This document shows positions 1 through 64,000 of a stretch of 64,000 bases of DNA, piece after piece; within the stretch, counting starts at the first letter, position 1, and every line of letters starts with the position of its first letter. Location: the NCBI RefSeq assembly GCF_000832065.1, contig NZ_JXQM01000001.1:62001-126000 (forward strand). Direction: 5' to 3'. Made by a program: the position numbers and the translations under genes. The DNA comes from Nitrosospira sp. NpAV (GTDB taxonomy: Bacteria > Pseudomonadota > Gammaproteobacteria > Burkholderiales > Nitrosomonadaceae). Below the pieces are notes generated by a model. That model was given only the letters and a program-made list of their open reading frames with translations, was not told the DNA's origin and made no database searches.

Positions 1-2
1 CC

Positions 3-1853
3 ATTTATAGTAGCGGCTGGCGCCTGTTTCGCTTGTGCCAGCACTTAGGCCTGAGTGCCTTATCCCTACAGACACTCGAAAAACGGGATTTGCTGCAAAT
101 AATCACATTGCTGGATCAATTTTCCATAACGGAACGTGGCAAAGTCTGGCTTTACGCTTATGAGCGACACTATCGCGACAGCATCTTTCAGGCGATAAGC
201 GCTAATCACAATCGGGGAACCTGGGCGAAGCGCAATACCCGTCCCAGCTCACAAATTATTTTCTGTATAGATGATCGCGAAGAAAGCTTTCGCAGACATC
301 TGGAAGAACTCAACCCTGATATTGAAACGCTGGGTGCGGCAGGATTCTTTGGCGTACCGATGAACTATAAGGGTCTCGATGACACCAGGGTAACGCCCTT
401 ATGTCCGGTAGTGGTAACACCTGCCCATGAAGTAAGGGAAATACCGCGATCCGGGCGCGAACAAGCGATGATCCGGCATACCAACGGGCGCAAATGGTTA
501 CAGGCAGGCGTTAACCTGCTGCATCAAAGTATACGTCGCAACCTCGTATTGTCCCATCCGTTTATTGATGCAATTGCGCCGGTCACTCTCCTTGGATTAT
601 TGGCCAAATCAATAATACCTAGAAGCCAGCAAAAACTGGTGGCAGAGGTGCGCCAGTTGGTATCTCCTGCAGTCGACACAGAACTGATGTTTACGTCAAC
701 GGATAATGAAACGATTGCCACGCCGGCCCAACCCAAGCTGGGCTTTACGGACAAGGAGCAGGCCGACAAAGTTGCCGGTTTTTTACGGAATGCCGGGTTG
801 ACCTACGGATTCTCGCAACTAGTAGTGTTGATGGGGCATGGCTCTATCAGCCAGAACAACCCTCATTTGGCGGCCTATGACTGTGGGGCATGCAGCGGCC
901 GTCATGGGGGACCGAACGCAAGGCTGTTTGCGGCAATGGCCAATCGCCCGGTAATACGCAAGCTGTTAGTGGAACGGGGCATTGATATTCCATCCGATAC
1001 CTGGTTCATTGGCGCCGAACATAACACCTGCAATGAGGAAATTATCTGGTATGACCTGGGCGATGTACCTGAGGAACGGCGAGATGGACTCACCGAATTA
1101 CTTGGCCAATTGCGTCATGGGCAACAGATGTCCGCGCATGAACGTTGCCGGCGGCTGGCATCAGCACCGCGTAAACCTACACCGGTAAAAGCTCTGAAAC
1201 ATATTGAAGAGCGTGCTACCGATTTTTCCCAAGCCAGGCCTGAATTGGGACATGCCACCAACGCAGCTGCAGTGGTGGGACGCAGATCGGTGACACAAGG
1301 CGTATTCTTCGATCGCCGTGTCTTCCTCATTTCCTATGATCCAACCCAGGATCCAGAGGGGAAGGTGCTGGAAGGCATCCTGCTGGCTGTAGGACCCGTA
1401 GGTGCCGGCATTAATCTGGAATACTACTTCTCTACCGCGAATAATGAACGATTTGGTTGCGGGACAAAGGTACCGCACAACGTGGCTGGAATGTTTGGAG
1501 TCATGGAAGGGGCATCCAGCGATTTGCGTACCGGCCTCCCGCGCCAGATGATCGAGATTCATGAAGCGATGCGCTTGCAAATCATGGTCGAAGCCAAAAC
1601 ATCCGTTCTTGAGCAAATTTACGCCCGCCAGGAGAGCCTGCGCGAATTGATAGCAGGAGGATGGATACTTCTCAGCGCGAAAGATCCTGATAGCAGTGAG
1701 ATATTTATCTTTGAGCGCGGTATCGGATTTGTTCTCTGGCAAGCTGAAGCAGCAAAAATACCCATATTCAGAAATTCGCCAGAATATTACCGCGATCACA
1801 GTCAGCCATTATCTCCTGTATTGATCAGGCAACCCGCATTATTGGAGATATAG
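3..1853 (+). CDS. dabA: DabA-type inorganic carbon transporter subunit (DUF2309), 5' truncated
   Basis: The open frame runs in from the left edge without a start, so the N-terminal part of the protein is outside the window; about 617 codons are visible. It belongs to the DUF2309/UPF0753 family, whose member DabA is a carbonic-anhydrase-like cytoplasmic subunit that works with a membrane cation-translocating partner to accumulate bicarbonate. The zinc site reported for DabA (Cys, Asp two residues later, then His and a Cys 15 residues after it) is present: CIDDRE has Cys at 264 and Asp at 270, MGHGS has His at 837, and CGACSGRHGG has its first Cys at 882, exactly 15 codons on. It ends 4 nt before the next gene, so it is translated with the membrane subunits downstream. 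Family assignment is firm; activity is inferred. Confidence 0.92.
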   Translation: MYSSGWRLFRLCQHLGLSALSLQTLEKRDLLQIITLLDQFSITERGKVWLYAYERHYRDSIFQAISANHNRGTWAKRNTRPSSQIIFCIDDREESFRRHLEELNPDIETLGAAGFFGVPMNYKGLDDTRVTPLCPVVVTPAHEVREIPRSGREQAMIRHTNGRKWLQAGVNLLHQSIRRNLVLSHPFIDAIAPVTLLGLLAKSIIPRSQQKLVAEVRQLVSPAVDTELMFTSTDNETIATPAQPKLGFTDKEQADKVAGFLRNAGLTYGFSQLVVLMGHGSISQNNPHLAAYDCGACSGRHGGPNARLFAAMANRPVIRKLLVERGIDIPSDTWFIGAEHNTCNEEIIWYDLGDVPEERRDGLTELLGQLRHGQQMSAHERCRRLASAPRKPTPVKALKHIEERATDFSQARPELGHATNAAAVVGRRSVTQGVFFDRRVFLISYDPTQDPEGKVLEGILLAVGPVGAGINLEYYFSTANNERFGCGTKVPHNVAGMFGVMEGASSDLRTGLPRQMIEIHEAMRLQIMVEAKTSVLEQIYARQESLRELIAGGWILLSAKDPDSSEIFIFERGIGFVLWQAEAAKIPIFRNSPEYYRDHSQPLSPVLIRQPALLEI

Positions 1854-1857
1854 GATC

Positions 1858-3486
1858 ATGGACGTCCTCGCTGGGCTAATTCCCATTTTTCCACTGATTG
1901 CTGCGGCAGTTATCGGTATAGGACACCTGTTCGGGAAGCTCGAGGGCGAAAACAGCGAAACTACGACGGCGGCTATTGCCAGCTGGGCTATCGTACTGTC
2001 GTGCCTGCTGGCGTTGGCGCTGCTCGGGGGCGCCTTGATGGGTGCAAACGTGGGCTCATTCCGGATAGGCCAGTGGTTAGGCAGCAATACATTGATTGTT
2101 AATGTTAATTTTATCACCACTGGCTTCAGTGTGATATTGGCCGCCCTATTTGCAATCCTCTTATTCGTCATTATCCGATTTTCGGTCAATTACTTGCATC
2201 GAGAAGCAGGGTTTCACCGCTTCTTTTTCTTATTAAGCCTGTACGCTTCAGCAATGCTATTACTGGTATTGTCCGGCAACGCGGTAGGAACCTTTATAGG
2301 TTGGGAGGTTGCCGGACTCTGCTCTTATTTGCTGATTGCCTATGCTTATGACCGTCCGGTCGCCGCTCAAAACGCGACCCGTGTATTTGTCACGGTTCGT
2401 GCCGGCGACATCGGGTTTATTTTGGGCATTGGTCTCTGCTATGCCTGGACTAAAACGCTCGATTGGACCCAGCTTAATGTGCTATCGGCACAACTGTCGG
2501 GAGGGCAAGCTAGTGCAATTGCACTTTGTTTCGCTATCGCGGCATTTGCAAAGTCCGCGCAACTGCCTTTTGCACCATGGCTCGCGCGGGCGGCGGAAGG
2601 ACCTACGCCATCCAGTGCGGGATTTTATGGCGCCATCATGGTTCACTCGGGCGTTTACCTCTTGGTGTTGCTGCAACCCATTTTTGAAAGAGCACCGCTG
2701 GTCATGGCTCTGGTGGCAGCGGTGGGATTGGCGACGGCTATTTATGGCTTTGTCGTCGGACTAACCCAGACCGATGTAAAAAGCTCTCTCTTCTTCTCAA
2801 CGTCGGGGCAATTGGGCCTGATGTTTTTGGAATGCGGGCTGGGTTTCTGGCAACTGGCAAGCTGGCATCTCTGCGCCCATGCCGTGGTTCGCGGTTATCA
2901 GGTTCTCACCGCACCGTCGCTCATGCATTTTATCGTAGGCAATCCCATCAAACCGGTTGACCGGGAAATAGCGGGATTGCGCTGGGTGTATGTTGCCTCC
3001 TTACAACGTTTCTGGATTGATCAGATTACCGATTGGGCGCTAGTAAAACCGGTCCGGAAACTGGCCCACGATCTGGCTTATTTTGATGCTCTCGTCGATC
3101 GCGCCATGGGAACCCCGCTTCCGTCACTTCGCTCGATATCTACCCTGGCACAATTGGAAAAACAAAAGATCGCCACACGGCAGTCCCTTTATTCTTCCTT
3201 GGGTGTGGCCGGAAGCCTGACTCCGCTGGAAAAACAGAAAATTGCCATGCAACAGGAAAAGCAGGGTGATTTCGCTCGGGGCAGTGGGTTCACCGGTAAT
3301 TTTACCCGACGGATTACTGCAGTTTTGTACTGGTTCGAGGATCGTCTGGTGATACGTGGCATTGGCGAGGACATGATTAATTACGGACGTCAACTAGGAT
3401 TTGCCGCCAACAAAATCGAGCAGCTGTTGCTCAATCCCGGCTATCTCGCGCTGTTCGTATTAACAATATTATTGGTTGCGCTGTGA
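1858..3486 (+). CDS. dabB: NuoL/DabB-like proton-conducting membrane subunit
   Basis: This 542-residue, highly hydrophobic protein is of the complex I NuoL / Mrp antiporter family (Proton_antipo_M). The conserved GWE glutamate (about residue 150, in FIGWEVAGLCSYLL) and the KSAQLPF lysine (about residue 232), both in proton-channel helices of the family, are present, followed by EGPTPSS. The C-terminal third resembles NuoL's amphipathic arm but contains a duplicated LEKQKIA segment. It starts 4 nt after dabA and overlaps the next gene by 4 nt (GTGA), so the genes form one operon. Beside DabA it is the best candidate for the energy-coupling DabB partner. The symbol follows context; with three such subunits here the true partner is not certain. 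Confidence 0.82.
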   Translation: MDVLAGLIPIFPLIAAAVIGIGHLFGKLEGENSETTTAAIASWAIVLSCLLALALLGGALMGANVGSFRIGQWLGSNTLIVNVNFITTGFSVILAALFAILLFVIIRFSVNYLHREAGFHRFFFLLSLYASAMLLLVLSGNAVGTFIGWEVAGLCSYLLIAYAYDRPVAAQNATRVFVTVRAGDIGFILGIGLCYAWTKTLDWTQLNVLSAQLSGGQASAIALCFAIAAFAKSAQLPFAPWLARAAEGPTPSSAGFYGAIMVHSGVYLLVLLQPIFERAPLVMALVAAVGLATAIYGFVVGLTQTDVKSSLFFSTSGQLGLMFLECGLGFWQLASWHLCAHAVVRGYQVLTAPSLMHFIVGNPIKPVDREIAGLRWVYVASLQRFWIDQITDWALVKPVRKLAHDLAYFDALVDRAMGTPLPSLRSISTLAQLEKQKIATRQSLYSSLGVAGSLTPLEKQKIAMQQEKQGDFARGSGFTGNFTRRITAVLYWFEDRLVIRGIGEDMINYGRQLGFAANKIEQLLLNPGYLALFVLTILLVAL

Positions 3487-5081
3487 GCACCACCATGATT
3501 ACCAATGTTTCCTTCTGGTCAGAATCTTTGGCGTTTCCATTGGTGTCCACGCTGACACTCGTTCCTCTGACCGCCATGTTTGCCGTTCTGTTTTCGCGTT
3601 CCTTCCGGCTTGCCATAGGCTTTGGCTTTGCCGGCACGCTACTTAACGTGGCCTTGAGTTTCTACCTGTTATCTGTCTTCGATCCCGAGAAAGCCGGAAC
3701 GCAGCTAGCCGAACAGGAACGTTTCTTTGACTATACATATTATAGCGTCGGGGTTGACGGACTTAATATTCTGTTTATTCCGCTCACGGCTATTTTAGCG
3801 TTACTGGTTCTTGTTTATAAAATCACTACTCAACGTACATTAGACTGGCAATTCATTGCGTGCCTGCTTGGCTATGAAGCTATCTTGATCGGTGCATTTT
3901 CCGCACTGAATGTTATGCAGTTTTGGTTCTGGACCTTGCTTGAGTTGGCGCCGGTAATTTTATTGACAGTTCACGGTGGGACAGGACATAAAAAACGATG
4001 GGTAATCACCCGACTGGTGCAATACTGGGGCTGGGGCTTGCTGATGACCCTGGCAGGCTTTCTGCTGCTCGGTTTTGGATTGATGGATTCGGGCCACGCC
4101 TTGAGTTTCGACTGGATGACGCTGAAGCAAAATAAGACCCTATTAAAAAATGAAACATTGATCTTTATTCTACTATTTTGTGGCTTTGCCATTCGTATGC
4201 CGCTATTTCCGTTTCATGGCTGGCTGCCAATCCTGGCGCAGCAGAGCTCTGTGGCCAGCGTCACCATTTTCCTGGTGGGCTTGAAGTTAGGAGTGTATGC
4301 AACCGCACGCTTCATTTTGCCCGTAGTGACAGAAGCCGCTGAACAATGGGCCGGATTTGTGGTTACGCTGGGTCTGATTAGCATTTTCTATGGTGCGCTG
4401 CTAGCACTGATGCAAATCAACATTCGCCGGTTACTGGCCTTTTCCGTCATCAGCCATGTCGGCATGCTGGTTATCGGTATTTTCTGTTTCAACGAGCATG
4501 GACTGAATGGCGGGGTCTTCCTGTCGCTGGCATGGGGCCTGGCATCAGCAGGAATGCTGTTCAGTATCGGCTTGGTGTATGAGCGCACGCACACCGCTTT
4601 TACCCCACGACTGGGTGGTCTTTTTGATACCAATATCAGCGTGGCGTTACTTTTTTTCATTGGCGCACTGAGTACCATGGTCATGCCCGGGACTCCGGGA
4701 TTCGATGCGGCTCATTTGCTTATCGAAGGCACCATCGAAGAATATGGCTGGGTGGTTGCCATCGCAATTCTCGTGGGCAACGTGCTAGCGGCTGCATTCC
4801 TACTTTTGGCCTTTCAGCAGATATTTATGGCCCCTCCCAAGCGGGCGGTACAACCACACGGGACTGATCATTATGCGGTAAGAATGGAACCTGTCATCGC
4901 TGTGACGATTTGTTCATTGCTTATCGGTACCGGTTTTAACACGGCCCCCTGGCTGAATTATATCGAAAGGGATCCAACGGGGATGAGCGCCTATTATCAC
5001 AAGCCCGGCGAAAAACATCCCAAAGACATGCAGACTAAACCTGTCGATGGCGGCCCCTCGAAGGATAGTCAACATGATTGA
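3483..5081 (+). CDS. NuoM/NuoN-like antiporter subunit with altered channel residues
   Basis: A 532-residue polytopic membrane protein of the complex I antiporter-like family, starting with GTG inside the stop region of the preceding gene (an ATG four codons later is possible). The loop GFAIRMPLFPFHGWLP corresponds to the NuoM signature GFAVKxPxxPxHxWLP, but the channel lysine is Arg (about residue 238). The FWE motif reads FWT (Thr about 151), with a Glu only three residues later. Its C-terminus is a hydrophilic tail of about 40 residues rich in Lys, Pro and Asp. It overlaps the next gene. It probably assembles with the flanking subunits into the DabA complex; whether it still conducts protons is open. 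Confidence 0.8.
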   Translation: MSTTMITNVSFWSESLAFPLVSTLTLVPLTAMFAVLFSRSFRLAIGFGFAGTLLNVALSFYLLSVFDPEKAGTQLAEQERFFDYTYYSVGVDGLNILFIPLTAILALLVLVYKITTQRTLDWQFIACLLGYEAILIGAFSALNVMQFWFWTLLELAPVILLTVHGGTGHKKRWVITRLVQYWGWGLLMTLAGFLLLGFGLMDSGHALSFDWMTLKQNKTLLKNETLIFILLFCGFAIRMPLFPFHGWLPILAQQSSVASVTIFLVGLKLGVYATARFILPVVTEAAEQWAGFVVTLGLISIFYGALLALMQINIRRLLAFSVISHVGMLVIGIFCFNEHGLNGGVFLSLAWGLASAGMLFSIGLVYERTHTAFTPRLGGLFDTNISVALLFFIGALSTMVMPGTPGFDAAHLLIEGTIEEYGWVVAIAILVGNVLAAAFLLLAFQQIFMAPPKRAVQPHGTDHYAVRMEPVIAVTICSLLIGTGFNTAPWLNYIERDPTGMSAYYHKPGEKHPKDMQTKPVDGGPSKDSQHD

Positions 5082-6573
5082 AGCAAATTTCCCCATATTA
5101 AGCTTTGTAATTCTGCTGCCTTTATTGGGTGGCATTGCGGTTGGCCTCACCTCCGATATTAACCTGGCGAAAAGAATGGCGCTGTTGATTGCCAGCGCTG
5201 AGTTAGTTGCAACGCTAGTTGTTGTTCAATTGTTTGACGCCACTAAAGGCGATAGCTTTCAGCTGGTTGAACAGCATACATGGATACCAAGTCTGAATAT
5301 TTTGTTCTTAATTGGGATCGACGGAATTTCAGTATTATTCCTGCCGATGTCAGCACTGTTGACGCTGGTCGCCATTATCGCTTCGTGGAATTCTGTACAG
5401 CATTTAACCCGTTTTCATTTTGCCCTGTTGCTGGCTATGGAAGGCGGCACCATGGGCATATTTGTCGCGCTGGATTTAATGCTGTTTTTCTTGTTCTGGG
5501 AATTGATATTGCCTCCCATTTTCTTCCTGATCAGTCTTTGGGGAGGCGGGCCCGAGAGACGCGCCGCCGCGATGAAGTACATACTGTATATGCTCTTTAG
5601 CGGTGTGCCGGTGCTCTTTGCATTCATCATGCTGGGAGTCAACCATGCCATGCAAACGGGTGGGAATGTCCCGTTGAATTTATCCTTTAGTTTTCCTGAG
5701 CTGCTACAAACTCCTATATCAGATGATTTGCAGGTTATCATTTTTCTGCTGTTACTCGCGGGGTTCGCGGTGAAGGCCCCGCTGGCGCCGTTTCATACCT
5801 GGTTGCCGACAACCGCCGTAGAAGCACCCACACAGTTGACAGCATTGCTGGTGGGTCTGAAATTGGGTGCATTTGGCATACTACGATTCGCGATGCCGCT
5901 AACACCCCATGCTTCCGCAGAATATGCCTGGGTGCTTGGCATCCTGGGGGCCATCACTTTTATCTACGCTGCCATGATTGCCTTGCAACAGACCAATTTG
6001 CGGCGCTTGCTGGCCTACGCCAGTATTAGTCATGTTGGCTTGGTGGTAGTAGGCATCGCGTCTCTCAATATGCAGGGAATACAAGGTGCAATTTTTCAGT
6101 TGCTCAATTTCACCGTGGTGGCAAGCTGCCTAATGTTAATCGCCGGTTTTATCCAGCATCGCCTGGGAAGTACGGAAATTCTTCATCTGGGTGGTTTGGC
6201 GAAGGTAATGCCCCGACTGACAACATTTTTCTTCATATTTGCCTTGGCCAGCATGGGTTTACCGGGAACCAGCGGATTCCCGGCAGAATTGCTATTGATC
6301 ATCGGTGCGCTTAATTCTCATCCAGGGTTGGGCATTGCTGCGCTACTCGGGGCCATTCTTGGTGCGGCCTATATGCTGTCGTATGTGCGACGCACCTTTT
6401 TTGGACCAATCATGCATTTGAGATTAAACCAGGTACAGGATCTGCGTTCCCGTGAATTCGCTCTCTTATGTGTACCTGCATTCCTGATATTGTTCTTTGG
6501 ATTCTTTCCCGATTTAGTTCTCGACATCAATCGGGCGGCGGCTGAGTCATGGCTAAACCGCCTGGTGAATTGA
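5074..6573 (+). CDS. NuoM-like proton-conducting membrane subunit
   Basis: A NuoM-like antiporter subunit of 499 residues from the ATG at 5074, chosen over an in-frame ATG at 5047 because AAGGA lies about 9 nt upstream and the protein then starts at its first helix. The canonical channel residues are intact: FWELILPP (Glu about 143) and GFAVKAPLAPFHTWLP (Lys about 234). The gene overlaps the preceding one by 8 nt and is last in the dabA operon. No nuoA-K or other complex I genes are nearby, so a role in carbon uptake rather than NADH oxidation fits best. That is an inference from context. Confidence 0.83.
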   Translation: MIEANFPILSFVILLPLLGGIAVGLTSDINLAKRMALLIASAELVATLVVVQLFDATKGDSFQLVEQHTWIPSLNILFLIGIDGISVLFLPMSALLTLVAIIASWNSVQHLTRFHFALLLAMEGGTMGIFVALDLMLFFLFWELILPPIFFLISLWGGGPERRAAAMKYILYMLFSGVPVLFAFIMLGVNHAMQTGGNVPLNLSFSFPELLQTPISDDLQVIIFLLLLAGFAVKAPLAPFHTWLPTTAVEAPTQLTALLVGLKLGAFGILRFAMPLTPHASAEYAWVLGILGAITFIYAAMIALQQTNLRRLLAYASISHVGLVVVGIASLNMQGIQGAIFQLLNFTVVASCLMLIAGFIQHRLGSTEILHLGGLAKVMPRLTTFFFIFALASMGLPGTSGFPAELLLIIGALNSHPGLGIAALLGAILGAAYMLSYVRRTFFGPIMHLRLNQVQDLRSREFALLCVPAFLILFFGFFPDLVLDINRAAAESWLNRLVN

Positions 6574-6609
6574 CCGGAGCCTTAAAAAAGCGTTGCTTGA
6601 TTCTCGATG

Positions 6610-6649
6610 GGGTCTTCTGAAACTCTCAATCTGCAATCCCGGAAGACCC
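6610..6649. terminator. hairpin between convergent operons
   Basis: GGGTCTTC (6610-6617) pairs with GAAGACCC (6642-6649), an 8-bp perfect stem with a 24-nt loop, lying between the dabA operon and the convergent carbonic-anhydrase-like gene. There is no clean T tract, so it could be a weak bidirectional terminator or an mRNA-stabilising hairpin. Confidence 0.35.
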
Positions 6650-6669
6650 ATCTTCATCTTATCTACATA

Positions 6670-7788
6670 TCAGAATGATGCGGCAATCTCGCTACGGGCA
6701 CTATCTGCTGAACTTTCGACAACCCTCTCCAGGGTACGTGAGTGCCAATCAAGTACAGCAGTGCGGACAAACATCTTTTCGGCGAGTTGAGGGTATTGCT
6801 GTCGAATCACCTCGGCCCCGAAACGCGCCAGGAAAATCGATTTTAGTTCGGCGCGTGCCCGATCCATGCCGATCTCCATGTAGGGTACCGACGCCAGTAA
6901 AAGAAAACCATCATCCGGAATACGGCCACTTCGCATGTTGCCTTGAATGATGCCGCCGGCCTTGCCGATCGGTACATCCAGATTCGGGCTATAGGGACCG
7001 ATAATCAGGGCCAGATTGGGCGTGTGCAGAAAGTCGAAGCCACGACCGAGGCAAATCATCCACTCACAGTGCTCTATGTCCAGCTGCCGCTCGTGACGCT
7101 CTGTCTGTTCGCGAACCCGCGCGATAGTATCAAGATTACCCAGCAACAGCGGCAACAGATCGGCACGCATCTGAGGCGGCATATCAGGCAGCAGAGCGGC
7201 AAGACGAGGTTCCAGCGTGGCTCGACCATCTGCCCCAAGCGTTGATAGATCAAGCTTCTCACCTTTGGAGCCATGAACGATTATTGTGTCTTCGTCGGTT
7301 TCAATACCACAGATAAGGGGATAAATGGTGGAGTGCCCCGTACCGAAGATCTGTTCCATCTGGCGCCGGATGACTTGTGTATGAGCATATGCCGCTGCAG
7401 TATCATAGTTGAATCCGGCGCATCCACGATGCGGATCGCCTTTGGAAAAATGGTAGGTAACCAGAAAGAGCACTCGTCGGCCGGTGCTTACCCAATTTTG
7501 CACGTGGTGAGCAAGCACCTCGCCCAGATGAGGCCATCCCAGATCAAATGCGCCGCCAAGATTGCGAAATGGCATGAGAATACCTGGGGGGGTGTTGGTC
7601 ATCACCGGAATATTGATACGACCATCCATACACTTCAGCACGGCAATAGCTGTGGGATGTTCTGCGAGATAACGCTCGCGGGCCACCCATGCTTCCGGGC
7701 TGCGAAATGCTGCGCCATGGCGGTCGGCGAGATCGAATAACCAGTCTATGCGCTTTTCTATAGGCAGGCGAATAACTTCATTAGGCAT
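6670..7788 (-). CDS. long beta-carbonic-anhydrase-like protein
   Basis: A 372-residue soluble protein without signal peptide. It carries the beta-carbonic anhydrase pattern: C53-x-D55-x-R57 in LKCMDGRIN, then FRNLGGAF (compare the RNAG segment of the family) and H120-x-x-C123 in HRGCAGF. These would supply the zinc ligands Cys, His, Cys and the Asp/Arg dyad. Ordinary beta enzymes have roughly 200-230 residues; here about 200 further residues follow, with a GxGFDFL...PNLALIIGPYSPNLD region and no second ligand set. A catalytic half followed by a degenerate half recalls CsoSCA. It is convergent with the DabA operon and downstream of a two-component system on the same strand. Family placement rests on motifs only and the activity is inferred. 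Confidence 0.62.
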   Translation of the reverse strand: MPNEVIRLPIEKRIDWLFDLADRHGAAFRSPEAWVARERYLAEHPTAIAVLKCMDGRINIPVMTNTPPGILMPFRNLGGAFDLGWPHLGEVLAHHVQNWVSTGRRVLFLVTYHFSKGDPHRGCAGFNYDTAAAYAHTQVIRRQMEQIFGTGHSTIYPLICGIETDEDTIIVHGSKGEKLDLSTLGADGRATLEPRLAALLPDMPPQMRADLLPLLLGNLDTIARVREQTERHERQLDIEHCEWMICLGRGFDFLHTPNLALIIGPYSPNLDVPIGKAGGIIQGNMRSGRIPDDGFLLLASVPYMEIGMDRARAELKSIFLARFGAEVIRQQYPQLAEKMFVRTAVLDWHSRTLERVVESSADSARSEIAASF

Positions 7789-7884
7789 TCTTCAGGCTCC
7801 ATCGTTTGGTTATTTAAGGACATAAAACATTGAGCATACTAACATATGAAATATCAGGAATTTGTGAAAACCTGCCTGTGAGGG

Positions 7885-9192
7885 TCAGGGAAATGTTATG
7901 TGGAAGGTCGCTCCTTTTCCTGGCGTACTTTCAACCTCGATGATCCAACCGTAATGGTCGCAAATACGCTTTACGATGGCCAGGCCGATCCCCAAGCCCT
8001 CCCCCTGGCTTGATCCACGGAAGAAGCGCTCATACAGAAGAGGCATATAAAAAGGCTCGATGCCGATGCCGGAATCGGCAATCGAGAGCCGGTTCCGACT
8101 GAAATTTACCCGGATAAAACCACGTTCGGTATATTGCACCGCATTGCGAAGCAGGTTGACAAGCGCGGTATGAAGCGCCTGGCGGTTCAAAGTGAGGACA
8201 GCCTTTGGCGCTATCGCTACTTCGAAAATAAGGCGCTTGCGGTAGATTTCCGTGCATACGGGCTCCACCGCGTCATAAACACATTCGGCGAGCGCGACAG
8301 GTTCCATAATGCCCAGAGCCTGCTCACGGGCAAGAAATAGCAGAGCCTGCAATTGCTCGCCCATGCGCGTCGCCGCGGCTTCGATCATCCCGATGCGGGA
8401 GCGCGTGCGTTCGGAAAGATTAGGCTCCGTAACCAGCAGCTCGCAACTCGTCAGGATCGTGGTGATCGGGGTGCGCAATTCATGACTGACATTGGCGGTA
8501 AACTCCTGCTCACGCCGCAGCATGCGTGTGATACGGTTCTGATAGTCGTCCAGCGCATGGGCAAGCTGAGCCACCTCTTCATCCTGTCCCGGCTGTATCA
8601 TGGTCGCGCCCTGTACGTCACCGGGCGCAAGATGCCTCACACGCTCGGCGAGGTCGGTGACTTGTTTGACCAGCAATCCTGCAAGCAAATACCCTACCAC
8701 GAGGGCGACGCCCACCACCGACAGAAGAGATAGCACGATAAGAAGCCTGAGTTCCTGCTGCCGCTGGTCGTGGAGGCCGATTTCGTAGGCAACGAGAAAT
8801 TTCACGCCATCGACGTGCCTTACCGCGACGCGAACCTCTTCCGGACCCCGGAACACCTTGTGACGCCGATAATTGAGACCCTGCAAATAGGGAGGGAGAT
8901 GAGATTCCTCGATGGAATCATGGACAATGTATTTTTCGAGATTGGATCCGACCTGCGGTACAAAATCAGCGCGCTCACGATAGCGCTGGAGCAGATAATC
9001 CATCTCGGTTTCAATGATCTGCTCGATATGTGCCTCTTCGATATCGTCCGAAGCGATATAAAGACTGATACCGAGCGTTCCAACGACAACTATGCAGAAT
9101 ACCGCAAATGCCAGCGCAACACGCAGGCGGAGGCCGCGCTTAAACCCCGGCACGGGAAATGAGGCGGTAGCCAAGGCCATGAACTGTCTCAA
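7885..9192 (-). CDS. two-component sensor histidine kinase
   Basis: A 435-residue membrane sensor kinase of the OmpR-partner type. In order: a first transmembrane segment (about 21-46), a periplasmic sensor region of about 100 residues, a second transmembrane segment (about 148-175), HAMP, the HisKA box NVSHELRTP with phospho-acceptor His237, then the ATP-binding N box (LLRNAVQYT), DSGIG, the FFRGS F box and GLGIGLAIV. Its start overlaps the 3' end of the response regulator gene by 53 bp, and starts 12 or 39 nt further in are possible. The sensor domain is not recognised, so the signal is unknown. It is followed after 96 bp by the carbonic-anhydrase-like gene on the same strand. Confidence 0.9.
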   Translation of the reverse strand: MRQFMALATASFPVPGFKRGLRLRVALAFAVFCIVVVGTLGISLYIASDDIEEAHIEQIIETEMDYLLQRYRERADFVPQVGSNLEKYIVHDSIEESHLPPYLQGLNYRRHKVFRGPEEVRVAVRHVDGVKFLVAYEIGLHDQRQQELRLLIVLSLLSVVGVALVVGYLLAGLLVKQVTDLAERVRHLAPGDVQGATMIQPGQDEEVAQLAHALDDYQNRITRMLRREQEFTANVSHELRTPITTILTSCELLVTEPNLSERTRSRIGMIEAAATRMGEQLQALLFLAREQALGIMEPVALAECVYDAVEPVCTEIYRKRLIFEVAIAPKAVLTLNRQALHTALVNLLRNAVQYTERGFIRVNFSRNRLSIADSGIGIEPFYMPLLYERFFRGSSQGEGLGIGLAIVKRICDHYGWIIEVESTPGKGATFHITFP

Positions 9193-9823
9193 TTGGATCG
9201 TAGCCGCCCGCCCGGGTCAATGCACGACGCAATTCATGCATGTGGCTGCGCAAGGTATCGCTGGTTCCCTGCGCATCGCCCCAGACCTCCGACTCCAACT
9301 CTCTCCGGCTGAATACGCGGCCGGGTTCGCCCATCATGAGCGCGAGCAAGCGGATACATTTTGGCGGCAGTTTGACGGCTGCACCGGCAAAACGGACCGA
9401 CAACGTTTTTGGATCGAACGATAGATCATCGCTTTCCAGTATACGGCTGGTAACTTTACCTCCGTGCCGTTTATGCATCGCGGCTAGACGCGCCTCGACC
9501 TCCTTCAGCGCGAATGGCTTCACCAGATAGTCGTCCGCTCCACAATCAAAACCTTTCAGCTTGTCCGCCAGTGTATCGCGCGCTGTCAGCATCAGCACAG
9601 GCGTGTCGAGATCCGCCTCTTGGCGAAGCTTTCGACACAGAGTAATGCCATCCATGCCGGGCAAGCCGAGGTCGAGCAAAATGCCGTCAAATCGCTGTGT
9701 AACCGCGAGATGCAGACCCGTGATGCCGTCCGCGGCGGCATCGACACTATGGCCGCGAGCTTCCAGAAAATCATAGAGATTGGTGGCAATCGCGGGATCG
9801 TCTTCAATAATAAGTATATGCAC
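9140..9823 (-). CDS. OmpR/PhoB-family response regulator
   Basis: An OmpR-type regulator of 227 residues: receiver domain (IIEDD near the start, phospho-acceptor Asp51 in LLDLGLPGMDG, conserved Lys in YLVKPF) and a C-terminal winged helix ending in ETVHGLGYRL. The GTG at 9823 is chosen because AGGA lies about 6 nt upstream and the receiver begins directly at VHILIIEDD; a longer frame from 9874 adds 17 unrelated residues. It overlaps the kinase gene, so the two are one transcription unit. Target genes are not evident, though the carbonic-anhydrase-like gene downstream is a candidate. Confidence 0.92.
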   Translation of the reverse strand: MHILIIEDDPAIATNLYDFLEARGHSVDAAADGITGLHLAVTQRFDGILLDLGLPGMDGITLCRKLRQEADLDTPVLMLTARDTLADKLKGFDCGADDYLVKPFALKEVEARLAAMHKRHGGKVTSRILESDDLSFDPKTLSVRFAGAAVKLPPKCIRLLALMMGEPGRVFSRRELESEVWGDAQGTSDTLRSHMHELRRALTRAGGYDPIETVHGLGYRLISRAGV

Positions 9824-10200
9824 GAAAGATCCTATCGAAAATATAAGATAACGAAGGTTCAACCGAACTGACAAACACTAGACCAGAAAACTGATACATC
9901 CTGCTTTCCCCAACCTCACAGGAAATTCTCCAATTTGCTGCGTGAACCACCGAGGGCTTATGGAACCAATCATCATGCCCACTTATTACAATTACGAAAT
10001 TCTAAGCAATATATTTTTGTAGTTTATACCCTTTTACTGGAAACCTGTCGGACTTAAAGAATACCGGCTGCAAAACTGACCGGCTCATATTCCACCCCTT
10101 TTTCGACCGACAGAGGGAGCAACAATTGGTTTTCGAAAATATCAAAATTTGTCCTGCTCGATTATTTTCCGCCCCGATCCGTTTCAGTCCTCATACTGTG
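9824..10200. other. intergenic stretch, no gene seen
   Basis: This is the 377 bp between the response regulator start and the hemE stop. I found no convincing coding frame, RNA or hairpin. The regulator promoter should lie near its right-hand neighbour but I could not assign clear -35/-10 boxes. Confidence 0.5.
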
Positions 10201-11268
10201 CTAGTGCTGACGATATCTCCGACTGATGCTGTGGACGGCTTCCACTAGCGTCAAGGCACTCTCCGGTGGCGTAAACTGGGAAATACCGTGCCCGAGATTG
10301 AATACGTGGCCGTCGCCGGCGCCATAGGCGGCGAGAATTTTTTCCACCTCGGCGGTAATGATTTCCGGCGTGGCAAACAAGACCGCGGGGTCGAGATTAC
10401 CTTGCAGCGCTACTTTATGACCAATGCGCCGGCGTGCTTCACCGATATCGACGGTCCAATCCAGACCCACCGCATCGCAACCACTATCGGCGATACTCTC
10501 TAGCCATAATCCGCCACCCTTGGTAAAAATAATGTTGGGAATGCGCACACCGTCGTGCTCGCGCTTGATTCCAGCCAATATCTGGCTCATATAACGCAAA
10601 GAAAATTCCTGATATGCGGCGTGCGACAATGCGCCACCCCAGGTATCAAAAATCATCACCGCCTGAGCGCCGGACTCGATCTGCGCATTCAGATAGGCGG
10701 TGACCGCCTGGGCGTTGATGTTGAGTATGTGATGCAGCAAATCCGGCCGCTGGTACAACATGGTCTTGATTTGCCGGAAATCAGTGCCGCCGCATCCCTC
10801 CACCATGTAGCAGGCGAGCGTAAAGGGACTGCCTGAAAAACCGATCAGCGGAACCTGGTTATCCAGCGTCCTGCGAATTTGTGAAACAGCATCCATCACG
10901 TAACGCAAATGCACCGCTGGCTCAGGTACCGTGAGCGCACGAATTTCCCATTCCTCGCGCAACGGACGCTCAAACTTGGGGCCCTCGCCTTCGGAGAAAT
11001 AGAGCCCCAGCCCCATTGCATCGGGAATAGTAAGAATGTCCGAGAATAATATCGCGGCATCCAGCGGAAATCGTGCCAAGGGTTGCATGGTGACTTCGGT
11101 GGCAAAATCGGGATTCTTGCACAGCGCAAGAAAATTACCGGCGCGGGCGCGGGTCTGGTTGTATTCAGCCAAATAACGGCCTGCCTGGCGCATCAGCCAC
11201 ACAGGTGTGTACTCGGTAGGTTGCCGCAGCAGGGCTCGTAGCAGGGTATCGTTTTTTAATTTTGTCAT
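10201..11268 (-). CDS. hemE: uroporphyrinogen decarboxylase
   Basis: A 355-residue cytoplasmic enzyme that removes the four acetate carboxyls of uroporphyrinogen III to give coproporphyrinogen III in haem synthesis. The family signatures are present near the N-terminus ([12 protein letters not shown], residues 22-33) and in the middle ([19 protein letters not shown]), and the length is the usual one. A recurring intergenic motif lies about 13 bp before its start. hemJ, a second haem gene, lies 2.5 kb upstream on the same strand. Confidence 0.97.
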
Positions 11269-11280
11269 CGGAATCTATTT

Positions 11281-11303
11281 AACCTAAAACCGGTAGTTGG
11301 ACG
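11281..11303. repeat. short interspersed motif, copy upstream of hemE
   Basis: AACCTAAAACCGGTAGTTGG followed by ACG, 13 bp before the hemE start. One of the best copies of the motif. A weaker copy upstream of hemJ is at 14279-14302 (AACTTAAATTCAGCAGTTGA). Confidence 0.55.
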
Positions 11304-11551
11304 AACTGCAACTTCCAGTTCCCGATATTACCAGCGATTGGCCTTCGGGTACATTATCCCTGATGAGTATGATGGAAGAATCTCGGCCAGCAACCCGCCG
11401 GGCTTGAAGAAATGGAAGCAAAAGTGGCTGGGCCAGGATAGATTTGATGATTTTAAAGGCCAATGGTTATTCTGCTGGCGAAAAACGGCAAAACAGGATC
11501 GGCCCCGGAGACTTGCACAGGGCTTCTGCAGTGGGTTACCCTAAGTCCGGA

Positions 11552-12673
11552 CTAGGTCTCGTCGATAGCGAACAATCGCCGGTATTCCCTAATGGCATAA
11601 CGATCGGTCATACCTGCTATGTAGTCGGCAATAGCGTGGTGCTCATTCTGGGAATATTTAGCTTGATATTTGGGTGGGAGCAATCGGATATCGGAATGAA
11701 ATGCGTTAAACAACATTTCGATGGTATGACGCGCTTTTGTACTCATGCGCGCGACCTGGAAGTGCCGATAAAGGTTGTCGCGCAGGAACTTTTTCAATTC
11801 CTGCTGCTCCCGCTGAATTTTATTGCTGAAACCAATCAGCGCGGGTGCCATCCGCACTGCAGACAAATCATCCGGATGCGCATCGGCGATATTGATCGCG
11901 CTTTGCCTGATCAGATCCGCCACCAGCGTATTGATCATGCGCCGCACAGTTTCATGGATCAGCCGTCGCCCCGAGATTCCGGGATGCTGCTTTTTAGCCA
12001 ACATGAGGTGCCGGGAGAAAAGTTCGACCTCCTCAAGTTGCTTCTGCGTAATGAAACCTGAACGCAAGCCGTCGTCTACATCATGATTATTATAGGCAAT
12101 TTCATCGGCGAGATTGGCAAGCTGCGCTTCCAGCGATGGCCGCTGGTCCGTGAGAAAACGTTCGCCCACATCGCCCAGTCTTCGGGCATTTTTCCTGGCG
12201 CAATGCTTGAGTATGCCTTCACGCGTTTCAAAGCACAGATTCAAACCATCAAATGCCCCGTAGCGCTCTTCCAGCACATCCACCACTCGCAGGGATTGTA
12301 AATTGTGTTCGAAGCCGCCATAGTCTTTCATACAGGCATTCAATGCATCCTGCCCCGCATGTCCAAATGGAGTATGGCCCAAATCATGTGCCAGGGCGAT
12401 CGCCTCCACCAGGTCTTCATTAAGACGCAAGTTCCGGGCTACAGAGCGGCCGATTTGCGCCACTTCCAGACTGTGTGTCAGGCGCGTGCGGAAAAGATCG
12501 CCTTCATGATTAACAAAAACCTGGGTCTTGTATTCAAGTCGGCGAAACGCCGTAGAATGAATGATGCGATCACGATCACGCTGAAATTCCGTGCGGCCGG
12601 GTGACGACTCCTCGCCGATACGGCGGCCGCGCGAGTTTATCGGAGATACCGCGTAAGGTGCCAATTCATGCAT
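11552..12673 (-). CDS. dgt: deoxyguanosinetriphosphate triphosphohydrolase-like protein
   Basis: An HD-domain dNTP triphosphohydrolase, which splits dNTP to deoxynucleoside and triphosphate. Metal-binding motifs are visible: [13 protein letters not shown] (His) and [15 protein letters not shown] (His-Asp), and the N-terminal [24 protein letters not shown] region is typical. The start [10 protein letters not shown] at 12673 gives 373 residues and overlaps the aroB stop by 8 bp. A longer frame to 12763 would run deep into aroB. The short overlap indicates co-translation with aroB, a common gene pair in betaproteobacteria. Confidence 0.92.
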
Positions 12674-13766
12674 TAGCGGTACATTCCTGGAGCATTTCTG
12701 TGAGAATTCCCGCAGGCACATCGGAATGGACGGCGGCTTCACCAATTCGGTGAAGCAGAACAAAACGCATTTTCCCCCCTGCCACTTTCTTGTCCAGCCC
12801 CATCAAATGCAGGTATTTCTCCGGACCCAGGTCGGGAGCGGCGACAGGAAGTCCAGCTTGTACATAGATGTTGCGGATACGTTCCACGTCGGTCTGGGTG
12901 ATCATATCCATGCGCCGTGACAATTCCGCCGCCAGTACCGTACCCGCAGCGACAGCTTCGCCATGCAGCCACGTGCCATAACCCAGCGCGTTTTCAATGG
13001 CATGACCGAAGGTATGCCCCAAGTTGAGCAATGCGCGCATACCGCTCTCATGCTCATCGGCCTCGACAACTTCGGCTTTGTTCATGCAACTACGGTGAAT
13101 GGCCTCGATCAGTACCTCAGGATCACGTGCCAGAAGCTTTATCATATTCCGCTCGATCCACACGAGAAAAGCAGGATCCCGGATCAGGCCATATTTGATG
13201 ACTTCAGCAATACCTGCACGTAATTCTCTTTCGGGCAAGGTTTCCAGTGTGGTGCTGTCAGCCACCACCACCCGGGGTTGGTAAAATGCACCAATCATGT
13301 TCTTGCCAAGCGGATGGTTAATACCTGTCTTGCCACCCACCGAAGAGTCAACCTGCGCCAGCAATGTGGTCGGAAATTGAATAAACGGCACGCCACGCAA
13401 ATAGGTGGCGGCGGCGAAGCCAGCCAGATCGCCGACCACGCCTCCGCCAAGCGCGATAACCGGAGTGCCGCGTTCACAGCGTTTTGTTAGCAGCGAATCA
13501 AAAATCAGATTGAGCGTTTGCCAATTCTTGTGCTCTTCCCCGTCAGGAAGGATGATGGGAACCGATGCCGCACCCTGGTCTTCCAACGCGCTGCGCAGCC
13601 TTTCCAGATAAAGTGGCGCCACCGTGGTATTGGTCACGATTGCCACCCGTTTCTGTGGCATATGGCTCAGAATAAGTTCAGTCTGGCCCAAAATGCCGCT
13701 ACCGATATGTATTGGATAACTGCGCGCGCTCGGTGTCGCGGCAAGATCAACCATAATGGTTTTCAT
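12666..13766 (-). CDS. aroB: 3-dehydroquinate synthase
   Basis: A 366-residue NAD- and metal-dependent enzyme converting DAHP to 3-dehydroquinate, second step of the shikimate pathway. It shows the nucleotide-binding stretch [19 protein letters not shown], the substrate segment [13 protein letters not shown], and the metal-ligand motif [12 protein letters not shown]. The usual partner aroK is not upstream here; hemJ lies beyond an 88-bp gap instead. It overlaps dgt at its 3' end. Confidence 0.97.
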
Positions 13767-13854
13767 GGATTAGGGGATTTCAAAGACATTGATGGGTTCC
13801 GAAGGTGTTGCATCTGGAGAACTATGTAAAAAGATGGTGAGGAGAGGGTAACTC

Positions 13855-14268
13855 TTAAAATGGTTTCACCACCACCAGTATCACCACCGCAAACAGAATT
13901 ACCACCGGAATTTCATTAAACCAGCGGTAATAAATATGGCTGTGACGGTTCCGATCATACTTGAAATCGGCAAGCAGCCTGCCGCAATGGAGGTGATATC
14001 CAACCAGTCCGATCACCAATGCAAGCTTGGCATGCAACCATCCGCCGGAAATACCATAACCCAGCCAAAGCCACAGGCCAAAAAGAATCGTCAATACCGC
14101 ACCGGGAGTCATGATGCCATAATAAAGCTTGCGTTCCATCACCTTGAAACGGGCAATGCCGGACGCGTCATCGCTCATCGCATGATAGACAAACAGGCGC
14201 GGCAAATAAAACAACCCGGCAAACCAGGTCACCATGAAAATGATATGTAGCGATTTTATCCAGAGCAT
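13855..14268 (-). CDS. hemJ: protoporphyrinogen oxidase HemJ (UPF0093)
   Basis: A 137-residue integral membrane protein with about four helices, beginning MLWIKSLHIIFMVTWFAGLFYLPRLFVYH, which contains the conserved N-terminal His and the Arg/Tyr-rich end of helix 1 typical of HemJ. The family oxidises protoporphyrinogen IX to protoporphyrin IX. The length matches the family and the C-terminus ends in a hydrophobic helix. A degenerate copy of the window's short interspersed motif lies about 10 bp upstream of its start. Confidence 0.9.
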   Translation of the reverse strand: MLWIKSLHIIFMVTWFAGLFYLPRLFVYHAMSDDASGIARFKVMERKLYYGIMTPGAVLTILFGLWLWLGYGISGGWLHAKLALVIGLVGYHLHCGRLLADFKYDRNRHSHIYYRWFNEIPVVILFAVVILVVVKPF

Positions 14269-14551
14269 TTGATTTCTTTAACTTAAATTCAGCAGTTGAT
14301 CGCTCGTCTTCAGTTCACTGGTCGATTGCATGCCCATGATCCACGCAATAGCTTTTCGCCTTACTTGATTTTACCCTTGGCGAGTTCACATGAGACCGAC
14401 CGCCGGAGGATAACAGTATAGTCCTCAGCACCATCGGATGAATTAGATGTCCCTCGGAAATAGTTGTACTCAAACCCCTCCGAAGCAAGGAACAAGTTCC
14501 TGGGATATAGGTCGAATTATAACTGACTGACGGTAGGCGATATGCCTTGCG

Positions 14552-14908
14552 ATGACGATGAAACTCAGACTTGAACGAGTATACGAGCTACCCGCGCACC
14601 CAGACGGGCTGCGCATCCTCGTCGACCGCCTGTGGCCACGCGGTCTTTCGAAGGCTAAGGCCAGGATCGATTTCTGGGCCAAGGAAGTAGCGCCCTCGAC
14701 CGAGTTGCGCGACTGGTATCAACATGAGGTGAAGAAGTGGCCCGAATTCCGGCGCAGATACCGGGATGAGCTTAAACACAATGATGCGGCCGTAAAGGAG
14801 CTCATCGCAAAACTTGGAAACGGAAACGGCACGCTTCTTTTTGGCTCCAAGGAGCTCCACCACAATAACGCCGTCGTGTTGAAGGAGTACCTGGAAACAT
14901 TGCGGTAA
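14552..14908 (+). CDS. DUF488 family protein (YeaO-like)
   Basis: A 118-residue soluble protein with the YeaO/DUF488 pattern: a VYELP start, then ILVDRLWPRGLSK, IDFWAKEVAPS, and RDWYxHxxxKWxEFxxRY. The C-terminus GTLLFGSKELHHNNAVVLKEYL is also typical. Its biochemical role is not established. It stands alone, convergent with the SUF operon, whose last gene ends 46 bp away. A second ATG two codons in is equally possible as start. Confidence 0.85.
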   Translation: MTMKLRLERVYELPAHPDGLRILVDRLWPRGLSKAKARIDFWAKEVAPSTELRDWYQHEVKKWPEFRRRYRDELKHNDAAVKELIAKLGNGNGTLLFGSKELHHNNAVVLKEYLETLR

Positions 14909-14954
14909 ACCGCTTTCCTTACTTTTTTATGGCCGCTTACCGCCGGATACGCTG

Positions 14955-15515
14955 CTAAATCGCGACTACTTCCAAATCAGGCTCTATCGACCTCAACATA
15001 TTCTGGATGCCTCTGAGCGTGCCCGAAATTGAGCTCGGGCAAGTGCCGCATGCGCCCTGGTAGTGTACGCTGAGTTTATTGCCGTCGAGGCCGAGCACAT
15101 GAAGATCGCCGCCGTCGTTTTGCAAGTAGGGTCGTATCTCTTCATCGAGCAGCGTATTGATCGTTTCAAGACGCTGCTGGTCCTCGGGACTCAAACCGGC
15201 AATGGCGCTGGTTGCCGCCGCAACAGTAGCGGCTGATTGCGAAGTTGCCGCGGGCGCGGCACGGATCGGATCGGCGACTTCGCGCGCCAGATCCTGCCAA
15301 TCGGCACCACCATCCTGCGTAATCGTGATCCAGCGATCGACATAAAATACATTGGTCACATGATCGATATCGAACAGCGCGGCGGCGAGAGGATCGTCCT
15401 TCGCCTGCTCGGCATTGTCGTATGAGTGCGTCACGCCCCAGGTCAATGGCTCCTTTAGAATGAATTTCAACGCATTCCGGTTTGGCGTACCCTCTATTTC
15501 AGATATCTTTGGCAT
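14955..15515 (-). CDS. nfu: Nfu-type iron-sulfur scaffold/carrier
   Basis: A 186-residue two-domain protein: an N-terminal Nfu_N domain (residues 1-90), an Ala/Thr-rich linker of about 20 residues, and a C-terminal NifU-like domain with LLDEEIRPYLQNDGGDLHV and the cluster-binding CxxC in GACGTCPSS. Nfu proteins carry 4Fe-4S clusters from scaffold to target enzymes. It lies 12 bp after sufU as the last gene of the SUF operon, which fits a late delivery role. Confidence 0.92.
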   Translation of the reverse strand: MPKISEIEGTPNRNALKFILKEPLTWGVTHSYDNAEQAKDDPLAAALFDIDHVTNVFYVDRWITITQDGGADWQDLAREVADPIRAAPAATSQSAATVAAATSAIAGLSPEDQQRLETINTLLDEEIRPYLQNDGGDLHVLGLDGNKLSVHYQGACGTCPSSISGTLRGIQNMLRSIEPDLEVVAI

Positions 15516-15527
15516 GTTCCTCTCCCA

Positions 15528-16010
15528 TTAGGCGTCGCCGATCGCGGCATGCATCGGATCCTCTTCAGCCTCAGTCGATGTAGTGGTGACGGAGTTGAGC
15601 GCCGCCTGCAATGTATGCCACGGCAGAATTGCGCATTTGACACGTGTCGGAAGATCGCGCACTCCCGCAAAGACGGTAAGCCGCCCGAGGTGATGACCAC
15701 CCTCAAGGTCCAGCTTGCCGATTGCCATATCACGAAATTCCTGAATCAATGTCTCAGCATCCGCCCGTGTCTTGCCTTTTACGACGGTGGTCATCATTGA
15801 GGCCGATGCCTTGCAAATCGCGCATGACTCACCATGGAAAGCAATACGATCGATGCGCTCACCGTCAAGATTGAGTGCAATATCAAGATGATCACCGCAC
15901 AGCGGATTATGACCGACGGCATGATGACTTGCGTGATCGAGCGTACCGTAATTGCGCGGCTTCTTGTTGTGGTCGAGAATAACTTCTTGATAAAGTGATT
16001 TCGTGTTCAT
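15528..16010 (-). CDS. sufU: SufU/IscU-like sulfur transfer protein
   Basis: A 160-residue SufU-type protein from the ATG at 16010, which overlaps the sufS stop by one base (TAATG); the longer frame extends into sufS and is rejected. The three conserved cysteines are seen in NPLCGDHLD, GESCAICKAS and VKCAILPWHTL, with Asp two residues after the first, as in zinc-binding SufU. SufU accepts persulfide sulfur from SufS. The SufU rather than SufE partner beside SufS is the arrangement of the Gram-positive-type system, also found in many betaproteobacteria. Confidence 0.92.
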   Translation of the reverse strand: MNTKSLYQEVILDHNKKPRNYGTLDHASHHAVGHNPLCGDHLDIALNLDGERIDRIAFHGESCAICKASASMMTTVVKGKTRADAETLIQEFRDMAIGKLDLEGGHHLGRLTVFAGVRDLPTRVKCAILPWHTLQAALNSVTTTSTEAEEDPMHAAIGDA

Positions 16011-17269
16011 TACGTAAAAATCTTCTGTACGGTGCGAAGACTCGCGATAAATGTGTCCACCTCGGCCAGTGTGTTGTAAAAGGCAAAAGAAGCGCGTGTC
16101 GTGGCCGGCACCTTGAGGCGCAGCATCACCGGCTGCACGCAATGGTGGCCCGTACGCACTGCGACTCCATCCTGATTAAGGAGCGTACCGATATCATGCG
16201 GATGCACACCCTTGACTTCAAATGAGAGCACTGCGGTTTTCATTGCGGCAGTGCCAATAATACGTACCCCCGGCACACGGCTTATCTGTTCAGTCGCATA
16301 GATAAGCAGGTCAAGTTCCTGCGAAGCAATAGCATCCATGCCGATTGACAATAAATAATCAACCGCCGCACCCAGTCCGATCGCGGATGCAATCGGGGGC
16401 GTACCCGCCTCAAACTTGTGCGGGATGGTATTGTAGGTGGTTTTTTCGAACGTCACCGATAAAATCATATCGCCGCCGCCCTTGAATGGCTGCATGCGCT
16501 CAAGCAACTCAGCCTTACCGTAAAGAATGCCGATACCCGTCGGACCGCACATCTTATGACCTGAAAACGCATAGAAATCGCAGTCGAGGTCCTGCACATC
16601 GACTTTCATGTGCGGCACCGCCTGCGCCCCGTCGACCAGTACCGGTACCCCACGCGCATGCGCGAACGCGATCATGGATTTGACGGGATTGATCGTACCC
16701 AGCGCGTTCGACACGTGCATCACGCCGACGAATTTCGTGCGCTCGTTAAAAAGCTTCTCGTACTCGTCAATGATAAGCTCACCTGCATCGGTGATGGGCA
16801 CAACACGGATTTTTGCCCCCTTCTCTTCCGCCAGCATCTGCCAGGGAACGATATTCGAATGGTGCTCCAACGTGGTCAAAATGATTTCGTCGCCGGCCCC
16901 GATGAATTTGCGGCCGTAGCCGTGCATCACCAGGTTGATCGCATCCGTGGTGCCACTGGTGAAGATGACTTCCCGGTCTTCGCGGGCGTTAATAAAGCGC
17001 TGTAGCTTGCGGCGTGATTCCTCATATTCCGCGGTTGCCGTTTCTGACAGGTAATGCACTCCACGATTGATGTTGGCGTGTTGCGTGGTCTGATAACGCA
17101 CCAGACGGTCGATGACCGGCTGCGGCATCTGGCTGGATGCCGCGTTGTCGAAATAGACCAGAGGTTTGCCGTCGACCTGAAGCTTCAGAATCGGAAAGTC
17201 AGCGCGAATTTTTTCGATATCAAGCATCGAGGCAAATTGTGATTCCAAAGCGGATTCGATAAGCTGCAT
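16010..17269 (-). CDS. sufS: cysteine desulfurase SufS
   Basis: A PLP-dependent group II cysteine desulfurase of 419 residues that provides persulfide sulfur for Fe-S assembly. The PLP lysine lies in FSGHKMCGPTGIG and the catalytic Cys in RTGHHCVQPVM. The N-terminus IRADFPILKLQVDGKPLVYFDNAASSQ is typical. The start at 17269 follows the sufD stop by 3 bp; an internal Met at residue 15 is an alternative. It is translated between sufD and sufU. Confidence 0.96.
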   Translation of the reverse strand: MQLIESALESQFASMLDIEKIRADFPILKLQVDGKPLVYFDNAASSQMPQPVIDRLVRYQTTQHANINRGVHYLSETATAEYEESRRKLQRFINAREDREVIFTSGTTDAINLVMHGYGRKFIGAGDEIILTTLEHHSNIVPWQMLAEEKGAKIRVVPITDAGELIIDEYEKLFNERTKFVGVMHVSNALGTINPVKSMIAFAHARGVPVLVDGAQAVPHMKVDVQDLDCDFYAFSGHKMCGPTGIGILYGKAELLERMQPFKGGGDMILSVTFEKTTYNTIPHKFEAGTPPIASAIGLGAAVDYLLSIGMDAIASQELDLLIYATEQISRVPGVRIIGTAAMKTAVLSFEVKGVHPHDIGTLLNQDGVAVRTGHHCVQPVMLRLKVPATTRASFAFYNTLAEVDTFIASLRTVQKIFT

Positions 17270-17272
17270 AAT

Positions 17273-18589
17273 TCAGTTTCTCTGAGTTTGCTCGAGCACC
17301 GTCTGCTCAAGCCGGTGTTTCAGCGACGCAATCGATATGCGATCGATGATTTCGGCGCCAAACGCATATGTCAGCAAGTTGCGTGCCGTGATCTCGGAGA
17401 GCCCGCGGCTCTTGAGATAAAATACTTCCTCATTATCGAGTTGACCAACAGTTGCCCCGTGCGCGCACTTTACGTCATCCGCAAAAATTTCCAGCTGCGG
17501 CTTGGTATCCACGCGCGCTTTCGCATTCAGCAACAGGTTACGGCTCGACTGCGAGGAATCGGTACGCTGCGCATCCGGACGAACCACGATTTTACCGTTG
17601 AATACTGCATGCGCGGCACCATCCACGATGCATTTATGTGACTGGGTACTCGTACCATGAGGTTTCGCATGGTCGATGCAGGTATGCGTATCGGCAAGCT
17701 GCCGTCCGGTGATCAACGCCAGCCCGTCAATGGCGCACTCCGCTCCTTCGGCCGCAAGCAGCGTGTTCAGGTTGTAGCGCGAGATGCGTGCGCCAAGCGC
17801 GACACTGACTGATCGATAGCGGCTTGCATGCGCGAGAGACACCGCGCAATTCGCAATATGAAATGCCTCGTTACTGTCGCGCTGAACCCGGATATGGTCA
17901 ACCTGGGCATTATCGGCAAGCGCGATCTCGGTCACCGCATTAGTTACGTAAGCATCTTCCTGTAAGGAAACATAGTCCTCGACGATCGTTACCGCGCTAC
18001 CGGATTCGGCTATCAACAGGCAGCGCGGATGACTTGCCACCTCTTTTTGCGTCGCGATAAACAAAAGATGCACCGGTTTTTCGACCACTACGCTGCGAGG
18101 TACGAGAATCAGCGCTCCATCATGCAGGAATGCGGTATTGAGCGCGGCAAACACGTTGTCCTGAAACCCGGCGTAGCGGCCAAGATGCGGCTCTATCGCC
18201 GCTGCATGTGCCGCCACTGCCTCCGATAGATTCGTAACGACCAAGCCCACGTCCTTGGTGCCATGTGGCTGTCCTGACAACTGAGGCGCATATACGCCAT
18301 CGACGAACACAAGCCGGATAGCCGCTTCCTCGAGATAAAATTTTTCGGCGTCGGCGATGCTCAACGACGATTCGGCACGCACCGGTTGGAACGACAGGTT
18401 GGACAGCGGCGAAATATCGGTAAAACGCCATTCCTCATCGCGCGTAGTGGGTACTTTCAGTGTACTGGCACGCTCGACGGCATCGGCCCGTAACTGATTA
18501 AGCCATGCCAGCGGGCTTGATGGCAATTGCGGCTGCCCTTGAAGCAGGCTTTCAAGATAGCTGCTACCGGTAACCATGCTCAGGCTCAT
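17273..18589 (-). CDS. sufD: Fe-S assembly protein SufD
   Basis: SufD, 438 residues from the ATG at 18589, which overlaps the sufC stop by 4 bp (ATGA). It is a component of the SufBC2D scaffold complex in the cytoplasm. The right-handed beta-helix core is recognisable from the C-terminal segment with KPQLEIFADDVKCAHGATVG, QLDNEEVFYLKSRGL and the following helical tail. The N-terminal region WRFTDISPL is also family-like. A longer frame to 18625 is possible but not needed. Confidence 0.95.
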   Translation of the reverse strand: MSLSMVTGSSYLESLLQGQPQLPSSPLAWLNQLRADAVERASTLKVPTTRDEEWRFTDISPLSNLSFQPVRAESSLSIADAEKFYLEEAAIRLVFVDGVYAPQLSGQPHGTKDVGLVVTNLSEAVAAHAAAIEPHLGRYAGFQDNVFAALNTAFLHDGALILVPRSVVVEKPVHLLFIATQKEVASHPRCLLIAESGSAVTIVEDYVSLQEDAYVTNAVTEIALADNAQVDHIRVQRDSNEAFHIANCAVSLAHASRYRSVSVALGARISRYNLNTLLAAEGAECAIDGLALITGRQLADTHTCIDHAKPHGTSTQSHKCIVDGAAHAVFNGKIVVRPDAQRTDSSQSSRNLLLNAKARVDTKPQLEIFADDVKCAHGATVGQLDNEEVFYLKSRGLSEITARNLLTYAFGAEIIDRISIASLKHRLEQTVLEQTQRN

Positions 18590-19374
18590 ACTCTGGCCGC
18601 GGTACGTTGCTCGACGCTGACCCAATCGTAACCACGCGTCTCGAGTTCCAGCGCAAGCTCTTTTCCACCCGTCTTGATGATACGGCCCGACTCCATCACG
18701 TGCACGTAGTCCGGCACGATATAGTTGAGCAGACGCTGATAATGCGTCACCAATATGGTTGCATTGTCCTTGTTCGTAAGCTGATTCACGCCATTGGTAA
18801 CGCTCTTGAGCGCATCGATATCAAGGCCGGAGTCCGTCTCGTCGAGAATCGCCAGGCGGGGTTCAAGTAGCGCCATCTGTAATATCTCGTTTCTTTTCTT
18901 TTCTCCGCCGGAGAAACCTTCATTGACGCCACGATCGAGAAAATCCGGGTTCATTTCAAGCAACTTCATTTTCTCACGCACAAAATCCTCGAATTCGAGT
19001 GGATCAAGCTCCTCCTTGCCACGTTGCGCTTGCACGGTATTGTAAGCAAGGCGCAGAAAATGGCTGTTGGCAACGCCGGGTATCTCGATCGGGTACTGGA
19101 AGGCAAGGAATAAACCGGCACGCGCGCGTTCCTCAGGTTCGAGGTCGAACAAATTGCCACCTTCAAACGTCACCGAACCCCCGGTGACTTTATAAGCGTT
19201 ATGACCGGCAAGCACCTTTGCCAAGGTGCTTTTACCTGAGCCATTCGTTCCCATGATTGCGTGGATTTCACCACTTCTAACCGTCAGATCAATGCCTTTG
19301 AGGATCTCGATGCCATTGACGGTCGCCCGCAATCCGCGTACCTCAAGCAGCGTTTTGCTGTCCTGATAAATCAT
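18586..19374 (-). CDS. sufC: Fe-S assembly ATPase SufC
   Basis: An ABC-type ATPase of 262 residues that drives conformational change of the SufBCD scaffold. Walker [10 protein letters not shown] (residues 42-50), signature [14 protein letters not shown], Walker [17 protein letters not shown] and the His switch in VTHYQRLL are all present. It overlaps sufB by 4 bp (ATGA) at its start and sufD by 4 bp at its end, a tightly coupled arrangement. Confidence 0.97.
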
Positions 19375-20807
19375 CCGACACTCCCTTCGAGCTTGAAGCC
19401 GAGCAGTTTGGTCGCTTCGACCGCAAACTCCATCGGCAACTGTTGAAATACGTCCTTGCAGAATCCATTAATAATCATCGATACCGCCTCCTCGTTGCCG
19501 ATACCGCGTTGCGCAAAATAGAACAATTGATCCTCGCCGATCTTTGACGTTGATGCTTCGTGCTCGACTTTGGCAGTATGATTACGAACCTGAATGTAGG
19601 GAAAAGTATTGGCGCTGCACTCGCCGCCGATCAGCATCGAGTCGCATTGTGAATAATTACGGGCTCCGGCAGCGGTGGGCGCAATTCTGACCAAGCCACG
19701 GTAGCTATTATTGGAATGACCGGCCGAAATACCCTTGCTGACGATGGTGCTGCGCGTGTTTTTTCCCAGATGAACCATCTTGGTGCCGGTATCGGCTTGC
19801 TGATAATTATTGGTGACCGCGACGGAATAGAACTCGCCGACCGAATTATCGCCCTGCAATACACAGGAAGGATACTTCCAGGTAATTGCCGAGCCCGTTT
19901 CAACCTGGGTCCAGGAAATGCGTGAATTGACTCCTTTGGCCAAGCCACGTTTGGTGACAAAATTGTAGATGCCGCCCAGGCCATTTTCGTCCCCAGCGTA
20001 CCAGTTCTGTACCGTCGAGTACTTGATGTCGGCATTGTCGAGCGCCACCAGTTCGACGACCGCCGCATGCAATTGATTGGTATCAAACTTGGGCGCGGTG
20101 CAACCTTCCAGATAAGAAACTGATGCTCCCTCCTCGGCGATGATCAAGGTACGCTCGAACTGCCCCGACTCCTCCGTGTTGATACGAAAGTAGGTTGACA
20201 GATCCATCGGGCATTTGACGCCTTTGGGAAGAAAACAGAATGTGCCGTCGGTGAAGACCGCCGAATTGAGCGCGGCGTAGTAGTTGTCGCCCACCGGCAC
20301 CACGGTGCCAAGGTATTGCTTCACCAGCTCCGGATGCATATGAACGGCTTCCGAAATCGAGCAGAAAATAATACCCACTTCGGCAAGCTTCTGCTTATAT
20401 GTGGTTGCCACCGACACGCTGTCGAAAATTACATCGACGGCGACGCCGGCAAGCGCCGCGCGCTCATGCATCGGTACGCCAAGCTTCTCGAAAGTACGCA
20501 ACAACTCAGGATCAACCTCGTCCATGCTGCTCAACTTCTTCTTCGGCTTGGGTGCGGAGTAGTAGCTGATTGCCTGAAAATCGATCTTCGGGTACTTAAC
20601 GTTCGGCCACTTTGGCTCTTCCATCTTGAGCCATTGCTGATACGCCTTCAGCCGAAATTCGAGCAACCATTCGGGCTCATCCTTCTTGGCCGAAATCAGC
20701 TTGATGGTGTCCTCGCTAAGCCCCCGTGGCGCGATATCGGATTCGATATCGGTCACAAAACCGTGCTTATAGGGCTGGTTGACCAGATTTTGTAATACTG
20801 CGCTCAT
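19371..20807 (-). CDS. sufB: Fe-S assembly scaffold SufB
   Basis: SufB, 478 residues from the ATG at 20807 ([17 protein letters not shown]). It is the main scaffold subunit on which the Fe-S cluster is built, in complex with SufC and SufD. Typical segments include [16 protein letters not shown] near the N-terminus, [30 protein letters not shown] and the C-terminal [22 protein letters not shown] frame extending to 20855 lacks SufB-like sequence in the extra 16 residues. It is the third gene of the operon, about 100 bp after sufA. Confidence 0.97.
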
Positions 20808-20913
20808 TAGACTGCTCCAATATCGTTTACGTCGAAGAAAATTCTTCGTATCCACCCGTTACTCGAAATTCTTTTGCATCCTTTTCGCCATCTTGGTGTC
20901 TTTTACCGACAGG

Positions 20914-21255
20914 CTAGACCTTGGCGGGTTCCTTCAGACTGAAGCTTTCGCCGCAACCGCACATATTATCGACATTAGGGTTGTCAAATCTGAATGAATC
21001 ATTAAGACCCTCCTTGACGAAATCAATACGCGAGCCATCGAGAAACGGGAAACTGCCAGCATCCACCACCACGTTGGCGTTGCAAGATTCGAACATCCGA
21101 TCATCCTCACGAACTTCGTCCGCATAATCAAATGTGTAGGCAAAACCAGAGCAGCCCACTTTCTTTATGCCGATGCGCAAGGCCAATCCCTTGCCGCGCT
21201 TCGCCAGCTGCTTCCGGATCTGTTTCGCGGCATTTTCAGTTAATGTTATCGCCAT
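20914..21255 (-). CDS. sufA: A-type iron-sulfur carrier (SufA/HesB family)
   Basis: An A-type carrier of 113 residues from MAITLTENAAK at 21255. The three cluster ligands are visible as GCSGF and CGCGESF near the C-terminus. The family accepts clusters from the SUF scaffold and passes them to apo-proteins. The gene lies between the IscR-type regulator and sufB, so operon membership is clear. It could also be named iscA or erpA by similarity; context favours sufA. Confidence 0.92.
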   Translation of the reverse strand: MAITLTENAAKQIRKQLAKRGKGLALRIGIKKVGCSGFAYTFDYADEVREDDRMFESCNANVVVDAGSFPFLDGSRIDFVKEGLNDSFRFDNPNVDNMCGCGESFSLKEPAKV

Positions 21256-21306
21256 CACTATTCCCCGCATTCATGAATGATGATGATGATCGAAATAAAT
21301 GTATGA

Positions 21307-21822
21307 CTAAGCCGGATATACGGAACGCTCACGTTCGGGCATCACACCCCGTTCACGCTCGGGCACGACCTTACGCATATCCAGCATTTGCACCACGCCA
21401 CTCTGTCTCGCTTGCCTCACTCTCTGATCATCAACCAGTTGTTTCAGCGTTATCGCGCCCAGGTGATCGAAAATCAGATCGTTAAGTTTTATCCACAAGT
21501 CATGTGTCATGCATTTTTTGTCATTGTGGCAATTTTCCTTTCCGCTGCATTGAGTCGAATCCATCGGCTCGTCCACTGCAAGGATAATCTCGGCAATCGA
21601 TACTTGCGCCATGTCCTTGGCAAGGCAATAGCCACCACCCGGGCCGCGTACACTGTCGACAAGTGCACGTTGCCGCAGCTTGGCAAACAATTGTTCAAGG
21701 TAAGATAGCGAGATTTGTTGACGCTGGCTGATTTCAGCGAGTGTCACGGGATGCGTGCTACGCTGCATCGCAAGATCCAGCAATGCCGTTACCGCAAACC
21801 GTCCTTTGGTTGTTAGCCTCAT
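21307..21822 (-). CDS. iscR: IscR-type Rrf2 transcriptional regulator of the SUF operon
   Basis: A 171-residue Rrf2-family winged-helix regulator. The 2Fe-2S ligands known from E. coli IscR sit at the same residue numbers: Cys92, Cys98, Cys104 and His107 (QCSGKENCHNDKKCMTHDLW). The DNA-binding part SLSYLEQLFAKLRQ and RGPGGGYCLAK is standard. The C-terminus is unusual: two copies of a PERER(G/S)V unit follow the dimer region. It is the first gene of the SUF operon. Two IscR type 1 sites overlapping the promoter upstream indicate autoregulation by cluster-loaded protein. Confidence 0.95.
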   Translation of the reverse strand: MRLTTKGRFAVTALLDLAMQRSTHPVTLAEISQRQQISLSYLEQLFAKLRQRALVDSVRGPGGGYCLAKDMAQVSIAEIILAVDEPMDSTQCSGKENCHNDKKCMTHDLWIKLNDLIFDHLGAITLKQLVDDQRVRQARQSGVVQMLDMRKVVPERERGVMPERERSVYPA

Positions 21823-21914
21823 GATAAGCTCCTCTCCTCTTTACTCTCGTAAATTCAATCAATAGAGATATTAAATACAATCGGTTCAGCCAGTACCTCG
21901 TAGTACCTTCATCA

Positions 21915-21939
21915 ATACACGACTGATTTGGTCAACTAT
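21915..21939. promoter_or_regulatory. IscR type 1 operator, promoter-proximal copy
   Basis: A 25-bp site reading ATACACGACTGATTT then GGTCAACTAT. It matches 23 of 25 positions of the E. coli IscR type 1 consensus ATASYYGACTRwwwY-AGTCRRSTAT as I know it. It overlaps the -10 box (21935-21940) of the minus-strand promoter. Confidence 0.8.
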
Positions 21940-21963
21940 AAGATACTTGATTGATTTAGTCAA
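21935..21963 (-). promoter_or_regulatory. sigma70-type promoter of the iscR-suf operon
   Basis: On the minus strand TTGACT (21958-21963) and TATAGT (21935-21940) are separated by exactly 17 bp, an almost ideal housekeeping promoter about 110 bp upstream of the regulator start. Both boxes lie inside IscR sites, so bound IscR should block RNA polymerase. Confidence 0.82.
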
Positions 21964-21967
21964 CTAT
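21943..21967. promoter_or_regulatory. IscR type 1 operator, promoter-distal copy
   Basis: A 25-bp site reading ATACTTGATTGATTT then AGTCAACTAT, matching 24 of 25 positions of the IscR type 1 consensus. It starts 28 bp from the neighbouring site and covers the -35 box of the SUF promoter. Confidence 0.85.
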
Positions 21968-22410
21968 CTCTACCGGAAAAATAATGAACGCCGATGCTTT
22001 GTTCGTCCGGATTTGGAACGCTAAGTTCAGCTGTGGTTATTGAAAACAGGATGGGGTAGCAGGGCAGTCATCTGGCGGCGAAGACTCCACCTGACCGCGG
22101 ACGTCACGCATGACTAAATCAAGAAACTGAGTATGAAAGCTGAAACAAGCACGCAGAGCGGCTACGTGATCATCCAATTTTTGGTATCCACAGCGCATAG
22201 TTAATCAGATCAAGAACACCATTCTAGTTTATCTTTCTCGTCCGACTCATTGATGAGGGAAGTGGCGCCGACCGTGGTGTCAAGGCTGCAGTGCGGCTCG
22301 GCAATGACTTCATCGCATCTATGGGGGATCGAGGACAGTTTCAATTTGAACCGGGGGATTTTTCTTTAACGCAACCTGGCCATCATCCGCGACCCGACGA
22401 GATAACCCGT

Positions 22411-23028
22411 CTAGCGGCGGCGGAGTCTCATATGAGATTTGACCAGTTCTATTGCCTGGTAGCGGAATCGATTGCCGTCCGTATCTTTTACCCACATATG
22501 CAGCAGGCCGATAAAAAATAGATGCGTATCCGTCGCTAATTGAGAGGGGTCATGGGAAGCATGTAATTGCTCGCGAGCCCTGGCGCGCTCATATACCAGT
22601 TTAAGCTTTTCCTCGATACCGGAGCAGTTTGATAAAATCTGCTGCAACACGGTAGCAAATTCGTCCACATACTCACACTTGATCATCATGATTTCGTAAA
22701 TCTGCCGTGTCTCGATACTGTCCATCAAAACCTGGATTGTGCCGCACAAAAAATTTTCTATGCACGCAAGCGGATCTTCAGAGCGTTCCACCAGCAAGGT
22801 ATCATCCATGCGATCAATCAAGGGCAAAAATACCTGTTCGCGCATCGCCTGAAATAGGGCGATTTTATTGCTGAAGTGCCAGTAGATGGCCCCCCGCGTA
22901 ACACCGGCCTGAATGGCAATATGCTCCATCGTGGTGCGACTGACACCGCGCGTCAGAAATACTTCCCGTGCCGCCTGAATAAGATGCTGCCGGGTTAATT
23001 CCGCATTCTCCTTGGTTTTTCGAACCAT
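22411..23028 (-). CDS. AcrR-like TetR-family repressor
   Basis: A 205-residue TetR-family regulator. The N-terminal helix-turn-helix is clear (FLTRGVSRTTMEHIA, then AGVTRGAIYWHFSNK), very close to AcrR/TtgR proteins that control RND pumps. The ligand-binding C-terminal domain is less conserved, as usual. It is divergent from the first efflux operon with a 141-bp shared control region containing an AcrR-like palindrome. It should repress the pump genes and possibly itself, released by hydrophobic compounds. Confidence 0.92.
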   Translation of the reverse strand: MVRKTKENAELTRQHLIQAAREVFLTRGVSRTTMEHIAIQAGVTRGAIYWHFSNKIALFQAMREQVFLPLIDRMDDTLLVERSEDPLACIENFLCGTIQVLMDSIETRQIYEIMMIKCEYVDEFATVLQQILSNCSGIEEKLKLVYERARAREQLHASHDPSQLATDTHLFFIGLLHMWVKDTDGNRFRYQAIELVKSHMRLRRR

Positions 23029-23085
23029 CTATGTGGGGTCCTTGCTAATTTTTCTATTTACACTAAGAGATTTTTGTATATAATT

Positions 23086-23109
23086 TACATACAACCACGA
23101 ATGTATGCA
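23086..23109. promoter_or_regulatory. AcrR-type operator palindrome
   Basis: A 24-bp imperfect palindrome with arms TACATACA (23086-23093) and TGTATGCA (23102-23109), the right arm preceded by GAA. The E. coli acrAB operator, as I know it, has TACATACA and TGTATGTA at the same spacing, also with GAA before the right arm. It lies between the divergent repressor and pump genes. Confidence 0.75.
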
Positions 23110-23169
23110 AGTTATTTCGTTTAACCGCATAATTTTAAGCTGTTTCGTTTATCCGGCATGGAGTTAAAA

Positions 23170-24396
23170 ATGGCAGCCGCCAGCTATTATAAGAATAAAT
23201 TTCGTACTTCGTTAACGGCAATGCATTCAAAATTGATCATTACGCTGGTAATGGGCATTGCATTGAGCGCATGCGGGAAAAACGACCAGGCGGCCAATCA
23301 GCCCCCTGCCGGAATGGCGCTTCCTGTCAGCGTAATCGAAGTACAACCTGCCAGCGTGCCGATCGCTGCCGAAGCCGTTGCGCAAACCGAAGGGGCCAAG
23401 GAAGTCGAAATACGGCCGCGTGTCGGCGGCATCCTGCTCAAACGTCTGTACGAAGAAGGCAACGCGGTAAAAGCTGGCCAGCCGATGTTTCAGATTGATC
23501 CCGTGCCGTATCAAAATGCGCTGGCGCAGGCGAGAGCGCAGCTCGCTGAGCAGAAAGCCCGTATCAAACAAGCCGAACGGGAAGAAAACCGTTTGCGCGA
23601 ACTGCTCGATACGCAAGCTATCAGCCAGCGTGAATACGACAATGCCGTCTCTGACAGTGCAATCGTGAGCGCCGCTCTGCAGCATGCCGAGGCACGCGTA
23701 CGTGATGCCGAGCTCAATCTTTCCTATACCACGGTGACAGCGCCGGTAAACGGCATATCGGGCCGCTTCCAATTCTCCGAAGGGGCACTGGTGGAAGCCA
23801 ACGCCAGCCTGTTGACCACGCTAGTCCAAGTATCACCCATATGGGTACGCTTCAGTCTTTCCGATAGCGAACTGGCGCAGCTTGGCGGACCCCTTACCGA
23901 GCAGAGGGTGAAACAGGTCACATTGGTATTACCCGACGGTACGGAGTACGAAAGGAAAGGGGAATTGAATTTCGCCGCCAGCCGCATCGATCCATCACTG
24001 GGCACGCAACAACTGCGCGCCACGTTTGAGAACCCGGACCAGCGTCTACTTCCTGGACAGTTTGTTCGCGCACGTGTCATCACTGGCGAGCGCGATGGAG
24101 TTTTTCTCGTACCCCAGGTTGCGGTGCAAACATCTGATCTGGGCAAAAGTGTATATGTCATCAACGAAAAAAATGAAGCTACGATACGGCCAGTGGAGAC
24201 GGGTCACTGGATAGGCAAGGATTGGGTGATTCTGGAAGGGCTGAAAGCAGGCGATAAAGTCATCGTCGATAACATCATCAAGCTCCGTCCGGGCACGCTT
24301 GTATCAACTCATGCACCGGGAGGGGCGCCCACGGCGCCTTTGGTTGAAGCTCCCGTCAAGTCCCCTGCCCAGTCCGACCCCGATAAACAGACGTAA
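23170..24396 (+). CDS. RND efflux periplasmic adaptor 1 (AcrA/MexA family)
   Basis: A membrane fusion protein of 408 residues from the ATG at 23170, chosen because GGAG lies about 6 nt upstream; an in-frame ATG at 23158 lacks this. A lipoprotein signal ends at ALSAC (Cys35). The order is typical of the family: lipoyl half (EVEIRPRVGGILLKRLYEEGN), coiled-coil hairpin (about residues 110-160), second lipoyl half (LSYTTVTAPVNGISGR), then the beta-barrel and membrane-proximal domains. It links the inner membrane pump to the outer membrane factor. It lies 11 bp before the pump gene. Confidence 0.93.
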   Translation: MAAASYYKNKFRTSLTAMHSKLIITLVMGIALSACGKNDQAANQPPAGMALPVSVIEVQPASVPIAAEAVAQTEGAKEVEIRPRVGGILLKRLYEEGNAVKAGQPMFQIDPVPYQNALAQARAQLAEQKARIKQAEREENRLRELLDTQAISQREYDNAVSDSAIVSAALQHAEARVRDAELNLSYTTVTAPVNGISGRFQFSEGALVEANASLLTTLVQVSPIWVRFSLSDSELAQLGGPLTEQRVKQVTLVLPDGTEYERKGELNFAASRIDPSLGTQQLRATFENPDQRLLPGQFVRARVITGERDGVFLVPQVAVQTSDLGKSVYVINEKNEATIRPVETGHWIGKDWVILEGLKAGDKVIVDNIIKLRPGTLVSTHAPGGAPTAPLVEAPVKSPAQSDPDKQT

Positions 24397-24407
24397 GCGG
24401 GAATCTC

Positions 24408-27400
24408 ATGACCCGATTCTTTATTACGCGGCCCATTTTTGCATCGGTATTGTCCATCATCATCGTGCTGGCAGGGCTGGCGGCCGCGATGCAACTGCCC
24501 ATTGCACAGTATCCGCAAATTGCGCCTCCTACCGTGTTGATAACCGCGACCTTTCCTGGCGCAAGTGCCGAAACCTTGTCTAAAACGGTTGCCGCACCGA
24601 TTGAAGAACAGTTGAGCGGCGTCGATAACCTGCTGTATTTCAGTTCCAGCGCCGACTCCAGCGGTACGCTCACCATTACCGCAACTTTCGAGGTCGGCAC
24701 GGATATCGACCAGGCGACTTTCAACACCAGCAATCGCGTCAATATCGCTTTGCCGCGCTTGCCCGATGAGGTCCGGCGAACAGGCCTGAAAATAGAGAAA
24801 CGGTCCAATGACATCCTTCTGGTGTTCATGCTGATCTCGAAGGAGAAGGGAAAGTACGACCCGCTGTATCTCAGTAATTACGCCACGCTCAACATTCTGG
24901 ATGAGCTCAAACGCACTCAAGGTGTGGGTGACGCAATGGTATTCGGCGGTCAGGACTATTCCATGCGCATCTGGCTGCGCCCTGATCGCATGGCGCAACT
25001 CGGCGTGACCACCACGGATGTCGCTGCGGCTATCAGGTCACAAAATGCACAGTATGCTGCGGGCAAGATAGGCCAGGAACCGGCGCCGGCAGATCAGCAA
25101 CTGGTTTATACCGTTAACGCCAAGGGCCGGTTGCTGGAACCCGAACAATTCGGCAATATCATCTTGCGGGCTGATGGCCCCCGCGGGGTTCTCTATCTCA
25201 AGGATGTCGCCCGGATCGAACTCGGCGCACTCAGCTACGACGTGCGCACGGCGCTGAATGGTCAACCCGGCGCGGGTATCCCCATCTTTCTGCAGCCCGG
25301 CGCAAACGCCCTGGATACCGCGAACGCGCTCGTGGCCAAAATGGATGAGCTGAAACAATATTTCCCGGAAGGAATGGATTATGTCATCCCTTACGATACC
25401 AGCAAATTTGTTAAAGCCTCCATGTGGGAAGTCGTCAAAACGCTCGGCGAGGCAATGATCCTGGTTGTTCTGGTTGTGTATATCTTCCTGCAAAGCTGGC
25501 GTGCCACGCTGATCCCCATCATCGCCGTACCCATTTCCCTGGTTGGCACCTTTGCCGGTTTGTGGCTGTTCGGCTTCTCCATCAATACGCTCACGTTATT
25601 TGCCATGGTGCTGTCTATCGGGATCGTGGTGGATGACGCCATTGTCGTCCTGGAAAACATCGAGCGTTTGATGGACGAAGAAAAACTTTCGCCGATGAAA
25701 GCCGCTATCCGGTCCATGGAGCAGGTCGCACGCGCCGTCGTGGCTATTGTATTGGTGCTGTGCGCGGTGTTTGTACCTGTGGCTTTTATGGGGGGCATTG
25801 CCGGCGAACTATATCGCCAGTTTGCAGTGACAGTCGCGGTTGCGGTCACCATATCCGGTGTGGTGGCGTTGACGCTCACGCCCGCATTATGCGCCATCCT
25901 GCTGAAACATACGCATGGGGACTCCGCATTCTTTCGCACCTTTAACAATGGCTTCAGCCGCCTGACCAATTTCTACATCCATATGGTCAGCACGACCTTG
26001 AAACACAAAATCATCGGAACATTCGTTTTCACGGGTATCATCGCCGTTGCAATCTACCTGATTAAAACAGTTCCCGACAGTTTTGTGCCGCCTGAAGATC
26101 AGGGCTATGTAGTGACCGCAACAATTTTGCCGGACGGTGCTACACTAGCTCGCACAACCAAAACCGCTGAAGCGGTGCGCGCCGCTATCGCGGAAGACCC
26201 GGCGGTTGCTCACCAATTTGTGGTCAACGGTTTTGATCTTATCGGCGGAGGAAATAAAACGAGTTCAGCAACCATGTTCGTTGCGTTTAAGGACTGGTCA
26301 GAGCGCACCACTACAGCCGAGGATATTGTCAACAAGTTATCCGGTATCGGCATGCAGCAGCCGGATGGCATAGCGATAGCGTTTAACCCGCCGGCTATTC
26401 GTGGCCTGGGTACCGCCGGCGGCTTTGAGGTCTATGTGCAAAGCCGGGGTGGTTCGGATCCTGTGCGCTTGGCGGGCGTCGTGAACAACTTCATTGACGC
26501 GCTCCACCAGGAGCCTCGCCTCGCTGGAATCGCCACCTTTTTCAGACCCACGGTACCTCAATTCTTTATTGAAGTGGATGAAGCCAAGGCAATCTCGCAA
26601 GGAGTGTCGATTGCGGACCTGTACGCCACCCTGCAAAGCACTATGGGTTCGCTCTATATCAATGATTTTAATAAGTCCGGGCGAACTTATCGCGTGCAAT
26701 TGCAGGCCGAACCCCAATATCGCATGAAACCGGAAGATCTCGGCAGAGTATACGTGCGGTCCCAATCCGGAGAGATGGTGCCTATGTCGGCACTCAGCAA
26801 AATCAGCACCATTGTGGGTGCGGAGCAACTGGAACGATACAACGGTCTGCTTTCCGCCAAGGTAATGGGAAGCGGTGCACCGGGTGTAAGCTCAGGTGAC
26901 GCCATCAAACTGGTGGAAGAAATTGCGGCAAAAAATTTGCCGGATAATTATCAGATTGCCTGGACAGCGCAGGCTTATCAGGAAAAACGTACCGGTTCGG
27001 CCGCGATCCTTGCTTTCAGCTTCGCCATCATCATGGTGTTCCTCATCCTGGCCGCACAGTTCGAAACCTGGGCCCTGCCGCTTGCCGTTATCATGGCGGT
27101 GCCATTTGCCCTGGCGGGTGCACTGCTCGCGGTTTTAATTCGCGGGATGCCCAATGATATCTACTTTCAGGTGGGCCTGATCACCCTGATAGGGCTGGCG
27201 GCCAAGAATGCCATCCTGATTGTGGAGTTTGCCAGCCAGAAAATGAAGGAAGGGATGCCGGTGGCGCAAGCCGCGATTGAAGCCGCGCGTTTGCGTTTTC
27301 GCCCGATTGTCATGACATCCATGGCCTTCGTGCTGGGAATCGTGCCGCTGGTAATCGCGACGGGAGCGGGAGCCGCTGCCCGCCGTTCCATGGGTACCGG

Positions 27401-27524
27401 TGTGTTTGGCGGAATGATGCTTGCCACCTTTGTCGCCACCATATTCATTCCATTGTTCTTTACCTGGCTTACGGGTAAGAAAACGGAGAAGCGGGTGGAA
27501 GATGCGCAGGCAGAAATGACATGA
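24408..27524 (+). CDS. RND efflux pump 1, inner membrane transporter (HAE1/AcrB family)
   Basis: A 1038-residue proton-driven multidrug transporter of the AcrB type, full length for the family. It opens with the first helix (MTRFFITRPIFASVLSIII), carries a large periplasmic loop, then the proton-relay Asp pair in GIVVDDAIVVLENIER (about residue 408), a second periplasmic loop, and the relay Lys in GLAAKNAILIVEFA (about residue 933). All three relay residues are present, so it should be active. It overlaps the outer-membrane factor gene by 4 bp (ATGA). Substrates cannot be told from sequence, but the AcrR-type control suggests hydrophobic drugs or solvents. Confidence 0.95.
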   Translation: MTRFFITRPIFASVLSIIIVLAGLAAAMQLPIAQYPQIAPPTVLITATFPGASAETLSKTVAAPIEEQLSGVDNLLYFSSSADSSGTLTITATFEVGTDIDQATFNTSNRVNIALPRLPDEVRRTGLKIEKRSNDILLVFMLISKEKGKYDPLYLSNYATLNILDELKRTQGVGDAMVFGGQDYSMRIWLRPDRMAQLGVTTTDVAAAIRSQNAQYAAGKIGQEPAPADQQLVYTVNAKGRLLEPEQFGNIILRADGPRGVLYLKDVARIELGALSYDVRTALNGQPGAGIPIFLQPGANALDTANALVAKMDELKQYFPEGMDYVIPYDTSKFVKASMWEVVKTLGEAMILVVLVVYIFLQSWRATLIPIIAVPISLVGTFAGLWLFGFSINTLTLFAMVLSIGIVVDDAIVVLENIERLMDEEKLSPMKAAIRSMEQVARAVVAIVLVLCAVFVPVAFMGGIAGELYRQFAVTVAVAVTISGVVALTLTPALCAILLKHTHGDSAFFRTFNNGFSRLTNFYIHMVSTTLKHKIIGTFVFTGIIAVAIYLIKTVPDSFVPPEDQGYVVTATILPDGATLARTTKTAEAVRAAIAEDPAVAHQFVVNGFDLIGGGNKTSSATMFVAFKDWSERTTTAEDIVNKLSGIGMQQPDGIAIAFNPPAIRGLGTAGGFEVYVQSRGGSDPVRLAGVVNNFIDALHQEPRLAGIATFFRPTVPQFFIEVDEAKAISQGVSIADLYATLQSTMGSLYINDFNKSGRTYRVQLQAEPQYRMKPEDLGRVYVRSQSGEMVPMSALSKISTIVGAEQLERYNGLLSAKVMGSGAPGVSSGDAIKLVEEIAAKNLPDNYQIAWTAQAYQEKRTGSAAILAFSFAIIMVFLILAAQFETWALPLAVIMAVPFALAGALLAVLIRGMPNDIYFQVGLITLIGLAAKNAILIVEFASQKMKEGMPVAQAAIEAARLRFRPIVMTSMAFVLGIVPLVIATGAGAAARRSMGTGVFGGMMLATFVATIFIPLFFTWLTGKKTEKRVEDAQAEMT

Positions 27525-29041
27525 CGCCACATCCAAGATTACTCCATCCAGCAGCGGCTAGCTTGGTCAGCGACATTAAATCGATCGTTGCGGTCGCCGC
27601 GTCTTCCGCTACACTCAAATTAACAGTGGCGATTCTTTCATTGAAGAAAGGATATCCCCGGCAGATTCGTATACTGCTGTTACTTCCAAGCCTTCTGCTG
27701 GGAGCCTGCGCCATGGGACCCGACTATTTCCGGCCCCCTATCGACACCGCGGAAAAGTTTCGCATGGCACAGACAGAAGGGCAATCCATCGCCAATCTTC
27801 CCTGGTGGGAGCTTCTTCACGACGAAACGCTTCAACGGCTCATCAATCAGGCCTTACTCGAGAATAAGGATCTTCAGCAGGCGGTGGCAAGCATTGAAGA
27901 GCTTCAGGCCCGCCTGAATATAGCGCGCATGGATTTTCTTCCCAAGATGGAAGTGAATGCCAATGCCCCGGCGTTCGGCACCATGGGTGGATTTCTTCGT
28001 CCGGGATTTCCGACACCGTATAATTATTTCGGACAGACAACCCTGAACTGGGAACTGGATGTCTGGGGCAGGCTCCGCCGTTCCAATGAAGCAGCCCGCG
28101 CCGACTTGATAGCGCGCGAGGAGAATCGCCGGGCAATCGTGCTTACACTGGTAAGTTCGGTGGCACAGTCCTATTTCGACCTTTTGCAATTTGACATGCA
28201 GCTCGATATTGCCCGGCGCGCCCTGTCATCGTGGGAAGAATCTGTGGCCATTTCCCAGGCCCAATTGCGGGGAGGCGTGATTTCCCGGCTCGATCTGGAC
28301 CAGTTTGAAGCGGAGCGCGCCAACGCCGCTACCAGAGTGGCGGAACTTGAACGGCAGATGGTTCAGAAGGAAAATGAGCTGAGTGTATTGCTGGGGAGAA
28401 ATCCGGTGCCAATCGAGCGCGGCCAAGTGCTGACAGATCAGTTGATGCCCCCGGAAGTACCGGCTGGCTTGCCTTCCGAATTGTTGCAGCGGCGTCCCGA
28501 TATTCTCCAGGCGGAACAAACGCTGGCTGCGGCGACCGCCCGAATCGGAGTGGCCAAAGCGGCGCGATTCCCCAAAATTTCGATCACCGGTTTTCTCGGG
28601 GTTGCCAGCCCCGCCCTGTCCAATCTGTTGCTCTCGGGAAGCGAGTTTGGGGCGGGGGGGCTCGGGCTGGCTGGGCCCTTACTGAATGCGCAAAGCCTGG
28701 GTTTCGAACAGCGGGCCGCGGAAGCCCAGGCGAGGCAGGTATTGGCACAATACGAGCAAACCATCCTCGTGGCATTCAGGGAGGTGGAAGACGCGCTGGT
28801 GGCTATTCGCACAGTCAATGACCAGCGCACGGCACAGCAGGAACAGGTCGAAGCGCTGCGCTCAGCTTTGCGTGTAGCTGATCTTCGCTACAAGGGAGGC
28901 ATTACAAGCTATGTGGATGTACTCCTTGCCAAACGCGCCCTGTTCGATGCCGAATTTGCCCTCACGGCCACGCGCCGCTTTCATATGGTATCCGTTGTTC
29001 AGCTCTACAAAGCGCTAGGCGGGGGATGGTCGCCGGGATAA
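27521..29041 (+). CDS. NodT-family outer membrane factor lipoprotein 1
   Basis: A TolC-like outer-membrane channel of the NodT/OprM family, 506 residues from the ATG that overlaps the pump gene. The lipobox LLGAC is at about residue 60, later than usual, so the true start may lie closer (a TTG at 27641 is in frame). After it comes AMGPDYFRPP, then two repeats of the OEP domain, with LPWWELLHDETLQRLINQAL and ELLQRRPDILQAEQTLAAATARIG. It completes the first tripartite pump. It is one of three close paralogues within 9 kb. Confidence 0.93.
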   Translation: MTPHPRLLHPAAASLVSDIKSIVAVAASSATLKLTVAILSLKKGYPRQIRILLLLPSLLLGACAMGPDYFRPPIDTAEKFRMAQTEGQSIANLPWWELLHDETLQRLINQALLENKDLQQAVASIEELQARLNIARMDFLPKMEVNANAPAFGTMGGFLRPGFPTPYNYFGQTTLNWELDVWGRLRRSNEAARADLIAREENRRAIVLTLVSSVAQSYFDLLQFDMQLDIARRALSSWEESVAISQAQLRGGVISRLDLDQFEAERANAATRVAELERQMVQKENELSVLLGRNPVPIERGQVLTDQLMPPEVPAGLPSELLQRRPDILQAEQTLAAATARIGVAKAARFPKISITGFLGVASPALSNLLLSGSEFGAGGLGLAGPLLNAQSLGFEQRAAEAQARQVLAQYEQTILVAFREVEDALVAIRTVNDQRTAQQEQVEALRSALRVADLRYKGGITSYVDVLLAKRALFDAEFALTATRRFHMVSVVQLYKALGGGWSPG

Positions 29042-29045
29042 CGAT

Positions 29046-29067
29046 CGATGCCGCGTCACGGGCATCG
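29046..29067. terminator. hairpin after the first RND operon
   Basis: CGATGCC (29046-29052) pairs with GGCATCG (29061-29067) around an 8-nt loop, 5 bp after the stop of the first outer membrane factor. No T run follows, so it is either a weak terminator or an mRNA 3'-end stabiliser between the two pump operons. Confidence 0.45.
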
Positions 29068-29191
29068 AATTGAAGTTTCTTTGGATTTCCACCGAGATCT
29101 GATCTTCCGGAAACCGAAATTTCCGATAACATCCTGATTGCTGCATCTTCATCAGATTCTTTTTTTCAGGATAATCCAAGACCCAGGACAT

Positions 29192-30433
29192 ATGAACTCG
29201 ACAATCCAATGGTTGATAAGGCGAGTCATCCTGAACAGGACTGGCATTATTCGTATGAATGCCGGGCTATTCCTGATTCTGCTTGCCGGCTGCTCAGAGA
29301 AGGCGCCTGCTCCCCCTCCGCCCACTCCGCAAGTGGAAATCATTACCGTGACCACTCAAACAGTCCCGGATGAACCGGAGTTTATCGGGCAAACGGAAGC
29401 CTTTCGCCCGGTGGAAATTCGACCGCAAGTGACCGGGATCATCAAAAAAGTCTTTTTTACCGAAGGCCGAAATGTCAAAAAGGATGATCAGTTATACCTG
29501 ATCGATCCGGTGCCATTCCAGGCCCTTTATCTCAGTGGCAAAGCGAGAGTGGCTCAGGCTCAGGCCCGGCTGGTCCAGATGGAACAGGATCTGGCCCGTG
29601 TAAAACCCCTTCTCGAGCAACAAGCTGTCAGCAAAAAAAACGTCGACGATGCCGTGGCGGGAACGCTGGAAGCCAAAGCTGCGCTGGAGGCTGCCCAAAG
29701 CGACCTGATAAAAGCGAAATTTGATCTCGACAACACACTGATCACCGCGCCCGTGAGCGGCCGCGTCGGCCGCAGCCATTTCTACGAAGGACGATTGGTT
29801 TCCGCTCAGACGACGCTTCTGACCACCATCGATCAACTGGACCCCATGTATGTAAATGTGAGCGTTCCGGAAAGCTATCTCCTCCGGCGGCGCCGCGAAC
29901 TCGCTGAACATAAAGTGCAGCGGCCGGATATTTTTCAATTACGCGGCGTAATGACCTTTTCGGATGGGAGTGTGTATCCGGGGGAAGGGATATTGGATTT
30001 TGCGGATGTTACCTTGCGGTCCGAGACGGGTATGCTGCAAGCGCGGTTTATGTTTCCCAACCCGGAAGGGGGATTTTCTCCCGGGCAATCCTATTTTTAC
30101 CCTGGACAGTTCGTCAAGATTCGCCTCAAGGGTTACATCCGTACCGGCGCCATGCTTATCCCGCAGCGTGCGGTTCAGCAGGGACCCAAAGGATCGTTTG
30201 TTTATGTGATCGATGCGGAAGACAAAGCGGAACTGCGCCCGATCCAGGCTAGTACATGGCATGGGAATGAATGGCTGATCGAAAAAGGTCTACATCCAGG
30301 GGAACGGGTGGTGGTGGAAGGTTTTCATCGCGTGCGGCCAGGCGTCCAAGTAAGCGTAATTCCATACCGGAATGGAGAGAATGCTTCGAATGACCATTCC
30401 GAAGGACAAGAAGCTACGCAAAAGACCCCATGA
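29192..30433 (+). CDS. RND efflux periplasmic adaptor 2
   Basis: A second AcrA-like membrane fusion protein, 413 residues from the ATG at 29192 (AGGA just upstream; an ATG at 29255 directly before the hydrophobic stretch is an alternative). A lipobox LLAGC precedes a Pro-rich linker. The lipoyl halves (EIRPQVTGIIKKVFFTEGRN and TAPVSGRVGRSHFYEGR), the coiled coil and the barrel domain follow in normal order. It overlaps the second pump gene by 4 bp. It is clearly divergent from adaptor 1, so it is not a recent duplicate. Confidence 0.92.
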   Translation: MNSTIQWLIRRVILNRTGIIRMNAGLFLILLAGCSEKAPAPPPPTPQVEIITVTTQTVPDEPEFIGQTEAFRPVEIRPQVTGIIKKVFFTEGRNVKKDDQLYLIDPVPFQALYLSGKARVAQAQARLVQMEQDLARVKPLLEQQAVSKKNVDDAVAGTLEAKAALEAAQSDLIKAKFDLDNTLITAPVSGRVGRSHFYEGRLVSAQTTLLTTIDQLDPMYVNVSVPESYLLRRRRELAEHKVQRPDIFQLRGVMTFSDGSVYPGEGILDFADVTLRSETGMLQARFMFPNPEGGFSPGQSYFYPGQFVKIRLKGYIRTGAMLIPQRAVQQGPKGSFVYVIDAEDKAELRPIQASTWHGNEWLIEKGLHPGERVVVEGFHRVRPGVQVSVIPYRNGENASNDHSEGQEATQKTP

Positions 30434-33400
30434 CTCCCCATTTTTTTATCGATCGTCCAATTTTTGCGTCGGTTCTGTCCATCATTATTGTGGTGGTCGG
30501 CCTGGTCGCGTTAAAGACGCTGCCCATTGCCCAGTTTCCGCAAATCACGCCGCCCATGGTGCAGATCGACGCGGACTATCCCGGTGCCAGCGCGGAAGTT
30601 GTCGCGGAGGCTGTGGCGCGTCCGATCGAGGTACAGCTTCCCGGTATCGATAATCTTCTGTACTACGATTCCACCAGCACGAATGATGGGCATATGACAA
30701 TGAGGCTCACGTTCGAAATCGGGACTGACGTGGATATCGCGCAAGTCCAGACACAGAACCGGCAGCGACTTGCCGAACCGCAATTGCCTGATGAAGTCGT
30801 TCGCCAGGGCGTAACCGTTAAAAAGACGTCGCCGGATCTGCTGGCAGTCATCGCGCTGAGCTCAACCGATCCCAGGCATGACACTGTTTTTCTCTCAAAT
30901 TATGCCCTGCTCCGCATTCTCGATAACGTCAAACGGCTTCCTGGTGTCGGGGATGCGACTATCTTTGGCGGCCAGAACTATTCCATGCGGTTAATTCTCG
31001 ATCCTGTCCGGATGGCGCAACTCGATCTCACGCCCACTGAGGTCGCGGCAGTTGTCCGGGAACAGAATCGGGATTTCCCGGCTGGAAGGATAGGCCGTGA
31101 ACCCACATCTCAAGGCACAGAACTCACCATCCCGGTCATCACGCGCGGACGCATGAGCGAGGTAAACGAATTTGAAGACATGATCGTGCGGGCCTACCCC
31201 GATGGTTCCATGGTGCGGCTGCGGGATATCGCGCGGGTGGAACTGGGCGCTCAATCCTATGACCTTGAAGGGCGGTGGAACGGCAAGCCCAACACGTTTC
31301 TCTTGACCTTTCTCGCGCCCGGAGCCAATGCGCTCGATACCGTCCAGCGGGTCCGTGAGGAGATGGATAAACTTTCCAAGAGTTTTCCGGTGGGGGTGTC
31401 CTATGATATTCCCTACGACACCACCACGTTCATTGACGTTTCCATCAAGGAGGTCGTAAAGACGCTTGTTGAAGCGACGCTCCTGGTCATCCTGGTCGTC
31501 TTTATTTTTTTGCAGAGCTGGCGCGCGACGCTCATTCCGGCCATCGCTGTCCCTATTTCGCTCATTGGAACCCTTGCCGGTATGGCGGCGCTGGGATTTT
31601 CAATCAATACCCTGACCCTGTTCGGCATGGTGCTGGCTATCGGCATCGTGGTGGATGATGCGATCGTGGTGGTGGAGAATGTCGAGCGGCACATGACACA
31701 AGGGGGTCTATCGCCCAAGGATGCCGCTAAAAAGGCGATGGACGAAGTGACCGGGCCAGTTATTGCGATTGTCCTGGTGCTGGCTGCCGTGTTTGTGCCG
31801 GTCGCCTTTCTGGGAGGAATCACCGGCGAGCTGTACAAGCAGTTCGCGATTACCATCGCCCTGTCGGTAGCCATTTCCGGGTTCGTGGCACTGACCCTGA
31901 GCCCTGCCCTCTGCGCCCTGGTTCTCAAGCCAAGCCACAGCCAGCCCAGGGGAGTCTGGAAAACCTTCAACCGGTCGTTTGACTGGATGCAGACGCACTA
32001 CACCGGGGTTGTTGGAGTCATCCTGAAACGATCGGTGATAGCTCTGGTAGTCTTCGGGACGCTGATAGCGGTCATCTTCGGCCTATTCAGAACCATCCCG
32101 GGCAGTTTCCTTCCGGAAGAAGATCAGGGCTATTTTATCACCATCGTCCAACTGCCGGATGGCGCCTCCAAGACACGGACAATAGAGGTTCTGAGTAAAA
32201 TCGAGAGTTATTTCCAGTCGGTTCCGGCCGTTCACTCGACAGATACGCTGGCCGGACAGAATTTTGTTTTCGGGACGCGCGGAACAAATCAGGCGACGAT
32301 GTTCGTCCCGCTGCATCATTGGGATACACGCAGGAATGCTGAAGAGCAGGTTCCCGGCCTTATTGCGGCGGCTTTTCAGGAATTTGCCAAGATTCCCGAA
32401 GCTTTGATCCTGGCCTTCAATGCGCCCTCGATCCGGGGTCTTGGTTCCACGGGAGGCTTTTCCCTGCAATTGCAAGACCCCAGCGGGGGCGATTTTGCCG
32501 AATTTGCCGCCGTTGCGCAGGAATTTGTAGCCAAGGCAATGGAACATCCGGCGATTGCGGCTGCCAGCACGAATTTTCGGGTGAGCGCACCCCGCCTCTA
32601 TGCGCAGGTGGACCGGGAGCGGGCAAAAGCGCTGGGCGTGCCCATTTCCGAGGTCTTTGATACCATGCAAGCTTATTTCGGGAATCTATACATCAACGAT
32701 TTCGTAAAATTCGGCCGTATTTATCGCGTGCAAACGGAAGCGCTGCCGGAATATCGGTCCAATCCGAACGATATCAGCAAGGTCTACGTGCGCGCCCAGA
32801 ATAACGAGGGACGCACCATGATTCCTCTGGACTCGGTCGTCACCACCGAATTTACCAGCGGCCCGGATCCGGTCACGCATTTCAACGGATTCAACACCGC
32901 ACTGGTGCTGGGAGGCGCCGCGCCGGGATACAGCTCAGGCCAAGCCCTTGCGGCGCTGGAGCAGGTAGCCGATGAAGTCCTGACGCCCCGGGGTTATGCG
33001 ATCGATTGGAGCGGGATATCGTTCCAGGAGCATAAAGCGGGAGGACAATCCGTCCTGGTATTCGCCTTCGCCCTACTTATGGTCTTTCTCGTTCTGGCCG
33101 CTTTGTACGAAAGCTGGTCCATTCCGCTGGCGGTCATTCTCGCCATACCCTTTGGAATTTTGGGCGCGTTGCTAGCCATCTGGACGCGGGGCCTGACCAA
33201 TGATATCTATTTTCAGATCGGATTGGTGACACTGATCGGTCTGGCCGCAAAAAATGCCATCCTGATCGTCGAGTTTGCCAATCAACGATACGTAGCGGGC
33301 TTATCACTGACTGACGCCGCACTCGAAGCGGCACGCCTCCGTTTCCGGCCTATCATCATGACTTCCCTGGCCTTTATTCTCGGTGTATTTCCCCTCGTGA

Positions 33401-33603
33401 TAGCGTCCGGAGCCGGCGCGGCCAGCCGGAATTCCATTGGGACGGGCGTATTCGGGGGCATGTTGGCTGCCACGTTTCTGGCTATCTTTTTCGTGCCGCT
33501 TTTTTTTGTAATGATTGGGAAAATCACGCACCGAGGTAAGCATGCGACGGCTGAAACTCAGCGAACTGCAACTGATGATTCCTCCTCAGCCAAAGAAGAA
33601 TAA
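30430..33603 (+). CDS. RND efflux pump 2, inner membrane transporter (HAE1/AcrB family)
   Basis: A 1057-residue AcrB-type transporter. The proton relay is intact: GIVVDDAIVVVENVER (about residue 408) and GLAAKNAILIVEFANQR (Lys about residue 940). The C-terminus is extended by a hydrophilic tail rich in Thr, Ala and Glu. It is only moderately similar to pump 1 and so represents a second specificity. It starts within the adaptor 2 stop and is followed after 25 bp by outer membrane factor 2. Confidence 0.95.
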   Translation: MTPHFFIDRPIFASVLSIIIVVVGLVALKTLPIAQFPQITPPMVQIDADYPGASAEVVAEAVARPIEVQLPGIDNLLYYDSTSTNDGHMTMRLTFEIGTDVDIAQVQTQNRQRLAEPQLPDEVVRQGVTVKKTSPDLLAVIALSSTDPRHDTVFLSNYALLRILDNVKRLPGVGDATIFGGQNYSMRLILDPVRMAQLDLTPTEVAAVVREQNRDFPAGRIGREPTSQGTELTIPVITRGRMSEVNEFEDMIVRAYPDGSMVRLRDIARVELGAQSYDLEGRWNGKPNTFLLTFLAPGANALDTVQRVREEMDKLSKSFPVGVSYDIPYDTTTFIDVSIKEVVKTLVEATLLVILVVFIFLQSWRATLIPAIAVPISLIGTLAGMAALGFSINTLTLFGMVLAIGIVVDDAIVVVENVERHMTQGGLSPKDAAKKAMDEVTGPVIAIVLVLAAVFVPVAFLGGITGELYKQFAITIALSVAISGFVALTLSPALCALVLKPSHSQPRGVWKTFNRSFDWMQTHYTGVVGVILKRSVIALVVFGTLIAVIFGLFRTIPGSFLPEEDQGYFITIVQLPDGASKTRTIEVLSKIESYFQSVPAVHSTDTLAGQNFVFGTRGTNQATMFVPLHHWDTRRNAEEQVPGLIAAAFQEFAKIPEALILAFNAPSIRGLGSTGGFSLQLQDPSGGDFAEFAAVAQEFVAKAMEHPAIAAASTNFRVSAPRLYAQVDRERAKALGVPISEVFDTMQAYFGNLYINDFVKFGRIYRVQTEALPEYRSNPNDISKVYVRAQNNEGRTMIPLDSVVTTEFTSGPDPVTHFNGFNTALVLGGAAPGYSSGQALAALEQVADEVLTPRGYAIDWSGISFQEHKAGGQSVLVFAFALLMVFLVLAALYESWSIPLAVILAIPFGILGALLAIWTRGLTNDIYFQIGLVTLIGLAAKNAILIVEFANQRYVAGLSLTDAALEAARLRFRPIIMTSLAFILGVFPLVIASGAGAASRNSIGTGVFGGMLAATFLAIFFVPLFFVMIGKITHRGKHATAETQRTATDDSSSAKEE

Positions 33604-33628
33604 TAAATGTGGACCCAACAGGAACGGC

Positions 33629-35023
33629 ATGACGCAATACATTAACAGAGTCGGTATTCTATTATTCTCCAGCTTGTTCCTGGCCTCCTGCGCTATGGGA
33701 CCGGACTATTTCCGGCCCCCTATCGACACCGCCGAGAAGTTTCGCATGACAGAAACGGAAGGGCAATCCATCGCCAATCTGCCCTGGTGGGAGCTTCTTC
33801 GGGATGAGGAACTGCAACGGCTCATCAACCAGGCTCTACTGGAAAATAAGGATCTCAAGCGGGCGGTCGCGAGCGTCGAGGAACTCCAGGCCCGCCTGGG
33901 AATAGCACGCATGGATTTCCTCCCTAAAATGGATATCAACGCCAATGCACCGGCGATGGGCACCCTCGGCGGCTTCCTTCTTCCCGGATTTCCCACGCCC
34001 TTCAATTATTTCGGACAGACGACCCTGAACTGGGAACTGGATATCTGGGGCAGGCTGCGCCGTTCCAGTGAAGCAGCCCGTGCCGATCTGCTGGCGCGTG
34101 AGGAGAATCGCCGGGCAATCGTGCTTACACTGGTAAGTTCGGTGGCGCAGTCTTATTTCGACCTTTTGCAATTTGATATGCAGCTCGATATTGCCCAGCG
34201 CGCGCTATCCTCCTGGGCGGACTCGGTTGCCATTGCCCGCGCGCAACTGCGAGGCGGGCTGATTTCCCGTCTCGATCTGAATCAGTTCGAGGCGGAGCAT
34301 GCCAATGCGGAGACCAGAGTGGCGGAACTTGGCCGGCAAATGGTCCAGAAAGAGAATGAACTGAGCGTATTGCTTGGAAAAAACCCCATGGCGATTCAGC
34401 GGAGACGCAAGCTGACAGATCAGTTGACGCCGCCGGAAGTGCCCGCCGGCCTGCCTTCCGAGCTGTTGCAACGACGCCCCGATATTCTCCAGGCTGAACA
34501 AACCCTGGCGGCGGCCACCGCCAGAATCGGCATGGCCAAAGCGGCGCGGTTTCCCAAGCTCACGATTACGGGCATTCTGGGGGTAGCCAGTCCGGCTTTA
34601 TCCAATCTGCTGCTCTCGGGAAGCGAGTTTGGAGTGGGCGGGCTCGGCTTGGCCGGCCCACTGCTGAATGCGCAAAGCCTGGGTTTCGAACAGCGGGCCG
34701 TGGAAGCTCAGGCAAGACAGGTGTTGGCGCAATATGAGCAAACCATCCTGGTGGCATTCAAGGAAGTGGAAGACGCGCTGGTGGCAGTTCGTAAAGTCAA
34801 TGATCAGCGCAAGGCGCAGCAAGTTCAGATCGAAGCGCTGCGCTCAGCTTTACGCGTATCCGATGCACGCTACCGGGGGGGCATTACGAGCTATGTGGAT
34901 GTACTCCTTGTCAAACGCACTCTCTTCGATGCCGAATTTGCCCTTACGGCTACGCGCCGCTTGCATCTGGTGTCCGTCGTTCAGCTCTATAAGGCTTTGG
35001 GTGGAGGATGGTCGCCAGGATAG
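33629..35023 (+). CDS. NodT-family outer membrane factor lipoprotein 2
   Basis: An outer-membrane channel lipoprotein of 464 residues from the ATG at 33629, which has AGGA about 6 nt upstream and gives a normal lipoprotein signal ending FLASC. A longer frame reaching back to 33515 inside the pump gene is rejected. The mature part from AMGPDYFRPP on is very close to the other two copies. It belongs to the second pump operon. Confidence 0.93.
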   Translation: MTQYINRVGILLFSSLFLASCAMGPDYFRPPIDTAEKFRMTETEGQSIANLPWWELLRDEELQRLINQALLENKDLKRAVASVEELQARLGIARMDFLPKMDINANAPAMGTLGGFLLPGFPTPFNYFGQTTLNWELDIWGRLRRSSEAARADLLAREENRRAIVLTLVSSVAQSYFDLLQFDMQLDIAQRALSSWADSVAIARAQLRGGLISRLDLNQFEAEHANAETRVAELGRQMVQKENELSVLLGKNPMAIQRRRKLTDQLTPPEVPAGLPSELLQRRPDILQAEQTLAAATARIGMAKAARFPKLTITGILGVASPALSNLLLSGSEFGVGGLGLAGPLLNAQSLGFEQRAVEAQARQVLAQYEQTILVAFKEVEDALVAVRKVNDQRKAQQVQIEALRSALRVSDARYRGGITSYVDVLLVKRTLFDAEFALTATRRLHLVSVVQLYKALGGGWSPG

Positions 35024-35185
35024 GGGTGCCAGATGATAGGTCTCGGCGGAAAAGATTGGAAGTTCTGCGATACGAGGGAGCAAATTCGATGAGGTCCCAA
35101 GCTAATCTTTTCCCGACTCCCTCCTCACTCGTATAAGTGCAGTGACAACAGGAAGTGCAGCGCAATCATCATACAAACTAAACAA

Positions 35186-36604
35186 ATGATAATCTCGCCT
35201 TTACGGAAGAAAAATAGTCACTCGTGGGGACGGATATTATTGCTTATCCCGGGCCTGCTTCTGACAGCGTGCGCCATGGGACCGGACTATTTCCGGCCCG
35301 CTATCGACACCGCCGAGAAGTTTCGCATGACAGAAACGGAAGGGCAATCCATCGCCAATCTGCCTTGGTGGGAGCTTCTTCGGGATGAGGAACTGCAACG
35401 GCTCATCAACCAGGCTCTGCTGGAAAATAAGGATCTCAAACAAGCGATCGCGAGCGTCGAGGAACTCCAGGCCCGCCTGGGGATAGCACGCATGGATTTT
35501 CTCCCCAAAATGGATATCAACGCCAATGCACCGGCGATGGGCACGCTTGGCGGCTTCCTTATCCCCGGCTTTCCGACACCCTTCAATTATTTCGGACAGA
35601 CGACCCTGAACTGGGAACTGGATATCTGGGGCAGGCTGCGCCGTTCCAATGAGGCTGCCCGTGCCGACCTGATGGCGCGCGAGGAGAATCGCCGGGCAAT
35701 CGTGCTTACACTGGTAAGTTCGGTGGCGCAGTCCTATTTCGACCTTTTGCAATTCGATATGCAGCAGAATATTGCCCGGCGTGCCCTGTCATCATGGGAA
35801 GAATCGGTTGCCATTGCCCGGGCGCAACTGCAAGGCGGAGTAATTTCCCGTCTCGATCTGGATCAGTTTGAAGCGGAACGTGCCAACGCCGCTACCAGAG
35901 TGGCGGAACTTGAACGGCAAAAGGTTCAGAAGGAAAATGAGCTGAGTGTATTGCTTGGAAAAAATCCCATGCCGATTGCGCGAGGCCCCTCGCTGACAGA
36001 ACAACTGATGCCGCCGGAAGTGCCAGCCGGCCTGCCTTCCGAATTATTGCAACGGCGCCCCGATATTCTCCAGGCTGAGCAAACCTTGGCGGCGGCCACC
36101 GCCAGAATCGGCATGGCCAAAGCGGCGCGGTTTCCCAAGCTCACGATTACGGGCTTTCTGGGGGTAGCCAGTCCGGCTTTATCCAATCTGCTGCTCTCGG
36201 GAAGCGAGTTTGGAGTGGGCGGGCTCGGGCTGGCCGGCCCATTGCTGAATGCGCAAGGCCTGGGTTTCGAACAGCGGGCCGCGGAAGCCCAGGCGAGACA
36301 GGTATTGGCGCAATACAAACAAACCATCCTGGTGGCATTCAAGGAAGTGGAAGATGCGCTGGTGGCGGTTCGTAAAGTCAATGATCAGCGCAAGGCGCAG
36401 CACGAGCAGGTCGAGGCGCTGGGCTCGGCATTGCATGTGGCCGATCTCCGCTATCGCGGAGGCGTCACGAGCTATGTGGATGTGCTCCTTGCCAAGCGTA
36501 ATCTGTTCAATGCCGAATACGCCCTCGCGGCAACACACCGTCTGCATCTGGTATCCATTATTCAGCTCTACAGGGCTTTGGGTGGAGGTTGGTCGCCAAC
36601 TTAA
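35186..36604 (+). CDS. NodT-family outer membrane factor lipoprotein 3
   Basis: A third outer membrane channel of 472 residues, starting MIISPLRKKNSHSWGR with lipobox LLTAC. It has no pump or adaptor gene of its own; 162 bp separate it from factor 2. At DNA level its 5' third and 3' half follow copy 2 almost exactly, while a middle stretch near 35770-35930 follows copy 1. It may be read through from the second pump operon or be an extra channel shared by both pumps. Confidence 0.92.
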   Translation: MIISPLRKKNSHSWGRILLLIPGLLLTACAMGPDYFRPAIDTAEKFRMTETEGQSIANLPWWELLRDEELQRLINQALLENKDLKQAIASVEELQARLGIARMDFLPKMDINANAPAMGTLGGFLIPGFPTPFNYFGQTTLNWELDIWGRLRRSNEAARADLMAREENRRAIVLTLVSSVAQSYFDLLQFDMQQNIARRALSSWEESVAIARAQLQGGVISRLDLDQFEAERANAATRVAELERQKVQKENELSVLLGKNPMPIARGPSLTEQLMPPEVPAGLPSELLQRRPDILQAEQTLAAATARIGMAKAARFPKLTITGFLGVASPALSNLLLSGSEFGVGGLGLAGPLLNAQGLGFEQRAAEAQARQVLAQYKQTILVAFKEVEDALVAVRKVNDQRKAQHEQVEALGSALHVADLRYRGGVTSYVDVLLAKRNLFNAEYALAATHRLHLVSIIQLYRALGGGWSPT

Positions 36605-36624
36605 GAATAATCACGCGCCATTTT

Positions 36625-37572
36625 TTAGCTTTTTTCCCCGTCCGGCATCCATTTTGCCACGCCTGTTATATCCGGCATCAACTCGGGCGCTTCCTTCAAC
36701 AAGAATTTTCTGAATGCCTGCGCCACGCTTGAAAGGCGTTTATTTTTCAGGTGCACCACGTACCAGTGGCGCATGATAGGAAAGCCCTGCACATCCAGAA
36801 TCTTCAGCCGCTTGGTTTCGAGTTCCAGCTCGACGATGTGCAATGACATGATCCCAAGTCCCATTCCCGCTTGCACCGCCTGTTTGATCGCCTCGCTGGT
36901 ATCAGTTTCCATGCCCCGATTAATGGAAATATGATGCTTCATAAAAAAGCGCTCCATTGCTCCCCGTGTACCGGAGCCGGGTTCGCGCACCAGGAACGTT
37001 TCCTGCTCCAATCTTTTTACCGGAATGCGGCGAACATTACATAGAGGATGATTCGGTGGAGCAATGATGACGAGGGGATTTTCCATGAATGAGTCAGTGG
37101 TGATATCCAGGCCATCCGGCGGTTGACCCATAATGGCGAGATCGATCACATTGTCGGACAATTGCTTCAGCACCGTTTCCCGATTGGAAACATTGAGGTT
37201 TACGGTAATGCCGCTGTAACGCTGGCAAAACCTGGCCAGCAGGTGTGGGGCAAAATATTTGGCGGTGCTCACCACCGAGATATGGAGCTTGCCTCGTTCG
37301 AGACCTTTCAATTCGTCCAGCGCAAGTTCCATATCGGCCAGTTGCTGCGAAATTGCGCGACTATAGTGATACAGCTCGCGCCCGGCATCAGTCAGATAAA
37401 TTTTCTTACCCAGTTGTTCAAATAGGGGCAGACCGACATTGTCCTCTAATTGCTTGATTTGCATCGAAACCGCCGGCTGGGTGAGGAAGAGATCTTCCGC
37501 GGCACGCGAAAAACTTAGATTGTGGGCGACCGATTCGAAAACTTTTAGTTGCCTGAGGGTGAGATGTAGCAT
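36625..37572 (-). CDS. cbbR: LysR-type regulator CbbR
   Basis: A 315-residue LysR-family regulator: N-terminal helix-turn-helix (LRQLKVFESVAHNLSFSRAAEDLFLTQPAVSMQIKQLE) and a periplasmic-binding-protein-like sensor domain with GTRGAMERFF. It is divergent from cbbL with 182 bp between starts, the classical arrangement in which CbbR activates the cbb operon in response to metabolites of the Calvin cycle. The name rests on similarity plus position. Confidence 0.92.
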   Translation of the reverse strand: MLHLTLRQLKVFESVAHNLSFSRAAEDLFLTQPAVSMQIKQLEDNVGLPLFEQLGKKIYLTDAGRELYHYSRAISQQLADMELALDELKGLERGKLHISVVSTAKYFAPHLLARFCQRYSGITVNLNVSNRETVLKQLSDNVIDLAIMGQPPDGLDITTDSFMENPLVIIAPPNHPLCNVRRIPVKRLEQETFLVREPGSGTRGAMERFFMKHHISINRGMETDTSEAIKQAVQAGMGLGIMSLHIVELELETKRLKILDVQGFPIMRHWYVVHLKNKRLSSVAQAFRKFLLKEAPELMPDITGVAKWMPDGEKS

Positions 37573-37592
37573 GAGTGGATATATTACAAATA

Positions 37593-37613
37593 ATAAGCTT
37601 TATCTTATCATAA
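37593..37613. promoter_or_regulatory. inverted repeats, candidate CbbR site
   Basis: In the cbbR-cbbL gap, ATAAG and CTTAT (37593-37608) form an inverted repeat with 6-bp spacing, overlapped by TTAT-C-ATAA (37605-37613). It lies about 20-40 bp upstream of the cbbL -35 box, where a LysR activator usually binds, but the spacing is not the canonical T-N11-A, so the assignment is tentative. Confidence 0.35.
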
Positions 37614-37630
37614 TCATTAAAATTATTAAT

Positions 37631-37659
37631 TTGTTCTTATGGTTGATTATCGATATAGT
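37631..37659 (+). promoter_or_regulatory. cbb operon promoter
   Basis: TTGTTC (37631-37636) and TATAGT (37654-37659) with exactly 17 bp between them, leaving a leader of roughly 90 nt before the cbbL ATG. The imperfect -35 fits an activator-dependent promoter. Confidence 0.65.
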
Positions 37660-37754
37660 GAGCGCCAGAATTTCAAGCACTTATGCAAGTGGTAATGTCT
37701 GTAACGCTCCCTCGTTCCAATGGAAATGAGTGGAATTCAACTGGAGAAAATACT

Positions 37755-39176
37755 ATGGCAGGGAAAACATACAACGCCGGCGTGAAAGAGTACCGGCAAA
37801 CCTACTGGATGCCGGATTACACGCCGCTGGATACCGACATTCTGGCATGTTTCAAGATTACCCCCCAGCCCGGGGTCGACCGTGAAGAAGCCGCTGCAGC
37901 AGTCGCCGCAGAATCCTCCACAGGCACCTGGACCACGGTCTGGACCGATCTTCTGACCGATTTGGATTACTACAAGGGCCGTGCTTACCGCATTGAAGAC
38001 GTACCCGGTGATGATACCTGTTTCTATGCTTTCGTTGCATATCCAATCGACCTGTTCGAAGAAGGCTCCGTGGTCAACGTGTTCACTTCCCTGGTTGGCA
38101 ACGTGTTCGGCTTCAAGGCCATCCGTGGCCTCCGACTGGAAGATGTCCGCTTTCCCATCGCTTACGTGAAAACCTGCGGTGGCCCCCCCCACGGCATCCA
38201 GGTTGAGCGGGACATGCTCAACAAATATGGCCGCGCTTTGCTGGGCTGCACCATCAAACCCAAGCTGGGCTTGTCCGCCAAGAACTACGGCCGGGCTGTG
38301 TATGAGTGTCTGCGCGGCGGCCTGGATCTGACGAAGGATGACGAAAATGTTAACAGCCAGCCTTTCATGCGCTGGCGTCAGCGTTTCGACTTTGTCATGG
38401 AAGCCATCCACAAGGCTGAACGTGAAACCGGTGAACGCAAAGGTCACTATCTGAACGTAACCGCGCCCACCCCGGAAGAAATGTACAAGCGTGCCGAGTA
38501 TGCAAAGGAAATTGGCGCGCCCATCATCATGCACGACTATATCACTGGCGGCTTCTGCGCAAACACGGGCCTGGCCAACTGGTGCCGCAACAACGGCATC
38601 CTGCTGCACATCCACCGCGCCATGCATGCCGTGATCGATCGTAACCCGCACCACGGTATTCATTTCCGCGTACTTGCCAAGATTCTGCGTCTATCCGGTG
38701 GCGATCATCTCCATTCCGGTACGGTGGTTGGCAAGCTGGAAGGAGACCGTGCCGCCACGCTGGGCTGGATCGACCTGATGCGCGACAGTTTCATCAAGGA
38801 AGATCGCGCTCGTGGCATCATGTTTGATCAGGACTGGGGTTCCATGCCTGGCGTGTTCCCGGTTGCTTCCGGCGGTATCCACGTTTGGCACATGCCTGCA
38901 CTGGTCGCTATCTTTGGCGATGATGCCTGCCTGCAGTTTGGCGGCGGCACCCTGGGCCACCCATGGGGCAACGCCGCCGGCGCGGCTGCCAACCGCGTGG
39001 CGCTGGAAGCCTGCGTCGAAGCCCGTAACCAGGGTGTGCCGATCGAGAAGGAAGCCAAAGCTATTCTGACCAAAGCTGCGGCTTCCAGCCCCGAACTGAA
39101 GATCGCCATGGAAACGTGGAAAGAAATCAAATTCGAATTCGATACCGTGGACAAACTGGACGTCGCTCACAAGTAA
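37755..39176 (+). CDS. cbbL: RuBisCO large subunit, form I (green-like, IA type)
   Basis: The 473-residue large subunit of ribulose-1,5-bisphosphate carboxylase/oxygenase, which fixes CO2 in the Calvin cycle. The start is the ATG at 37755 with GGAG about 8 nt upstream; a frame back to 37683 is not used. Catalytic parts are visible: TIKPKLGLS (active Lys 168), [11 protein letters not shown] (carbamylated Lys 194 with the metal ligands Asp and Glu), HIHRAMHAV, and [10 protein letters not shown]. The N-terminus [22 protein letters not shown] is of the form IA kind. No carboxysome genes follow; instead cbbQ and cbbO do, as in form IAq operons. Confidence 0.98.
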
Positions 39177-39241
39177 AGCGCACATTCACGTGCGCACTAA
39201 ATGTGCGCCGTGATTCAAATCGAATAACACAGGAGTTAATA

Positions 39242-39598
39242 ATGTCTGAGATGATAGATTACAAAAGCCGTCTGAACGATCCTTCCAGCCGCAAATTTGA
39301 AACCTTCTCGTATCTGCCTGCGATGGATGAAGCAAATATTCGCAAGCAAGTCGAATACATCGTGAAAAAGGGGTGGAATCCTGCCGTCGAGCACACCGAG
39401 CCCGAGTATCTGATGGATAATTACTGGTATATGTGGAAGCTGCCGATGTTTGGCGAGACCGATGTCGACCGCATTCTGGCGGAGGCCGATGCTTGTCATA
39501 AAGCCAATCCCAACAACCATGTGCGCCTGGTGGGCTATGACAACTTTGCCCAGTCCCAAGGTACCTCTATGGTGATCTACCGCGGCAAGACCGTTTAA
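39242..39598 (+). CDS. cbbS: RuBisCO small subunit
   Basis: A 118-residue small subunit. AGGAG lies about 7 nt before the ATG. The family segment [27 protein letters not shown] and the C-terminal [16 protein letters not shown] are typical of form I proteins. It follows cbbL after 65 bp and is followed by a strong terminator-like hairpin. Confidence 0.97.
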
Positions 39599-39617
39599 AC
39601 GGCGGCGGGAAATCTAC

Positions 39618-39650
39618 AGCCCCCGTCGCCGGAAGGTGCGGGGGCTTTTG
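39618..39650 (+). terminator. terminator/attenuator between cbbS and cbbQ
   Basis: AGCCCCCG (39618-39625) pairs with CGGGGGCT (39639-39646) around a 13-nt loop and is followed by TTTG. This is a GC-rich 8-bp rho-independent type hairpin 20 bp after cbbS. It should reduce, not abolish, transcription into cbbQON, giving more RuBisCO subunits than activase. Confidence 0.8.
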
Positions 39651-39729
39651 TTCGTCTAAAAAGTCAAGCACTCGCTGCCTCATTTGCGCGGTGGGTTCAT
39701 TTGTGCGCATTGCCGGAGAATGTGAAAAC

Positions 39730-40533
39730 ATGTCCAATACCATCGAACAATACCATATCACCAAAGAGCCCTACTACCGTCCTGTCGCCGACGAAGTCGA
39801 GTTATTTGAGGCTGCCTATTCCGTGCGCATGCCCATGATGCTCAAAGGTCCTACCGGTTGCGGCAAGACCCGTTTCGTCGAATACATGGCATGGAAACTC
39901 GGAAAGCCATTGATTACCGTAGCATGTAATGAGGACATGACGGCTTCCGATCTGGTGGGCCGATTCCTGCTCGATGCGCACGGCACACGCTGGCAGGATG
40001 GACCGCTGGCTATTGCTGCCCGCTATGGCGCCATCTGTTATCTTGACGAAGTCGTGGAAGCTCGCCAGGACACCACTGTGGTGATTCATCCGCTGACCGA
40101 TAATCGCCGCGTATTGCCGCTCGAGAAGAAGGGTGAGCTCGTACATGCCCATCCCGACTTTCAGATCGTGATTTCCTACAACCCCGGCTACCAGAGTCTA
40201 ATGAAGGATTTGAAACAATCCACCAAGCAGCGTTTCGGTGGCCTGGATTTCAATTATCCCGAGCATGCGATTGAAACCGAAATCGTCACGCATGAAACCG
40301 GTGTGACGAAAGACATTGCGGAAAAACTGGTCTCGATCGCTGAACGTGCACGTAACCTCAAGGGGCATGGTCTGGATGAAGGCATTTCCACCCGCATGCT
40401 GATTTATGCAGGCAGCCTTATTGTCAAAGGAGTAAACGCGCATGCTGCTTGCCGGGTCGCCTTGGTGCGTCCGATCACCGACGATCCCGACATGCGCGAT
40501 GCGCTGGATGCGGCTGTCGCAACCTTCTTTTGA
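39730..40533 (+). CDS. cbbQ: RuBisCO activase AAA+ subunit CbbQ
   Basis: A 267-residue MoxR-type AAA+ ATPase. Walker A GPTGCGKT (residues 40-47), Walker B ICYLDEV (about 102-108) and sensor residues in IVISYNPGY are clear. With CbbO it forms a motor that remodels inhibited RuBisCO. The ATG at 39730 is used because the protein then starts at the conserved [19 protein letters not shown]; the frame extends 13 codons further upstream. Confidence 0.95.
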
Positions 40534-40652
40534 GAACAGGCTGCAAGGAACATCCGAATGAACCTCAGAACTTATATCAGAAGGGTCTTCTTCAGCGATC
40601 GTTTAAACACGTTCACCCAGAATTCGGATAGCAAATAGGGAATGAGACGTGT

Positions 40653-42980
40653 ATGAGCATTCATCTCGACGACTATAAAGAACTGCTGGAGAACCTGGAA
40701 CCCGGGTCCACGGCCTTGTTGCATAGCGCTTGGCCCGATGCGGTCAAGATTTTTTCCCCGCGCGGGCTGGATAATTATCTGAAAGGCGCTGCAGCGCTGC
40801 GAGGTTTGGGGCGTGGGCGGGGAGTGGTGGATACCTGGATCGATGAAGCCCCGCAGGTAGCAAAAGAGATAGGTGAGGACGTGGTATCGGATCTGGCAAC
40901 CTCAGCCCTGATGCTGGCCTCCAAAACTTCCGGCGCGGTGATAGAACTCATGCTTGCCACCGCACCGACAGCAGCCAAACGTTTGGGCGATGCCCATCTG
41001 TTCCAGAGCTATCTTCAATTCCTCAATACCTTGATCGCCCAGGCACCGCGCGGTGTGCGTCCCATGCTCGACAACCTGGATGTATTGTTCCAACAACTGA
41101 CTTTGGGCGGTCTGCGCCGCTGGGCATTGTGGGGTGCTCACGCGCACCGCACCAATTACGAAGAGCAGATCAGATATTTCAGCCTCGATTCCAAGGAATC
41201 ACTGGCTGTGATGCAGAAAGAGCGCAAGGGCACCCTGTTTGTCGATGTGCAGCGCCGTATCAACATGTATTTACGTGCCCTGTGGGCGCGGGATTTTTTC
41301 ATGAAGCCCACTTCCGGTGACTTCGAAACACGCGAAGGCTATAAACCTTTTATCGAAAATTATTTGATACACCTGCCGGATGCTTACGACGCGTTTGGGG
41401 ATGTCGCTGCCAGCGAAGTTTATCGCGCCGCGGCTGCTCACGCAGCCGCGCATTTGGTGGAAACCAAAAAACCTATCTCAGCGGAAGCGCTGAATCCCTT
41501 GCAGATGGCACTCATTTCGGTGATCGAAGATGCGCGTGTCGAAGCACTTTCGATTAGGCGCTTTCCTGGTCTGCGCCAGATCTGGTCGATGTTGCATCAG
41601 GCCACACCGGAAATGAATACAAGTATTGGCGATTATCTGAATCGCTTGGCTCGGGCATTACTCGATCCTGGCTATCAAGATAACGATGCCTGGATAGCTG
41701 AAGGCCGCATGCTCTTTGCTCAGGCGCAGGACAGACTCGATACCAGCCGGACGTCCTGGGAAATTGGTGTGCAGCTTGCCCACGGGATTAAAGACAAGGG
41801 CATCGCCTTCCATCCACGCACGGATCTGTTGACCGCACCTTATCTCGATGACAACCGCTATTTCTGGGAATTCGAGGAATTCGATTTCGAGAAATCGCTC
41901 ACAGCCGGCTACGAAGAGCCGAGGCAAATCCGGAAATATGTTAGCGTCATGGAATTTGCCAATGAAGTGGAAGTGGAAAGCGCGGGGGATGACGCCCAGG
42001 AAATCTGGGTGATGGGCACGGAATTCTTCCCCTATGAAGACAATGGCATTTCTTACAACGAATCGGAAGGCAGGGAACCGATTTCCCAGCCTTACCATTA
42101 TTCCGAATGGGACTATCAGATTCAGCTTGAGCGCCCCGCCTGGGCAACGGTACAGGAAAAGCGCGCTAAATCGGGCGACACGCGACTCATTGACGACATT
42201 GCGGCACGATACAAGCGCGAAATTTCACGCATGAAATTTTTACTCGATGCCATGCAGCCACAGGGAGTGCGCCGTATCCGTAAGCTGGAAGATGGCGATG
42301 AGATTGATATCAATGCCGCCATTGGTTCGGTGCTGGACATCCGCATGGGACTGCATCCCGATCCGCGCATCATGATGCGCTCCGTCAGAAAAGTTCGCGA
42401 CATCTCGGTACTGGTATTGCTGGACCTGTCAGAGTCCACCAATGAAAAGGTGGCGGGGCAGGATTATACCGTGCTCGAACTTACTCGTCAGGCCACCGTG
42501 CTGCTATCGGACGCGATTGCAAAAATCGGAGACCCTTTTGCCATTCATGGCTTTTGTTCGGATGGACGGCATAACATCGAGTATTATCGCTATAAGGATT
42601 TCGAACAGGCTTATAATGAAGTGCCTAAGGCAAGACTGGCGGGCATGACCGGACAACTTTCCACTCGCATGGGCGCGGCGATCCGTCACGCCGCCCATTA
42701 TCTCAAACTGCAAAAATCATCCAAGAAACTATTGCTGGTGATCACGGATGGTGAACCGGCGGATGTGGATGTACGCGACCCGCAATATTTGCGTTATGAC
42801 ACCAGGAAAGCCGTGGAAGAGGCCGGCCGCTCGGGCATCGTCACTTATTGCATGAGTCTGGATCCTCGCGCCGACCAATATGTGTCACGTATTTTTGGGG
42901 CGAAAAACTATATGGTCGTCGATCATGTGGAACGATTGCCGGAGAAGCTGCCGGTACTTTATGCAGGACTGACGCGATGA
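40653..42980 (+). CDS. cbbO: RuBisCO activase adaptor CbbO (VWA domain)
   Basis: A 775-residue protein with a long N-terminal helical region and a C-terminal von Willebrand A domain whose metal site DLSES is at about residue 590 (VLLDLSESTNEK), with ITDGEPADVD later. CbbO is the substrate adaptor of the CbbQ motor and binds RuBisCO through this domain. It lies 120 bp after cbbQ and overlaps cbbN by 4 bp (ATGA). Confidence 0.94.
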   Translation: MSIHLDDYKELLENLEPGSTALLHSAWPDAVKIFSPRGLDNYLKGAAALRGLGRGRGVVDTWIDEAPQVAKEIGEDVVSDLATSALMLASKTSGAVIELMLATAPTAAKRLGDAHLFQSYLQFLNTLIAQAPRGVRPMLDNLDVLFQQLTLGGLRRWALWGAHAHRTNYEEQIRYFSLDSKESLAVMQKERKGTLFVDVQRRINMYLRALWARDFFMKPTSGDFETREGYKPFIENYLIHLPDAYDAFGDVAASEVYRAAAAHAAAHLVETKKPISAEALNPLQMALISVIEDARVEALSIRRFPGLRQIWSMLHQATPEMNTSIGDYLNRLARALLDPGYQDNDAWIAEGRMLFAQAQDRLDTSRTSWEIGVQLAHGIKDKGIAFHPRTDLLTAPYLDDNRYFWEFEEFDFEKSLTAGYEEPRQIRKYVSVMEFANEVEVESAGDDAQEIWVMGTEFFPYEDNGISYNESEGREPISQPYHYSEWDYQIQLERPAWATVQEKRAKSGDTRLIDDIAARYKREISRMKFLLDAMQPQGVRRIRKLEDGDEIDINAAIGSVLDIRMGLHPDPRIMMRSVRKVRDISVLVLLDLSESTNEKVAGQDYTVLELTRQATVLLSDAIAKIGDPFAIHGFCSDGRHNIEYYRYKDFEQAYNEVPKARLAGMTGQLSTRMGAAIRHAAHYLKLQKSSKKLLLVITDGEPADVDVRDPQYLRYDTRKAVEEAGRSGIVTYCMSLDPRADQYVSRIFGAKNYMVVDHVERLPEKLPVLYAGLTR

Positions 42981-43279
42981 TGAAACAACATTATGTGGGC
43001 GTTGACCAGGACCAGGATGGGGGATTGACTCATATCGGACGCATGATATTCGATGCCTGGGTGTTCGGCATTCTGCCAGACTCGGAAAAATGTGCCGGAT
43101 GGGATGCGGCGCAAATACAAAATCTTTACGAGAAAGTTTATGCCGCATGGGAGCCCTACGCCCACCTGCCCAGCCGGTTACCCGATGATCTGCGGCAGCG
43201 GCATGCGCACATCTATGCCCAGGCGGTCAACAATGCGAAGAGTAAAGGCTGGGATGCGGAGCTAAAGGACGACGATTAG
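42977..43279 (+). CDS. cbbN: CbbN, small protein of the cbb operon
   Basis: A 100-residue acidic, soluble protein starting MMKQHYVGVDQDQDGGLTHIGRMIFDAW at the ATG overlapping the cbbO stop. It has no transmembrane segment and no motif I know. In Nitrosomonas europaea the RuBisCO operon is cbbLSQON, with a protein of this size in last place, and the position and size match. Its function is not established; coupling to cbbO suggests a role in RuBisCO activation or assembly. Confidence 0.82.
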   Translation: MMKQHYVGVDQDQDGGLTHIGRMIFDAWVFGILPDSEKCAGWDAAQIQNLYEKVYAAWEPYAHLPSRLPDDLRQRHAHIYAQAVNNAKSKGWDAELKDDD

Positions 43280-43415
43280 CCGCTGGGAAACGGGCAATAT
43301 GCCTCCATCGGCTAAGTTGCGACGGAAATAGGTTTTTCGCTATCGTCACCTGCTGCATTACTTTTCTGATCCAATCAGGACACTTCGAGGGCGATCCTGA
43401 TCCGGGAAACGGCGA

Positions 43416-43823
43416 TTAAACCCTGGATGCAGGAAACTTGATCACCTTCGCCGGGCCATCGAGCTTCTCCTTGCCGGCCAGGGCTTGCAATGCACGGGGA
43501 AATTCTGTCTGCAAGCGTGACATGATATCCGCCGGGTCAGAACGATAATAAACCGCATCGTACTCCACTGGTTGATCAAGGGAAGTTCGCGCCCGGGATC
43601 GAAAGTTGCGCCATGCAATGTCGACCCAGCATCTACGCTCACCATCCAGAAAAACGAATTCCTCCGCATCCAGAATAGCCAAGTACTGCATGGAACGAAT
43701 AGGAACGAATAAATGTCCGTTGGGGCAACGGGCAAGCAGCGTAATCGCAAGATTGTAAGTGGCTGCGGGCAGATAGCGGGAATCATGTCCTACTTCATTA
43801 TCGCGATAGCAGGTGATTTCCAT
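43416..43823 (-). CDS. hypothetical protein
   Basis: A 135-residue soluble protein convergent with the cbb operon. It has a clean start (MEITCYRDNEVGHDSRYLP) with GGAGAGATATC upstream and even composition, so it is very likely real. Visible features are an Arg/Trp-rich stretch (RRCWVDIAWRNFRSRAR) and a Lys-rich end. I do not recognise a family and no function is proposed. Confidence 0.7.
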   Translation of the reverse strand: MEITCYRDNEVGHDSRYLPAATYNLAITLLARCPNGHLFVPIRSMQYLAILDAEEFVFLDGERRCWVDIAWRNFRSRARTSLDQPVEYDAVYYRSDPADIMSRLQTEFPRALQALAGKEKLDGPAKVIKFPASRV

Positions 43824-44334
43824 TTTTGATATCTCTCCTGGAAGTTGGGAAACCTGAAAACGTATTCTGATGACGACTTTGTCTATTCTTTATGTACTCG
43901 GATGTAAATGCAAGCGACCTCTGAATCTCACATAGCCAGCCGATGCTGATACGAAATCACGATATACTGTGTTCCATGAGCCATTTGAATTCTTCCTGGC
44001 GCCTCCCCGATTTGAAAGAATCAAAAAGACCGGGTGATAACAGATTTAGAGTATCTTGAAGGCCAATAGTTGCCCTATTAGCCAGGTAAGCGGCGAAATA
44101 TGGCACCACAGGCGCCCCTGCAGCGGCTTATCCTTGAATCCTAGTCCAGGCGTCGACCGCTCATTTTCCAGTTCAGTGGGATGATTCACAAAGACTTTTT
44201 ATGCTACTTGACCTTTATCTTTGTGGTGGATTCATTACAAGGTATGCTGCGACCTGCTCTGTGCCGGAAAAGCTACGCACTCCATCCCGTCCAACTGCCG
44301 GGTTTAGGTTGAATCCGGCAGAGCTGGCTGAGTA
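43824..44334. other. intergenic stretch with one interspersed repeat copy
   Basis: These 511 bp lie between divergent genes. I see no gene. Positions 44289-44310 hold a good copy of the window's short repeat (GTCCAACTGCCGGGTTTAGG), 25 bp before the exporter start. Several weak promoter-like sequences exist but none stands out. Confidence 0.5.
44289..44310. repeat. short interspersed motif, copy upstream of the ABC exporter
   Basis: Reverse-complement copy reading GTCCAACTGCCGGGTTTAGG, followed by TT. It points toward the exporter start 25 bp away, the same relative orientation as at hemE and fabZ. Confidence 0.55.
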
Positions 44335-46170
44335 ATGCGTCCCACTCGCTTGGAAAAGCCATCGGCTAATCGTAACGATTGGCAAACCATTCGTTCCTTG
44401 CTGCCCTATCTGTGGGAATTTAAAGGCCGGGTAGTTGTGGCGTTGATACTCCTCCTGATGGCCAAGCTTGCCAATGTCGCCGTGCCACTGGTTCTTAAAG
44501 AAATTGTCGATGCGCTCGATGGCCCGCAAACGCTGTTGGTCTTGCCGGTTCTGCTGCTGGCCGGTTACGGTGTCCTGCGCCTGTGCAGTACGCTGTTCGG
44601 CGAGTTGCGCGATGCGATATTTGCCAAGGTGACACAGCGCGCGATCCGGCGGGTGGCAATCAAGGTGTTTGGCCACCTGCACGCATTGTCCCTGCGCTTC
44701 CACCTGCAGCGGCAAACCGGCGGCGTATCGCGCGACATCGAGCGCGGAACACGCGGCATTTCCTTTCTGCTCAATTTCATGCTGTTCAATATCCTGCCGA
44801 CATTGCTCGAAATCGGTTTGGTGGCAGCCATTCTCCTTTCCAGATATGACATCTGGTTCTCGGTGATCACCTTTGTGACGCTCGTCGCCTACATTGCGCT
44901 CACGCTGATTGTTACGGAATGGCGTATGATTTTCCGCCGGACCATGAACGATATGGATTCGAAAGCCAATACCCAAGCGATTGATAGTTTGCTGAACTAC
45001 GAAACGGTCAAGTATTTCAGCAATGAGTCCTGGGAAGCGCGGCGCTACGACGAGCACATGCAGAAATGGGAAGCCGCGGCGGTGCGTAACCAGACTTCGC
45101 TCGCCGCACTCAATTCCGCGCAAAGCGCCATTATCGCGGTAGGCGTCACCTTGCTGTTGTGGCTGGCAGCCGATGGGGTAATCAAAGGCAGCATGACCCT
45201 GGGCGACCTGGTACTGATCAATGCTTTCATGCTGCAACTATCCATGCCGCTGCATTTTCTCGGATTTGTCTACCGTGAAATCAAGCATTCACTGGCGGAC
45301 ATGGAAAAAATGTTCAATTTACTGGCGGAGAGTGAGGAGATCAAAGACAAGCCGGGCGCAACCGGCCTCACCCCGGGAAATGCGGCGGTTCGCTTCGAGC
45401 GGGTGGATTTCTACTATGAGGCCAATCGCCAGATTCTGTTCGACGTAAGTTTCGATATCCCCGCGGGCCGCAACATAGCCGTGGTCGGACACAGCGGTTC
45501 GGGTAAATCAACACTGGCCCGGCTGCTGTTCCGCTTTTACGATATCACCGCCGGCCGGATTCTGATAAATGGTCAGGATATCAGTCACGTGACACAGCGA
45601 AGCCTGCGCAAGGCCGTGGGTATCGTCCCGCAGGACACTGTCCTGTTCAACGACAGCATCTATTACAACATCGCCTACGGACGCCCTGAGGCAAGCCGCG
45701 AGGAGGTATTCGAAGCTGCCCGGTCAGCACATATTCATGATTTCATCGAGAGCCTGCCGGATAAGTACGAAACCACCGTGGGCGAACGCGGATTAAAGTT
45801 ATCCGGAGGGGAAAAGCAACGTGTTGCGATCGCTCGCGCGATTCTGAAAAAACCTGCGATATTGATCTTTGACGAGGCCACCTCGGCACTGGACTCAAAC
45901 TCGGAAAAGGCCATACAGGCGGAATTGAAGCGTGTTGCCGTCAATCGCACCACGCTGACCATTGCCCACCGTCTATCCACTATTGCTGATGCGGATCAGA
46001 TCCTGGTTATGAGCAAAGGCAGTATTATCGAGCGTGGCACTCACCGGGAACTGCTCGCGGCAAACGGTGCCTATGCCCAGATGTGGGAACTCCAGCAACA
46101 GGAAGAACAGACGCGGCAAGAGGTAAGCAACAGGGCGCAAAAGCCGGATGCCATACCCATACCCGGTTAA
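44335..46170 (+). CDS. Atm1/HMT1-type ABC exporter (fused permease-ATPase)
   Basis: A 611-residue half-transporter: six-helix membrane domain (about residues 35-330) then an ATPase domain with Walker A GHSGSGKST, signature LSGGEKQRVAIARA, Walker B ILIFDEATSALD and the H-loop in TIAHRLST. The segment SLLNYETVKYFSNESWEARRYDE at the cytoplasmic side is characteristic of the Atm1 subfamily. Bacterial members export glutathione-linked metals or persulfides. Related uses in Fe-S metabolism would suit the SUF and iscS genes in the window, but they are not adjacent. Confidence 0.92.
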   Translation: MRPTRLEKPSANRNDWQTIRSLLPYLWEFKGRVVVALILLLMAKLANVAVPLVLKEIVDALDGPQTLLVLPVLLLAGYGVLRLCSTLFGELRDAIFAKVTQRAIRRVAIKVFGHLHALSLRFHLQRQTGGVSRDIERGTRGISFLLNFMLFNILPTLLEIGLVAAILLSRYDIWFSVITFVTLVAYIALTLIVTEWRMIFRRTMNDMDSKANTQAIDSLLNYETVKYFSNESWEARRYDEHMQKWEAAAVRNQTSLAALNSAQSAIIAVGVTLLLWLAADGVIKGSMTLGDLVLINAFMLQLSMPLHFLGFVYREIKHSLADMEKMFNLLAESEEIKDKPGATGLTPGNAAVRFERVDFYYEANRQILFDVSFDIPAGRNIAVVGHSGSGKSTLARLLFRFYDITAGRILINGQDISHVTQRSLRKAVGIVPQDTVLFNDSIYYNIAYGRPEASREEVFEAARSAHIHDFIESLPDKYETTVGERGLKLSGGEKQRVAIARAILKKPAILIFDEATSALDSNSEKAIQAELKRVAVNRTTLTIAHRLSTIADADQILVMSKGSIIERGTHRELLAANGAYAQMWELQQQEEQTRQEVSNRAQKPDAIPIPG

Positions 46171-46598
46171 TACTCACTTACCCTTCAACATTATCGACTT
46201 TATCAGTTTATGGATCGCATCCGGGTCGACCAGCTTATCAAATGGTGTGCGAACCCGGCATTCCTGCCCATAGCCGCTGTTGCAATCAACATTAGGTCCC
46301 TAGCCTCAACCTTTTCCGTAAATGGAGAATTATTCGGGACTGTTGTATCGGACCCGGATTTTTTGTCGTCAGCCTGTGTCATAAAAAGGATGCGACAACA
46401 ATTTATAGTTCAAGTGTAGCACTTGTAAATGTGAATACCCCTAACTTGGAGCTGTCAGATCACAAGTAGCTTGCTTGCGGATCGATCAGTTTCATATTCG
46501 ATAAACGGTAAGCGCCCATCTTGAACGATCATGCCGAGACTAAATTAACTCAAACCATTATAATCCTCCACTATTTTTTGCCTCCATAGGTACTCCAA
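46171..46598. other. intergenic stretch upstream of psd
   Basis: 428 bp without a supported gene. A perfect small palindrome CAAGTG-TAG-CACTTG lies at 46411-46425, about 175 bp before psd; it might be a regulator site but has no T tract. A 69-codon open frame at 46210-46419 resembles nothing known. Confidence 0.45.
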
Positions 46599-47456
46599 GT
46601 GTTTACTGCTTTATCAGTATTTCCTCAATATCTGCTGCCAAAGCAGGCGCTCACCGAATTGGCGGGCAAGTTTGCCAAAGCCAATGCCGGTGGACTTACC
46701 ACGTTTGCCATTCAGCGATTCATTCAGCATTACGCGGTAGATATGAGCGAAGCGATTAATCCTGATATCCATAGTTACCGAACCTTCAATGATTTTTTTA
46801 CCCGTGCGCTACTGACAGAAAAGCGCCCCATAGCTCAGACAAGATATATTTGTCCGGTCGATGGTGCCATCAGCCAGTTAGGAATCATCCGCGACAATCA
46901 AATAATTCAGGCTAAGGGACGTAATTACTCGGCTACTGCGCTAATGGGCGGCGATAGTGAGTTGGCTGAAAAATTTCATGACGGCAACTTCGCAACCTTG
47001 TATTTAAGTCCGAAGGATTATCATCGGGTGCATATGCCATGCAGTGGCCGATTGACTCGCATGATCTATATTCCTGGCACTCTATTCTCGGTAAATCCGG
47101 GTACGGTTCGGGGCGTACCCAGCCTGTTTGCACGTAACGAACGTGTCGTGTGCGTATTTGAATCGGAACGCGGACCGTTTGTACTGGTATTGGTGGGTGC
47201 AACAATCGTGGGAAGTATATCCACAGTGTGGCATGGTGTCGTGAATCCCCGGCGTGCCGGCCAACTTCGTGACTGGCGATATGATGTACAGGCCCGGATG
47301 TTCGAAAAAGGCGATGAAATGGGCCGATTTCTCCTCGGCTCAACGGTGGTAATGTTATTCCCCAAAAACAGAATAGTGTTTAATCCGCTATGGACGCCCG
47401 GCCGAGCCGTTCGCTTCGGGGAAATGATGGGAACGGAATCTGGCGAGATTCGGTAG
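46599..47456 (+). CDS. psd: phosphatidylserine decarboxylase proenzyme
   Basis: A 285-residue proenzyme that cleaves itself to alpha and beta chains and decarboxylates phosphatidylserine to phosphatidylethanolamine at the inner membrane. The self-cleavage motif LGST is at about residues 246-249 (FLLGSTVVMLFP), and DGAISQLG and the HRVHMP region carrying the catalytic His are present. It starts with GTG, AGG 8 nt upstream. It is a single gene, convergent with the di-haem protein. Confidence 0.96.
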   Translation: MFTALSVFPQYLLPKQALTELAGKFAKANAGGLTTFAIQRFIQHYAVDMSEAINPDIHSYRTFNDFFTRALLTEKRPIAQTRYICPVDGAISQLGIIRDNQIIQAKGRNYSATALMGGDSELAEKFHDGNFATLYLSPKDYHRVHMPCSGRLTRMIYIPGTLFSVNPGTVRGVPSLFARNERVVCVFESERGPFVLVLVGATIVGSISTVWHGVVNPRRAGQLRDWRYDVQARMFEKGDEMGRFLLGSTVVMLFPKNRIVFNPLWTPGRAVRFGEMMGTESGEIR

Positions 47457-47674
47457 GACATGGGGAAGCGTAGCGAACCCATCAAGCCATTCAACGTATT
47501 AATCATGCCCGGATGTGAGCGAGGTAGACGTTGGGCGCGCTACACTCGTCGGATAGGAGTCGCCCCCGGCAATTGACCGCTTATCTTTTCGTTAAACGCG
47601 CCCACTCGCTAATCCCAAGTCGGCGGTCGAACAGACCACCCGACTATTAGCGTCCATCCGGGGCAGAATCATTC

Positions 47675-49219
47675 TCACAACTGCCGCATGTAAGCCACAA
47701 GATCCGATTTTTCCTCGTCCGTAAGTTTGAGTTGTAACACCAAATTGAAGAATTCAACCGTGTCTTCGAGCGTTAACAAACGTCCGTCATGCAGATAAGG
47801 GGGGCTGTCTTTGATGCCACGCAAGGTAAAGGTCTTCATCGGCCCGTCGCCTGGCTCATTGACAAAGCGTTCAAGTTTCAGGTCGTGCATCTGATGGTCG
47901 AGGAAGGCGGGCGGTTTATGGCAGCTGGCGCACTGGCCTTTCCCGTAAAAGAGTTTTTCACCACGAAGCTCTTTCTCGTTTGCTTTAGCTGGATCGAGCC
48001 GTCCCTGGCTATCCAGCTTGGGTGCGGGCGGAAAATCCAGCATGTTCTGAAGCTGCGCCATATGGCTAACGTGAATGCGATCAAAAATCGTAAGGCCCTT
48101 TTTCATCGAATGAATTGCGTCACCATTGAAGTAAGCGGTGCGAAACTCGAATTCGGTGAAATCCTCCACCGACCGCAGGCTCCGTTTCGATCCATGAATC
48201 TGCTGATTAAACAGGCCCCGCAAGCTGACGGTATCCAGCCGGAAACGCCGTTCCTGCGGCCTGACATCGGGGGTGAGATGAAATTGCCCGGTGGTGTGGC
48301 CATTCACATGGCAATCGAAACAGGTAACTCCCAAGCTGGGTTGTGCGCTTTTGCGGTCGTCAGTCGGGTTAAACTCCTCCTGCGGGAACGGGGTAAGCAG
48401 CATCCGCAGGCCATCAAGCTGTACGGGTGTCAGAAGATCCTTGAACAGTCGATAGTAATTATTGATCGAAACCACTTCTCCCCGCGAGACATCGCCCAGC
48501 TCAGGCCGGTTCTGAAGAAAAATCGCTGGCGGAAATTCCGGCAGGAAGGCCTCGGGTAAATCGAATTCGATGTCAAACCGTTCCAGCCGCGGAAACATAT
48601 TGACCTGAACCTGAGGGAAAACCTGCCCGCCCGGCGTTTGTTTGGGATGAGGCAAAGCGGGATAAGGAAACACGTTCTGGCTACGTATTTCCGATGGAGA
48701 CATGCTAGCCAATTTTTGCCAGCTCATCCCTCCAGCCAATCGCGCTGTCGGACCCACCGCGAGCGGCTTGCCGCGTGACATTTTAGCTTCCCGATCAAGC
48801 CGGGGGGTCAAATCGTAACGCCGGAGAAGCAATTCATGCTGCGTTTTCATGACCTTCGCTCGATCAGCAACATCGGCTTTCATGATCTCTTCAAATGTTT
48901 GCATCGGCTTCTTGGCATTCAGGGGGTCACGATAAAAATCGAACCCCAGTATCTTTCCTTTATCAGGTTGATTATCAAAAGCGGGCGAGGAAGCTGCTGA
49001 GTTCGAAGCAGCAAAGATATTGGAGCGGTCATGTTCGCTTTTTTTCTGTTCGGGTCGCGCCATGGACGTTTCACGGACTGTTTGGGCATTTGTGATCGCA
49101 TCCCGCGCTTGGGCGCTCCCCTGGCGCGTTTCATTATCGCTCTGACCCGTCGCGCTATTCATTCCCGCGCTTAAGCCGGCGAGCCCTAAACCCAGAATCA
49201 GGATATTTGCTATTTTCAT
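47675..49219 (-). CDS. di-haem cytochrome c peroxidase/MauG-like periplasmic protein
   Basis: A 514-residue exported protein from the ATG at 49219, preceded by GGAGAT at about 6 nt; the frame reaching 49321 lacks such a site. A signal peptide (MKIANILILGLGLAGLSAG) is followed by a low-complexity stretch of about 100 residues. Two haem motifs CxxCH are visible: CFDCH and CASCH. The end TFTLRGIKDSPPYLHDGRL is typical of the di-haem peroxidase family. It is longer than usual peroxidases (around 330-350 residues). Substrate and partner are unknown. Confidence 0.85.
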   Translation of the reverse strand: MKIANILILGLGLAGLSAGMNSATGQSDNETRQGSAQARDAITNAQTVRETSMARPEQKKSEHDRSNIFAASNSAASSPAFDNQPDKGKILGFDFYRDPLNAKKPMQTFEEIMKADVADRAKVMKTQHELLLRRYDLTPRLDREAKMSRGKPLAVGPTARLAGGMSWQKLASMSPSEIRSQNVFPYPALPHPKQTPGGQVFPQVQVNMFPRLERFDIEFDLPEAFLPEFPPAIFLQNRPELGDVSRGEVVSINNYYRLFKDLLTPVQLDGLRMLLTPFPQEEFNPTDDRKSAQPSLGVTCFDCHVNGHTTGQFHLTPDVRPQERRFRLDTVSLRGLFNQQIHGSKRSLRSVEDFTEFEFRTAYFNGDAIHSMKKGLTIFDRIHVSHMAQLQNMLDFPPAPKLDSQGRLDPAKANEKELRGEKLFYGKGQCASCHKPPAFLDHQMHDLKLERFVNEPGDGPMKTFTLRGIKDSPPYLHDGRLLTLEDTVEFFNLVLQLKLTDEEKSDLVAYMRQL

Positions 49220-49661
49220 GATAGATCTCCAAGTATGTACCCCGATTTTCATAAATTCGCGTGATGATTGCGCATGATTTTGTTTTACAAGGAGATTTGT
49301 GAAGAGTACGTGGTTATTCATATACTCGACTGAACTAAATTTCCATGCAAAACAAGAGACCAGTGAAGACGCGCCTCAATTTATGAAGCATCTGGGCAAA
49401 CTGCGTCTAAATACGTATCATTTCACGCAAGGCCCGCAATAATTTCTTTCTTTTCTTAATTCAACTGCATAGCCCTTAAGATCAAGGACTTTCGCCATGC
49501 AACTGTATTTATTATCGGGTTCTATGAGAATGGGGTCTGTACGAAACCCCACACTACAGGGCGGAATACCGAATTCCGACAATGAGCCGCAGAGACCTTG
49601 CCCACGCTTCTACATTCGATTTTTACAGCGATTCCATTTAAGTCCGGCCGACGGATGCCGG
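49220..49661. other. intergenic stretch with degenerate repeat
   Basis: 442 bp. The part 49246-49400 is a diverged copy of 53834-53985 (see repeat entries). The remainder up to 49661 lies downstream of the truncated Crp-like gene. I see no intact gene. Confidence 0.5.
49246..49400. repeat. degenerate interspersed repeat, copy 1
   Basis: Shares ATAAATTCGCG, GATTGCGCA, TGTTTT and TTTGTGAA blocks in the same order and spacing with 53834-53985, in the same orientation, with many substitutions and small gaps. Probably the remains of an old mobile or duplicated segment. Confidence 0.6.
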
Positions 49662-50081
49662 TTAGAAGCCTTGATCTGCAAAAATTAGTGCCTGCGCAAA
49701 ACGCAAGAGAAGATTCTGGAAGTCTCCACTCGATTCGAATTCCTTTTTAAGGAAGCTCGCATTGATGCGATAAGCACTCCCTGTACTTTGCACTACTTCA
49801 CGCACCGGATTGGTTTCTGCCCCCAGGAGAAAAGAGATACCGGTCAAACCCTGATTGCCGGTAGTCCCTATCTGCGTAGACAGGCCATTCTCCATCTCAT
49901 ACCGGCGTGCGACAAGACAAGTCGTGGGAAAATATAACTGCCTGATAGGGAACCCAGGCTCATGGATTATGTAACCTGCCGGCAACCGCACCAATTCAAG
50001 AAATGGTAACAAGCGCGTGTAACTTGCAGAAGGCAGCTCCGCAAGTATCCTATTCTGCTTAGGACCTTGGATCAGCGGCAT
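49662..50081 (-). pseudogene. truncated Crp/Fnr-family regulator, sensor domain only
   Basis: 139 residues matching only the N-terminal cyclic-nucleotide-binding-like domain of Crp/Fnr proteins of the type that begin with NRxLAxLP and contain PGxxIRxLYFP. The frame stops at LLLRFAQALIFADQGF, just where the dimer helix should continue into the DNA-binding domain; full-length relatives have about 230 residues. No helix-turn-helix continuation is visible downstream. It is probably a decayed gene, though a free sensor domain cannot be excluded. Confidence 0.7.
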
Positions 50082-50212
50082 GATGGTTCTCTCGATTCAG
50101 CGGACCCATGCTGCAGATCCTAATTTCCATGTGAGAAGTCCCTCATACAAGCCCCTTTCCATCGGCGAAAAATCGAAGGGGACGGTGCATGACTCTTTTT
50201 TTCACGCCTCGA

Positions 50213-50449
50213 CTATTTTTGTGGCCTGGCCTGACGGCCCTCGCCTGCCGCCGCATTTTTCCCATGCGCGGCCCCACCTTTTTGGCCGGCCCGGCTAGCT
50301 TCTTCAGAGGTGAATCGATGTGCGCTCCCTTTTTCATGAGCAGCTTTTCCGCCCTTGCTGGCGATTTCCCGTTGTTTGTTCTTGTCCATGGAGGCAAAGC
50401 CCCGCTTGCTGTACTTCCCTCCATCGCTTTTACTCTTGTCTGTACTCAT
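50213..50449 (-). CDS. KGG-repeat general stress protein (YciG/con-10 type)
   Basis: A 78-residue hydrophilic, Lys/Gly/Ala-rich protein with KGG motifs: RGFASMDKNKQREIASKGG and AGQKGGAAHGK. Such proteins are small, probably disordered, and accumulate under stress. The ATG at 50449 has a very strong ribosome-binding site (AGGAGGT, 5-6 nt upstream), which marks this frame as the real one among overlapping ones. Confidence 0.88.
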   Translation of the reverse strand: MSTDKSKSDGGKYSKRGFASMDKNKQREIASKGGKAAHEKGSAHRFTSEEASRAGQKGGAAHGKNAAAGEGRQARPQK

Positions 50450-50770
50450 GCCTACCTCCTGACGTGCAAATCTAAGTTTCCGTTTCTCCTTCGGCGCTCT
50501 TGCTCTTGGTCACGGCCTGCGCATCGATGCCTCCAGAGGCTTGTCTCCACCATTAAAAAAAGTGCGAGATCATGGCATATTAATAAGCAGAACGGCCTTG
50601 GACTGTACGGCGACACACATAAGAACTCTGATTAATCCGTCCGGGGAGGACGCATTGCTCAGGGATGCGAAGTACAAGATATTAAATTAACCTAAATCCG
50701 GTAGTTAAATGGAGCGGATTTGGGGTGGAAAATGGAAGTGAGCAGAAACGAGTAGAGAAGGGATTCTGGT
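50450..50770. other. intergenic stretch with one interspersed repeat copy
   Basis: 321 bp between two minus-strand genes. It must contain the promoter of the stress protein. A copy of the short repeat lies at 50687-50707. No gene seen. Confidence 0.45.
50687..50707. repeat. short interspersed motif copy
   Basis: TTAACCTAAATCCGGTAGTT, a consensus-like copy in the gap between the DUF4870 gene and the KGG stress protein gene. Confidence 0.55.
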
Positions 50771-51175
50771 TCAGACCGGCATGGGTCTACCGTCATTGAG
50801 TGCAATCCAGCCGCGGACTATGCGGTAAAGTACCCAGACACCAGCGCCTACGGCCACAATATATGCGAGGACGATACCAATCACTGTGATGAACAGCAAT
50901 GCTGCGGCTACCACCCAAAGCAACGTATACCAGAAGGTGCGTATTTGCCAGCCAAAATGCGAATCGAGATAAGTTCCGCGCACGTCATTACGCTTTGCAT
51001 AGTTGATAATTACCGCGATTATGGAAGGCCAGCCGGTGAGAAAAGTCGTAATGATAAGCGCTGGCCCGAGAATGCCCATCAGAACGCTAAAACCGTGCAG
51101 CAGATAAATAATATGGGTCAACCGGACAAGACCGTCCTCAGGAACAACTGATACACGTAGATGACTGTCGGTCAT
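50771..51175 (-). CDS. DUF4870-type membrane protein
   Basis: A 134-residue protein with three to four transmembrane helices and the family pattern: LTHIIYLLHGFS in helix 1, IIAVIINYAKRNDVRGTYLDSHFGWQIRTFW between helices, and a final RIVRGWIALNDGRPMP. Function unknown; a structural or carrier role in the inner membrane has been suggested for such small proteins, but nothing in the context supports a specific one. Confidence 0.82.
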   Translation of the reverse strand: MTDSHLRVSVVPEDGLVRLTHIIYLLHGFSVLMGILGPALIITTFLTGWPSIIAVIINYAKRNDVRGTYLDSHFGWQIRTFWYTLLWVVAAALLFITVIGIVLAYIVAVGAGVWVLYRIVRGWIALNDGRPMPV

Positions 51176-51275
51176 GGCGTTGTATCTCGTGAATGGTTCA
51201 ATGATTCCTTAGTCCCGGATATTTCATAAATTGCGCAGGCCAGCAAGGACACACGTCAATTATGAACCACCCGCG

Positions 51276-51443
51276 TTAAGTTTTTTCAGGATCTTCCGTA
51301 TTCGACCCATCCAGAGCCTGGTCCGGAGTATTGCCGGGCTGCCCCTTACTCTTATCCAGTTTACGCCGCCTTTTTTCGTCCTGCTTCTTCTTCTTGATTA
51401 AATCCCTTTGGCGTTTCTCATACTGAAAATTGGGTTGTGCCAA
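51276..51443 (-). CDS. small lysine-rich protein
   Basis: A 55-residue frame from a TTG at 51443 (GGGG about 8 nt upstream) to TAA at 51276. It starts MAQPNFQYEKRQRDLIKK and continues as a basic, strongly charged helix (Lys/Arg/Glu/Asp), then an acidic Gly/Asp/Pro tail. I recall similar short EKRQ..KKKK proteins in betaproteobacteria, but cannot check. It is too short for most gene callers and has a non-ATG start. Function unknown; nucleic-acid binding is a guess. Confidence 0.6.
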   Translation of the reverse strand: MAQPNFQYEKRQRDLIKKKKQDEKRRRKLDKSKGQPGNTPDQALDGSNTEDPEKT

Positions 51444-51859
51444 CTTATTACCCCTTTAGAGATATATTGCTATAAAAATTGGAGAAATCGATTCTTCTCA
51501 GGTGATTCTATACATAAGCCAGATCTTCCGCCCAAACAAAATAGAAAGCAGACCCTAAAACAACAGGCACTTTGGATTCAGTTTCATTCTTTTGAAAGAC
51601 TTGCAACGTACTCGCGGAAATACCCCACTATTCTCAACCCTGATAATCCGTTAGGATGCGAGATGACGGCGAGGCAGGTGCGAGAGGGTTTTGCCGGTTG
51701 GGGAGAGTCCGCTCACCCGGATAGGCTCGCAGAGCCGCCTAATGAATTATCAAGGTTTAGGCCGTTCACCAGAAGGATACTTTAAAGCATGCCTATAGCA
51801 TGGAGATTATCGAATCAAATGTGAAACCAGGAAAACGACTCGCCATACTCATCTGACAC
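51444..51859. other. intergenic stretch with a small inverted-repeat element
   Basis: 416 bp upstream of the small lysine-rich gene and downstream of iscS. A 125-codon plus-strand open frame covers much of it, but it overlaps the repeat element at 51635-51759 and has no ribosome-binding site, so I do not call it a gene. Confidence 0.5.
51635..51759. repeat. small element with inverted ends (MITE-like)
   Basis: Left end CCTGATAATCCGTTAGG (51639-51655) is an imperfect inverted copy of the right end, whose reverse complement reads CCTTGATAATTCATTAGGCG (51739-51758). A further copy of one end occurs at 54921-54952. About 125 bp, no coding capacity for a transposase. Confidence 0.55.
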
Positions 51860-53014
51860 TTAAAGCGTAACCATGCTCATCCGTTTCAATTCATCCGCCA
51901 CGCCGCTCAGTGCTTTAAGGAAATTTTCCACCTGAGCCGGGGTGTTGTCGCTGCCCAGACTTACTCGCACCGCGCAACGCGCCAGCATGGATTCCACTCC
52001 CATTGCTTCAAGCACATGACTTTGGCCAGGATTTACACTGGAGCAGGCGGCACCACTGGCTACCGCGAAACCCGCCCTGTCGAGACGAACAACCAGCGTA
52101 TCGCCTTCAATACCCGGTAATGCAAAATAGCACGTGTTAGGCAAACGTGATGCGCTCAACCCAAAAATAACGGCACCCATTTCAGCCAACCCCTGTTCCA
52201 ATTGTGTCCGCATGGCCGCAATGCGGGAGGCGCTCTCTGCTATCCTCGATTTAACCAATCCGCAGGCTACGCCAAAGCCGACAATGGCAGGAACATTCTC
52301 GGTACCTGAACGCAATCCATTTTCGTGCCCTCCCCCGTAAATAAGTGGCTTAAGCAATACCCGTTTGTCGATAACCAGTGCCGCCGCCCCTTTGGGGCCA
52401 TAAATCTTATGGGCGGATAACGTCATGGCATGTACGTTGAGCGACGCGAAATTCACTGGAATTTTGCCAAACGCCTGTACCGCGTCAGTGTGCATCCACG
52501 CGCCGCATGCCCTGGCTTTCTCCGAAATCGCCGCCACATCCTGAATTACACCGGTTTCATTGTTCGCCAGCATCACCGACACCAGGCCAGGTTGCTGCTC
52601 CTTTACGGCATTGTCAAAATCAGTCAGACTCACCCGTCCCAGATTATCGACAGCCAACCGGTGCAGGTTCCATTTCGCATTTGCGCTTCGCGTCAACTCC
52701 CGAGCTGCCCGCATCACGCATGGATGTTCAACCGCGCTGACAATGATTCGTGCGGGTTTCAGGTAGCCCGCCGCACCTTGAATGAACAGGTTATTGGCTT
52801 CTGATCCGCCGCTGGTAAAAATCACTTGGGCAGGCTGCACGCCGATCGAATCCGCTACTTGTTCGCGTGCCTGATTAACTGCTCGGCGGGCTTCCACGCC
52901 ACGGGCATGGCGACTGGAGGGGTTGCCGAATTTTGCCCGAAAATACGGCGACATTGCATCCAGCACGGCATCGTCGACCGCAGTAGTGGCATTATGATCG
53001 AAATAAACGTCCAT
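51860..53014 (-). CDS. iscS: cysteine desulfurase (IscS/NifS family)
   Basis: A class V aminotransferase-fold, PLP-dependent cysteine desulfurase of 384 residues from MDVYFDHNATT at 53014; a GTG four codons upstream is an alternative. The PLP Lys is in SAHKIYGPKG and the catalytic Cys in ASGAACSSVNPGQSHVL, a short loop of the group I type. Its direct upstream neighbour is an IscR-type regulator (64 bp), as in isc operons, but no iscU, iscA, hscBA or fdx follows. It differs clearly from the SufS of this window. Confidence 0.93.
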   Translation of the reverse strand: MDVYFDHNATTAVDDAVLDAMSPYFRAKFGNPSSRHARGVEARRAVNQAREQVADSIGVQPAQVIFTSGGSEANNLFIQGAAGYLKPARIIVSAVEHPCVMRAARELTRSANAKWNLHRLAVDNLGRVSLTDFDNAVKEQQPGLVSVMLANNETGVIQDVAAISEKARACGAWMHTDAVQAFGKIPVNFASLNVHAMTLSAHKIYGPKGAAALVIDKRVLLKPLIYGGGHENGLRSGTENVPAIVGFGVACGLVKSRIAESASRIAAMRTQLEQGLAEMGAVIFGLSASRLPNTCYFALPGIEGDTLVVRLDRAGFAVASGAACSSVNPGQSHVLEAMGVESMLARCAVRVSLGSDNTPAQVENFLKALSGVADELKRMSMVTL

Positions 53015-53077
53015 CACCTCTTTCACCTCTCTGGAGCGAGCGGCATCCCAATGCGTCCGGGTTCTGGAATCCGTTGA

Positions 53078-53548
53078 TCAAGCCAGAACTGTTTCTTCGG
53101 ACTGCTTGCACGCCCTCATATCCTGCAATACCGCAATATCTTTTACTTTAGGATTGGCCACGAGTTGCTCCAGCGTGACCAGCGCCAGGTAATCGCGTAT
53201 TCTGACATTAAGGCTGGCCCACAAATCGTGAGTCATACAGCGCTGATCATTGTGACAGTTTTCCTTGCCTCCGCATTGGGTTGCATCAATCGGTTCATCC
53301 ACGGCGAGAATAATGTCTACCACAGACACTTCGCTCATCGGTTTCGCCAGGCAGTAACCGCCCCCGGGCCCACGCACGCTGCCCACCAATTTGTTGCGAC
53401 GCAGTTTCCCGAATAATTGCTCCAGGTAAGACAGCGAAATCTTCTGACGTTCGCTGATTCCTGCCAACGTCACAGGCCCTTGGCTGCCGTGCAAGGCGAG
53501 ATCAATCATTGCTGTTACGGCAAAGCGTCCCTTGGTCGTCAATCGCAT
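53078..53548 (-). CDS. iscR: IscR-type Rrf2 regulator 2
   Basis: A 156-residue Rrf2 regulator closely similar to the SUF-associated one, with the same Fe-S ligands at Cys92, Cys98, Cys104 and His107 (QCGGKENCHNDQRCMTHDLW). It lacks the PERER repeats at the C-terminus. AAGGAG lies about 8 nt before its ATG. No type 1 site as good as those before the SUF operon is visible upstream, only a half-site (AGTCAAC) near 53577-53583. Confidence 0.93.
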   Translation of the reverse strand: MRLTTKGRFAVTAMIDLALHGSQGPVTLAGISERQKISLSYLEQLFGKLRRNKLVGSVRGPGGGYCLAKPMSEVSVVDIILAVDEPIDATQCGGKENCHNDQRCMTHDLWASLNVRIRDYLALVTLEQLVANPKVKDIAVLQDMRACKQSEETVLA

Positions 53549-54160
53549 TTTCTGCTCCTTATGAGAATTGATACAGAGTCAACATGGAATAATCATTAAA
53601 TATCCGGTGGTTGGACGGGGGTAAGGCGCGGTTTTCGAGCGCAAGGAGCAACGACGCGGAATGGCTGTTCCACTCGCTTCGTCGCGGACCCACTCAAAAA
53701 ATGAGAATCAAATGACACAATAATTCCTTAAAAAATCAAAATCACATACTGACAAATAAGCGGTCGGCTGCCGGATTTAGAATAATATCTTGTGCGTAAG
53801 CCCTTGAACCGTCATTCTTCGGACCCCGAATGTTCCATAAATTCGCGCGACGATTGCGCAGGATTCTGTTTTGCAGACTTTGTGAAAAGTGACGCAAGTA
53901 TCCGTACACCCGACTGAACAAACTGCTATAGAAATAAAAAGACCAGCGAGGAAGCGCAATCAATTTATTAAACATCCGGGATAATACCCGACAATGTTTG
54001 TCAAGTATATAAAGTCCCTTTAACGCAGTCAACTATTTTGTTTGGGTAACCAGGAGCCCAGCTTATCCATGGAAATCTTCTGACTCGAACTTTGAAGGCA
54101 TGCACTCAAGCCCCTGAAAAGGGAGCCGCGTGTATGAATTGATGGGAACCGCCGGGATAT
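53549..54160. other. long intergenic region with repeats
   Basis: 612 bp between the regulator start and the trmJ stop. It holds a degenerate copy of the short repeat (53594-53621) and copy 2 of the 150-bp repeat (53834-53985). Minus-strand open frames in it, up to 96 codons, resemble no protein I know. No intact gene. Confidence 0.5.
53834..53985. repeat. degenerate interspersed repeat, copy 2
   Basis: Second copy of the block at 49246-49400, with the same order of conserved words (ATAAATTCGCG, GATTGCGCA, CTGTTTTGCAGACTTTGTGAA, GACTGAAC, GACCAG). Divergence suggests an old duplication. Confidence 0.6.
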
Positions 54161-54910
54161 TTATTCGGAGATCCCCGGCTGCGACTGCATCCGCTTCTCG
54201 AGAGCGCTCAGAATTCCCCGCAATATATTTATCTCTTCTTTTTCCAACCGCGCGCGGGCGAATAACCGTCGCATCCGTTGCATGAATCGTTTCGGTTCCC
54301 GGGGATCCAGAAACCCACAGCTAATAGCCGCCCGCTCAAGATGAAGATAAAGCAGTTCAACTTCATCGAACTCCGCCAGGTTGCTTGCCGCAGGCGAAAG
54401 AGAACTTAATTCCGGCATCGCCATGCGTAATTCGTATGCTATTACCTGGACGGCACTGGCGAGATTGAGGGAAGAATAGTCCGGATCGGCCGGAATATGG
54501 ATCATCATCTGGCATTTGCTTACCTCTAGAGTGGTAAGGCCGGACATTTCGGTACCAAAAACCACCGCAACCGGATACTGGCGCGCATGATTGAGCAACT
54601 CCAATGCTCCCTGCCGTGCATCAAAAACTTCGTGCGAAAGATCGCGCGTGCGTGCGGTAACCGCCGCCGCCAGGCCGGTACCGCTCAAGGATTCGTCAAG
54701 ACTCGCGCAAATTTTGGCCTGGTTCAGAATATCCCATGCGCCGGCAGAACGCGTTTCCGCTTCCTTATCGGGAAACGATCTGGGATTTACCAGATAGAGC
54801 GACCTCAAACCCATTGTTTTCATTGCCCGGGCGGTTGCGCCGATATTGCCGGGATGGCTGGTATGACTGAGTACGATGCGGATTTTATCCAGCGGAGAGG
54901 GGAGATTCAT
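54161..54910 (-). CDS. trmJ: tRNA 2'-O-methyltransferase TrmJ
   Basis: A SPOUT-family methyltransferase of 249 residues from MNLPSPLDKIRIVLSHTSHPGN at 54910. TrmJ methylates the ribose of nucleotide 32 in several tRNAs with S-adenosylmethionine. Motifs seen are NIGATARAMKTMGL near the N-terminus, VVFGTEMSGLT and the knot region YSSLNLASAVQVIAYELR. A C-terminal helical extension (about 75 residues) is typical. The upstream extension to 55003 is rejected because it contains repeat sequence. Confidence 0.93.
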   Translation of the reverse strand: MNLPSPLDKIRIVLSHTSHPGNIGATARAMKTMGLRSLYLVNPRSFPDKEAETRSAGAWDILNQAKICASLDESLSGTGLAAAVTARTRDLSHEVFDARQGALELLNHARQYPVAVVFGTEMSGLTTLEVSKCQMMIHIPADPDYSSLNLASAVQVIAYELRMAMPELSSLSPAASNLAEFDEVELLYLHLERAAISCGFLDPREPKRFMQRMRRLFARARLEKEEINILRGILSALEKRMQSQPGISE

Positions 54911-54920
54911 ATTGAACCCG

Positions 54921-54952
54921 GATAATCCTATTAGGCGGCTCTGTGAGCCTAC
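54921..54952 (+). repeat. partial copy of the inverted-end element
   Basis: GATAATCCTATTAGGCGGCT and the following CTGTGAGCCTAC match the reverse complement of 51721-51751 with few changes. It lies directly upstream of the trmJ start. Confidence 0.55.
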
Positions 54953-55113
54953 CTCAATGTGCGGCCGGGTTGCGGCCACCCTCGCCGCTTGCCGGGTATC
55001 CATAAACCAGGCTAGGGACTTTCTGCAACCGACAAAACTGTCTCGCTATCATCTCGCGTCCTCTGGGAGGATCTGGGTTAAAATTGCGTTCTACTCAATT
55101 CTGAATCCAAAAC

Positions 55114-55929
55114 ATGCACCCTATGCTCACCACCGCGGTTAAAGCCGCACGCCGCGCAGGCGGTATTATTAACCGGGCCGCGCAGAATCTCGATCTGCTG
55201 CATGTTTCGCGCAAAGCGCATAATGATTTTGTCAGCGAAGTCGATGGTGCAGCGGAAGAAGCCATTATAAAGGTGCTGCTGGATGCTTATCCCAATCATT
55301 CAATTTTAGCAGAAGAAAGCGGCGCTCAAGGCGAGTCGGAATACCAGTGGATCATCGATCCGCTCGACGGCACCACCAATTTTCTTCATGGCTTTCCGCA
55401 CTATTCGGTTTCCATCGCATTAATGCACAGGAACATACCAGTCCAGGCGGTCGTATACAATCCTTCCGGCAATGAATTATTCACGGCCAGCCGCGGGCAA
55501 GGCGCTTATCTCAACGATCATCGTTTGCGCGTGAGCAAGCGCACTCATCTCGGTGACTGCCTAATCGGCACCGGCTTCCCGTTTCGGGAGTTTTCGCACG
55601 TGGATGCCTACATGGCCATATTCAGGGGTATCATGCCCAGGGTTGCCGGCATCCGCCGTCCCGGGTCCGCCGCATTGGACCTCGCCTACCTGGCTGCGGG
55701 ACGCTACGATGGATTCTGGGAACTAGGATTATCCCCATGGGACATCGCCGCCGGTTGCCTGCTCATTACAGAAGCCGGCGGATTATTAGGCGACCTGGAA
55801 GGCAACGCCACCTATATGCACAGCGGCAACTTGCTTGCAGGCAATCCGAAGATTTTTGCGCAACTGCTGCAAGTCATTGCACCTCATTTGACGAACGAGT
55901 TAAAGGGGGAGATAGATAACGATCAATGA
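55114..55929 (+). CDS. suhB: inositol-1-monophosphatase SuhB
   Basis: A 271-residue metal-dependent sugar phosphatase of the IMPase family. Metal-binding motifs are DPLDGTTN (residues 82-89) with the upstream ILAEESG glutamates, and [15 protein letters not shown] near the C-terminus. SuhB acts on myo-inositol 1-phosphate and in E. coli also takes part in rRNA transcription complexes. It is divergent from trmJ (about 200 bp), a common neighbour pair in betaproteobacteria. Confidence 0.95.
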
Positions 55930-56001
55930 TCCTGAATCCGGAAGTCGCGAGTTCACTCGCAGCCTGCTGCGACGCAACGCAGAAAAAGAGGAGTAACGCC
56001 A

Positions 56002-58698
56002 TTGTCTAACCAAGCGGATGCGGAACGGCAGCGGCTCGAAAATCAACGAACTGGCGGCGAGAACTGGCGTTTGTGGGGACCTTATCTGTCCGAACGCTCC
56101 TGGGGAACCGTTCGCGAAGACTACAGTCCGGATGGTGACGCCTGGGAATATTTTGATCACGACCAATCCCGTTCGCGCGCCTATCGCTGGAGCGAAGATG
56201 GCCTGGGGGGTATCGCCGACGAGGCACAACGGCTCTGTTTCAGCCTGGCGCTATGGAACGGCAGGGACTCCATCCTGAAGGAGCGCGCTTTCGGTCTCAC
56301 CGGCAAACAGGGTAATCGTGGCGAGGATGTGAAGGAATGCTACTTCTATGTTGACGCCACTCCTTCGCATTCCTGGCTCCACTATCTCTACAAATATCCG
56401 CAGTCCGCATTTCCCTATACACGATTGGTTGAAGAAAATGCACGCCGTACGCGCCAGGATCCGTCATTCGATCTGATGGATAGCGGTGCTTTCGCCGACA
56501 GGCGCTACTGGGACGTGGAAATATTCTACGCCAAGGCGTCGCCCGAGGAATTGCATATTCGTATCCGTGCCAGCAATCGGGGAGAAGACGAAGCCATATT
56601 ATGGTTGTTGCCGCAACTATGGTTTCGCAATGACTGGGCATGGTCGAAGAACGGCGTCCCGAAACCGGCGTTATGCGCCATGCCCGCTCCCGCTGACGCG
56701 GCTTGGGCAGTCATGGCGGAGCACTCGATGCTGGGAACATATCACCTCTACGGGCGGCAGCGGGCCGATGTCCTTTATACCGAAAATGAGACCAATCACT
56801 CGCGCTTGTGGGGCGCAGCCAACGCTGGGCCTTATGTCAAAGACGCATTCCATCGCTATCTGGTCGACGGTGAACACGCGGCTGTGAATCCGCAACAGCA
56901 CGGCACCAAGTTCGGCGCCGTGCACCAATTCAGGGTTGCGCCGGGTCAGGCCGGCACGATCGACCTGGTATTGTCGCGCGTCCGCCGCTCCCAGCCCTTC
57001 ATTCATCACGAGGATATTTTTGAACTGCGCCGCTCGGAAGCTGATGCTTTTTTTAAAGGACTACTACCCGAGGCCAGTCTCCAGGATCACCGCATCCTTC
57101 GCCAGGCATTGGCGGGCACGATATGGAATAAGCAATTTTTTCATTATGACGTAACCGCTTGGCTGAAGGGCGATGGCGTATCCCCCCCCTCGTCAAGAAA
57201 ATACGGACGCAATCACAGTTGGCGCCATCTCAACGCAAGCCATGTGATATCAATGCCGGACGCATGGGAGTATCCCTGGTTTGCCGCCTGGGATCTGGCA
57301 TTCCATTGTGCCGTCCTGGCGCTCATTGATGTGGACTTCGCCAAGGACCAGGTTGAGCTATTGCTGCTCGAAACCTATCTGCACCCCAACGGGCAGATCC
57401 CTGCTTATGAGTGGTCGTTCGGTGACGTGAATCCCCCGGTACATGCCATGGCCGCTCTCAAGGTCTTCCGCGCGGAGCGGGTGCAACGTGGCAAGGGTGA
57501 CATCACTTTCCTCAAGCGTGTCTTGCATAAGCTGTTGCTGAATCATACCTGGTGGATTAACCGCAAGGATGCCACTGGCACAAATGTGTTCGAAGGAGGA
57601 TTTCTGGGACTGGACAATATCTCGGTATATGACCGATCCAAACCGTTGCCTTCCGGATATACCCTGAAGCAGGCCGACGCCACCGGCTGGATGGCGATGT
57701 TTTCCCTGCAACTAACCGTCATCGCACTGGAAATTGCGGTTGAAGACCCGGCTTATGAAAATATTGCCATCCAGTGTTATAGCCAGTTTCTGGCAATAGG
57801 CTATGCTATTGCCGGTCATACCGGCGCCTGCGTATCCCTTTGGGATGAGGCGGATGGCTTCTTCAAGGATCTCATGATCAGCCCGGATGGCACGGTAAAT
57901 CGTATCGATGTCTTTTCCTGGGTGGGTATCATCCCGCTATTTGCCTGCGAGGTGGTGGATGCGCGATTGCTCGAGCACCGCACGCGCTTCAAGGCATTGC
58001 TCTGGAAACACAAGGGAGGAATGTTCGATGGAAGCACCATATGTGCCTGCCCGGTGCACACCAATGAACGCGGAGAGCATTTGCTGTCGTTGGTAACCGC
58101 CTCGATGCTCGTAAAAATGCTGCCGCGTATTTTTGATGAAAAGGAATTCTTTTCTCCGCATGGAGTGCGCGGGGTCTCCAAGCGCCATGCCACATATCAG
58201 AATCCGGAGCATATCCCTGGTATTGGCAATACCTTCATCCGGTATGTGCCGGGCGAATCCGACTCACCCATGTTTGGTGGCAATTCCAATTGGCGAGGAC
58301 CGGTATGGATGCCGACCAATTATTTGCTGATTCAAGCCCTCGAGAAACTGCATCGCTTTCTGGGTGATGCCTTTACTTTCCCGGCACCCTGTCTGAACGG
58401 CTACGAAATTACCCTCAAATATGCCGCCACGATGCTGGCGGAGCGGCTCGTGGACATTTTCCGCCGCGACGAATCCGATCTGATTCCGGCCTTTCCCATG
58501 GATAGCCCGCATCAGACGGACCCCCACTGGCGCGACCTGCTGCTATTCCACGAATATTTCCATGGTGAAACCGGCCAGGGCCTGGGAGCCGCCCATCAAA
58601 GCTGGAGCGGGCTGGCGGCAAATCTGGTAACGCGCCGCTATCATCAGAATATCCCGAAGTTCTGGAGGCATCGAGCGACCACTCCTCCGGGTTCATAG
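56002..58698 (+). CDS. GH63-type glucosidase (MGH1-like family)
   Basis: An 898-residue soluble protein of the family annotated as glucosidase/GH63-like. Typical parts include the N-terminal NWRLWGPYLSERSWGTVREDY, FRNDWAW and the (alpha/alpha)6-barrel segment with MPDAWEYPWFAAWDLAFHC, and NWRGPVWMPTNYLLIQAL near the end. It lacks a signal peptide, so it acts in the cytoplasm, perhaps on glycosylglycerate- or oligosaccharide-type solutes; the substrate is not shown. The start is a TTG with GAGGAG about 9 nt upstream. Confidence 0.88.
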   Translation: MSNQADAERQRLENQRTGGENWRLWGPYLSERSWGTVREDYSPDGDAWEYFDHDQSRSRAYRWSEDGLGGIADEAQRLCFSLALWNGRDSILKERAFGLTGKQGNRGEDVKECYFYVDATPSHSWLHYLYKYPQSAFPYTRLVEENARRTRQDPSFDLMDSGAFADRRYWDVEIFYAKASPEELHIRIRASNRGEDEAILWLLPQLWFRNDWAWSKNGVPKPALCAMPAPADAAWAVMAEHSMLGTYHLYGRQRADVLYTENETNHSRLWGAANAGPYVKDAFHRYLVDGEHAAVNPQQHGTKFGAVHQFRVAPGQAGTIDLVLSRVRRSQPFIHHEDIFELRRSEADAFFKGLLPEASLQDHRILRQALAGTIWNKQFFHYDVTAWLKGDGVSPPSSRKYGRNHSWRHLNASHVISMPDAWEYPWFAAWDLAFHCAVLALIDVDFAKDQVELLLLETYLHPNGQIPAYEWSFGDVNPPVHAMAALKVFRAERVQRGKGDITFLKRVLHKLLLNHTWWINRKDATGTNVFEGGFLGLDNISVYDRSKPLPSGYTLKQADATGWMAMFSLQLTVIALEIAVEDPAYENIAIQCYSQFLAIGYAIAGHTGACVSLWDEADGFFKDLMISPDGTVNRIDVFSWVGIIPLFACEVVDARLLEHRTRFKALLWKHKGGMFDGSTICACPVHTNERGEHLLSLVTASMLVKMLPRIFDEKEFFSPHGVRGVSKRHATYQNPEHIPGIGNTFIRYVPGESDSPMFGGNSNWRGPVWMPTNYLLIQALEKLHRFLGDAFTFPAPCLNGYEITLKYAATMLAERLVDIFRRDESDLIPAFPMDSPHQTDPHWRDLLLFHEYFHGETGQGLGAAHQSWSGLAANLVTRRYHQNIPKFWRHRATTPPGS

Positions 58699-58800
58699 TG
58701 CCTTCCAGCATTCACACTGATCCCCGAGGTGGGATTATGGCGGGAATAGCGCAAAAAACCGTCATCGGACCAAAAACGAGCCAGTCGGAAGAGAAGCCCA

Positions 58801-61410
58801 TTGGATAAAAATCATACCCCCATGATGCAGCAATATCTCCGCATCAAGGCGCAGCATCCCGGCATGCTGATGTTTTATCGCATGGGAGATTTCTACGAAC
58901 TGTTCTTTGATGATGCGGAGAAAGCCGCGAAACTGCTCGACATCACCCTGACCCGCCGAGGTACCTCGGCGGGGGAACCCATCAAGATGGCGGGCGTGCC
59001 TTATCATTCGGCCGAACAATATCTGGCGAAACTCATCAGGCTCGGTGAATCGGTCGCGATCTGCGAACAGATCGGTGACCCCGCCACTGCCAAGGGTCCC
59101 GTGGAACGCCAAGTCACGCGGATTATCACACCGGGGACGCTAACCGACGCGGCGCTGTTGGAAGAAAAACGTGACTGCGTGCTGCTGGCCTTATGTGTGC
59201 ATGAATCCACACTGGGATTGGCATGGCTCAATCTGGCCGCAGGGCAATTCCGCGTGATGGAGACTTCAGCCGATAATCTGGCGAGTGAACTGGAACGCCT
59301 GAAACCCGCGGAAATTCTCTTGCCGGAGTCCTTAGATACGCTTGCTGGACTCAATGACACGGGTACGGGCAGCCTTAAAAAGCTGCCCCTCAAGCGTCTG
59401 CCCCCATGGCAGTTCGATTTCGATGCCGCCGTCCGCATCCTCTCTACGCAATTTGAAACCCGTGACCTTTCCGGTTTCGGCTGCGATGGGCTGCATGCAT
59501 CCTTGGGTGCGGCGGGTGCGCTGCTGGAATACGCTCGCCTCACCCAGGGAGCGGGTATCGTCCATATCAAAGCGCTACAGGTGGAACGGGATAGCGGCTA
59601 TGTGCGCATGGATGCCACCACCCGTCGCAATCTGGAAATCTCCGAAACCATGCTTGGCGATACGTCGCCCACATTGCTGTCACTGCTCGATACGTGCTCG
59701 ACCAACATGGGCAGCCGTTTGTTGCGGCAATGGCTGCATCATCCGTTGCGTGATCACACGGTAATCCAAAGCAGGCTTGATGGCGTATCCTTTTTAATCG
59801 GCACGGGGGGCCTGGGGCCGCACTTTCAGGTACGCGAATGCCTCCGGCATGTAGCCGACATCGAGCGTATCACCGGACGTATTGCTCTGGCGTCCGCACG
59901 CCCACGGGATTTGTCAGGGCTGCGCGATAGCTTGAAGCAATTGCCCCGGATCACCACGGCTGTTGCCGAGATTGCGGACGCTACCGGGGCGCATATCGCC
60001 CAACTGACGAAAATGATGTTGCCGGATGCAGCGCTTGTCGGCCTTCTGCAAAGATCGTTGCGCGAAGAACCCGGGGTTGTACTGCGTGGGGGTGGCGTAA
60101 TCGCCGATGGCTATGATGCCGAGCTGGATGAATTGCGCTCCATACAAAATAATTGTGGGGAGTTTCTGCTGCAACTGGAAGCACGGGAAAAAATACGTAC
60201 CGGCATCTCGAATCTCAAAGTGGAGTATAACCGGGTGCATGGCTTTTATATTGAAGTGACGCATGCCCATAGCGAGAAGATCCCCGATGACTACCGCAGA
60301 AGGCAGACGCTGAAAAATGCCGAGCGCTATATCACGCCGGAGCTTAAAGCTTTCGAGGACAAGGCACTGTCCGCTGAGGATCGGGCGCTGGAACGGGAGA
60401 AGCTTTTATACCATGCATTGCTGGATATGCTTGGACCGTATATCGGTCATCTACAACAGGTTGCCCGGAGTGTTGCGGAACTTGACGTGCTCGCTGCCTT
60501 CGCCGAGCGGGCGCTCGCACTTGATTATGTTTCGCCGGTTTTTACCCGTGATGCCGTGATCGAAATTGAGGCAGGCCGTCATCCGGTAGTGGAAAACCAG
60601 GTAGAGAACTTCATCGCCAATGATGTCCGGCTCGGTGCTGGCGGCTACTCCAGGCGTCAAATGCTCGTCATCACTGGCCCCAATATGGGTGGCAAATCCA
60701 CTTACATGAGACAGGTCGCACTGATCGCATTGCTCGCCCATTGCGGCAGTTTTGTTCCCGCCAATAGTGCCCGCATGGGTCCGCTGGATCAGATTTTTAC
60801 CCGCATCGGCGCGTCCGATGACCTTGCCGGCGGTCGCTCGACGTTCATGATGGAAATGACGGAAGCCGCCAATATTCTGCACAATGCCAGCCCGCAAAGC
60901 CTGGTACTGATGGATGAAGTCGGAAGAGGTACGTCGACCTTCGATGGCCTCGCGCTGGCTCTGGCGATTGCCCGGTATCTATTGGAAAAGAACCGCAGCT
61001 ATACGTTATTCGCGACGCATTATTTTGAACTGACGCGACTTGCGGAGGAGTTCGCACAAGCCGTCAACGTGCATCTGGACGCGGTAGAGCACAAACATCA
61101 TATTGTATTTCTGCATGCCGTCAATGAGGGACCTGCGAGTCAAAGCTATGGGTTGCAGGTGGCGGCGCTGGCCGGCGTGCCGGAGCCTGTCATCAAAACA
61201 GCCAGAAAGTATCTGGTAAAGCTTGAGCAGGAAACGGTGGACAAGCAATTGCAGGGCGATTTATTCTCGGGAGCAGCCACCATCGCAGAGGCAACCTTGT
61301 TGGAACACCCCGCGCTTACACTATTGAGCGCAATTCAACCGGACGAGTTAAGTCCAAGGCAAGCACTGGAGAAACTCTACGCACTGAAAAAGGCAACGGA
61401 GAAAGAATAG
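58801..61410 (+). CDS. mutS: DNA mismatch repair protein MutS
   Basis: An 869-residue mismatch-recognition ATPase. The mismatch-binding N-terminus has the Phe-x-Glu-like [18 protein letters not shown], and the C-terminal ATPase has Walker [11 protein letters not shown] (about residue 625), Walker B/signature [12 protein letters not shown] and the ATHYFELT switch. The first possible start is TTG at 58801 with AAGAGAAG just upstream; ATG at 58822 is also possible. Length is normal. Confidence 0.96.
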
Positions 61411-61426
61411 TCAATAGCCTTACGGA

Positions 61427-61647
61427 ATTGAAATTCAACCTCAATTAGATGATTGGACGGTTGGAATATGCGGTTTTTAGTCATTCCATTCCAAGGCGTT
61501 GTAAACAACAGGCATGTGCCGCAAAAACTGTACATCGTCCGCAGATGGCGTCACATGGGAAGTGAGAGTCCGACAAACACGAGATATTGTTATTAATCCT
61601 GATACCGATTTATATAATGAGCAATCAACTATCGGATTTAGGTTCAA
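61427..61647. repeat. short repeat pair in inverted orientation
   Basis: The left copy (61427-61456) reads TTCAACCTCAATTAGATGAT, the right copy (61625-61647), reverse complemented, TTGAACCTAAATCCGATAGT. Together they frame about 220 bp between mutS and slyD like terminal inverted repeats. The right copy overlaps the 3' end of slyD by a few bases. Confidence 0.5.
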
Positions 61648-62123
61648 TGTTCATGACCATGGGCTCCATGGACGTGGCCATGGGATAGCTCTTCCGCAGT
61701 GGCGGGACGCACCGCGGTAACCGTACAGTCGAAGCGCAGGGCCTTGCCAGCCAGTGGATGATTACCGTCCACGACGACCTTGTCATCGGCAATATCCGTT
61801 ACGGTAAATATCAAAACGTCGTCGGAACCTTCCTCGCCGCCTTCAAACTGCATTCCCACCACGACATTGTCGGGAAACGCATCACGTGGCTCCACTCGCA
61901 CCAATTGGCTATCGTATTCACCGAAGGTATTTTCCGGTTCCATAAAAACGGAGCAACTGTAACCCGCCTCCTTGCTCTGCAATTCCTCTTCCACCATGGG
62001 AAAAATACCGTCATAACCACCGTGCAAATAGCTGATCGGCGAGGCGGTACTTTCCATGATCTCGCCGGCCGAATCAAGAAGCTCATAAGTGAGGGATACC
62101 ACCGTGTCTTTTTCAATACGCAT
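61644..62123 (-). CDS. slyD: FKBP-type peptidyl-prolyl isomerase SlyD
   Basis: A 159-residue SlyD: FKBP core (residues 1-70 and 130-145) with the inserted IF chaperone domain, and a His-rich tail (HGHVHGAHGHEH) that binds nickel or other metals. The N-terminus MRIEKDTVVSLTYELLDSAGE is typical. It is a cytosolic folding helper and metallochaperone. Confidence 0.95.
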   Translation of the reverse strand: MRIEKDTVVSLTYELLDSAGEIMESTASPISYLHGGYDGIFPMVEEELQSKEAGYSCSVFMEPENTFGEYDSQLVRVEPRDAFPDNVVVGMQFEGGEEGSDDVLIFTVTDIADDKVVVDGNHPLAGKALRFDCTVTAVRPATAEELSHGHVHGAHGHEH

Positions 62124-62296
62124 ATTATTCAGGTCTGTGAGGTAAGTTACTACAAATCGGTGCGCATAATCGCTTCTTGCACCCGCGCTTAAAATACCAC
62201 TGACTCATCCATCGCTCTACGCTTCAAGCATGCTGGCAGCAGTAAATATTATATTAGTAATACGAAATGAAATAAGGTTCCTTCTCGAACAGGGGA

Positions 62297-62914
62297 CTAA
62301 ATTTTTGCCACTTGAGCTTTACCATTTATTATCAATTCCCTGACTGGCGCAAAATGACGACGATGTATCACTGATGCTCCATGGACCCGCAAGGCCGCAA
62401 TATGTTCAGTGGTGGAATATCCTTTATGGCGATCAAAACCATAGTGCGGAAAGCGCTGGTGCAATGCCACCATTTCAGCGTCGCGCGCCGTTTTGGCAAG
62501 GATCGACGCGGCGGAAATTTCCGGTATCAGACTATCGCCCCCAACAATAGTGGTAACGGGCCACCTCAAACGAGGGCTATGGTTCCCATCCACCAGTACT
62601 CTGCCAGGAATAATTGACAGGCTTTCCACTGCACGTTTCATGGCAAGCAGACTTGCCTGCAGAATATTTAACCTATCAATCTCTTTAACAGATGCGGAAC
62701 CAATAGCCCAAGCCACCGAATAGGCTTTAATGGCAATGGTCAGCCTGTTACGTTGAGCCTCGCTGAGTGTTTTTGAATCCGCCAACCCTTCTATGCCATG
62801 ATCTGGACCAAGCACCACGCAAGCGGCAAACACCGGACCCGCTAGCGGCCCTCTGCCAGCCTCATCGACGCCGCAAACCCAGTTAATCCCTTCCACCATT
62901 CTAACAGCCTCCAA
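62297..62914 (-). CDS. rnhB: ribonuclease HII
   Basis: A 205-residue RNase HII that removes RNA from RNA-DNA hybrids, including single ribonucleotides. The catalytic [14 protein letters not shown] (Asp17, Glu18) and the later LVDGNH motif are present. Start may be the ATG at 62914 or one four codons later. In many proteobacteria rnhB closes the lpxD-fabZ-lpxA-lpxB cluster; here it follows fabZ directly. Confidence 0.95.
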
Positions 62915-62975
62915 TTCTCAGTCAACGAGGATGAAGGTAACCGTCAGTATCAAAACTGCGACCCCATGCAACCCG

Positions 62976-63416
62976 CTATGGCTGCTTGCTTCGCACGGTA
63001 CACATCAACTCGGCCTCGGTGACAATGCGGCCATCCACTTCCGCCTGGGTGGAATACTTCCAGATGCCGATCCGCTGCCGCTCTATGGTTGCCTTGAGTA
63101 TCAACTGGTCACCCGCCTGGACCGGCTGCTTGAAACGAGCCCTGTCTATGCCGACAAAATAATATATCGAATTCTCGTCGACTTTCACATTCATGGTCTT
63201 GAGCGTTAGAAGCGCAGCAGCTTGCGCCAGCGCTTCAATAATTAACACGCCCGGCATAACCGGGTGATGAGGAAAATGACCGCCGAAGAAAGGTTCGTTA
63301 ATCGTTACGTTCTTGAGCGCGGCGATGTTTTTCCCAGGTTCACAGGATAGAACGCGATCCACCAGAAGAAAAGGATAGCGATGGGGCAAATATTGCAGAA
63401 TTTCATGTATATCCAT
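62976..63416 (-). CDS. fabZ: 3-hydroxyacyl-ACP dehydratase FabZ
   Basis: A 146-residue hot-dog-fold dehydratase of fatty acid synthesis. The N-terminal [14 protein letters not shown] and the active-site segment [21 protein letters not shown] carry His47 and Glu61, the expected catalytic pair. A copy of the short interspersed motif ends directly before the start codon. lpxA is not found downstream. Confidence 0.96.
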
Positions 63417-63440
63417 AATCCTAAATCCGGTTAGTGGTCA
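63417..63440. repeat. short interspersed motif, copy upstream of fabZ
   Basis: AATCCTAAATCCGGTTAGTG abuts the fabZ start codon, so on the coding strand its AGG may serve as the ribosome-binding site. Confidence 0.55.
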
Positions 63441-63502
63441 GGGTGAAGTGTGTGTTATCAAGATCGGGCCGAGATACAACGACGCAACCTCCAGTCAATA
63501 CT

Positions 63503-64000
63503 CTATTTATCCGCCAGCGCCTTGATAACCTTCTCGGTAATGTCCATGCGCTGACTACGGTAAACCAGGTCACGCAGGGGCAATATCAGGTCATACTTCT
63601 CTGTTTCCGCGATAACCTGAATAGCTTTACTGGCGCTCAGTTGCAGGATGGCGACTTCATCATTCTGACGCAGACTCAGGTCTTCGCGCATCTGCCGTTG
63701 GGCGCGCTGATGTTCCCGATTGAGTATGGCGAGATCACGCTCTTTGTTACGCCGATCCGCCTCCGGCATGGTCTTACCTTCTGTCTCCAGAACCTCCTGA
63801 AGCACCTTCGCCTGCGATGCCATCTTCTTGATTTCTTGATCGCGCGGCAGGAATTCCTTTTCTATCTTCTTCAACGCCCTGACCGCCGGCGCCGATTCCG
63901 CGAGTATTCTCTCGGTATCGACCACACCAATCTTGATATCATTCGCATGGACGTCAAAGAATCCGCTGGCAGAGGCAATAATTACGCATGCTGCCATGAC
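63503..64000 (-). CDS. skp: OmpH/Skp-family periplasmic chaperone, 5' end at window edge
   Basis: About 166 residues of an OmpH-like protein are visible. A hydrophobic signal (MAACVIIASASGFFDVHA) precedes IKIGVVDTERILAESAPAVRA, and then a long charged coiled coil forms the tentacle of the chaperone that guides outer-membrane proteins. Usual length is about 165-180. The frame remains open past 64000 and the visible signal peptide is short, so the true start may lie outside. The gene normally follows bamA. Confidence 0.85.
   Translation of the reverse strand, partial: VMAACVIIASASGFFDVHANDIKIGVVDTERILAESAPAVRALKKIEKEFLPRDQEIKKMASQAKVLQEVLETEGKTMPEADRRNKERDLAILNREHQRAQRQMREDLSLRQNDEVAILQLSASKAIQVIAETEKYDLILPLRDLVYRSQRMDITEKVIKALADK

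Follow-up and report, generated by a model that had tools for sequence, protein, structure and literature searches.

A CsoSCA2-type carbonic anhydrase gene beside the DAB operon of Nitrosospira sp. NpAV and its pairing with DAB in related bacteria

The csoSCA2 gene and its island in Nitrosospira sp. NpAV

The window considered here, a stretch of 64,000 nucleotides from the genome of Nitrosospira sp. NpAV, opens within a DAB operon that is faced from its downstream side by a gene we refer to as csoSCA2 (Table 1). The original prediction had presented this gene as coding for a 372-residue relative of the beta-carbonic anhydrases (beta-CAs) facing the DabA operon. The frame is indeed open over 372 codons, and the two units are arranged tail-to-tail, with 96 bases between csoSCA2 and the last antiporter-like gene. 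Upstream of the window lie genes of the PII and SbtA families on the minus strand, followed by the antiporter-like gene that opens the DAB operon on the plus strand, and the island as a whole reads PII and SbtA (minus), antiporter-like, DabA, NuoL-like and two NuoM-like (plus), and csoSCA2, histidine kinase and response regulator (minus). A cytochrome P460 gene (PF16694; positions 2168-2809 of locus L087) is found beside the PII and SbtA genes. A related histidine kinase adjoins csoSCA2 in two other loci (L003 and L004) and stands upstream of the DAB operon in four (L095, L096, L102 and L106); in several other genomes of the family, genes for a histidine kinase, SbtA or SulP, and PII or Usp precede the DAB operon and csoSCA2 comes after it. 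The possible hairpin between the convergent units was missed by the terminator scan; the scan for promoters and terminators returned 3 and 1 sites, respectively, against shuffle means of 1.8 and 1.5, and Rfam gave no match over positions 6000-10200.

The genome, which is 99.86% complete, contains a single csoSCA-type gene. It has two genes for the RubisCO large subunit, one of them inside the window, where the ORFs that follow it are presumably cbbS, cbbQ and cbbO. Elsewhere in the window two adjacent and very similar ORFs (33515-35023 and 35186-36604), which by eye resemble outer-membrane efflux lipoproteins, perhaps reflect a recent tandem duplication. Two ordinary beta-CAs of the PF00484 family are also encoded in the genome, both away from the csoSCA2 locus. 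The shell protein family PF00936 had no match in this genome, in a search whose control was matched in E. coli and Synechococcus elongatus; Nitrosospira with cso loci that lack csoSCA are on record (PMC9239080, PMC9164163), and the present host differs from these in having no shell match.

Table 1. Features of the csoSCA2-DAB island and its context in the window
Feature	Position	Strand	Details
DabA, C-terminal part	1..1853	plus	PF10070, 1e-193; gene starts upstream of the window, 1094 aa whole (locus L088); CIDDR and GHG motifs
DabB-like NuoL-type antiporter subunit	1858..3486	plus	PF00361 and PF00662
NuoM-like antiporter subunit 1 of DAB operon	3483..5081	plus	PF00361, TIGR01972
NuoM-like antiporter subunit 2 (NuoM2), last DAB operon gene	5047..6573	plus	PF00361, TIGR01972
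Possible hairpin between convergent units, weak evidence	6606..6652		-19.2 kcal/mol, z -2.04, 9/200 shuffles as good
csoSCA2, non-carboxysomal CsoSCA-type beta-carbonic anhydrase	6670..7788	minus	372 aa; C53, D55, R57, H113, C123, H240, E242 at active site
Sensor histidine kinase	7885..9192	minus	PF00512 and PF02518; 96 bases upstream of csoSCA2, co-directional
Response regulator, Trans_reg_C output domain	9140..9874	minus	PF00072 and PF00486; L003 96%, L004 91%
RubisCO large subunit (context, outside the pair)	37683..39176	plus	PF00016 at G000:C1:100193-101119

Family membership, active site and predicted fold

The csoSCA2 product matches the Pfam family CsoSCA_cat (PF20686) with 35.1 bits against a cut-off of 21.5, as do 49 of the 54 rows of our alignment A1, the host protein among them. 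Against TIGR02701, the NCBIfam equivalog of the carboxysome shell carbonic anhydrase, it scores 46.7 bits, under the cut-off of 241.05, and the canonical beta-CA family Pro_CA (PF00484) gave no match at E values up to 10, in a search whose HMMER filters drop many weak matches. A sequence search of the PDB returned five significant matches, all of them CsoSCA (the best being 2fgy, 4.6e-7), with a beta-CA coming next at an E value of 1.2. These profile searches, which had been proposed as a check, together with the missing PF00936 match in the host genome, uphold the view of the protein as an apparently non-carboxysomal beta-CA relative. The search for relatives matched 263 stretches, 251 of them coding for relatives; among the best 80 of these 251, which we used, the nearest named ones are Nitrosospira sp. 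56-18 (85%) and Nitrosovibrio tenuis (84%), with the other 78 loci at 66-77%.

In a joint alignment of 82 sequences C53, D55, R57, H113, C123, H240 and E242 are invariant in all 74 csoSCA2-type and all 8 carboxysomal-type rows. By alignment, the protein thereby retains all residues of the CsoSCA active site, listed as C173, D175, R177, H242, C253, H397 and E399 in Table 2 of PMC9164163; alignment with the PDB chains equates His113, Cys123, His240 and Glu242 with His242, Cys253, His397 and Glu399 of the Halothiobacillus enzyme. The ligand pattern of the original prediction is correct with respect to C53-M-D55-G-R57 and C123, which are active-site residues, and needs amendment in its histidine: the His120 column holds a histidine in just 23 of the 74 csoSCA2-type rows, and the ligand is instead the invariant His113 within the motif YHFS. 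Likewise, zinc ligands are absent from the second half, as had been claimed, but His240 and Glu242, the counterparts of the catalytic His397 and Glu399, lie there. Asp252 sits at the position of Asp409 of Halothiobacillus CsoSCA, which has been tied to RuBP-independence (PMC11086599), and its column is D in 73 and E in 1 of the 74 csoSCA2-type rows. This residue weakly suggests that CsoSCA2 might act independently of RuBP, and disfavors RuBP control of the kind seen in Cyanobium; against such a reading, the 8 carboxysomal-type rows vary in this column, with E, K, N or R. In those rows Arg75 faces S, A or F, with no arginine, which makes the RuBP comparison tentative.

A model predicted from a 54-row alignment (pLDDT 88.9, pTM 0.85) was used alone, a single-sequence model having been discarded at pLDDT 41.7. 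In VIA-align comparisons it superimposes on 8thm (Z 29.2, 342 residues, 3.2 A), 9g4t (Z 27.8, 336 residues) and 2fgy (Z 27.2, 339 residues, beginning at residue 67 on the 2fgy side), with model residues 1-359 or 1-361 covered in these alignments. The tandem-domain CA 1ddz comes after the CsoSCA chains (Z 17.7, model residues 14-358), single-domain beta-CAs stay below Z 10, and the Foldseek ranking agrees in placing the CsoSCA chains first and 1ddz next. The predicted fold, with a second domain that is beta-CA-like and devoid of zinc ligands, supports the double-domain CsoSCA layout suggested at the outset. The N-terminal part is different: 52 residues precede the first zinc cysteine, C53, as against 172 ahead of its equivalent C173 in Halothiobacillus CsoSCA, and hence the N-terminal RubisCO-binding peptide of the latter, P22-A30 (PMC12918739), is without counterpart. 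Thus the long N-terminal part with a RubisCO-binding tail that marks the carboxysomal enzymes is missing, and in its place the model has two helices (10-28 and 31-43), in line with the report on CsoSCA2 (PMC9164163), where the N-terminal domain measures about 40 rather than 144 residues and has two short helices. Moreover, the gene lies outside a carboxysome locus, in a genome with no PF00936 match and with DAB and two-component genes as its neighbors, and in our tree the 8 carboxysomal-type rows are split off by a branch with SH-aLRT 100 (a quick tree in which long branches were flagged).

By family, active-site residues and predicted fold, the csoSCA2 product belongs to the CsoSCA-type beta-carbonic anhydrases. 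With the carboxysomal CsoSCAs of Halothiobacillus (2fgy/9g4t) and Cyanobium (8thm) it shares the predicted fold over 336-342 residues and the catalytic residues, while having about 120 fewer residues ahead of the first zinc cysteine, scoring below the TIGR02701 cut-off and lying outside a cso operon. The suggestion that it might represent an undescribed subgroup does not stand. The group was named CsoSCA2 in 2022, in a paper that presents it as widespread, non-carboxysomal and as yet unstudied; a variant described there, short at its N-terminus, agrees with the host protein, and members are named from Nitrosomonas and Accumulibacter (USF Genomics Class et al. 2022, PMC9164163). A 'non-cso' CsoSCA cluster was described in 2024 (PMC11086599). 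CsoSCA2 variant 2 and this 'non-cso' cluster share with the host protein the short N-terminal part, the active-site residues, the pairing of an active with a defunct domain and the place outside the cso operon; the host CsoSCA2 is a further member of this family, and no difference in kind was found. In the sections available to us, PMC9164163 and PMC11086599 contained no enzyme assay of the type, and PMC12646314 uses CsoSCA2 as an outgroup only.

Pairing of csoSCA2 with DAB operons

The position beside the DAB operon, which the original prediction had mentioned in passing, is more informative than the claimed subgroup. Among 125 genomes of the host's family, the Nitrosomonadaceae, DabA is found in 65 and a csoSCA2 match in 48, with 46 of these 48 having both (Fisher p 2e-16, uncorrected for kinship, which inflates such p-values); Pfam alone picks up the short-type csoSCA2 in 32 of the 125. 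In 38 of the 48 the gene lies downstream of DabA on one contig, co-directionally in 34 (including a split gene whose second piece is on another contig) and tail-to-tail in 4, the host among them. It is on a contig other than that of DabA in 8, one of which (G019) shows the NuoM2 gene beside csoSCA2 on the csoSCA2 contig, and the 2 genomes without DabA both have csoSCA2 fragments. The 34 co-directional copies are 4895-6118 bases from the DabA match, and in the 11 genomes that were measured the nearer csoSCA2 copy begins 44-170 bases past the NuoM2 match. In one genome (G070; L092 2757-5016) a tandem csoSCA2 pair closes a single DAB operon, and in four (G057, G085, G120 and G124) the csoSCA2 matches have stops or split frames, pointing to decay or assembly faults; at least two of the 48 matches are affected in this way. 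None of the six family genomes with a carboxysomal-type CsoSCA has a csoSCA2 match, a difference from the 32 that is not significant (p 0.34).

Four DAB loci with ample 3' flank (L098, L103, L104 and L108) have no csoSCA2 after the operon, and no substitute CA was identified at that position in the DAB loci lacking csoSCA2, from inspection by eye and Pfam searches of some of the ORFs. Instead, the operon of L098 (G012) meets the gene of an ABC transporter tail-to-tail, and the RubisCO small- and large-subunit genes come next on the strand of that transporter, such that a RubisCO locus occupies the place that csoSCA2 has elsewhere; L104 (G077) has the same appearance by eye over the stretch covered.

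The recurrence of the pairing in many relatives suggests that CsoSCA2 cooperates with the DAB pump. We found it named in no paper, in a search that was thin on subscription journals and with the proviso that the neighborhood figure of PMC11086599 may show it without naming DabA; it is this conserved operon pairing, rather than the known CsoSCA2 family, that we did not find in print. According to PMC11086599, the 'non-cso' clusters frequently occur together with NAD or [Fe-Ni] hydrogenases or with permeases; these may be different names for the NuoL/NuoM-like genes of DAB. PMC9164163 states in general terms that, where loci are atypical, most of the organisms possess likely DIC transporters, either at these loci or elsewhere. 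DAB is not named as a neighbor in the text of either paper as available, whereas in the host csoSCA2 directly adjoins it. The host operon resembles DAB2 of Halothiobacillus (PMC13144422) in combining DabA with a NuoL-like partner; however, DAB2 is a DabA-DabB pair, and the host operon combines a DabA of 1094 aa with four antiporter-like genes.

Outside the family the linkage is patchier. Among the best 80 of the 251 database loci, the end of NuoM2 is tail-to-tail with csoSCA2 within 2.5 kb in 12 and absent in 47, with 21 loci too short to judge. DabA was matched in the same 12, which include Rhodocyclaceae, two marine Gammaproteobacteria MAGs and Thiodiazotropha, and genome G473 also has the two units tail-to-tail. 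The linked/unlinked label requires 5 changes among the judged rows of the csoSCA2 tree, a quick tree built after 24 of 97 rows had been set aside. Among 369 genomes sampled across the class the csoSCA2 profile matched 15, of which 6 carry the short form and 9 have frames of 508-576 aa. DabA occurs in 2 of these 6, 6 of these 9 and 83 of all 369, and both short-form genomes with DabA show the tail-to-tail pair. Fifty csoSCA2 genomes, of unstated completeness, were further tested for both systems: DabA is matched in 28 and without a match in 22, and RubisCO is matched in 37 (36 above the cut-off) and without a match in 13, with all 11 DAB-linked genomes having RubisCO. DabA in 28 of 50 genomes and linkage in 12 of 80 loci make DAB a common companion of csoSCA2, but not an obligatory one. 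Spurious reverse frames from GC-rich loci added noise to the clustering of neighboring ORFs, of which just the Pfam-checked clusters were used. In Accumulibacter loci, including L010, L012 and L018, csoSCA2 lies near sulfate-assimilation genes (EF-Tu-like GTPase, PAPS reductase and sulfite reductase families) and polysaccharide export genes, and no DAB match was found within the locus.

The Nitrosospira-type csoSCA2 has 74-76% identity to the Rhodocyclaceae loci, versus 40-44% to the operonic copies of its own family, while the DabA of Nitrosospira groups with the family, an AU test rejecting a grouping with the Rhodocyclaceae/L037 DabA (p 9e-54). We considered horizontal replacement of the operonic csoSCA2 by a Nitrosospira-type copy; since the tests do not reject a tree that unites the Nitrosospira-type and operonic csoSCA2 in one clade (p 0.558 for 82 rows and p 0.43 for 58), we do not claim it. 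A parallel case is seen in genome G079 (L089), where a stand-alone, carboxysomal-type CsoSCA is likewise tail-to-tail with DabA and has SbtA- and PII-like genes upstream; no cso gene was recognized in the 14-kb stretch, in which part of the ORFs was searched. It differs from the host CsoSCA2 in its length of 494 aa, in passing TIGR02701 (609.9 bits) and in facing a different DAB operon in which DabA is last, and may correspond to variant 1 of PMC9164163. Together with the occurrence of csoSCA2 in two orientations, this case suggests that CsoSCA-type CAs came to lie beside DAB operons more than once; how often is not settled by the tree tests.

Probable role of CsoSCA2 and alternative explanations

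We consider it likely that CsoSCA2 is a compact CsoSCA-type beta-CA, with one live and one defunct domain, that works free of any carboxysome as the partner of the DAB Ci-uptake operon; from the evidence presented above we infer that it is catalytically active, resides in the cytosol, acts independently of RuBP and cooperates with DAB. DAB2 has been described as a PMF-coupled one-way CO2 hydrase (PMC13144422). The DAB system of the island would similarly hydrate CO2 in one direction to cytosolic bicarbonate, at the expense of the proton-motive force, and CsoSCA2, as a soluble CA, would re-equilibrate this bicarbonate with CO2. At moderate expression, such re-equilibration could feed both RubisCO, which uses CO2, and bicarbonate-using carboxylases. 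In RubisCO-dependent engineered E. coli lacking carboxysomes, DAB2 or a CA, singly or combined, gave better growth at 0.5-1.5% CO2, and with the combination the cells grew slightly in air; in C. necator adding DAB to the native CA was not harmful (PMC9894237). The model in that study, in which modest CA activity returns CO2 from imported bicarbonate and lowers the pumping needed, offers a reason for having both a CA and an uptake system. A csoSCA2 gene beside DAB in a genome with no shell-protein match is what might be expected of such a combination, and it names a likely partner for the CsoSCA2 subfamily; as a conserved CA-DAB gene pair in cells without a shell-protein match, it also constitutes a natural, testable locus.

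Several observations count against this reading. A free cytosolic CA next to a bicarbonate-accumulating pump should leak CO2, as in the cyanobacterial experiments quoted in PMC9894237, and the four DAB loci with ample 3' flank have no csoSCA2 behind the operon. Most judgeable database loci lie away from DAB, 22 of the 50 csoSCA2 genomes have no DabA match and 13 no RubisCO match (with one more below the cut-off), and in the class-wide sample DabA accompanies the short form in 2 of 6 genomes, against 83 of 369 overall. These same counts favor the view that CsoSCA2 is an ordinary housekeeping CA giving bicarbonate for biosynthesis, whose proximity to DAB arose by chance at the level of clades and persists through common descent. 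We regard this as unlikely, though as a serious alternative: the neighbor stays the same in the family despite the differing orientation (34 co-directional, 4 tail-to-tail), tail-to-tail pairs recur in other families, and the linked/unlinked label needs its 5 changes on the tree. The two ordinary beta-CAs of the host tell against both readings, as the cell is already provided with such enzymes.

A stage of 'CA plus Ci uptake, no compartment' has been proposed in the evolution of CO2-concentrating mechanisms, and we raise, as a speculation that we rather doubt, that the SbtA/SulP-DAB-CsoSCA2 island of these carboxysome-free relatives of ammonia oxidizers is a working, natural instance of it. 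In this scenario CsoSCA2 would be dedicated to a DAB complex of five genes, perhaps docking on it as a subunit, and CsoSCA would have been drawn into carboxysomes out of a partnership of this kind.

It appears improbable that CsoSCA2 is, rather than a free CA, a peripheral subunit docked on an expanded DAB membrane complex, controlling or recycling its substrate. The co-directional placement downstream of DabA in the 34 family genomes would fit, PMC9164163 allows that CsoSCA2 may join other enzyme complexes, and the three antiporter-like genes beyond DabA and DabB may set the complex apart from the DAB2 of two subunits; however, many csoSCA2 genes have no DAB nearby, and a docked dehydrating CA would oppose a one-way hydration pump. 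That CsoSCA2 is a functionless leftover of a carboxysomal CA after loss of the cso operon is hardly credible: it would account for the presence of a CsoSCA relative where no shell protein was matched and for the broken copies in the four related genomes (assembly faults being possible there), but CsoSCA2 is set apart from the carboxysomal-type rows by the strongly supported branch of the quick, long-branched tree, its catalytic residues are conserved throughout the 74 csoSCA2-type rows, and its frame is intact and 84-85% conserved in the sister genomes.
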